The notes: a model not told the origin generated them from the letters alone. DNA of 32,586 bases from Natrialba chahannaoensis JCM 10990 (GCF_000337135.1 NZ_AOIN01000098.1:1-32586); one strand, 5' to 3'. Positions 1 through 32,586 are shown, counted from the stretch's first letter. Numbers and translations: made by a program.

Positions 1-11
1 GTAGCTCTCGC

Positions 12-59
12 TGAGCAGGTCTACGAGCATTGTTCCAAACTAACTCTACGACCTGCTCA
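12..59. repeat. 10-bp inverted repeat near left edge
   Basis: TGAGCAGGTC at 12-21 is exactly inverted at 50-59 (GACCTGCTCA), with a 28-base loop. It lies in the non-coding stretch before the 3' end of nrdB. No T-run follows on either strand, so a terminator role is not supported. It could be part of something left of the window. The rest of bases 1-167 shows no convincing gene. Confidence 0.4.
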
Positions 60-167
60 CTTCTCAAACTGGCCTAACTAGACACTGCCCCTCAACTAGT
101 CGTTTCAGATGGGGAGGTCCGAGAATCGTGGGAACACTGAACGGGGAGAAGACAGCCTGAAGTAGCG

Positions 168-1160
168 CTACCAGTCGAGACTGCCACCGCTCTGGTATTC
201 GGTCACCTGTGTCTCGAAGAAATTCTTCTCCTTGTTGAGGTCGACCTGCTCGGAGAGCCACGGGAACGGGTTGTCAGTGCCGTACTGCGTCGGGAGGTTG
301 AGTTGGCCCAGTCTGCGGTCGGCGATATGCTCGACGTACTCGGCGAACTGGTCGGCACTCATCCCGAGTATTTCGTCCGGGCACGCCTCGTAGGCGTAGA
401 TCTTCTCTAGCTCGACGGCCTCGGTGATAAGGTCGACCACCTCGTCACCGAACGCATCGGTCCAGACACCCGGGTTCTCCGTTCGGATCTGGTCGATGAG
501 ATCGACGCCGAACCCAACGTGGAGGGACTCGTCGCGCATGATGTACTCGAACTGCTGGCCGATCCCGACCATCTTGTTCTGGCGTTTGAGCCCGAGCATC
601 ATGGCGAAGCCGGCGTAAAAGAAGATACCCTCCATGATGACGTAGAACCCCACGAGATCACGAAGGAAGTCCCGAAGGTCTTCGTCAGTCTCGATGACGA
701 ACCCGTTCTGGTTGATTACTCGAGTAAGGTCGATGACGAACTCGTCTTTCTCTGCGATGGATGGAATGCGGTCGTACATGCCGTACATGTAGTCCGGTTC
801 GAATCCGAGCGAGTCACAGCAGTAGATGAACGTGTCCGTATGGATCGCCTCTTCGTAGGCCTGTCGAAGGAGGTACTGGCGACACTCCGGGGCGGTGACG
901 TGGTCGTACACCGCGAGCACGATGTTGTTCGCGGTGAGCGATTCGGCGGTCGAGAAGAAGCCGAGGTTCCATTCGACGAGCTGGCGCTCGGCGTCGGTGA
1001 GGGCGTCACCGTTCCACTGGGAGACGTCGTCTTGCATCGGGATTTCTTCGGGAACCCAGTTGTTGTTCACTCCCGCTTCGTAGTACTCGCGCGCCCAGTC
1101 GTAGTCGATCGGGAGGATCTTGTTCGGGTCGTGTTCGGCGTCGGTGTTAATGAGTGGCAT
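168..1160 (-). CDS. nrdB: Ribonucleotide reductase small (beta) subunit, class Ic type
   Basis: This 330-residue protein is the R2 subunit that makes the oxidant used by NrdA to reduce ribonucleotides to deoxyribonucleotides. The start at 1160 begins MPLINTD. The longer frame reaching 1370 runs into nrdA and looks non-coding. Visible diiron-type ligands are E73, E104, H107, E177, E211 and H214. The radical position four residues after H107 is Phe (F111), not Tyr, and the first ligand is Glu, not Asp. Both are hallmarks of class Ic enzymes such as that of Chlamydia trachomatis. As I recall the chlamydial numbering (W51, E89, E120, H123, F127, Y129, E193, Y222, E227, H230, Y338), every one of these residues occurs here at exactly minus 16, including W35, Y113, Y206 and Y322 for radical transfer. 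The gene lies 37 bases after nrdA, so the two are probably one transcript. Identity is very sure; the Mn/Fe cofactor is inferred. Confidence 0.95.
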   Translation of the reverse strand: MPLINTDAEHDPNKILPIDYDWAREYYEAGVNNNWVPEEIPMQDDVSQWNGDALTDAERQLVEWNLGFFSTAESLTANNIVLAVYDHVTAPECRQYLLRQAYEEAIHTDTFIYCCDSLGFEPDYMYGMYDRIPSIAEKDEFVIDLTRVINQNGFVIETDEDLRDFLRDLVGFYVIMEGIFFYAGFAMMLGLKRQNKMVGIGQQFEYIMRDESLHVGFGVDLIDQIRTENPGVWTDAFGDEVVDLITEAVELEKIYAYEACPDEILGMSADQFAEYVEHIADRRLGQLNLPTQYGTDNPFPWLSEQVDLNKEKNFFETQVTEYQSGGSLDW

Positions 1161-1197
1161 CTGTGGTTGTATGTAGCAATGAGTTCGAGATGGTGCG

Positions 1198-3648
1198 TTA
1201 CTGACAGGCCTCACAGGTTGGATCGTCGACGCGACAGAGCTCATCGCTGCTGTCAGCGTCGTCAGTCTCCGAATTATCGTCGTCGAGTGTGCCAGTCGAG
1301 TCGTCGTCCCGGTGCTGGGTCTTCCCGTACTCGGCCATATCCAGGGTCGATTTCTCGATCTGGGAGGCACCGAGCGTGCGGAGATAGTACGTCGTCTTCA
1401 GCCCCAGTTCCCAGGCGGTCCGGTAAACATCGTCGAGGAGCGAGCCGTCGGTCGACGGGAAAAAGACGTTGTGCGAGACCGACTGATCGATCCACGTCTG
1501 TCGGTGTGCGGTGAGTCGAAGCTGGTGACGAGGATCGATCTCGAACGCACCACGATACAACTCCTGGAGGTCGTCTGGGATGCTATCGATCTCCTGCACG
1601 GACCCGTCGTGGAATTTGAGTCGGTCCACCATCTCGTCGTCCCAGCGATCACGTGCCTTCAGGTCCGAGACAAGCTTGTCGTTGATAACCGTGAAATCGC
1701 CCGACATGTTCGACTTCACGTACAGATTCGAGTAGATCGGCTCGATGGACGGCGTCGTCCCGTTGATCGTGGAGACTGTTGCCGTCGGTGCGATCGCCAT
1801 CGTGTTCGAGTTGCGCATTCCGTGTTCGGCGACGTGCTCGCGGACGACATCCCACTCGAGTGATTCCTCGCGGTCGGTCGGAATCTCGCGGCCGCGTTCG
1901 GCTTCGAGCAGGTCGACGGTATCCTGTGGGAGCAGGCCCTGGTCCCATTTCGAGCCCTCGTAGGAGGGGTAGGCCCCGCGCTCGCTGGCGAGCTTCGACG
2001 AATTCAGGATGGCGTGGTAAGAGACGAACTCCTGCCAGCGGTTGGCGGCCTCGACCGCGTCAGCTGAGTGCATTGGAATGCCAAGTTCCATCAGCGCGTC
2101 GTGGAATCCCATCGTGCCGAGTCCGATCGGCCGGTGGCGCATGTTCGACCGTTCCGCCTCCTCGGTTGGGTAGAAACAGAGGTCGACGACGTTGTCGAGC
2201 ATCCGCATCGCCGTCTCGATGGTGTCAGCGAGGTGCTCGCGGTCGAGTTCACCGTCGGAGACGTGTGTCGCGAGATTTACGCTGCCGAGGTTACAGACGG
2301 CGTGTTCGTCCGCGCTCGTATTGAGCGTGATCTCCGTACAGAGGTTCGAGGAGTGGACCGTGCCGACGTGGTCCTGCGGCGAGCGGACGTTACAGGGGTC
2401 TTTGAACGTCAGCCACGGATGGCCGGTCTCGAACAGTCGCGTGAGCATCGTCCGCCAAAGTTCGGCCGCGTCGATGCGCTCGTACTGCCTGAGATCGCCG
2501 TTCTCTGCCTGTCGTTCGTACTCGCGGTAGCGCTCTTCGAACGCTTCACCTGACAGGTCGTGAAGATCCGGCACTTCGTCTGGGCTGAACAGCGTCCACT
2601 CCTCGTCCGCGTCGACGCGTTTCATGAAGAGGTCCGGAATCCATGCGGCAGTGTTCATGTCCGGCGTCCGTCGGCGCTCGTCACCGGTATTTCGCTTCAG
2701 ATCAGTGAACGCAGGAAAGTCCAGATGCCAGCAGGCGAGGTAGGCACACGCTGCGCCGCGACGTTTCCCCGACCGATTGATCGCCGAGGTCACGTCGTTG
2801 CTGATCCGGAGGAACGGCACCACACCGGTCGACTCGACGCCCGTACTCTCGATCAGCGAGCCCGCGGACCGAAGATTCGTCCAGTCGTTTCCGAGCCCAC
2901 CGCTCCACTTCGAGAGCTGTGCGTGGTGTTTGTACGAGTCGAAAATGTTCTCGAGGCTATCCTGTACGGTTGTCAGGTAGCACGACGACAGCTGTGGATG
3001 GGGCGATCCACTGTGAAACAGCGTCGGCGTCGACGGCGTGAACTCGAGTGACGAGAGCACGTCATAGAACTCGATCGCTCGCTGTTGTGGGTCGTCCTCC
3101 TCGAGTGCAAGGCCCATGGCAATCCGCATCCAGAACGCTTGCGGGAGTTCGAGGTGCTCACCGTGCTCCTCAGTCTTGAGGAAGTACCGCTGAGACAGTG
3201 TCTCCATCGCCATATACTCGAAGTGTTCGTCGCGTTCGATCTCGAGAGCCGTCGCCAGCTCCTCGAGGTCGAAGCGGGTGAGAAGCCGCTCGTCGAGCAG
3301 GTCGAGTTCGACGGCTCGTTCGATGTTGGTGACGAACGTTTCGCGGTAGGCATGATCGAGCGCGGCACCGGTAAGATCCTCACCGAGAAGATTGCGATAG
3401 TATCGTTGCCGAAAGACCGCAGCAGCGATCTGTTTGTACGCTGGCTCGCGCTCGATGCGTGCGGTGAGGGCCTGAAGGATGGCCTGGTAGCACTCATCGA
3501 GGGATGCCTCGTCGTAGAGGCTGTGTTCGATTTCGGTAACCAACTGCGCTCGATCTGCCGATGAGAGGACGGACGGCTGGTCCGACAGAGCGCGATCTAG
3601 TACTGCGTCGATATCGAGGGTCTGTGTGGGTGATGAGTGGTGGGTCAT
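1198..3648 (-). CDS. nrdA: Ribonucleotide reductase large (alpha) subunit
   Basis: This 816-residue catalytic subunit of class I ribonucleotide reductase has the thiyl radical site and redox cysteines in the expected order: C223 (SSCYLT), N435-C437-E439 (SSNLCTEI), C452 (VCNLGSVNL), the Y754-Y755 pair that relays the radical from NrdB, and a C-terminal cysteine tail (C805, C812, C815) for re-reduction. An Asp/Ser/Thr-rich linker of about 25 residues precedes that tail. The start at 3648 (MTHHSS) is preferred to an in-frame ATG ten codons upstream. The N-terminal 90 residues resemble only the helical part of an ATP-cone. The KRDG-type beta-hairpin that binds the regulatory nucleotide is not seen. 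The gene is first in a probable two-gene operon with nrdB. Confidence 0.95.
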   Translation of the reverse strand: MTHHSSPTQTLDIDAVLDRALSDQPSVLSSADRAQLVTEIEHSLYDEASLDECYQAILQALTARIEREPAYKQIAAAVFRQRYYRNLLGEDLTGAALDHAYRETFVTNIERAVELDLLDERLLTRFDLEELATALEIERDEHFEYMAMETLSQRYFLKTEEHGEHLELPQAFWMRIAMGLALEEDDPQQRAIEFYDVLSSLEFTPSTPTLFHSGSPHPQLSSCYLTTVQDSLENIFDSYKHHAQLSKWSGGLGNDWTNLRSAGSLIESTGVESTGVVPFLRISNDVTSAINRSGKRRGAACAYLACWHLDFPAFTDLKRNTGDERRRTPDMNTAAWIPDLFMKRVDADEEWTLFSPDEVPDLHDLSGEAFEERYREYERQAENGDLRQYERIDAAELWRTMLTRLFETGHPWLTFKDPCNVRSPQDHVGTVHSSNLCTEITLNTSADEHAVCNLGSVNLATHVSDGELDREHLADTIETAMRMLDNVVDLCFYPTEEAERSNMRHRPIGLGTMGFHDALMELGIPMHSADAVEAANRWQEFVSYHAILNSSKLASERGAYPSYEGSKWDQGLLPQDTVDLLEAERGREIPTDREESLEWDVVREHVAEHGMRNSNTMAIAPTATVSTINGTTPSIEPIYSNLYVKSNMSGDFTVINDKLVSDLKARDRWDDEMVDRLKFHDGSVQEIDSIPDDLQELYRGAFEIDPRHQLRLTAHRQTWIDQSVSHNVFFPSTDGSLLDDVYRTAWELGLKTTYYLRTLGASQIEKSTLDMAEYGKTQHRDDDSTGTLDDDNSETDDADSSDELCRVDDPTCEACQ

Positions 3649-4057
3649 AGATTCGTCGTTAGTGGTCCGTCGCTGCAAGTCGCCGTTTCAGCGGCCCAAA
3701 CCGGTAGGGACGTATCGGTACCTGATGAGGGTCCCACGTTGATCGTTGGTACTACACATCGTTGTCACTACGCGGTGCCGCTGGTCCCCTTCAGAGAGGG
3801 GATGAGAGAGGCTTCGACTGCAATAGCTGGTGTTGTCGACTGCCACATAAAGCTTTCCAACCCTACTTTCACAAGAACAAATTAGATTGTTTTTGGACGG
3901 ATGGGTCTATCCATTCCTGTCGTGATCTGTGTCAAAACGGGGAGGTTGGAAACAGCAGTCAGCAGTTACTATAGTAGCCACTGCAAGTCAATGCACACCT
4001 GATCAATCGACGGCTGTACGATTAGTGTGTAACTAGTTGCAGTTGTTACTATAGTGG
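3649..4057. other. Intergenic region upstream of nrdA
   Basis: This 409-base region separates the nrdA start from the thioesterase stop and is clearly more AT-rich than its surroundings. I see no gene. A minus-strand TATA-like CTTTATG lies near 3849-3855, which would give nrdA a leader of about 170 bases. No vitamin B12 or other riboswitch fold could be recognised. Two copies of a short repeat are listed separately. Confidence 0.5.
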
Positions 4058-4060
4058 CTA
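3966..4060. repeat. Direct repeat pair TTACTATAGTRGCYA
   Basis: TTACTATAGTAGCCA at 3966-3980 and TTACTATAGTGGCTA at 4046-4060 match at 13 of 15 positions and start exactly 80 bases apart. The first copy contains the perfect palindrome TACTATAGTA (3968-3977). The second overlaps the thioesterase stop codon. They may be binding sites for a regulator; that role is a guess. Confidence 0.45.
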
Positions 4061-4561
4061 TGGCTCCGTCGTCCGCTCAGCGAGCTCACGTCGTCGAGCC
4101 TGTCGTTGTTCCAGCGCAATCGCTCGGAGTTCGGTCTGTGACTCCGTTGGACAGCGAAGTGCAGGCACAGACGCAGGAGTCTCGGATTCATCAAGCGCGA
4201 CGAAGCTGAAAAACGACGTTGCCGCTTCATTTCGCTCTCCTCGATCCGGTCGTTCTGTGTAGACATCGACTTTCACGTCCATACTCGTGCGGCCAGTCTC
4301 GAACACATAGGCGGTCGTGGTGACGATATCACCAAGCTCGATTGCGGCGATGAAATCCACGTGATCCATCGCTGCTGTGACGACCTGCCGACGGGAGAAC
4401 CGCCGCGCAGCGATTGCACCACAGATGTCCATCCAGTGGAGCACCGACCCGCCGAGTGCCCGACCGAGGTTGTTCGTATCGTTCGGCATCAGAATCTCGC
4501 TCATCTCTGTGTATGAGCGTTGCAGGGTAGCCGTCGAATTCACGGATTGAGTAGTGGACAT
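4058..4561 (-). CDS. Acyl-CoA thioesterase, hotdog fold
   Basis: This 167-residue protein probably hydrolyses acyl-CoA to free acid and CoA in the cytoplasm. It shows the pattern of YciA/BACH-type hotdog thioesterases: an N-terminal strand, then NNLGRALGGSVLHWMD with the Asn, Gly-Gly and Asp of the active-site loop and helix, then VVTAAMDHVDF and a GDIV strand, ending in a basic helix rich in Arg, Glu and Gln. The start at 4561 (MSTTQS) fits a leaderless transcript from a TATA-like element about 29 bases upstream; an ATG seven codons earlier is possible. It is transcribed toward nrdA but separated by about 400 bases, so co-transcription is doubtful. The chain-length preference cannot be read from sequence. 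Confidence 0.88.
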   Translation of the reverse strand: MSTTQSVNSTATLQRSYTEMSEILMPNDTNNLGRALGGSVLHWMDICGAIAARRFSRRQVVTAAMDHVDFIAAIELGDIVTTTAYVFETGRTSMDVKVDVYTERPDRGERNEAATSFFSFVALDESETPASVPALRCPTESQTELRAIALEQRQARRRELAERTTEP

Positions 4562-4582
4562 ACACTGTCGTCGGCAACCCAC

Positions 4583-4593
4583 TTACAAAATAC
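4583..4593 (-). promoter_or_regulatory. TATA-like element for thioesterase
   Basis: The minus strand reads GTATTTTGTAA here, centred about 27-29 bases before the ATG at 4561. That is the usual spacing for a leaderless haloarchaeal transcript. Confidence 0.5.
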
Positions 4594-4751
4594 TACCTAG
4601 TTTTCTCTAGTGAAAGCTTATTTGTTTTAGAGCAGGTGTCGCTACTGCTACGGCGGACGTAGGTTCACGGAGACTGTGAGAGCAGAGAACAAGACCTTAC
4701 TGGGCTGTAGTCCAACGCTAGCACCGCAAACTCTGATTGACAGTCCTCGGC

Positions 4752-4759
4752 GTTTATGT
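4752..4759 (+). promoter_or_regulatory. TATA-like element for DUF1328 gene
   Basis: GTTTATGT lies 27-30 bases before the ATG at 4783. This supports that ATG over a GTG at 4768 and suggests leaderless translation. Confidence 0.5.
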
Positions 4760-4782
4760 AGGACGGGGTGATAGCCGGCTCC

Positions 4783-4971
4783 ATGTACGAGTTCGCGCCA
4801 CCGCTCCAGCTCGCCGGTGATGGGTTCCTGTACTGGGCAATCGTCTTCTTCGTCCTCGCAATCATCGCGGCCGCGGTCGGTGCCAGAGGTGTCGCCGGAA
4901 TCTCGATGGAGATCGCACGGATCTTCGTACTGGTGTTCATCGTGTTGGCGGTCATCGCACTCCTGTTATAA
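4783..4971 (+). CDS. Small two-helix membrane protein, DUF1328 family
   Basis: This 62-residue protein has two predicted membrane helices, roughly residues 15-35 and 45-62, joined by a Gly/Ala-rich turn (GARGVAGIS). LYWAIVFFVLAIIAAAVG followed by GVAGISMEIARIF matches the DUF1328/YtjA family of tiny inner-membrane proteins, whose function is unknown. In bacteria they are often stress-induced. ATG at 4783 is chosen because of the TATA box at leaderless distance. The gene is followed by 202 non-coding bases before the aldehyde oxidoreductase and looks monocistronic. Confidence 0.85.
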   Translation: MYEFAPPLQLAGDGFLYWAIVFFVLAIIAAAVGARGVAGISMEIARIFVLVFIVLAVIALLL

Positions 4972-5173
4972 CTCGCCTCACAGTGCTTTCGTGACGTGCC
5001 CACGGTTGGTCGAGTACACGTAACAACCCGGCAGCGGCGTTGCTATGGACTGCTAGCCGGGCCATGAGACCGGTGGGTCCGACGGTCACAACTATCGCCG
5101 TAACCAAAATCCATTACGTACGGGTGTGAACAACTAACAGTCTTGACCACCTATTAAATGGAGAGCGATTACT

Positions 5174-7102
5174 ATGACCGAACTCGGTGGTTTTCAGGAT
5201 CGGCTCGCGCGCATCAATCTGTCCGATGGCTCGGTTGACTACAAGTCAATCGACGAGGAGGACGCACGGAAGTACATCGGTGCACGCGGACTTGGTGTAA
5301 AGCACGTATTCGAACAGGGGCCAGACGTCGACCCGCTTGGGCCGGACAACTTGCTCGCGTTCATGAACGGTCCGCTCTCGGGAACACAGGTGACGATGAG
5401 CGGCCGGATCGCCGTCTGTACGAAGTCACCACTGACCGGCACCGTCACCGACAGCCACCATGGCGGTTGGTCCGGCGCACGCCTGAAGTGGGCCGGCTTC
5501 GACGGCCTACTGGTCGAAGGTGAGGCCGACGACCCCGTCTACGCCTACGTCGAGGACGGTGAGGTCGAACTCCGGGACGCCAGCCATCTCTGGGGCAAGG
5601 GCGTCCACGAGACGCGCGACCAACTCGAGGAGGAGATCGACGGCAGCTACGGCAAGAACCTCTCGTTGATGGCGATCGGCCCCGGCGGCGAGAACGAGGT
5701 CAAATACGCCTGTATCATCAACGAGGACGACCGGGCCTCGGGCCGCGGCGGCACGGGCTGTGTCATGGGGTCGAAGAACCTCAAAGCGATCGTCATCAAG
5801 TCGACGACGAAGATGCCCCAGCCAGCCGATCAGGAGACGTTCCGCGAGGGCCACCAGCAGGCGATGCAGGCGATCACGGAATCCGAAGTCACCGCGCCGA
5901 ACGAGGGCGGCCTCTCGATGTACGGCACGAACGTCCTGATGAACATCGGCGAGGAGATGGACGGCCTGCCGACGAAAAACGGCCGCTACACCTCGACTGA
6001 AGCCATGCGCGATGCGGAAGGCGTCGACATCGACGCCGAACGCGTCTCCGGAGAGAACGTCCGCGAGAACATCCTCGTCGATGAACCCACCTGCCACTCC
6101 TGCCCAGTCGCCTGCAAGAAGGAAGTCGAAGTGCAAGCGATGCACAAGGGCGAGGAGATGAACGTCCGCACCGAATCCTACGAGTACGAATCCGCCTACG
6201 CGCTCGGCCCGAACTCCGGCCACACCGACCGTGACGCCGTCGCGCTCATGCTCGACCGCTGTAACGACATGGGTGTCGACACCATCGACACGGGCAATAT
6301 GATGGCGATGGCCATGGAGATGACCGACGAAGGAAAACTCGACGAAGAGGGCGAACTCGAGTGGGGCGACACGGAGACCATGATCGACCTGATCGAGCGG
6401 ATCGCCCGTCGCGAGGACGACCTCGCCGACCTGCTCGCAGAGGGGCCACGCCGCGTCGCGGATCGCAAGGAGGCTCACGACAACTCCCTCGCGGTGAAGG
6501 GCCAGACCATCGCGGCCTACGACCCGCGCTGCATGAAGGGGATGGGTATCGGCTACGCCACCTCGAACCGTGGGGCCTGCCACCTGCGTGGATACACACC
6601 CGCCGCAGAGATTCTGGGCATCCCTGAGAAGGTCGACCCCTACGAGTACGAGGGGAAGGGCGAACTCACCGCCGCCTTCCAGGATCTGCACGCCATCAGC
6701 GATTCGTTCGACATCTGCAAGTTCAACGCCTTCGCAGAAGGCATCGAGGAGTACGTGCTCCAGTACAACGGCATGACCGGCCTCGACGTCACCGAGGAGG
6801 AACTGCTCGAAGCCGGCGAACGCATCTACAACTTAGAGCGCTACTACAACAACCTCGTCGGCTTCGACGGCGCTGACGACTCGCTCCCGGCGCGCTTCCT
6901 CGAGGGAGAGGACGGTATCCCTGGTCAGGGCGCGAGCGAGGGCGAGTTCTGCGAACTCGAGGAGATGAAGGAGGAGTATTACGACCACCGCGGCTGGGTC
7001 GACGGCGTCGTGCCCGACGAGAAACTCGCAGCCCTCGAGATCGATATTGGGCCGGGGACGGGTGTCTCCGCGGGCGATTCGCCGGCACCGGCAGACGACT
7101 GA
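5174..7102 (+). CDS. aor: Aldehyde ferredoxin oxidoreductase, tungsten pterin enzyme
   Basis: This 642-residue protein belongs to the AOR family, which oxidises aldehydes to carboxylic acids and passes electrons to ferredoxin using a tungsten bis-pterin and one [4Fe-4S] cluster. The cluster ligands are visible as C307-x2-C310-x3-C314 (CHSCPVAC) and the distal C515 (SFDICKF). The N-terminal domain has the family's RGLG, GPLSGT and SGRIAVCTKSP segments and a RGGTGCVMGSKNLKAI pterin-binding region near residues 191-206. RGACHLRGYTPAAEI at 466-480 supplies the conserved His (H470). Length is near the family norm of about 600-640 residues. A GGAG Shine-Dalgarno-like sequence sits about 10 bases before the ATG. 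The C-terminus ends in a short Ala/Pro/Asp tail. The substrate cannot be told from sequence. No ferredoxin gene is adjacent. Confidence 0.93.
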   Translation: MTELGGFQDRLARINLSDGSVDYKSIDEEDARKYIGARGLGVKHVFEQGPDVDPLGPDNLLAFMNGPLSGTQVTMSGRIAVCTKSPLTGTVTDSHHGGWSGARLKWAGFDGLLVEGEADDPVYAYVEDGEVELRDASHLWGKGVHETRDQLEEEIDGSYGKNLSLMAIGPGGENEVKYACIINEDDRASGRGGTGCVMGSKNLKAIVIKSTTKMPQPADQETFREGHQQAMQAITESEVTAPNEGGLSMYGTNVLMNIGEEMDGLPTKNGRYTSTEAMRDAEGVDIDAERVSGENVRENILVDEPTCHSCPVACKKEVEVQAMHKGEEMNVRTESYEYESAYALGPNSGHTDRDAVALMLDRCNDMGVDTIDTGNMMAMAMEMTDEGKLDEEGELEWGDTETMIDLIERIARREDDLADLLAEGPRRVADRKEAHDNSLAVKGQTIAAYDPRCMKGMGIGYATSNRGACHLRGYTPAAEILGIPEKVDPYEYEGKGELTAAFQDLHAISDSFDICKFNAFAEGIEEYVLQYNGMTGLDVTEEELLEAGERIYNLERYYNNLVGFDGADDSLPARFLEGEDGIPGQGASEGEFCELEEMKEEYYDHRGWVDGVVPDEKLAALEIDIGPGTGVSAGDSPAPADD

Positions 7103-7245
7103 TCACCTCCTGCGGTTTTTCCATCCCAGCGCGATTGTGGTGCTGTGTCCTGTCTGGAGCACTGTGACAGCCAGAGGGATTCGGCCACAAACACAGAACC
7201 CGATGCTGCTATACCAGCCCCGCCCCAACCACGAATAGACGCAGG

Positions 7246-7896
7246 ATGATGGCCACGACCCACGCCCTCGCCGGGCTCGCGTTCGCCGCCACCATCGCGA
7301 CTATCTCTCCCGCGTTCGGCACCGTCGCCGCCGTCGCCGCGATCCTTGGCGGCCTCTTTCCCGATGTTGACCTCGCGGCGGGCCATCGTCGCACGCTTCA
7401 CTTTCCCGTCTACTACTGGGTACTCGCCGCGCCCGCGTCGCTCGTCGCCGTTCTCGCGCCGAGCGACCTCACCGTCGCGCTCGCCGTCTTCCTCGTTGCC
7501 GCCGGCCTGCACTCCGTCATGGATCTGTTTGGCTGCGGACTCGAGTTCAAACCCTGGCTCGGCACCTCAGATCGGGCGGTCTACAGCCACTACCACGGCC
7601 GGTGGCTCGCGCCGCGGCGCTGGATTCGCTACGACGGTGCGCCGTCGGATCTCGCGCTGGCGGCGGTGCTCGCGTTTCCCGCGCTGTTTGTGTTCGACGC
7701 GAACGCGACGATCGAGTGGGCAGTCGTGGTGTTGCTCCTGGTTTCGATCGGGTACGCCGCGCTCAGACACCCGCTGGCTCGACTGGGTGAGTGGCTGCTA
7801 GAGCGACTCCCAGCACCCGTCGTCGCAGTGGTGCCGGAGTGGATCGCATCGGCCGGCGAGCAGCGACGGTCAGACCAGCAACGACGGAAACAGTAG
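7246..7896 (+). CDS. YdjM-like membrane-bound metal-dependent hydrolase
   Basis: This 216-residue integral membrane protein resembles the YdjM/DUF457 group of putative zinc-dependent membrane hydrolases. Candidate metal ligands occur in the family order: H6 near the N-terminus, D40 and D42 in the LFPDVD motif, H47, H52 in the TLHFP motif, and H89 and D93 in LHSVMDLF. Several hydrophobic helices alternate with these motifs, and the C-terminus is basic and Gln-rich. ATG codons at 7246 and 7249 are both possible. The biochemical substrate of the family is not established, so the hydrolase label rests on motif similarity only. It follows the aldehyde oxidoreductase by 143 bases. Confidence 0.8.
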   Translation: MMATTHALAGLAFAATIATISPAFGTVAAVAAILGGLFPDVDLAAGHRRTLHFPVYYWVLAAPASLVAVLAPSDLTVALAVFLVAAGLHSVMDLFGCGLEFKPWLGTSDRAVYSHYHGRWLAPRRWIRYDGAPSDLALAAVLAFPALFVFDANATIEWAVVVLLLVSIGYAALRHPLARLGEWLLERLPAPVVAVVPEWIASAGEQRRSDQQRRKQ

Positions 7897-8044
7897 CTAC
7901 GACGCACCCACCGAGTCGCAGACAGTGAATCGAACCCACCCACCGACTCGAGTGCACGCCGTGCACGCCGGGCAGTTACTGCATCACTTCTAACGAATGC
8001 CTATCTACGACAGCAGCCTGTAGGCACCAATGGAGGCCCCGACC

Positions 8045-8449
8045 ATGACAACACCAGATACCCAGGAAGAAATCGAACAGACACTCGGCCAGGTACCGAG
8101 CTGGATGGAACACATCGCAGCCCCCGCAGACGACCACAGCTGGGGACTCTTCCGAGATCTTAGCCTCGGTGAGACAGAACTCTCCCCACGTGAGAAGGCA
8201 CTCATCGGTGTCGGTGTCGCCGCAGCCATCTCGTGTCCGTACTGCACGCACTTCCACCGCGAGGAGGCACGGCTGGCCGACGTGAGCGAGGCCGAACTGG
8301 AGGAGGCGGTCTCACTCGCTAGCACGACCCGCTACTTCTCGGCGACCCTGCACGGCAACGAGATGGATATGGACGAGTTTACCGCCGAGACGGCTGAAAT
8401 CGTCGACCACCTCAAGGAGCAAGAGGCAGCGGCGGCCGGTGACGACTGA
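8045..8449 (+). CDS. Carboxymuconolactone decarboxylase / AhpD-like protein
   Basis: This 134-residue protein has the all-helical AhpD/CMD fold signature: a helix with SPREKALIGVGVAAA followed by the redox motif C64-P-Y-C67-x3-H71. In AhpD proteins this CxxCxxxH site reduces peroxides or acts as a disulfide reductase partner, so a peroxide-related or thiol redox role in the cytoplasm is likely. True muconolactone decarboxylases lack the two Cys. A perfect GGAGG at 8032-8036 stands eight bases before the ATG at 8045, which decides this start over the ATG at 8030. The C-terminus is acidic and Ala-rich. Confidence 0.88.
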   Translation: MTTPDTQEEIEQTLGQVPSWMEHIAAPADDHSWGLFRDLSLGETELSPREKALIGVGVAAAISCPYCTHFHREEARLADVSEAELEEAVSLASTTRYFSATLHGNEMDMDEFTAETAEIVDHLKEQEAAAAGDD

Positions 8450-8581
8450 GTCCAGACAGTGATCGTGAGCGAAGCGACTCGCGTACGCCTCGACGTAACT
8501 GGCGGCTGCACGAGAGGGCTGCCGTCAGCAGATTCTTCGGAGTGAAAGCCACCAAAGCCAGCCAGTGCCTGCCAGAGCCAG

Positions 8582-8944
8582 TTACTGCGCGATAAGCACC
8601 GGCTCCCGAATCTCGAACGCCGTCTCGAACTCCTCCTCGCGGTCCTGTCGGCGGCCGATTCGGCGTATTTGCTCCTCGTGTGCTCGCCGTACCGCTGCCG
8701 TCTCTCGCTCGGTCAACTCGAGTTCCTCGCCGAGATTGTCCCAGTGGCCCCACCCGACGAGGAAGGCCTCGCGGTCGGCATCAGTGTGGATGCACTCGAA
8801 TTCGTGGCGGTAGCGCTCGCGTCGGGGCGCAAGGAGTGTTTGTGCTCGGTCGACGAGGGTGGGCAGTTGCTCCGGTGGGACACTCGCTTTGGCGGCCGTG
8901 AGCAGGAGGATTTGGCCGTCTATTGGATCGCCGGGTTCGGTCAT
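8582..8944 (-). CDS. Conserved-looking hypothetical protein
   Basis: This 120-residue soluble acidic protein is mainly helical. It begins with a region containing DPIDGQILLLTAAKASVP, and its middle (FLVGWGHWDNLGEELELT) is rich in aromatic and acidic residues. No signal peptide, membrane helix, metal motif or known catalytic motif is visible, and I do not recognise a family. Its ATG follows directly on the TAG of the upstream gene (TAGATG), so the two are almost surely translated from one message. The acidic composition and codon use are typical of the host, which supports it being a real gene. Confidence 0.72.
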   Translation of the reverse strand: MTEPGDPIDGQILLLTAAKASVPPEQLPTLVDRAQTLLAPRRERYRHEFECIHTDADREAFLVGWGHWDNLGEELELTERETAAVRRAHEEQIRRIGRRQDREEEFETAFEIREPVLIAQ

Positions 8945-9289
8945 CTAGCCACCTGCACGCATGGCTTTCTGGGCGAAGTCCTCAACGAGTGCCTCGAGAG
9001 GGTCAGTTGTGGTCGTTGTTGTCGCTGTGTTCGCGTTGGTCTCAGATCGATCACCGTCGTCGTCAGTCTCGTGTCCCTTTCCGTCGCTCTCGAAAACGAC
9101 TGTTACCTCTGTCAGCGTTAGGGTGGGGCCAATACTGACGGATTCGGACGAAATGGCTGCCCGCCACCAGTCCCCTTTGACTACCGTGTCATCAGTACTC
9201 TCGACCTGCGTACCGCCGAGGTTCGTCAGATAGCGGATGGCAAGTCGCTCAGAGATGCCGCGAAAGGAACGCTCAATCCGCCGTGTCAT
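8945..9289 (-). CDS. Hypothetical protein, coupled to downstream gene
   Basis: This 114-residue protein starts at MTRRIERS (9289); a longer frame to 9325 is less likely. The first 80 residues look folded, with a basic N-terminal helix (SFRGISERLAIRYL) and beta strands (GDWWRAAISS, TLTLTEVTVVFE). Next comes a disordered Asp/Thr-rich linker with a run of Thr, and then a conserved-looking tail, LVEDFAQKAMRAGG. No catalytic motif or membrane segment is visible and I do not recognise a family. It is the first gene of a two-gene unit and is divergent from the ABC exporter operon, with about 130 bases of shared upstream DNA. Confidence 0.68.
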   Translation of the reverse strand: MTRRIERSFRGISERLAIRYLTNLGGTQVESTDDTVVKGDWWRAAISSESVSIGPTLTLTEVTVVFESDGKGHETDDDGDRSETNANTATTTTTTDPLEALVEDFAQKAMRAGG

Positions 9290-9422
9290 AGCGTCGGTTC
9301 GCAGCCTAGACGAATAAAGTCGCATGCCGACCCCCGCCGTGATCGCGTTGGATGGCTGTCGCTGGCCGAGATAAATGTATCCATCAAAACATTTTTGGGC
9401 GAGGTATTCATCAGAGCTGACA

Positions 9423-10303
9423 ATGGCTCTCCAGCTGAACGGCGTCGGAAAGCGCTACAGCGCGGATGTGTGGGGCGTCCGCGATGTCGACCTCGAACTG
9501 GACACGGGAATCCATGGCTTGCTTGGTCCCAACGGTGCCGGGAAATCGAGCTGATGCGGCTCATCACGACTGTGTCGGAGCCAACGACGGGGACCATCGA
9601 CTGGAACGGAACCAACGTCTCTGACTCACCCGACGCTGTTCGAGACATCCTTGGCTACCTTCCGCAAGAGTTTGGCGTCTATCCTGACCTGACTGCCAGG
9701 GAGTTTCTCGAGTACATCGCCGCATTGCGTGGGCTGGATCGAGAGACGGCCAGTGCTCGCACCAGCGAACTGCTCGCACTGACGGGTATGGAGCAGGCGG
9801 CAGACAAGAAACTTCGCACGTTCTCCGGTGGGATGCGCCAGAGTGTCGGTATCGCGCAAGCATTGCTTAACGATCCCGAGTTGCTGATCGTCGACGAACC
9901 GACCGTCGGGCTCGATCCCGAAAAACGTGTGCAGATTCGGAACGTGCTCTCGTCGGCCGCGAGTGATCGCGTGGTCCTCCTTTCGACGCATATCGTCCCC
10001 GACATTGAGGCGACAGCGAGCCGTGTTGCGCTCTTGGACGGCGGTGAACTCCGTGCCCATACCGATCCCGAATCCCTCATCAGCGATACCGACGGCAACG
10101 TCTACGAGTGTCACGCCCCGCGCAAAGATGTCGAGACGCTTCGTGAACGCTACCTCGTCTCGAGTACCGTGCAGCAGGCTGACAGTGTTCAGGTCAGGCT
10201 CATTGCCGAGGAGCGACCAACACCGGACGCTGAATGCGTCACTCCGACGCTCGAAGACGCGTATCTCGATCATATTGGGCCGCGGACAATAGGGGTGTCG
10301 TGA
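9423..10303 (+). pseudogene. ABC transporter ATP-binding protein, interrupted by a frameshift after Walker A
   Basis: Translation from ATG 9423 gives MALQLNGVGKRY and the Walker A loop GPNGAGKSS, then meets TGA at 9552-9554. The rest of the ATPase continues in the minus-one frame from LMRLITTVSEP, without any missing residue. That part carries the Q-loop (YLPQEFGVYPDL), signature FSGGMRQ, Walker B LLIVDEPTVGLDP and switch histidine (LLSTHIVPD). A single extra C after 9551 would restore one 293-residue protein. Because TGA overlaps ATG (TGATG), reinitiation giving a 43-residue P-loop piece and a 249-residue remainder is also conceivable. The partner permease follows with no gap. Possible causes are a true mutation, a sequencing error or recoding; no slippery heptamer is seen. 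The family is that of ABC-2-type exporters. Confidence 0.85.
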
Positions 10304-11965
10304 ATGCGAACTGTTTCGGTTGCGACCGCCGTTGCACGGGCAGATCTCCGACAGCGCGCACACTCTCGTCGGTTGTTGATCGTCGTGGCGATCGTTGCGT
10401 ACGTCGGCTATCAGCTGAACGTTGGGACGTTCGAACTTCTGTATCAGGATACCGTCGCCGGCGAGACGGTTGACTACCGCGGCGAACCAACCGCACCGTA
10501 CGTTGGACTCACGACGGGGTTGACCGGGGCGACGTTCGTGCTGTTTTTCGGCTACTATATCCTTGCGAGTTCGCTCAGGCGAGATCGAACGACCGGGTTC
10601 GATGAATTGCTCGCGAGTACACCGGTTTCAAACTGTTCGTACCTGCTCGGCAAGTGGCTTAGCCACGTCGGAGTCGTCAGTGTCCTGTTATTGACGCTGG
10701 CCGTCGCTGCACTCACCAATCATGCACTTCACGGCGACGGGACGACTGACCCCGTCTGGATTGTTGGTTCAGTCTTCCTCATTGGCTTCCCAATGGGGTG
10801 TTTCGTTGCCGGCGTGACGCTCGTCTTTCAGTCTACCACGCGGCTACGCGGGACGGTCGGAAACGTAGTGTACTTCTTCGGCGCGGCCATGCTGTTGTCA
10901 CTCGTCGCAGCGGCGTTCACGGCAGATGATGGAGGAACAGGATCGATTCCGTCTTGGATTCGGGCTGTCGACTTAGTCGGCCTCGTTGTAGCAGGTGAAC
11001 TGACGTTCGAGGCGCTTCTCTCGGTTGCACCTGAATACGATGGGCCGCCGGTGGCAAACTACGGGGCTGGGGCAACCGGTAGCGAGGTCATCACCTTCGA
11101 ATGGGACGGCAGTTCGTGGCCTGGCTGGTTCTATGCGAATCGTCTCGGACTGGCGGTGATTGGGCTTGGATTGGTACTCGTCGCGACGCTTCCATACGAG
11201 CGGTACAACTCGAGCGAAGGATCGATGAGTTGGACGCTGGGTAATCGATTTGCTCGGTTTACGCCATCGATTTTCTCGCGCTTTCGCAACCCGTTCCGTG
11301 CCAGCGAAAACGCAAGCACACCAAGGGTGGTCAACCCAACAGATGTCTCGCTGACACCAGTCACGGATCGATCTGCTGGTGGCTTCGGTCGACTGTTCGC
11401 TCAGGAACTGAAGTTGCTAACCCGGGGCTACCCCCGATGGTGGTATGCCGGCACTGTCCTCATCGCTGCCGTTGGGCTCAGTGGTTCTGCACCACCCGAG
11501 GTACTCGTCCCGATTGCGGCAATCTGGCCGTTGTTCGTCTGGTCAGGGATGGGATATCGAACGGCCCGGCACCGTATCACGCCCTTCATCGTCGCTTCGA
11601 AACAACCGTACCGCCAGCTCCTCGCAGAGTGGGCTGCCGGTGCGCTCGTGGCGGCCGCCTTCTTCGGTGTGACACTCTGGCCGATGATTCTGGAGACAGG
11701 ACTCGACGGAATCGTCGTGTTGGTTGGCGCGATTGTCTTCGTTCCCTCGGTCGCGCAAGCGCTCGGTCTCTGGAGCCACACGCGGCGAGTGTTCGAACTT
11801 GGCTACCTCTTACTCTGGTACATCGGCCTCGTTAACGGTGTCCCACCGCTCGACTTCGCTGGTGCAACCACCGAAACAGTCGGAACTGTAACGCCGCTAC
11901 TATTCGGTGCCATCGGACTGGTCGCGCTCACCATTGCGCTCGGGTATCGGTGGCGTCAAACGTAG
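10304..11965 (+). CDS. ABC-2-type transporter permease
   Basis: This 553-residue multi-spanning membrane protein starts immediately after the stop of the ATPase gene (TGA then ATG), so it is the cognate membrane subunit. Two sets of hydrophobic helices are separated by a soluble stretch around residues 290-360. The N-terminal half contains the ABC-2-like sequence DRTTGFDELLASTPVSNCSYLLGKWLSH, where a permease typically couples to the ATPase. The second half starts with another amphipathic region (RLFAQELKLLTRGYPRWW) before more helices, which suggests a fused duplicate of the six-helix unit. The substrate is unknown. If the ATPase is really broken, this gene may be non-functional or rely on another ATPase. 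Confidence 0.82.
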   Translation: MRTVSVATAVARADLRQRAHSRRLLIVVAIVAYVGYQLNVGTFELLYQDTVAGETVDYRGEPTAPYVGLTTGLTGATFVLFFGYYILASSLRRDRTTGFDELLASTPVSNCSYLLGKWLSHVGVVSVLLLTLAVAALTNHALHGDGTTDPVWIVGSVFLIGFPMGCFVAGVTLVFQSTTRLRGTVGNVVYFFGAAMLLSLVAAAFTADDGGTGSIPSWIRAVDLVGLVVAGELTFEALLSVAPEYDGPPVANYGAGATGSEVITFEWDGSSWPGWFYANRLGLAVIGLGLVLVATLPYERYNSSEGSMSWTLGNRFARFTPSIFSRFRNPFRASENASTPRVVNPTDVSLTPVTDRSAGGFGRLFAQELKLLTRGYPRWWYAGTVLIAAVGLSGSAPPEVLVPIAAIWPLFVWSGMGYRTARHRITPFIVASKQPYRQLLAEWAAGALVAAAFFGVTLWPMILETGLDGIVVLVGAIVFVPSVAQALGLWSHTRRVFELGYLLLWYIGLVNGVPPLDFAGATTETVGTVTPLLFGAIGLVALTIALGYRWRQT

Positions 11966-11987
11966 CCGAAGCAACCAGTCTGGGCCA

Positions 11988-12305
11988 TCAAAGAAGTGCT
12001 CTGAAGCCTACGACCGAGAGCACGCCGGCACACAGCGCGAGCAGAATGCTCTCGGTACGCCACATGACGACCAGAACGACGACCGCGGCACCCCACTCCG
12101 CCGGCCCACCGTTCACGAGTTCCGGGCCGAGAACGGCGATCACGATCGCACCCGGAAGGACGTTTAGCCCGGCCTCGAGTCGATCGCTGAGTTCGAAGCG
12201 GCGGACGATCCAGATGCCGCCGACCTTGGTGAGAACCGTGACGGCAGCCATCCCAAGGATGACACCGACGACGAGCGGGTCGAGCGACAGCGCGTCACTG
12301 ATCAT
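11988..12305 (-). CDS. azlD: AzlD-family branched-chain amino acid exporter subunit
   Basis: This 105-residue membrane protein has about four hydrophobic helices and matches AzlD in size and pattern (VTVLTKVGGIWIVRRF, NVLPGAIVIAVLGPEL). AzlD is the small partner of AzlC in a two-component exporter of branched-chain amino acids or related compounds. Its start overlaps the end of azlC by 11 bases, so the two are translationally linked. The final helix ends close to the C-terminus (ALL), with no soluble tail. Confidence 0.88.
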   Translation of the reverse strand: MISDALSLDPLVVGVILGMAAVTVLTKVGGIWIVRRFELSDRLEAGLNVLPGAIVIAVLGPELVNGGPAEWGAAVVVLVVMWRTESILLALCAGVLSVVGFRALL

Positions 12306-13221
12306 AGCGGATCACCTCGACGGCGGCCGCTGCGAGCCCGCCGAGCAGGATGTACCACCGACCCGGGACGAGTTCCGCGGCGACGATGGCGGCTGCGAGT
12401 GCGACAGTCCACGGGACGAGCGAGGATTTTCCCTCCCAGAGTTCGGCGGCGAGTGCGAGGAAGACGGCCGCGAGGATAAAGTCGAAGCCGTACTCGGTCG
12501 GGTCGCCGACGACACCGCCAGCGACGGCACCGACGACGGTTGCACCGACCCAGAAGAGCCAGACGGCGAACCCGCTTCCGAGAAGGAACGCGCCGTAACC
12601 GTCTCCTGATCGGAGGTTTCGCATCGTCAACGCCCAGTTCTCGTCGGCCATCACGAAGAGACTCCCGTAGACCTTTGACGCCGAGAGGTGTTTGAACCAC
12701 GGCTGGAGCGCTGCGCCCATCAACGAGTATCGGAGGTTGATCGCGAACGTCGTGACGAGCACCGCAGCGATCGGAATCGGATCTCCCCAGAGTTCGATGG
12801 CGACGATCTGTGAGGCCCCGGCAACGACGGTCGCGCTCATTAGCACGGCCTCGGCAACGCTCAGGCCAGCCTGATTGGCGAGCACGCCGAAGGCGATGCC
12901 GTAGCCGCCAACGCCGAGTGCGACAGGGAGACAGGTGAGAAAGCCGGTTCGAACGCCTTCCCAGCCGAACGTGACGGTTTCGGGGTCTGGGTCCAGATCC
13001 GTCTCCGCACTGGCGACGGAACCGGAGCCTGGCGTTGAATTGGGAGCGGGATCAGGGCCAGGATCAGGGCCAGGACCAGAATCGGGACCGACACTAGACA
13101 CAGCCGTCGACTCCGTTCTAGTTACGGTCTCCGACTCGTCCGCACCCGCTGTCGCATCCTCGGTTTCTCGGTCAGATCGCTCCTGCGTGGGATACACGTC
13201 GTTCTCTGGGTTCCTCTCCAT
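12295..13221 (-). CDS. azlC: AzlC-family branched-chain amino acid exporter subunit
   Basis: This 308-residue protein is the large membrane subunit of an AzlCD exporter. The family domain begins near residue 84 (FGWEGVRTGFLTCLPV) and shows characteristic segments: GIAFGVLANQAGLS, SATVVAGASQIVAIELW and TTFAINLRYSLMGAAL. Before it lies an unusual extension of about 83 residues, acidic and then rich in Pro-Gly-Asp dipeptides (residues 45-68), partly encoded by a short DNA repeat near 13048-13080. ATG 13221 is chosen; a minus-strand TATA-like CTTTACG lies about 39 bases upstream. A start inside the extension cannot be ruled out, but no strong candidate was seen. Confidence 0.88.
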   Translation of the reverse strand: MERNPENDVYPTQERSDRETEDATAGADESETVTRTESTAVSSVGPDSGPGPDPGPDPAPNSTPGSGSVASAETDLDPDPETVTFGWEGVRTGFLTCLPVALGVGGYGIAFGVLANQAGLSVAEAVLMSATVVAGASQIVAIELWGDPIPIAAVLVTTFAINLRYSLMGAALQPWFKHLSASKVYGSLFVMADENWALTMRNLRSGDGYGAFLLGSGFAVWLFWVGATVVGAVAGGVVGDPTEYGFDFILAAVFLALAAELWEGKSSLVPWTVALAAAIVAAELVPGRWYILLGGLAAAAVEVIRYDQ

Positions 13222-13378
13222 TCGATCACTCTTCGCTTTCTCTCGGCGGACCGACGCGTAAAGCAGTCTCGAAAGCCGGCAGGAGCGGCCGGATCCATTG
13301 GACGTTGAAAACAGACTCCATGAAATTGCTGTGGACGACTCACTCACCGCCAGCAATACAGCTTGGGGCTGCTCACAG

Positions 13379-13666
13379 CTACGGCCGTCCACCGCCCGCG
13401 ACCGGCGGGAACACCGACACCACGTCGCCATCTTCTAGGTCCGTCTCCGCACCCGCCATGTGTGTCACGTCCCGCCCGTTCTTGAGGACGCTCAACTGCG
13501 GGCGAATCACACCGGACTCGAGTAGCTGCCCGTCGAGGCCGTCGTACTGTGACTCGAGGTCGGCGAGGACATCGCCGACGGTTGCGTCGGCGGCGGCGGT
13601 TCGGGTGCGTTCCTTCTCGCCGACTGCCTCGCGGTACGTCGCAAAGAAGCGGAGTGTGAGTTCCAT
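13379..13666 (-). CDS. Ubiquitin-like small archaeal modifier (SAMP3/MoaD-like) with C-terminal overhang
   Basis: This 95-residue beta-grasp protein (MELTLRFFATYREAVGEKE) has the strands and the SVLKNGRDV and DGDVVSVFPPVAGG segments of archaeal MoaD/SAMP proteins, closest in my memory to SAMP3 of Haloferax. Such proteins are adenylated at a C-terminal Gly-Gly and then serve as protein modifiers or as sulfur carriers for molybdopterin/tungstopterin. Here the chain does not stop after the Gly-Gly but continues Gly-Arg-Pro. The codon after the diglycine is GGA, one base away from TGA. The overhang would have to be trimmed before activation, unless an internal Gly-Gly is not used. A TATA-like box lies 27 bases upstream. 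Confidence 0.88.
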   Translation of the reverse strand: MELTLRFFATYREAVGEKERTRTAAADATVGDVLADLESQYDGLDGQLLESGVIRPQLSVLKNGRDVTHMAGAETDLEDGDVVSVFPPVAGGGRP

Positions 13667-13689
13667 ATACGCTAATTGAGCGGATTCGA

Positions 13690-13696
13690 CATAAGT
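13690..13696 (-). promoter_or_regulatory. TATA-like element for SAMP-like gene
   Basis: The minus strand reads CTTATG here, about 27 bases before the ATG at 13666, which is consistent with a leaderless message. Confidence 0.4.
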
Positions 13697-13750
13697 TCGG
13701 GCGTCTGTGACGACACGGGACCGTGAGCGGGCACGCAGGTGTCGGCTCAG

Positions 13751-13758
13751 CGTTTATT
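13751..13758 (+). promoter_or_regulatory. TATA-like element for acidic lipoprotein gene
   Basis: CGTTTATT is centred about 27 bases before the ATG at 13782, the spacing expected for leaderless transcription. Confidence 0.45.
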
Positions 13759-13781
13759 CGCGCCCGTAGGGAAAAGCGAGT

Positions 13782-14090
13782 ATGACGGGCGAACATGGCC
13801 AAACGCGACGACGGGTACTCGGAATGGCTGGCGTGACGGTTTCGGCGCTGCTCATCGCGGGGTGTGGGGATACCGCACCGGAAGATGAGGATGGCGAACC
13901 AGAAGCCGAAGAGGGGACCGGGAATGGGCAAGATATCGAAGACGAAGACGAAGATGAAGATGAAGACGAAGACGAAGACGAAGAGGAGAACGGGGAGGAG
14001 GAGGGTGACGCGGGAACAGGTGTGACAGACAACGAAAATGGAGCAGATGCGAACAGCGAGGACGAGGACGAAGACGAAAACGAGAACTGA
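13782..14090 (+). CDS. Tat-exported polyacidic lipoprotein
   Basis: This 102-residue protein starts with a twin-arginine type signal (TRRRVLGMAGV) and a lipobox LIAGC ending at C28, so it is predicted to be a lipid-anchored surface protein. Everything after the Cys is low complexity: Asp and Glu dominate, with an uninterrupted acidic run in the middle (mostly Glu-Asp dipeptides encoded by GAAGAC/GAAGAT repeats) and scattered Asn and Gly. No folded domain is apparent. A role in cation or water binding at the surface is only a guess. The gene is convergent with the membrane protein that ends at 14138. Confidence 0.75.
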   Translation: MTGEHGQTRRRVLGMAGVTVSALLIAGCGDTAPEDEDGEPEAEEGTGNGQDIEDEDEDEDEDEDEDEEENGEEEGDAGTGVTDNENGADANSEDEDEDENEN

Positions 14091-14137
14091 GCAACACCAA
14101 TTCCCGTCGTTCACCACAGCCCACGGCTGCCAGCTTT

Positions 14138-15064
14138 TCAGTTCGGATCGAACGGCGTAATCGATATCGACTGTGCGATCGTCGAGATTCGAAGCACGGC
14201 AGCCGCGAGCAACGTGATCGGAAACAGACCGAATAGAATCGTGCCCGTTACAATCGTAGTCGACAGCGGCGACAGCGTCGCACCGCCGTCGTACCCGCCG
14301 AGATGCACTAGCGATCCGCTAGCCAGCGCGATCGCCGGTAGCCCCGTATAGACGAGCAGCCGCGACAGCCGCGAGAGTTCCTGCTGGATGTACATCGAGA
14401 GGAAATAGTACCGCGCGATGTCGAGGGACTCGAGTGCAACCACAGTTCGGGCGAGGCGGTCGTCGGTGTGAGCGGAACTGGTTGCAGTATGGGCCGCCTG
14501 AATCGAGTAGAGGTCCTGTACATAGTCGAGATAGCGCACGGGGTAGATAGCGAGGACGACGGTGCGGAGACTGTCGTCATCGGAGCCGAGACATGCTGAA
14601 ACACGGTCGGTGTGTGCCTGTAGGCGTTCCCGAACGGCGAGTAATGACTCCTGAAGCGGTGTCTCGTCAGAGGCGTCGACACCGAGTTCCGCAGTCGTCC
14701 TATCGAGGTCGGCGATCGCGGCTCGGAGGAAACCGGCAGGTGTGAGTGAGGCGGCCGAGCCGTTGGTCGCGCTGTGATGGAATGCAAGCGTTTCTTGGAT
14801 CTCGCGCTGGAGTTCGCCCGGTGTGCCGAAGTCACGCGAGATGACGAGCTGGTTGATCGAGACGACGACGGTGATGAGTGTAATGTTGCCGGCAACGAGG
14901 CTGCCGAGCAGGTAGTACAGCGGCGAGTGGTTCTCGCGGACGGGTCCAAATCCGGCAACGCCGGCCAGTATCGAGAGGCAGGCCAGCGCGAGCACGGCGA
15001 CCAGCATTCGGTTCCCTCTCAGGTGCACCCAGCGAGTGAGCGCGTTACGGCTCTGTTCCGTCAT
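14138..15064 (-). CDS. Hypothetical membrane protein, about four helices
   Basis: This 308-residue protein starts at MTEQSRN (15064). Two hydrophobic helices lie near residues 18-40 and 50-75. A soluble, mostly helical region follows at about 78-225, containing SINQLVISRDFGTPGELQRE and a Tyr-rich segment (VRYLDYVQDLYSI). Two more helices lie near 232-255 and 265-300. The layout resembles haloarchaeal membrane proteins of unknown function. No transporter, kinase or protease motif is visible and I cannot assign a role. The region before its start holds a pair of 13-base direct repeats. Confidence 0.75.
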   Translation of the reverse strand: MTEQSRNALTRWVHLRGNRMLVAVLALACLSILAGVAGFGPVRENHSPLYYLLGSLVAGNITLITVVVSINQLVISRDFGTPGELQREIQETLAFHHSATNGSAASLTPAGFLRAAIADLDRTTAELGVDASDETPLQESLLAVRERLQAHTDRVSACLGSDDDSLRTVVLAIYPVRYLDYVQDLYSIQAAHTATSSAHTDDRLARTVVALESLDIARYYFLSMYIQQELSRLSRLLVYTGLPAIALASGSLVHLGGYDGGATLSPLSTTIVTGTILFGLFPITLLAAAVLRISTIAQSISITPFDPN

Positions 15065-15155
15065 TAAGCGGTCTAACGAGTGGGCCAGACGCACAAGTAG
15101 GTACGGGAGGACCGAGAGTTACAGGTTCGGAGAGCTAGACAGTGGTGTGTCCAAA

Positions 15156-15189
15156 CAGTGACAGCAGTAGTCCCACCAGTGACAGCAGT
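15156..15189. repeat. 13-bp direct repeat pair CAGTGACAGCAGT
   Basis: Identical copies occupy 15156-15168 and 15177-15189, spaced 21 bases start to start, which is about two helical turns. They lie between the PadR-like gene and the start of the membrane protein gene at 15064. Confidence 0.5.
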
Positions 15190-15230
15190 GTCCGTGCGTG
15201 AGAAGTGGTTGAAACTCGTCAGGAGTGCGT

Positions 15231-15506
15231 TCAGACGTCGACGTACTGGTTGACCCACTCCTGACGGCGTTGTAAGATCCGTCGTCCTTTCGGTGTCAGT
15301 GCGTAGTAGTTCGTCCGGCGGTCGAGTTGCCCCTTCTCGGCGAGCTCTTTCTCGACGAGTGTATCGAGATTCGGATACAGCCGTCCGTGAGTGACCGGCT
15401 GGTCGATATACCGATTGATATCGTCGAGAATCTCTTGGCCGGACGGTCGATCCTTCCCTGCGATTACGTACAGCAAATCACGCTGAAATCCGGTTAACTG
15501 ATCCAT
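15231..15506 (-). CDS. PadR-family winged-helix transcriptional regulator
   Basis: This 91-residue protein is a minimal PadR-type winged helix. It has an N-terminal helix (TGFQRDLLYVIAG), a recognition region GQEILDDINRYIDQPVTHGRLYPNLDTLVEKEL, and the wing with Tyr-Ala-Leu-Thr-Pro-Lys-Gly-Arg (YALTPKGRRIL). It lacks the C-terminal dimerisation domain of full-length PadR, as is common for haloarchaeal versions. It most likely binds DNA as a dimer and represses nearby genes; the ligand is unknown. A GAGG Shine-Dalgarno-like sequence precedes the ATG by seven bases, and a TATA-like CTATAAC lies about 47 bases upstream. It is divergent from the Nudix gene. Confidence 0.9.
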   Translation of the reverse strand: MDQLTGFQRDLLYVIAGKDRPSGQEILDDINRYIDQPVTHGRLYPNLDTLVEKELAEKGQLDRRTNYYALTPKGRRILQRRQEWVNQYVDV

Positions 15507-15694
15507 GGATCATCCTCTGAATTGCAACCTTCATCCATTCGTGGCTTTGTTATAGAGCCAGTACGGCTGCTGAGGTGGGCAGAACGGACTGCATAGCCCG
15601 TCCACCCGTTGATTTAGCCGGCGATAGATTCAGGGTAGATGTCGTTTGTCATCGTGACGCCGCGTTTTTGCCAGACTGCGCCGTACCGGACGGT

Positions 15695-16321
15695 ATGCCA
15701 ACTGATCCGCTCGCCTGGGAAACTACCGACCGAGAGGTAGCGTACACCTGCCCGGGCTTCGATATCGTTAACGAGTCCGTTCGGCTCCCCGACGGCACCG
15801 AAACCGAGTTCGACTATCTTTCTGAACCGTCGAGCGTCTGTATCCTCCCGTTCACAGCCGACGGCAACGTCGTCTGTATCGACGAGTGGCGACAGGCCGT
15901 CTCCCGCGTCAATCGTGGCCTCCCCGTCGGCGGTACCGAACCAGACGACACCGACCTCGAAGCCGCCGCCCGTCGCGAACTCCGCGAGGAAACCGGCTAC
16001 GAAGCCGACCGCATGGAACCGCTCGTCACCGTCGAACCCGCCAATGGAATCGCCGACTCCGTCCTGCACGTCTTTGTCGCCGAGGACTGTCAGCCGACCG
16101 CCGAACAGGAACTCGACCACAACGAGAGCATTCGCGTCGAACCGGTTGCCTTCGAGACGGTACTTGAGTCGCTCCGAGCTGGTGAGATCCGTGATGGGCG
16201 GCTGGTTCTGGCGGTGTCGTACTATTTGTTGTCGCGGACGGACGAGATGTTTGCCGGTGGTGTGAATATGGGTGGCGACGACGATGCGACAAGATCGAGA
16301 GAGGAAAAAAGAGACAGATAG
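15695..16321 (+). CDS. Nudix hydrolase, ADP-ribose pyrophosphatase-like
   Basis: This 208-residue protein contains a Nudix box at about residues 80-102, ending in the catalytic REL-R-EET-GY core (R94, E95, E98, E99). The flanking PSSVCILPFTADGNVVCIDEWRQAV and GLPVGG are typical of ADP-ribose or nucleoside-diphosphate-sugar pyrophosphatases, which hydrolyse X-linked nucleoside diphosphates using Mg2+. The usual first Glu of the box (G-x5-E) is Thr86 here; the metal-binding Glu residues are intact. ATG 15695 is chosen because upstream in-frame sequence looks non-coding. The last 20 residues are a hydrophilic, charged tail. The exact substrate is not determined by sequence. Confidence 0.88.
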   Translation: MPTDPLAWETTDREVAYTCPGFDIVNESVRLPDGTETEFDYLSEPSSVCILPFTADGNVVCIDEWRQAVSRVNRGLPVGGTEPDDTDLEAAARRELREETGYEADRMEPLVTVEPANGIADSVLHVFVAEDCQPTAEQELDHNESIRVEPVAFETVLESLRAGEIRDGRLVLAVSYYLLSRTDEMFAGGVNMGGDDDATRSREEKRDR

Positions 16322-16485
16322 AGAGAACAGGAGTAGCGGGGCGATACTTGGTGTGGCACACAGTAGAGGCCAACGCATACGACTACGGATCCGTATCCAG
16401 GTCGCACCTCTTGTTCTGGCCGGGTTCTCGTTTTGGACGGAGAGGGACGGGTGAACCGCCGTGGGTGCGGGGCCGGGAAGCGTAC

Positions 16486-16980
16486 TCAGTCTACCGTATA
16501 GTCGCCGGGCTGCGACGATACCCAGACGACGGACGCCCACGGGTGATCACGGTACACCATCCGGACCTCGGCATCAATCACAGCGTCGTTGAAATCTGGC
16601 CGCGAGAGTCGAGGCGAACTACAGGGAGAGTTGCCGTTGGAATCCGGGTCACAATAATGCCGTGCGTGGTACCAGACATCGTCGTATCGGTCCGAAAACC
16701 GCTCGTGCAGCGTCGTGTCGATGGTATTTGACCGATCGGGAGACAATGTATCGTGGAAGTCCTGATGGATTCGGATTTCGACCGTGGTGGGATCCATCTC
16801 CGAAATTTGCTCAGTGAGGATATCCTCCTGACGCTGTGTTCCGCTGTCGTCGGTTGTCACTCCGGTAACGGTCCGGCGCGTGATACGACCCGCAGGTGCA
16901 ACTCGCTTACTTGCCGCGTATCCGCCACCAATACCGACAATGCTAGCAGCGAGCACTGCGAGAAAGCTGCGTCGGCGCAT
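16486..16980 (-). CDS. Tat-signal-bearing hypothetical protein
   Basis: This 164-residue protein starts MRRRSFLAVLAASIVGIGGGYAA, a twin-arginine-like signal or anchor without a lipobox Cys. The mature part is about 140 residues and contains TVEIRIHQDFHDTLSPDRSN, a region with two Cys (residues about 109 and 119), and a C-terminal segment AEVRMVYRDHPWASVVWVSS. No known domain was recognised. A TATA-like ATACATATTTG lies about 30 bases upstream, which supports this start and leaderless expression. It is probably a monocistronic cell-surface or extracytoplasmic protein. Confidence 0.7.
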   Translation of the reverse strand: MRRRSFLAVLAASIVGIGGGYAASKRVAPAGRITRRTVTGVTTDDSGTQRQEDILTEQISEMDPTTVEIRIHQDFHDTLSPDRSNTIDTTLHERFSDRYDDVWYHARHYCDPDSNGNSPCSSPRLSRPDFNDAVIDAEVRMVYRDHPWASVVWVSSQPGDYTVD

Positions 16981-17008
16981 AGCCTAGGCGGTTATTTTCG
17001 TTGACGTG

Positions 17009-17019
17009 ACAAATATGTA
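17009..17019 (-). promoter_or_regulatory. TATA-like element for Tat-signal hypothetical gene
   Basis: The minus strand reads ATACATATTTG about 30 bases before the ATG at 16980, consistent with a leaderless message. Confidence 0.5.
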
Positions 17020-17223
17020 TTCCTGTGTGGATCGTGTTGTCTTCTGATCTGTCGGACCGGTCGAACTGATGGAACGAGCTGAATCCGTCAGTCCGACGCT
17101 TAGTGACGAGCGGTTCTCGAACTGGTCATCCTTGTACACCGCAAAAAACAGATCGCATCCGGACGCGATTCGCATCCGGGTTCGTGGTTCATACTGCGCG
17201 CGTGCTATCGATCCAGAGCCAGC

Positions 17224-18618
17224 TTAGCCCAGGATCGCGATGGAGTTCTGGTCGTCGTTGTCATCGTCGAGACCGTTGTTCTCGTCGGTGTCGTCATCAT
17301 CATCATCCATCTCATCGTCATCGTCAATCTCGTCCTCTTCAGCGGTCACGTCTTCGAGATCGGAAGCGTCACCGAGCGTGACGGTCTCCGCCGTTGCGTC
17401 ACTGATCGAGATCGAGGATGCGCTCGCGTGTGAGACGGTTTCCTCGTCGGTTACGTCGTTCTCGTCGTTCTCGTCGTTCTCGTCGTTCTCGTCGTTCTCG
17501 TCGTTCTCGTCGTTCTCGTCGTTCTCGTCGTTCTCGTCGTTCTCGTCGTTCTCGTCGTTCTCGTCGTTCTCGTCGTCATCGACACCGTTGTCCTCATCGT
17601 CGACACCGTTGTCTTCGTCATCTGCTTCGGTGTCGTCGGTGTCATCCTCGTCGGCCTCCTCGAGTGACTCGACCGTCATCGAGTCGATGGTGACATCGTC
17701 AACATCGAACTGTTCGATGGTCAGGTGCTCGAGTTCCTCACCGTTTGCGTCGTCTTCGTCGTCAGCGACGCCGTTGTCATCAGCGACGTCGTCGTTGTCA
17801 TCGACGCCGTTGTCCTCGTCATCTACCTCGTCGTTCTCGTCATCATCGTTGAAGATGCCGTCGAAGAAGTCACCGATCTGGTCGAGGATACCGTCGTCAT
17901 CCTCGATTTCCAGGTTGTCGATCGTCATCTGATCGACATCCATGGTTTCGATGGTGAGTTCGTTGACGGTCAGCTCGTCGGCATCCTCATCGAAGAGGTC
18001 GAACTCGTCGTCAGCGGCGTCGTCGTTGTCATCAACGCCGTTGTCCTCATCGTCGACACCGTTGTCCTCATCGTCCGCGTTGGTGTCGTCGTTGTCGTCG
18101 ACGTCAGCGTCGTCATCCTCATCCAGTTCCTCATCGTCCATCTCGTCTTCCATCTCATCTTCATCGAGTTCGAGATCATCGATTGAGACATCCTCGAGTT
18201 CGAGGTGTTCGATCTCGATGTCAGAGATCATGACAGACTCAGCGTCTTCTTCAACTTCTTCGTCGTCAACGCCGTTCTCGTCGTTGTCGTCAACGGCATT
18301 TTCGTCGTCAGCGGCGTCGTTGTCGTTGTCATCGACGCCGTTATCCGCATCATCTGCTTCGTCGTTCTCGTCCAGTTCCTCTTCGAGTTCTTCAGCGTCA
18401 GCGTCGAACTGATCGACGTTTAGCTCCTCGATGGTGGCATCCTCGACCGTAACGTTATCGAGGTCGAGTGTGCCAACCTGTACGTTCTCGAGTGTTGCGC
18501 TCATGTCTCCGGTGTCGTCCTGCGCGGGTGCTGTCGCCCCGGCGAGGGCAGGACCCCCCGACAGTGCGACTAGCAGTGCGACGAAGACGACTCCGAGTTG
18601 TTGTGGTCGTGAAACCAT
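17224..18618 (-). CDS. Secreted polyacidic protein A with five pentapeptide modules
   Basis: This 464-residue protein has a Sec signal peptide (VVFVALLVALSGGPALAG, cleavage near residue 27), and its mature part is overwhelmingly Asp, Glu and Asn. Five less acidic modules stand out at about residues 51-75, 129-153, 216-240, 299-318 and 398-422. Each is built of exact five-residue units with a hydrophobic residue, often Thr, then Ile or Val, then two mostly acidic or polar residues (VTVED, ATIEE, LTIET, MTIDN, VTLGD). Linkers contain NGVDD-type repeats, and residues 350-388 are 13 perfect Glu-Asn-Asp triplets. There is no lipobox, PGF-CTERM or C-terminal membrane helix; the end is a short hydrophobic AILG. 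It is a paralogue of the gene at 19254-21317. The function is unknown; a cation-binding surface or matrix protein is my guess. Confidence 0.82.
   Translation of the reverse strand: MVSRPQQLGVVFVALLVALSGGPALAGATAPAQDDTGDMSATLENVQVGTLDLDNVTVEDATIEELNVDQFDADAEELEEELDENDEADDADNGVDDNDNDAADDENAVDDNDENGVDDEEVEEDAESVMISDIEIEHLELEDVSIDDLELDEDEMEDEMDDEELDEDDDADVDDNDDTNADDEDNGVDDEDNGVDDNDDAADDEFDLFDEDADELTVNELTIETMDVDQMTIDNLEIEDDDGILDQIGDFFDGIFNDDDENDEVDDEDNGVDDNDDVADDNGVADDEDDANGEELEHLTIEQFDVDDVTIDSMTVESLEEADEDDTDDTEADDEDNGVDDEDNGVDDDENDENDENDENDENDENDENDENDENDENDENDENDENDVTDEETVSHASASSISISDATAETVTLGDASDLEDVTAEEDEIDDDDEMDDDDDDTDENNGLDDDNDDQNSIAILG
17458..17574. repeat. 13 perfect tandem copies of a 9-bp unit
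   Basis: GTTCTCGTC is repeated 13 times without any mismatch (117 bases). On the coding (minus) strand it encodes Glu-Asn-Asp thirteen times. Perfect identity at synonymous sites points to recent slippage expansion. Confidence 0.95.
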
Positions 18619-18640
18619 GCGAACTGACGTACCGCCTACT

Positions 18641-18660
18641 GTCGGCTAAAACGAGCCGAC
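18641..18660 (-). promoter_or_regulatory. TATA-like element within an inverted repeat, gene A
   Basis: GTCGGCT (18641-18647) and AGCCGAC (18654-18660) form a 7-base inverted repeat around AAAACG. On the minus strand this places TTTTAGCC about 30 bases before the ATG at 18618, consistent with a leaderless promoter that a protein bound to the palindrome could block. Confidence 0.5.
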
Positions 18661-18727
18661 TGTTACAGGCTTATCAGAGCGAAAAGTCCAGTTAGAACCG
18701 CTGCAATCGTCGCTAATCACTCGTTCA
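18643..18727 (-). repeat. Upstream segment duplicated from/to gene B
   Basis: This segment aligns with 21343-21427, upstream of gene B. It includes 16 identical bases (TGCAATCGTCGCTAAT at 18702-18717 and 21401-21416) and the conserved CCAGTTAGAA just before them. It shows that the paralogues were duplicated together with their promoter. Confidence 0.75.
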
Positions 18728-18730
18728 TCA

Positions 18731-18760
18731 TGTCACCGACAGAGAAGAATTTCGGTGACA
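18731..18760. repeat. 9-bp inverted repeat upstream of gene A
   Basis: TGTCACCGA (18731-18739) and TCGGTGACA (18752-18760) are exact inverted copies with a 12-base loop. The element lies 113-142 bases before the gene A start. No equivalent is seen at the same place upstream of gene B. Confidence 0.55.
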
Positions 18761-19253
18761 ATCGCACCAACCGATTCGGGACGAATTGTGTTTGTGCCTG
18801 CGGCTGCCACTGGATTATTGGAACCACTCATTTACTCCCGGCAAACGCATGTCTGATCGGACAACCGTCGTCAAACCGTGACCGTTACGGGTAGAACACA
18901 GACTGCCGACAACTCGAGTAGCAACAGGTGTGGTTGGGTTCGGGCGACAGGAAAGGTGACAGGCCAACAAGCAACAAACGACGGGTAACAAGCAGCAGCC
19001 ACCAGAGCCAGACCTCACAAATCAGACTCCACATCAACTGGAAAGTACACCAGAACGTGACACGGTACTCGAGTAGGAACTAGCCAGAAGATACTGCTGG
19101 AGTCAGGCCTGTGTCGAGAGCTGTATCGAGGTCTGTCGTCTGTCGCCACATGTCGTAGTTAAAAATAGCGGCGGCCGACCGGGTGATCGCCCCTGCACTG
19201 CCCTGCTGTGTCGGTCGACTGTCTGGGTGTCCGACTATTGGTTTTTGTGTTCG

Positions 19254-21317
19254 TTAGACGGCGAGTGCGTACTCTTCGTCGTTGTCGTTGTACTCGTCGT
19301 CATCGTCATCGTACTCGTTATCGTCGAGCTCGTCATCAAGTTCGTCGTCGACAGGTTCGTCGTCGATTCCGGTTGCGTCTCCGACTGTGACGCTGTCGGC
19401 GGTGGCATCGCCAACGGTGATCGATGATGCGTAGAGTGACGCGATGGTTACGTCGTCGGTCTCATCGAGGTCGTCGGTGTCGTCGACACCATTGTCGTCA
19501 ATGCCGTCGTCCTCGAGTCCGTTGTCGTCGAGTCCGTTGTCATCGACGCCGTTCTCCTCGTAGTCGTTGTCGTCTGCGTAGTCTCCGTTCTCTGCGTGGT
19601 CGTCGTGACCGTTGGTGTGGTCATCGTCTGCGTGCTTGTCGTCGTGTTTCTCGTCGTGTCCGTCATCTACCGCGTTGTTCTCGTCGTGCTTGTCATCGTG
19701 CGCATCGTCATGTTTGTCGTCGTACTCGTCATCGTGGGCATCCATGTCGTCGTGGTCATCGTGGTCATCGTAGTCTGCCTTCGTGTCGTCGTGTGCTGCG
19801 TCGTCGTCAGTCGCTGCATCATCGACATTGCACTCGGTCACTGCCTCATCGTTACCGTTGTCGACAACAACCTCGTTTTCGTCGTCCACACCGTCGTCAG
19901 CGACGCCGTTCTCGTCAGTCTCGTACTCGTCGTCGGTTTCGTCAGGTGCGGCTTCTTCCTCTGGCTCGTCGAGGTCGTCGGTGTCGACGCCGTCGTCCAC
20001 CGTGTCGTCGATAGCGCTGACGGTCATCGATTCGATGGTGAGTTCGTCGACGGTGAACTGTTCGATCGTGAGCTGATCGATTTCGTGGACATCGGTGTCG
20101 TCGAGGTCGTCGGTGTCGTCGACACCGTTGTCATCGTACTCGTCGTCATCGACGCCATTGTCCTCGACGCCGTTGTTATCGTATGCATCGTCGGTGTCAT
20201 CGAGGCCGTTCTCGTCAACACCGTTCTCCGCGTCGTCATCCGCTGCACCGCAGCAGGCACCGGTGTGGTCCTCGTCGTCGGTCACCTCGTCATCATCGAC
20301 CATCTCATCATCCTCGTCTACCAGCTCGTCGTCCTCATCATCCACTAGGTCGTCGTCAGTTTCAACGTCCTCTTCCTCGTCAACATCGAGCTCGTCGTCG
20401 AGCTCGTCATCAACCATTTCGTCTTCGACGGCGAGATCGTTGATCGTGAGCTGCGAGACGCTCATTGACTCGATGGTGAGGTCCTGAACGACGAGTTCGC
20501 CAACGTCCTCATCAAAGAGGTCGTGGTCGTTGTACTCGTCATCCTCGACGCCGTTGTCGTCAACGCCGTTCTCGTCGAGGCCGTCATCGTCGAGGCCATT
20601 CTCATCGACACCGTTGTCGTCATACTCGTCATCAGCGTCGTCGACACCATTGTCGTCAACGCCGTTCTCGTCGAGGGCGTCGTCCTCGAGACCGTCATCG
20701 TCGACGGCCTCATCCTCGTCGATAACGACGTCCTCATCTGCCTCCTCGGCGACATCTTCATCCATCATCTCGTCCTCGTGTTCAAACTCGACATCCTCGA
20801 TGGAGACGTCGGTCAGAACGAGCTGGTCGATCTGGATGTCGGAGATGGTGACGTGATCCATCTCGTCGGCGTCATCGATACCGTTCTCGTCAACGCCGTT
20901 CTCGTCGAGGTCGTCGTCTTCGACACCGTTATCCTCGACACCATTCTCATCGAGGCCATCGTCCTCGTACTCGTCATCGGCATCGTCGACACCGTTGTCG
21001 TCAACGTCGTCGATACCGTTCTCATCGTCTACACCGGGCCCATCAGCCTCTACGTGCTCATCGCCGAGTAACGCATGAAGCTGCTCGTCGTCAACATCGA
21101 GTTGTTCGACAGTCAACTCCTCGATCGTCGCCTCTTCGATTGTGACTTCGTCTAACTCGAGTGTGCCTACCTGTGCGTTCTCGACCGTCGCGCCCATGTC
21201 TCCGTCCTCAGTGTCGTCTGCGGCTGGTCCCGATCCGCCAGCGAGGGCAGGACCCCCCGACAGCGCGACCAAGAGCGCCACGAAAACGACACCGAGTTGC
21301 TGTGATCGTGAAACCAT
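19254..21317 (-). CDS. Secreted polyacidic protein B with five pentapeptide modules and His-Asp block
   Basis: This 687-residue paralogue of protein A has a nearly identical Sec signal peptide and module order. Pentapeptide modules lie at about residues 53-77 (LELDE VTIEE ATIEE LTVEQ), 156-180, 275-299, 416-435 and 623-652 (ITVGD ATADS VTVGD). The linkers are longer and full of five-residue NG(V/L/I)(D/E)(D/E) repeats. Two features are absent from A: a Cys-Cys pair (C355-C356, in GACCGA) with a single further C496, and a His-Asp-Lys-rich block at about residues 509-574 (motifs HDD, KHDD, DDKH) that looks metal-binding. There is no anchor; the end is ALAV. Function is unknown and the family is not recognised. 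The shared architecture suggests both proteins fold or assemble in the same way. Confidence 0.82.
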   Translation of the reverse strand: MVSRSQQLGVVFVALLVALSGGPALAGGSGPAADDTEDGDMGATVENAQVGTLELDEVTIEEATIEELTVEQLDVDDEQLHALLGDEHVEADGPGVDDENGIDDVDDNGVDDADDEYEDDGLDENGVEDNGVEDDDLDENGVDENGIDDADEMDHVTISDIQIDQLVLTDVSIEDVEFEHEDEMMDEDVAEEADEDVVIDEDEAVDDDGLEDDALDENGVDDNGVDDADDEYDDNGVDENGLDDDGLDENGVDDNGVEDDEYNDHDLFDEDVGELVVQDLTIESMSVSQLTINDLAVEDEMVDDELDDELDVDEEEDVETDDDLVDDEDDELVDEDDEMVDDDEVTDDEDHTGACCGAADDDAENGVDENGLDDTDDAYDNNGVEDNGVDDDEYDDNGVDDTDDLDDTDVHEIDQLTIEQFTVDELTIESMTVSAIDDTVDDGVDTDDLDEPEEEAAPDETDDEYETDENGVADDGVDDENEVVVDNGNDEAVTECNVDDAATDDDAAHDDTKADYDDHDDHDDMDAHDDEYDDKHDDAHDDKHDENNAVDDGHDEKHDDKHADDDHTNGHDDHAENGDYADDNDYEENGVDDNGLDDNGLEDDGIDDNGVDDTDDLDETDDVTIASLYASSITVGDATADSVTVGDATGIDDEPVDDELDDELDDNEYDDDDDEYNDNDEEYALAV

Positions 21318-21342
21318 GCGCCCGGGGCTTCCCCATGCGAGC

Positions 21343-21427
21343 GGCTAAAACAAGCTGACTGTTTCAGTCATGTCAGGACGGAAATGCCAGTTAGAAGCCG
21401 TGCAATCGTCGCTAATGACCCATTTCA
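21343..21427 (-). promoter_or_regulatory. Promoter region of gene B, homologous to that of gene A
   Basis: A minus-strand TTTTAGCC (plus GGCTAAAA, 21343-21350) sits 26-33 bases before the ATG at 21317, as in gene A. The following 70 bases match the region upstream of gene A, including TGCAATCGTCGCTAAT at 21401-21416. Confidence 0.55.
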
Positions 21428-21580
21428 TTAGCGGTCGTGTGACTGTCATCAGCTGCGAAGATCGTCGCCTGAGACGAGTCGGCCCGTACGCGAGAACACG
21501 CCCATCAAAGCTGGACACACACCAGCCGCCAGAGCGATCCCGGCCGACCCGCTGGCAGCAAACGCCCGGAGAACGGAACG

Positions 21581-21586
21581 TTTACT
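21581..21586 (+). promoter_or_regulatory. TATA-like element for tgtA
   Basis: TTTACT lies about 28 bases before the ATG at 21611, which fits a leaderless transcript and supports that start. Confidence 0.45.
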
Positions 21587-21610
21587 GGTTCGCTCGTCAA
21601 CACACTGTCG

Positions 21611-23086
21611 ATGCGTGAGTGCTTCGAAATCCGGGAGACCGACGCTGGCGGCCGGCTCGGCGAACTGACCGTTCCGCGAGCCGACACCACCGTCGAAACG
21701 CCCGCCCTACTGCCAGTGATCAACCCGAATCTGGACACGATCAGCCCCCGTCGGCTCGCCGACGAGTTCGGCGCTGAAATTCTCATCACGAACTCCTACA
21801 TCATCCACGGTACCGACGATGTCCGCGAGGAGGCACTCGAGAAGGGGCTCCACGAACTGCTTGAGTTCCCGGGCGCGATCATGACCGACTCGGGCTCGTT
21901 CCAGCTCGCCGAGTACGGCGATATCGATGTCACCACGGAGGAAATCCTGGAATTCCAGCACGCGACCGGCTCGGATATCGGCACGCCGGTCGACATTCCG
22001 ACACCGCCGGACGTCCCTCGCGAGCGGGCCGAGGAGGAACTTGCGACGACGCAGGAACGCCTCGACGCCGCCGAAGACGTTGACACGGGTGAGATGCTCG
22101 TCACCGCACCCGTCCAGGGCTCGACCTACCCGGACCTCCGAGAGGAAGCGGGCCGTCACGCCAACGCGACCGAGCTGGATGTCTTCCCCGTCGGCGCGGT
22201 CGTCCCGCTGATGAACGACTACCGCTACGACGACGTGGTCGACGCCGTCGCCGCCGCAAAGCGCGGCCTGGGTGCCGACGCACCGGTCCACCTCTTCGGT
22301 GCCGGCCACCCCATGATGTTCGCACTCGCCGCCGCGATGGGCTGTGATCTCTTTGACTCTGCAGCCTACGCTCTCTACGCGCGCGATGACCGCTACCTCA
22401 CCGTTCGCGGCACCCGGAATCTCGATGAGCTGGAGTACTTCCCGTGTTCCTGTCCTGTCTGTGCCGCCAACTCGCCAGCCGACATCCGCGAACTCCCGGA
22501 CAAGGAGCGTGAAAAAGAACTCGCCGCTCACAACCTCCACGTCACGTTCGCCGAAATCCGCCGGATCAAGCAGGCAATCCGCGCCGGCAACCTGCTCGAA
22601 CTCGTCGAGCAGCGCGCTCGCGCCCACCCGACGATGCTCGACGGCTACCGAGCGCTGCTTGATCACGCGACGGCACTCGAGCAGACGGATCCGGTTTCGA
22701 AGGGCGCGTTCTTCTACACGTCCCACGAGAGCGCGCGCCGACCTGAGGTCCTGCGACATCACCAGCGACTCGATCGGCTCTCGGTGCCGGACTCGCTGCT
22801 CCTGACGGAAGGTGATTCGCCGCGAGGCGACGAGTTCGACGACTCCTGGCGCGTCGAGCCGCCGTTCGGGCCGTTCCCGCGAGCGCTCTCGAAGAGCTAC
22901 CCGCTTACGGCCGAGGTGCCGGATCGGACTGATCGTGCGGCACTCGAGGCCGCTGCAGAGGGAGTGACACGGCTGGTCGAGACGAATCCGGACACCGAGT
23001 TCACGCTGGCACACCGGGGCTGGCCCACGGCGGTACTCGAGACGGTGCCCGCGGCGGTCGAACTGGTTGACCTCACTTCCGAGTGA
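21611..23086 (+). CDS. tgtA: tRNA-guanine(15) transglycosylase (archaeosine)
   Basis: This 491-residue enzyme exchanges guanine-15 of archaeal tRNA for preQ0, the first tRNA step of archaeosine synthesis. The TIM-barrel catalytic residues are visible: D93 in MTDSGSFQ and nucleophile D249 in [14 protein letters not shown]. The zinc site is C279-x-C281-x2-C284 with H307, the same numbering I recall for the Pyrococcus horikoshii enzyme. The substrate-binding [10 protein letters not shown] and VGAVVPLM stretches are also present. It is shorter than Pyrococcus TGT because the C-terminal PUA domain is absent; in haloarchaea that domain sits in ArcS, encoded here at 29433-31253. Three imperfect 42-base units that resemble its last codons follow its stop. 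Confidence 0.97.
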
Positions 23087-23212
23087 TCGGCAGTCGAGCC
23101 GGTGATGGTGCATTTCGTCGCCGTGTACTCGGCAGTGGAACTGGTAATGGCGCATCTCCTCGGCACGTAATCGGCAGTTGAATCAACGCTTCTCACCACC
23201 GAGTCTCAACGG
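23045..23212. repeat. Imperfect 42-bp tandem repeat around the tgtA stop codon
   Basis: Units start at 23087 and 23129, each 42 bases beginning TCGGCAGT, with a decayed third from 23171. The last 12 codons of tgtA ([12 protein letters not shown]) resemble the translation of these units (SAVEPV..., SAVELV...) in the same frame. It appears to be an end-of-gene sequence duplicated past the stop. Confidence 0.7.
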
Positions 23213-23246
23213 TCTTGAACACCCCTTCGACGACCAGACCAGACCG

Positions 23247-23253
23247 TATATTT
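23247..23253 (+). promoter_or_regulatory. TATA-like element for nosD
   Basis: TATATTT is centred 26 bases before the GTG at 23276, supporting that GTG as a leaderless start. Confidence 0.5.
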
Positions 23254-23275
23254 CATCGAGGTACAAACGTCCGCT

Positions 23276-25231
23276 GTGCGCGAACGCTCCCGGAACACGG
23301 TGTGCCTCGGCGCGGCACTCATCGTTGGGACTGTACTCATCATCGGCCTCGCCGGCCTCTTCGTCGTCGACGCCGGGTCGACGACACCCCCACCCGCCGA
23401 GTTCGACGACACCGTCCCCGTCGGACTTACACTCGAGGACGAGCGCGGTCTCGACGAGGACGTTGCCCTCCCGCAGGCGCAAGTGTTCTACTCGCAATAC
23501 CAGTACGTCGTCGGCTACTACGGCGTCGAGACCTTTCTCGGCGAACGCCAGCAGGCCGGCCACGAACAGCAGTTCGGCCACCCGCTGACGGTGTACGTTT
23601 CCGACTACAGCGACACCGGACTCGAGTTGAGTGCTGAAGGCTATCCGATTCCCGAGCAGGAACCTGGTTGGACCGACGCCGAGACGGCGTGGTTCGTCGT
23701 GGATAGCGACGCGCAAACGCCGGCCGGCGACACGGTCGTCCCGTTCAGCGAGCGCGAGGACGCCGAGGCGTTCGCTGGTGACCACGGCGGCAGCGTCTCC
23801 GACTGGGAGTCGGTACTCGAGCAGTCGTTCGATCAGGACGATGCGACAGTTGCTCGTGATCGTGTTGACGACCATCACCAGGTGGCTGACGACCGAATCG
23901 AGGCCGTCGACTCGTACGCCGAACGGCCGCCGTCGATCGTCGCCGGCGAGGAGACGGAGACGATCCAGGAGGCGATCGACCAGGCACCAGCGAACACGAC
24001 TGTTGTTGTTCCGGCGGGGACCTACGAAGAGACACTCGAGATCGACCGGCCGATTACGCTCGTCGGCGAGGGTGAGGTGACGATTCGCGGTGACGACAAC
24101 GGTACTGTCATCACCGTCACAGGGGAGGACGTCGGAATCCAGAACCTCGCGGTCACCGGCGTCGGCAACCAGACGAAGGGGGGAGAGGACCTCCCCGTTG
24201 ACATCGACGAGGACGAGTGGGACGCGACCTTCATGACGTACTACGCTGGCACTGACGCCGGAATCGGTGCCTACGGTGCCGACAACCTCCTCGTCAATGA
24301 TGTCGAAATCGAGACACCGGCGAGCGGGGTGATCGGCTACGACAGCACGGACGCCGTCGTCCGGAACGTCTCGGTCAGGGGTCCCGAGGACCCATCTGAT
24401 GGCCTCGCTGGTATCTTGCTGTTTCAGTCGTCGAGCGTCGTCGAGGACTCGGCCGTGCAAGGGGGGAAGAACGGTATCTATCTCTACCGCTCATCGAACA
24501 CGATTCTTCGGTCGAACGAGGTCACCGGCAACGAAATCGGCGTCCACCTGATGCACACGAGTGACACGCTGATCGACGGGAACGAGCTCCGCGGGCATCT
24601 TGTCTCTGGCGTCGACGTGATGACCGGCCCCGAACGGAACGCGATCGTCGAAAACGACGTTCGCAACAGTGAAACAGGGTTCAGTATCGGCGGCAGCGAG
24701 ACGTACGTTGCATCGAACGTCGCCGCCGACAACGAACTCGGCCTGCGCGTTGAGACGACCACCTCGTTCTACGAGGGCAACGTTCTCGCCGGCAACGTCG
24801 TGGGAACGGACGTGAGGGCGATGCTCCCGACGAACCGTGTCGTCGGCAACGACTTCGTCGAAAACGACGAGCACGCAACGACCACGTCCGGGCCGCTTCG
24901 TATCTGGAGCGACGGCGAGAGCGGCAACTACTGGCAGGGCGGCGCGGCAATCGCGGGCGATGCCGACGGCACCCACGCCGACCGCTCGTACTCGCCGACT
25001 GATGCAGTCGACGAACGACTGCACCGAACTGATGGCGCACAGACGCTCGTCCGAGCACCGGCACTGCAGGCACTCGCCGGACTCGAGGGGTCGGTTCCGG
25101 GCATGCGGACTGGAAGCATCGTCGATCAGGCACCAACCTGTGAGCCGAACAATCCGGAACTACTCGACCGAACCGACTGGGCCGAGTCCGCCTGGTCGTG
25201 CGCTGACACACCTACTTCGACCAATGACTGA
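23276..25231 (+). CDS. nosD: NosD-like periplasmic-type beta-helix protein with NosL-like N-terminal domain
   Basis: This 651-residue exported protein starts at GTG (MRERSRNTV) and has one N-terminal hydrophobic segment at about residues 11-32. Residues about 65-182 resemble NosL (LTVYVSDYSDTG, AWFVVDSDAQTPAGDTVVPF, EDAEAFAGDHGGSVSDW) but contain no Cys. From about 222 (ETETIQEAIDQAPANTTVVVPAGTYEE) to about 600 it is a right-handed beta-helix of NosD/carbohydrate-binding type with many N-x-x-x-N-x-x-G turns. In denitrifiers NosD works with the NosFY ABC transporter in supplying copper or sulfur for nitrous oxide reductase. It overlaps nosF by eight bases, so the three genes are an operon. No nosZ is in the window, so the role here is open. 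Confidence 0.88.
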   Translation: MRERSRNTVCLGAALIVGTVLIIGLAGLFVVDAGSTTPPPAEFDDTVPVGLTLEDERGLDEDVALPQAQVFYSQYQYVVGYYGVETFLGERQQAGHEQQFGHPLTVYVSDYSDTGLELSAEGYPIPEQEPGWTDAETAWFVVDSDAQTPAGDTVVPFSEREDAEAFAGDHGGSVSDWESVLEQSFDQDDATVARDRVDDHHQVADDRIEAVDSYAERPPSIVAGEETETIQEAIDQAPANTTVVVPAGTYEETLEIDRPITLVGEGEVTIRGDDNGTVITVTGEDVGIQNLAVTGVGNQTKGGEDLPVDIDEDEWDATFMTYYAGTDAGIGAYGADNLLVNDVEIETPASGVIGYDSTDAVVRNVSVRGPEDPSDGLAGILLFQSSSVVEDSAVQGGKNGIYLYRSSNTILRSNEVTGNEIGVHLMHTSDTLIDGNELRGHLVSGVDVMTGPERNAIVENDVRNSETGFSIGGSETYVASNVAADNELGLRVETTTSFYEGNVLAGNVVGTDVRAMLPTNRVVGNDFVENDEHATTTSGPLRIWSDGESGNYWQGGAAIAGDADGTHADRSYSPTDAVDERLHRTDGAQTLVRAPALQALAGLEGSVPGMRTGSIVDQAPTCEPNNPELLDRTDWAESAWSCADTPTSTND

Positions 25232-26135
25232 CGACTCATCGCAATCGACATCGTCGCGATCATCGCCGCACGCATCGGCATCGCCAGCAGGACCGGTGCC
25301 CGAGGCAAAACCGAAGCCATCCCCAAAGGAAGAACCCCACTCCGAATCGACCACCGAACGGGAGCCAGAATCGGGTTTGGGTTCTGGACCTGAGTCAACA
25401 CAGACACCCATCCTCGAGGCGACTGGACTCGACCACGACTACGGAGCGGTCTCCGTTCTCGAGGATGTCTCAGTCTCGCTCCAGCCGGAGACAGTCACGG
25501 CGCTGGTCGGTCCAAACGGATCGGGGAAAACGACGCTGATCCGCGCGCTGGCGGGCCTCCACGAACCAACCGATGGAACCGTCGCCTACCACGGCCCTGA
25601 CACGGCACGGCAGATCGGCTACCTTCCACAACAGCCGTCGTTCCGGCCCGGATTCACCGTCATCGAGACGCTCCAGTTCTACGCGTCGCTCGTCGGTGCA
25701 CCCAACCCGGAGCCAACGGCGCAAGCACATCTCGACCGGGTCGGCCTCGCCGACGCGGCCTCGCGTCCGGTCGACGCGCTCTCCGGCGGGATGACGCGCC
25801 TGCTCGGCATCGCACAGGCGACGATCGGTGATCCGCCGGTCGTCATCCTCGACGAACCCGGAAGCGGGCTCGATCCGGGAATGAGTATGCACGTATTCGA
25901 TGTCGCAGCGGAGCTCGCCGCAGACGGGATGGCAGTCCTCCTGAGTTCACACGACCTCGAACTGGTCGAGCGTGTCGCCGACGAGGTGTTACTCCTTGAC
26001 GACGGACAGATTATCCAGCGCGGCTCGACTGTCGACCTCCAGCGTCGCCTGAACGCAGACTCGTTGTGGGATGTCTACCGGAACGCGACCGGCGGCGACA
26101 CTGACACGGTTACCGTCCAAGGTGAGTCGACATGA
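25224..26135 (+). CDS. nosF: NosF-like ABC transporter ATP-binding protein
   Basis: This 303-residue ATPase powers the NosDFY transporter. Walker A is GPNGSGKTT (96-104), the Q-loop YLPQQPSFRPGFT follows near 133, the signature is LSGGM (186-190), Walker B VVILDEP (206-212) and the switch histidine is H243. The ATG at 25224 lies within the end of nosD. The first about 62 residues are a disordered Ser/Pro/Glu/Lys-rich extension not found in ordinary NosF, which would normally begin near the ATGLDHDYG segment. A downstream start is not obvious. The stop overlaps the nosY start as ATGA. Confidence 0.92.
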   Translation: MTDDSSQSTSSRSSPHASASPAGPVPEAKPKPSPKEEPHSESTTEREPESGLGSGPESTQTPILEATGLDHDYGAVSVLEDVSVSLQPETVTALVGPNGSGKTTLIRALAGLHEPTDGTVAYHGPDTARQIGYLPQQPSFRPGFTVIETLQFYASLVGAPNPEPTAQAHLDRVGLADAASRPVDALSGGMTRLLGIAQATIGDPPVVILDEPGSGLDPGMSMHVFDVAAELAADGMAVLLSSHDLELVERVADEVLLLDDGQIIQRGSTVDLQRRLNADSLWDVYRNATGGDTDTVTVQGEST

Positions 26136-27106
26136 GCGACGAGAATCGGACGCAGGCACAGGCACAAACGCAAGCACAGAGCCGAGAGACCACCAGTACC
26201 AGCACCGACAGTACCAACACCAGTACCGGCACCAGCAGCACTAATACCAGTACCAACACCAACACCAACACCAACACCAGCACCACCACCCACCCCCGAA
26301 CGAAACACATCCTCAAAACCATCATCGCACGGGAACTCCGAACGGTCGCCCGAACACGAACGTTCTACGTCCTCGCCCTCGCGATCGCCGCCGTCGTCCT
26401 CGGTGTCGCCTGGACCGGCGGCGGAATCCGTGCCGGATACGTCCCAACCGCCGTTGACCTCCTGACACCACTCGAGTTACTTGTTCCCGTCGTCGCCGTC
26501 GCGTTCGGCTACCGTGCCGTGCTCGCCGACGAACAGCGTGGTGAACTCGACGTTCTCGAGACGTACCCTGTCTCGAACCGGTCGATCGTCCTCGGCGTTT
26601 ACGTGGGACGGCTGATCGGACTCCTCGTAGCGATTGTCGTCCCGCTGGTGCTCGTCGCGGTGGCTGTCGCCGTGGCCGAGGAGGATCGAATACTGATCTA
26701 CGCCAGCCACGCGGGCGTCGATTCGCCGCTTCTGTTCGCCCGGTTCGTCGTGCTGACGGCGCTGTTCGCGATGACGGTGCTCGCCGTCGCGATTGCGATT
26801 TCGGCGGCAGTGAGCGCCACGCGGGGTGCACTCGCGCTCGCGGTCGTCGCACTCGTCGTGTTGCTGGTCGGCCTCGACCTGCTACTCGTCTACGGCTTTA
26901 CGTCCGGGCTGATCGGTGACGGCGCGCTCGTCCACTCACTCGCGCTCAGTCCGCTCAGCGCCTTCCGGGGATTGGTCTTCGATACTGTGGTGGTCGTCGC
27001 GGCCGGCACCGGTCCGACAGTCGCCTCGCCGCTGGCGAGTCTGTTCGGGCTGGTCGGCTGGACCGTCGGCTCGCTTGCGCTTGCGAGTTGGCTACTGAAC
27101 CGCTGA
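26132..27106 (+). CDS. nosY: NosY-like ABC transporter permease
   Basis: This 324-residue membrane subunit completes the NosDFY system. After a low-complexity N-terminal stretch of about 55 residues, first Gln-Ala repeats, then Ser/Thr/Asn repeats encoded by CCAACA and CCAGTA repeats in the DNA, it has an amphipathic segment (ILKTIIARELRTVARTRTFYVL) and six hydrophobic helices. DEQRGELDVLETYPVSNRSIVLGVYVGRLIG is the coupling region typical of NosY-type ABC-2 permeases. It overlaps nosF by four bases and ends the operon; the next gene lies convergent on the other strand. Confidence 0.88.
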   Translation: MSDENRTQAQAQTQAQSRETTSTSTDSTNTSTGTSSTNTSTNTNTNTNTSTTTHPRTKHILKTIIARELRTVARTRTFYVLALAIAAVVLGVAWTGGGIRAGYVPTAVDLLTPLELLVPVVAVAFGYRAVLADEQRGELDVLETYPVSNRSIVLGVYVGRLIGLLVAIVVPLVLVAVAVAVAEEDRILIYASHAGVDSPLLFARFVVLTALFAMTVLAVAIAISAAVSATRGALALAVVALVVLLVGLDLLLVYGFTSGLIGDGALVHSLALSPLSAFRGLVFDTVVVVAAGTGPTVASPLASLFGLVGWTVGSLALASWLLNR

Positions 27107-27168
27107 GAACTGGTTGCTTCTCTGAAATCCGCTGAGAACTATTGGGTTGATCCTGCTACGGCAACGGA

Positions 27169-27792
27169 TCACATCAACGACATTACGAGCTCTTGGGTCA
27201 CGTCCTCGTGCTCGTAGTGCTCGCCGCCGTACTCGTCGCTGAACACAGTCGCGTCGTCACCGTCGCCAAACGCAACGATCGACCCACCCATCGCGCCCTC
27301 GACATCACTGTCGACGACCAACTCGAGTGCGGTCGCCGGTGTGAACGAATCGGCGTCGAAGTGGCTGCTGAGGACGTAATTGCCGTCACCTTCGCCGTCG
27401 TCGCCGGTACTTTCGTTGACCTCGTAGTCGACGGCGGAGTAGTCAGTCAGGTACGTCACCTCGGGCGCTGCGGTCTCTTCGTTCTCGAACGCGAAGGTGT
27501 ACGTACACAGTGTACTACAGAACTGCGCAGGTCGGTCGTCGTCGTCATCGAACACCGTCGTGGGGTCCTCGTAGTGGAGTTGGCCCACAGGTCCTGGCTG
27601 GTTCCCGATCGCCATCTTACAGTTGTCACAGCTCTGTTCGCTGTCGATACTGACTGGATCAGCTACCGGTTCCGGCTCGTCGTCACTGAGACAGCCGGCA
27701 GCCAGACCGATTGCGGCGGTCGTCACCCCCGCGAGAATCGTTCGGCGCGTCGTCCCCCGTTCGGTTCCTGCTAACCGGTTCAGTCCGTTCAT
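27169..27792 (-). CDS. nosL: NosL-family copper-binding lipoprotein
   Basis: This 207-residue protein has a Tat signal (TTRRTILAGV) and a lipobox LAAGC ending at C34, so it should be lipid-anchored outside the cell. The mature part has the NosL pattern: C55-x2-C58 with M60 (CDNCKM, where typical NosL has Gly before Met), a further C92/C96 pair (FCSTLC), VTYLTDYSAVDYEV and a C-terminal AFGDGDDATVFSDEYGGE. NosL binds Cu(I) and delivers it to nitrous oxide reductase in denitrifiers. It is convergent with nosDFY, 62 bases away. A TATA-like GATTTAC lies about 26 bases upstream. The start at 27792 is preferred over a longer frame to 27891. Confidence 0.9.
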   Translation of the reverse strand: MNGLNRLAGTERGTTRRTILAGVTTAAIGLAAGCLSDDEPEPVADPVSIDSEQSCDNCKMAIGNQPGPVGQLHYEDPTTVFDDDDDRPAQFCSTLCTYTFAFENEETAAPEVTYLTDYSAVDYEVNESTGDDGEGDGNYVLSSHFDADSFTPATALELVVDSDVEGAMGGSIVAFGDGDDATVFSDEYGGEHYEHEDVTQELVMSLM

Positions 27793-28016
27793 ATTCGCAC
27801 TTAGAAGCAGTGCTGTAAATCCGGTCTGGTATAATTCACGAATGGGCGTACATACCACACTGCACGTAGTCGCTGCTGTTGTAGCCCACACGCGGTAGCT
27901 GCTGTCGTGGCCATCTCATCATGTCGTGGCCATCGCACCATCGTCAGCAGAATCAGCAACAGAACCACCATCGTCATCAGAAACAACAAAGGTGCGAGCG
28001 CGAGCCAGTTGGCAGT

Positions 28017-28373
28017 ATGCTCGGACCAGCGTCGCTCGTCCTCGGGGTATTCGTGATGATACTGTTCGCGTCGTGGCTTATCCGCCGTGTCCGCGGCTCA
28101 CCGCTCTCCGCCGAGCAACGCGAGTCCCTGGAGAGCCACCAGGAGGCCCAGGGGCGCGACCCACCGGTCGATGTCGGCGAGGAACACGAGGTTGCAATAC
28201 AGGAGTTCACCGAACACCACACGGGCGAACGCCAGGCCGTCTGCAAGGTCGAAGGCTTCGTAATCTTCGTCGAGGACGTGCCGAGTCACTACGAACCGAC
28301 GGACGTGATCCGAATCTCTATTCTCTCGTTCAACCGCGGGCACACGTCTGCGACGGCAACCTACGTGCGGTGA
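28017..28373 (+). CDS. Membrane-anchored TRAM-domain protein
   Basis: This 118-residue protein has a single N-terminal membrane helix (about residues 5-22) followed by a positively charged stretch, so the rest probably faces the cytoplasm. Residues about 53-118 look like a TRAM domain (VGEEHEVAIQEFTEHHTGERQAVCKVEGFVIFVEDV...DVIRISILSFNRGHTSATATYV), a small OB-like RNA-binding fold found in tRNA-modifying enzymes and archaeal RNA chaperones. It lies between nosL and the EamA gene, on the plus strand. The start at 28017 (MLGPAS) is chosen because upstream codons are Gln/His-rich and non-coding-like. RNA binding is inferred from the domain. Confidence 0.78.
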   Translation: MLGPASLVLGVFVMILFASWLIRRVRGSPLSAEQRESLESHQEAQGRDPPVDVGEEHEVAIQEFTEHHTGERQAVCKVEGFVIFVEDVPSHYEPTDVIRISILSFNRGHTSATATYVR

Positions 28374-28402
28374 TCGACCCTCTCTGGCCTGCAACCTCGC
28401 CA

Positions 28403-29320
28403 TTAGCCCGAAATAGACACGAACGACGCCCCCAACACGACGATCACCGCAGCCACACCGACCCGCCAGCTGACGTGCTCGAGTCGCATCGGCAAGAAGA
28501 GGGCAGAGAGCACGACCACGAACAACGGCGTGAGCTGCAGCAGTGGCATGACCACAACGACAGGAGCGATCTCGAGTGCCGCGAAGTAGGCGACGAAAGC
28601 GATAGTCGTCGAGACGCCGGCCCCGACGTACCAGAACGTGGCCCGTTCGCGAATCGGGATTCGGCGAAGCGATCCCGTCCAGAGCTGGTAGCCGACGAAT
28701 CCGATTGTGGCTGCGCCTGCCATCGCGACCAGTCCAGGAAGGATCGCCGTCCCCTCGGCCAGGCCGACGGAGACGAAGATCGGCTCGAGTCCGATACAGA
28801 CCGCGGCTCCGAGTGGCAACAGGAGGGTAATACCGGTTTCCCGGAACGACCGCTCGCGTGCCGTCGTCGCAGCGGTTTCCCAGGAAACGACGGCCAGTCC
28901 GACGACGACCAGCACGATGCCGAGGAGGTGAATCAGCGTGAGTCGCTCCTCGAGTAGCACGACGGCGAACACCGTCGCGAAGAGCACGTTCGAGGCCACG
29001 ATCGGCGAGGTCAGGCTCGCACCGATCTCGTCCGTGCTTTTGAACATGAGCAGCCGGGCGACGAACATCCCGACGAGGCCGGCCGCAGCGAACGACGCGA
29101 GCGAGGTCGGGGTGTACAGCCCCGTGTACGGCGGCGGGTAGAGAACAAGCATGGGGAGACCGACGAGGACGACGTTACACAGCAAAACGACGAGCACCGC
29201 GTCGGTGACGTCGCCGTCGTTGACGCCCAGGCGCACGCAGAGGAACTGGCCGGCAAACGCCAGCGCGCCGGCAACCGCGAGCGCCACTCCGAGCGCTGAC
29301 TCGGAGAGTTCGAGTACCAT
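28403..29320 (-). CDS. EamA/DMT-superfamily transporter
   Basis: This 305-residue membrane protein has ten hydrophobic helices in two repeats of five, the layout of EamA (drug/metabolite) transporters. Repeat sequences include the start region LGVALAVAGALAFAGQFLCVRLG and the end-of-first-repeat VFAVVLLEERLTLIHLLGIVLVVVGLAVVSW, repeated near the C-terminus as SALFLPMRLEHVSWRVGVAAVIVVLGASFVS. An AAGGAGG Shine-Dalgarno-like sequence ends four bases before the ATG at 29320, fixing that start. The substrate is unknown. It is divergent from arcS. Confidence 0.9.
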   Translation of the reverse strand: MVLELSESALGVALAVAGALAFAGQFLCVRLGVNDGDVTDAVLVVLLCNVVLVGLPMLVLYPPPYTGLYTPTSLASFAAAGLVGMFVARLLMFKSTDEIGASLTSPIVASNVLFATVFAVVLLEERLTLIHLLGIVLVVVGLAVVSWETAATTARERSFRETGITLLLPLGAAVCIGLEPIFVSVGLAEGTAILPGLVAMAGAATIGFVGYQLWTGSLRRIPIRERATFWYVGAGVSTTIAFVAYFAALEIAPVVVVMPLLQLTPLFVVVLSALFLPMRLEHVSWRVGVAAVIVVLGASFVSISG

Positions 29321-29432
29321 GAGCCTCCTTTCGAGCGGACTGTGATAATGACTCTGTCCAGACCGTAAACACGACACGGACGCTGCGATCCACACCGACA
29401 GCCTCTTTCGCGCTCCCCCACCCAGTTCTGGT

Positions 29433-31253
29433 ATGACCGAGTACTTCGAAGTCCACGAGCGCGACGGGGCCGCGCGTGTGGGCGAGCTGCGCCTCGATTT
29501 CGAGGCCGTCGCTGGCGATGCTGATTCGGACACCGATTCGAACCCCGGCTCCGCTCCCGACCGAACCCCACCCCAAACGACACCCGCACTCGTCGACGAC
29601 GTACTCGAGGACGCGGGCTCACTCTGGTCGGCAGAGCGCGAGTTCCCGGAGGGTGACGACTCCGCACTGACGGTGCTCCCACACCGATCGTTCCCGGGCG
29701 GGACGGCCGACGAGGTGCAGGACTCGTTCGCCGTCGACTATCCGGACGTGGAGTTTCCCAGTGTGGCAGTCATCTCGAGTGACCATGTCGACGACCACGG
29801 GACGGACGCCTACGCAGTCTCTGACGTGCAGTCGTTCACCGGCCACGGTGCGGGACTCGTCGAGGCCGTCGTGAACGTTCGCGAGGAGATTCCGACCGAC
29901 ACCGCGCTGTTCTTTTCGGGTGTCGCGACGCCGCGAAACGTCGCCCTGTTAGCGTACGCTGGCGTCGACCTGTTCGACCGAACCGCGGCCATCGTGAAGG
30001 GAACTGAGGGCCGATACCTGACCACCGACGAGGCCTACTTCCTCGAAGATCTGGAAGAGTTGCCATGCTCCTGTCCGGCCTGCCAGCAGCCCCGCGAGGC
30101 GTTCACCCGCGAGGACTGCGTCGACCACAACGTCAACGCCCTGGAGGCGGAACTCGGTATCGTCCGCCGGCGGATTCGTGACGGCCGCCTGCGCGACTAC
30201 GTCGAGGGCCAGGCCCGCCAGGATCAGTGGCTCACCGCCGCAATGCGCGAACTCGACTCGCAGTGGGGATACCTGGCAGAACGGACGCCGATCCTCCGAG
30301 ACGCACAGATCGACGCCGCGACCGAGGACACCCTCCGTCGCGTCGAGATCCAGCGCTACGCCGACCGGGTCACCACGCGGTACCAGAACCGATTCAAGAA
30401 CCCGCTCGTGCTGGTCCCCTGCTCGGCCGCCAAACCCTACAGCGAGTCCCAGAGCCACCGCCAGTTCCACGACGCCATCCAGTGGCGCGCCCACCTCGTC
30501 TCGATGACGAGCCCCATCGGCGTCGTTCCGCAGGAACTCGAGACGACCTACCCAGCCCAGCACTACGACACCGTGGTCACGGGTCGCTGGTCCGAGGACG
30601 AAAAGCAGTTCGTGAGCGAGGTGCTCCGGCGGTATCTCGAGCGCAACGAGTACCCGAAGATCATCGCCCACGTCCCCAACGAGGGGTACCGCGACATCGT
30701 CGGCCGCGTCGAGGAGGAACTGGATCTCGACATCACCTACACCGTCAACGAGCACCCGACCGACGACGAGTCCCTTGCGAACCTGAGCGAGGCGCTGTCG
30801 GGCGAACTCAAGTACTCCAAACGCGAGCGCGAGCACAACACTGTCCGCGCTATCGCGGACTACCTGCTCGGCGATGGGGCCGGCGACGACCTCTTCGAGG
30901 ACATCCAGACCACCAGCCGGTACCCAAAGATTCAGGTCCGCGACCGCGAGGATACGCAACTGGCGACGATGGTTCCCCAGTACGGCACGCTCTCGTTTAC
31001 ACTCGCAGGCGCGCGCCGCTGGGTTGACAGCGACGCACCGGTCAAGCGCGTCGAAATCGACGGCTTCGTTCCCCACGGCAGCGTGCTCGCGCCGGGTGTG
31101 GTCGAGGCCGACGAGGAGATCCGCGTGGGAGACGAGGTCGTCGTCGAGGGGCCGAAGGCGTTCGGCGTCGGTCGTGCCGAGATGTTCGGCCGCGAGATGG
31201 CCGAGAGCACGCGCGGAATTGCGGCTGAGATTCGCCACGTCGAGGAGAAGTAA
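29433..31253 (+). CDS. arcS: Archaeosine synthase alpha subunit
   Basis: This 606-residue protein converts preQ0 at position 15 of tRNA to archaeosine, using lysine and a radical-SAM partner (RaSEA) in many archaea. It is TGT-like: residues about 80-345 include a zinc site CSCPAC (C212, C214, C217) with H232 and lack the TGT catalytic motif MTDSGSFQ. The diagnostic ArcS motif PCSAAKPYSESQSH spans 329-342. The C-terminal about 75 residues (VKRVEIDGFVPHGSVLAPGVVEADEEIRVGDEVVV) are a PUA RNA-binding domain. An Asp/Ser/Pro-rich insert occupies residues 28-52. The zinc-motif region is related to tgtA, and the two were probably formed by duplication. The radical-SAM subunit is not in the window. 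Confidence 0.94.
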   Translation: MTEYFEVHERDGAARVGELRLDFEAVAGDADSDTDSNPGSAPDRTPPQTTPALVDDVLEDAGSLWSAEREFPEGDDSALTVLPHRSFPGGTADEVQDSFAVDYPDVEFPSVAVISSDHVDDHGTDAYAVSDVQSFTGHGAGLVEAVVNVREEIPTDTALFFSGVATPRNVALLAYAGVDLFDRTAAIVKGTEGRYLTTDEAYFLEDLEELPCSCPACQQPREAFTREDCVDHNVNALEAELGIVRRRIRDGRLRDYVEGQARQDQWLTAAMRELDSQWGYLAERTPILRDAQIDAATEDTLRRVEIQRYADRVTTRYQNRFKNPLVLVPCSAAKPYSESQSHRQFHDAIQWRAHLVSMTSPIGVVPQELETTYPAQHYDTVVTGRWSEDEKQFVSEVLRRYLERNEYPKIIAHVPNEGYRDIVGRVEEELDLDITYTVNEHPTDDESLANLSEALSGELKYSKREREHNTVRAIADYLLGDGAGDDLFEDIQTTSRYPKIQVRDREDTQLATMVPQYGTLSFTLAGARRWVDSDAPVKRVEIDGFVPHGSVLAPGVVEADEEIRVGDEVVVEGPKAFGVGRAEMFGREMAESTRGIAAEIRHVEEK

Positions 31254-31347
31254 GTCGAGGTGTTCCTCCGGTAGGCTGGGGGCTGCACGTCCCTTGAACG
31301 GACGGTTCTGTTGAAACTCGATTCATTGGGGAGTTGTCTCTGTGAGG

Positions 31348-31363
31348 TGTCGTGCACGACACG
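31348..31363. repeat. 16-bp perfect palindrome
   Basis: GTGTCGTGCACGACAC is identical on both strands and lies about 95 bases past the arcS stop. It could be an operator or a recombination site; nothing else indicates its role. Confidence 0.7.
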
Positions 31364-31490
31364 TGCTTCTCGAGCAACGGCATTTCTGTTCGATCTACGT
31401 ACTGTTCCTGGCAGCGTGCTGAATATTGGGTGCGTGTCGGCTGCCGACTGACCGGATCGTGATTCGTTTCCGATTCAGACTATGCGGATG

Positions 31491-31513
31491 CTGCAGAAGG
31501 TGAAGTTCTGCAG
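31491..31513. repeat. Hairpin before the SnoaL-like gene
   Basis: CTGCAGAA and TTCTGCAG form an 8-base stem with a 7-base loop (GGTGAAG). It is close enough to the start at 31550/31565 to be a leader hairpin or a regulator site. Confidence 0.6.
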
Positions 31514-31564
31514 GAGATGGTTCCATGTGACTGCGCCACATAGTTGAATATGAGGTATCATCCA

Positions 31565-32044
31565 ATGGCCGAAGCAATACCAACGGAAGTACAGGAGTTA
31601 CTGGACAAGCAAGCAATCAGTGAGCTGATCCGCAAATTTGTGTATCTATCCGATGAAAACGATTGGGACGCGGAATTCGAACTCGTTACCGACGACGTGA
31701 TTGCGGAAACTCCGTTTGGGAGTGCAGAGGGAAAAGACGACTTTCGGGAAACGACTGCGGAGATTTTTGCGGAGTTTCAATTCAGCCGGCACATGCTGCA
31801 CAACGGGCTCATCGAGATCGACGGCGATGAGGCCACTGGACAGTGGTATGGTGAGATCCCCATCCTCACGACTGACGGTGAAGCAGAATGGATACTCGGG
31901 ATGTACGAACACGAGTTCCGCCGAGTCGATGGGGAGTGGAAACTCTCGAAATATACGTTCGATCCGACCTATGTGACCCCGTACGACGAGGGATGGGCCG
32001 AGCAACCCTTCCCTGAGGAGATGCCGGTTGAACCCGATTGGTAA
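31565..32044 (+). CDS. SnoaL-like (NTF2-fold) protein
   Basis: This 159-residue protein matches the SnoaL-like cone-shaped fold: an N-terminal helix ending KQAISELIRKFVYLSDENDWDAEFELVTDDVIAETPFGSAEGKDDF, then strands including RHMLHNGLIEIDGDEATGQWYGEIPI and MYEHEFRRVDGEWKLSKYTFD. NTF2-like proteins include hydrolases, isomerases and dehydratases acting on small hydrophobic molecules, but the active site cannot be assigned. ATG 31565 is chosen; ATG 31550 and TTG 31544 in the same frame are alternatives. The DNA is visibly less GC-rich than the neighbours and the gene lies beside an insertion sequence, so it may be a transferred gene. Confidence 0.82.
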   Translation: MAEAIPTEVQELLDKQAISELIRKFVYLSDENDWDAEFELVTDDVIAETPFGSAEGKDDFRETTAEIFAEFQFSRHMLHNGLIEIDGDEATGQWYGEIPILTTDGEAEWILGMYEHEFRRVDGEWKLSKYTFDPTYVTPYDEGWAEQPFPEEMPVEPDW

Positions 32045-32130
32045 CTAATCCAGCCGAATGACGACCTCTACATGACAAAATCAGCGTTGGATCTGCATGA
32101 ATATAACGTTCCCACCGTGCTGAATAGATG

Positions 32131-32586
32131 CTCTGGGCCTTGTTTGAACGCGTGATTTTACGGGTGTGAGTCCTCGATGGCGCGTTCGATGTTTCGGACC
32201 GCGGATTTCATGACAAGTTCACGGAATTGGCCGAACCAGTTCCTCGACCAGAGCGTATCGCCGTATCTGCGCCAGAGGCCGAAAAACACCGATTCAGCGT
32301 TCGAACGCTGGTGATATGCTCGATCCTTGATGAGCAAATTTCTCGCCCATCCCCGCATTCCAGGATCTCGCTGCGGGATCAGCGGTGTGATACTTTCCGC
32401 ACGTAATCTCGTGCGAAGTTCCTCCCAGTCGTAGCCCTTATCGGCAGCGACAGTCGCCAACTTGTCGAGATTCCGCACTAACACCTGCCAGCCGACCTGT
32501 GTATCATGCGGTTGTTTCATAGAACAGTGTATGTCGAGAATCGCACTGGTTTCACAATCAATGAGCAGCGTCGTCTTCACCGCCTC
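32131..32586 (-). mobile_element. IS5-type insertion sequence, 3' part only
   Basis: The transposase gene and about 20-25 bases past its stop belong to an insertion sequence that continues beyond the right edge. The left terminus is probably within the GGGCCTTGTTTGAACGCG-like stretch at about 32135-32152. The exact end and target duplication cannot be confirmed because the other end is outside the window. Confidence 0.7.
32158..32586 (-). CDS. IS5-family transposase, partial
   Basis: The reading frame enters from the right edge (codons Glu-Ala precede the visible VKTTLLIDCETS) and stops at 32158, so only about the last 143 residues are present. The chain shows DDE-type transposase features: a conserved Asp in VAADKGYDW and the Glu in SNAESVFFGL, followed by a basic/aromatic stretch (RRYGDTLWSRNWFGQ) and the C-terminal helix. 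The length and motifs fit IS5-group transposases common in haloarchaea. There is no internal stop, so the visible part appears intact. Confidence 0.9.
   Translation of the reverse strand, partial: EAVKTTLLIDCETSAILDIHCSMKQPHDTQVGWQVLVRNLDKLATVAADKGYDWEELRTRLRAESITPLIPQRDPGMRGWARNLLIKDRAYHQRSNAESVFFGLWRRYGDTLWSRNWFGQFRELVMKSAVRNIERAIEDSHP

Follow-up and report, generated by a model that had tools for sequence, protein, structure and literature searches.

The window, a stretch of 32,586 nucleotides from Natrialba chahannaoensis JCM 10990, carries two collinear genes, A and B, whose products are secreted-type polyacidic proteins, each with five pentapeptide modules set apart by long acidic linkers. 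Structure models and comparison with relatives suggest that in each protein the five modules are probably stacked as a single square beta-helix. A and B are members of a family that is widespread in haloarchaea and apparently undescribed, without a Pfam or NCBIfam model.

Genes, signals and composition

B starts 635 bp downstream of A on the same (-) strand, and an ORF check returned exactly the coordinates first given for the two genes (Table 1). Their N-termini are nearly identical (MVSR(P/S)QQLGVVFVALLVALSGGPALAG; common pattern MVSRxQQLGVVFVALLVALSGGPALAG) and were judged by eye to be Sec-type signals. The lipobox cysteine that marks haloarchaeal lipoproteins is absent after these signals, since mature B contains no Cys and the Cys residues of A lie far from the signal; no membrane anchor is obvious in either protein. 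Asp and Glu make up 49% of mature B and 46% of mature A, and Lys and Arg account for 0% and 0.8%, respectively, against 4.5-10% in five neighbouring proteins. Per 100 residues the net charge is about -45 to -49. Neither protein had a match in Pfam or NCBIfam, in keeping with the preliminary description, which had recognised no named family.

The two genes also share a promoter block, the conserved part of which terminates in AACAGTCxxCTcGTTTTAG about 28 nt before the ATG. In a pattern search of the own genome, the exact block was found only upstream of A and B. The idea of a wider regulon was dropped, the three sites with two mismatches being near control level.

Table 1. Positions of the genes, promoter blocks, modules and other features of A and B in the window
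Feature	Coordinates	Strand	Description	Basis
Gene A	19254..21317	-	687 aa; polyacidic, secreted-type, five modules; A-type, on the tgtA side, without a helix after M3	
Gene B	17224..18618	-	464 aa; polyacidic, secreted-type, five modules; B-type, on the NUDIX side, with an amphipathic helix after M3	
A promoter block	21343..21430	-	CATTAG ... AACAGTCAGCTTGTTTTAG, end ~28 nt upstream of ATG	alignment; pattern search
A signal peptide	21237..21317	-	residues 1-27 (MVSRSQQLGVVFVALLVALSGGPALAG)	sequence; kept in homologues
A module M1	21087..21191	-	residues 43-77 (7 pentapeptides)	unit-run count; module HMM
A module M2	20778..20852	-	residues 156-180	module HMM
A module M3	20421..20495	-	residues 275-299	module HMM
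A module M4	20007..20081	-	residues 413-437	module HMM
A module M5	19377..19439	-	residues 627-647	module HMM
B promoter block	18643..18730	-	same motif as A	alignment; pattern search
B signal peptide	18538..18618	-	residues 1-27	sequence; kept in homologues
B module M1	18394..18498	-	residues 41-75 (7 pentapeptides)	unit-run count, HMM; beta 52-74 in AlphaFold2
B module M2	18160..18234	-	residues 129-153	module HMM; beta 128-151 in AlphaFold2
B module M3	17899..17973	-	residues 216-240	module HMM; beta 215-238 in AlphaFold2
B conserved amphipathic segment after M3	17848..17895	-	residues 242-257 (DGILDQIGDFFDGIFN), B-type	alignments; helix 245-256, low confidence (AlphaFold2)
B module M4	17659..17733	-	residues 296-320	module HMM; beta 293-321 in AlphaFold2
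Part of B linker 4	17443..17576	-	9-bp tandem array, ~15 copies, encoding (DEN)n	repeat analysis
B module M5	17368..17433	-	residues 396-417	module HMM; beta 392-417 in AlphaFold2
B C-terminal hydrophobic tail	17227..17247	-	NSIAILG	many homologues finish in S(I/V)AxL-like residues

Pentapeptide modules and their predicted fold

HMMs of the five modules located M1 to M5 in identical order in A and B, which, with the ORFs and the signals judged by eye, confirms the architecture drawn in the preliminary description. The HMM matches cover residues 41-70, 129-148, 216-239, 296-320 and 396-417 of B and residues 43-72, 156-175, 275-298, 413-437 and 627-647 of A, for M1 to M5 in turn. The same description had counted about 24 five-residue units in A and 25 in B, and by alignment there are about 24-27 in each. 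When units of the pattern hydrophobic-x-hydrophobic-x-x were counted only in consecutive runs of at least four, 24 were found in B and 15 in A; 2000 shuffles of the mature proteins gave means of 0.016 (B) and 0.03 (A) units, with maxima of 4 and 5, and shuffling within each B module gave a mean of 0.03 and a maximum of 5. The units are real, and the five-residue phase of the modules is far beyond chance. The proposal that each module makes about one turn holds for M2-M5, which have 4-5 units, but not for M1, whose 6-7 units correspond to about 1.5 turns.

This phase is kept in relatives. An alignment of 44 homologues contains no internal indel in the cores of M1, M2 and M4; M3 varies solely in its final position, which lies at the edge of the alignment, and a single M5 is shorter by one residue. 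The conserved five-residue hydrophobic phase that characterises the pentapeptide superfamily is thus present in A, B and their homologues, and its loss in homologues, which had been named beforehand as an outcome that would tell against the proposal, was not found. The second such outcome, a confident prediction free of beta-helix, did not occur either. When AlphaFold2 was run on B and on one homologue (shortest linker 26 residues), every module was all-beta, with a core pLDDT of about 71-90. The linkers were disordered, mostly below 50, more than half of B had a pLDDT below 50, and pTM was 0.44, though more than half of the chain is disordered. In these models DSSP 'E' is continuous across 23-29 residues per module. 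Because one coil of 20 residues offers hardly any bridge partner within itself, such continuity implies, at the level of the models, beta pairing between modules. Foldseek and VIA-align comparisons of both models with the PDB returned no match; modules split by long disordered gaps are a hard case for both tools, and a failed fold search is unsurprising for five segments so far apart.

Some homologues from distant families are poor in linkers and bear more directly on the fold. Exactly 10 residues, equal to two units, lie between their M1 and M2, which makes 12 consecutive units in register. Pentapeptide_4 (PF13599) matches M1-M2 of these proteins with E values of 2.7e-7 and 1.4e-4; the best match reaches 31 bits against a curated cut-off of 38, and A and B themselves give no match. 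Reversed copies, in which the period is retained, scored 13-14 bits against 22-31 for the real sequences, and shuffled copies gave no match. The best PDB matches to a profile of the linker-poor homologues were the designed pentapeptide solenoids 5DQA (E 2.5e-4), 4YEI, 5DRA and 4YC5, followed by the natural solenoids 2O6W and 2J8K. Given the fusion of M1 and M2 in register and the matches of relatives to Pentapeptide_4 and to solved solenoids, the best reading of the linkers is as loops between the coils of one helix, and we consider it likely that the modules are coils and the linkers insertions between them. The stacking of modules within one protein, with the linkers looped out, had been suggested from the start; besides these matches and the fusion, it is supported by the nearly indel-free phase, by the all-beta modules and by a sister A protein (L044) in which M4 occurs twice, with a separate linker for each copy.

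A review (PMC8145042) gives at least eight contiguous repeats as the usual definition of a pentapeptide repeat protein; the broad consensus published for the units is hydrophobic or small, polar, L/F/I/V, polar, polar, and the fold of the superfamily is a right-handed quadrilateral beta-helix with four units to a coil. The units of A and B fit the broad consensus of these proteins (PF00805, PF13599, PF13576; Rfr fold), with I/V dominant at the unit centre where pentapeptide repeat proteins have L/F. With at most seven contiguous units, A and B lie outside that definition, whereas their linker-poor relatives, which have 12 and match PF13599 and solved members, lie inside it. Linkers of 58-192 residues stand between all modules of A and B, as against insertions of 6-24 residues in the solved pentapeptide proteins compared.

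A- and B-type proteins in haloarchaea

The analysis describes a conserved secreted haloarchaeal family that is present in 101 of the 125 genomes of the host's own taxonomic family and has weaker relatives in four further families of the same order. Its members come from Natrialba, Natronorubrum, Natronococcus, Natrinema, Halopiger, Haloterrigena, Halovivax, Halobiforma and Halostella, among others. Within the host's family the genes are usually paired between tgtA and a NUDIX gene, with transcription directed away from tgtA. Intact pairs were examined in more than 20 genomes, and without exception the copy adjoining tgtA is A-type and the copy adjoining the NUDIX gene is B-type, the latter marked by a conserved amphipathic stretch (GILDQIGDFFDGIF) directly after M3; at split loci the copies retain their types in nearly all cases. 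Since type and position are kept together in the pairs, A and B are two ancient paralogous types in fixed order, differentiated from each other long ago and not the result of a recent duplication.

Single-gene homologues occur in other haloarchaeal families (L063-L082). Their modules follow the same order, most clearly in L064 and L074, where all five are present, and no B-type partner was found in the stretches compared. Some have short or absent first linkers, and several end in a C-terminal Ig-like domain. Their locus is also different, with an isoaspartyl peptidase-like gene and icd adjoining (by eye). Gene neighbourhood was dropped as a clue to function: tgtA, NUDIX, the isoaspartyl peptidase-like gene and icd are all housekeeping genes. 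Matches to Asp_protease_2 in three homologues were attributed to chance, as they comprise neither a full domain nor a catalytic motif. There was no plasmid match that would point to a plasmid source of the genes, and the papers searched contained no relevant description of pentapeptide proteins, acidic low-complexity proteins or amyloids in haloarchaea.

Linkers and a putative role at the cell surface

Across the 44 homologues, the four linkers between modules vary in length from 21 to 192 residues. Those of A and B are rich in Asp, Glu and Asn and contain the NG-type repeats noted in the first reading of the sequence, with 25 NG dipeptides in A and 10 in B. They are partly written by short in-frame DNA repeats, which offers a simple route to changes in length. 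The linkers of homologues have almost no Lys or Arg, and it is composition, chiefly this near absence, that is conserved in the loops.

In the strongly supported part of the model that we propose, the modules would form successive coils of one right-handed square beta-helix of about six coils, and the linker loops would be inserted at the coil junctions, so that the folded protein would be a short rod carrying, besides an acidic tail, four loops that are long and anionic. The rod may serve as the scaffold, and the loops may do the work, as a polyanionic, hydrated brush holding cations and water at the cell surface. Selection would then retain the hydrophilicity of the loops and their near-zero Lys/Arg content, not their sequence, and A and B would be two differentiated subunits of one system. 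It seems moderately probable that A and B are secreted, non-lipidated surface or matrix proteins of this rod-and-loop design, and we infer a surface polyanion brush, possibly a two-subunit fibre, as their function. In short, A and B can be taken as a variant of the known pentapeptide fold, for which the structural reading is well supported and a role as cation-binding surface material plausible. Such a beta-solenoid, tolerating a long and freely varying loop at every coil, would be a natural template for display scaffolds. YjbI of Caulobacter offers a parallel: this pentapeptide beta-helix is secreted and has acidic stretches at the surface of the cell, and a cyanobacterial orthologue has calcium bound along one face (PMC12864828). 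However, YjbI-type proteins have a continuous helix, terminal cysteine pairs and an outer-membrane setting, and lack long linkers.

Stacking could instead take place from one molecule to the next, as with the repeats of FapC and CsgA. A and B would then (co)polymerise into a fibre, around which the linkers would make a fuzzy anionic coat; nucleation could fall to one paralogue and the bulk of the fibre to the other. FapC combines solenoid repeats with disordered linkers that span about 30 to about 260 residues, and FapB is its linked paralogue (PMC12392863, PMC3792158). Conserved solenoid repeats in secreted-type proteins are common to A/B, FapC/FapB and CsgA, and FapC also shares with A and B the presence of a linked paralogue and of linkers that are long, disordered and hypervariable; the two ancient types in constant order, under one promoter block, also speak for a fibre. 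By analogy, FapC may be the nearest system that works alike, and the pentapeptide repeat proteins the nearest by fold. Yet the fold of FapC and CsgA is a Greek-key or flat solenoid, unrelated in repeat sequence to the five-residue square helix predicted for A and B, whose linkers are polyanionic. No Fap or curli homologous repeat or secretion operon was among the Pfam/NCBIfam matches of the window proteins tested; the conserved neighbours are tgtA and NUDIX, and the conserved block contains no secretion or chaperone partner genes. Moreover, the net charge of A and B opposes stacking except in strong salt, and the distant families have a single gene, with no B-type in the stretches compared. 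The A4 profile indicates a pentapeptide fold, and known proteins of that fold are usually soluble monomers or dimers. We therefore regard stacking between molecules as unlikely. It is equally doubtful that A and B are the two components of an extracellular fibre in haloarchaea, built from single-coil modules that stack end to end across molecules under an ion-holding polyanionic or N-glycosylated coat; if true, the fibre would be a functional-amyloid-like material on the pentapeptide fold, its coat switching between carboxylate and glycan by lineage.

A further alternative is that A and B are essentially disordered polyacids, in which the modules are short beta segments, sticky enough to attach to a partner, for example the S-layer, and form no single beta-helix. 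This would agree with the low pLDDT over more than half of B and with the lack of a PDB fold match, but it is made improbable by the strict, essentially indel-free phase of all modules, by the in-register fusion of M1 and M2 in linker-poor homologues, and by pentapeptide matches that exceed reversed and shuffled controls. Although MfpA and Qnr also have an acidic pentapeptide helix, as stated in the review (PMC8145042), a DNA-mimic or gyrase-protecting protein of that kind is hardly credible here, where the signal peptide conserved in homologues indicates export, long loops interrupt the modules and no topoisomerase gene is in the context.

As read from sequence, the linkers are either pure Asp/Glu or packed with N-glycosylation sequons, depending on the lineage. 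In 24 of the 44 homologues, from Natrialba, Natronorubrum, Natronococcus, Natrarchaeobius and soda-lake metagenomes, the linkers have no sequon and are 48-66% Asp+Glu. The sequon-rich homologues, from Natrinema, Halopiger, Haloterrigena, Halovivax and Halostella, carry between 13 and 47 sequons, with z scores of about 8 to 14 relative to shuffles, and linkers of 21-47% Asp+Glu. The oligosaccharyl transferase AglB is encoded in the same genome as A and B, so the absence of sequons from their linkers does not stem from lack of the enzyme. In other lineages N-glycans would presumably assume part of the job of the loops, and it becomes a testable question whether haloarchaea make their surface ion layer from proteins that owe their charge to Asp/Glu in certain lineages and, in the remaining ones, presumably to glycans. 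Linker chemistry also runs parallel to habitat, here assigned from general knowledge and confounded with phylogeny: the four sequon-free genera are mostly alkaliphilic and the five sequon-rich genera mostly neutrophilic.

Promoter block and C-terminal tail of A and B

The promoter block shared by the two paralogues is found, in their own genome, before A and B only. It contains TTTTAG about 28 nt upstream of the ATG, a position that would suit the TATA element of a leaderless transcript. A hydrophobic C-terminus, often S(I/V)AxL(S/G/N), occurs in many homologues, A-type and B-type alike, and is perhaps a targeting or assembly tail.

Linkers and modules in homologues

Linker type changes by lineage (alignment A2, 44 homologues): pure Asp/Glu linkers lack N-glycosylation sequons, whereas sequon-packed linkers are lower in Asp/Glu. 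The genera of the former type are mostly alkaliphilic and those of the latter mostly neutrophilic. In the A-type protein of a sister species (L044), each of the two M4 copies has a separate linker.

Neighbouring genes

The tail following the signal of a small predicted protein is 56% Asp+Glu and has no Lys or Arg; this product, encoded 3 kb away from B, may be a further polyacidic surface protein, putatively a lipoprotein. In two other haloarchaeal families (L065, L078), an isoaspartyl peptidase/asparaginase-like gene adjoins the single-copy homologue. Together with the Asn-Gly-rich linkers, this neighbour is possibly of interest; the adjacency may also be due to chance.

Features of A, B, their homologues and neighbouring genes
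Feature	Position	Strand	Remark
Promoter block, B	18643-18730	-	conserved across genera
Promoter block, A	21343-21430	-	conserved across genera
Short hydrophobic C-terminal tail, B	17227-17247	-	after acidic stretch
Short hydrophobic C-terminal tail, A	19257-19277	-	after acidic stretch
A-type protein, M4 doubled	L044:9659-12106	-	six modules
Small putative lipoprotein	13782-14090	+	RRRVLGMAGVTVSALLIAGCGD: twin-Arg-like signal, lipobox Cys
Isoaspartyl peptidase/asparaginase-like, beside single-copy homologue	L065:11077-11988	-	by appearance
Isoaspartyl peptidase/asparaginase-like, beside single-copy homologue	L078:7411-8451	+	by appearance
NosL-like and NosD-like beta-helix domains fused in one protein	23276-25231	+	Pfam
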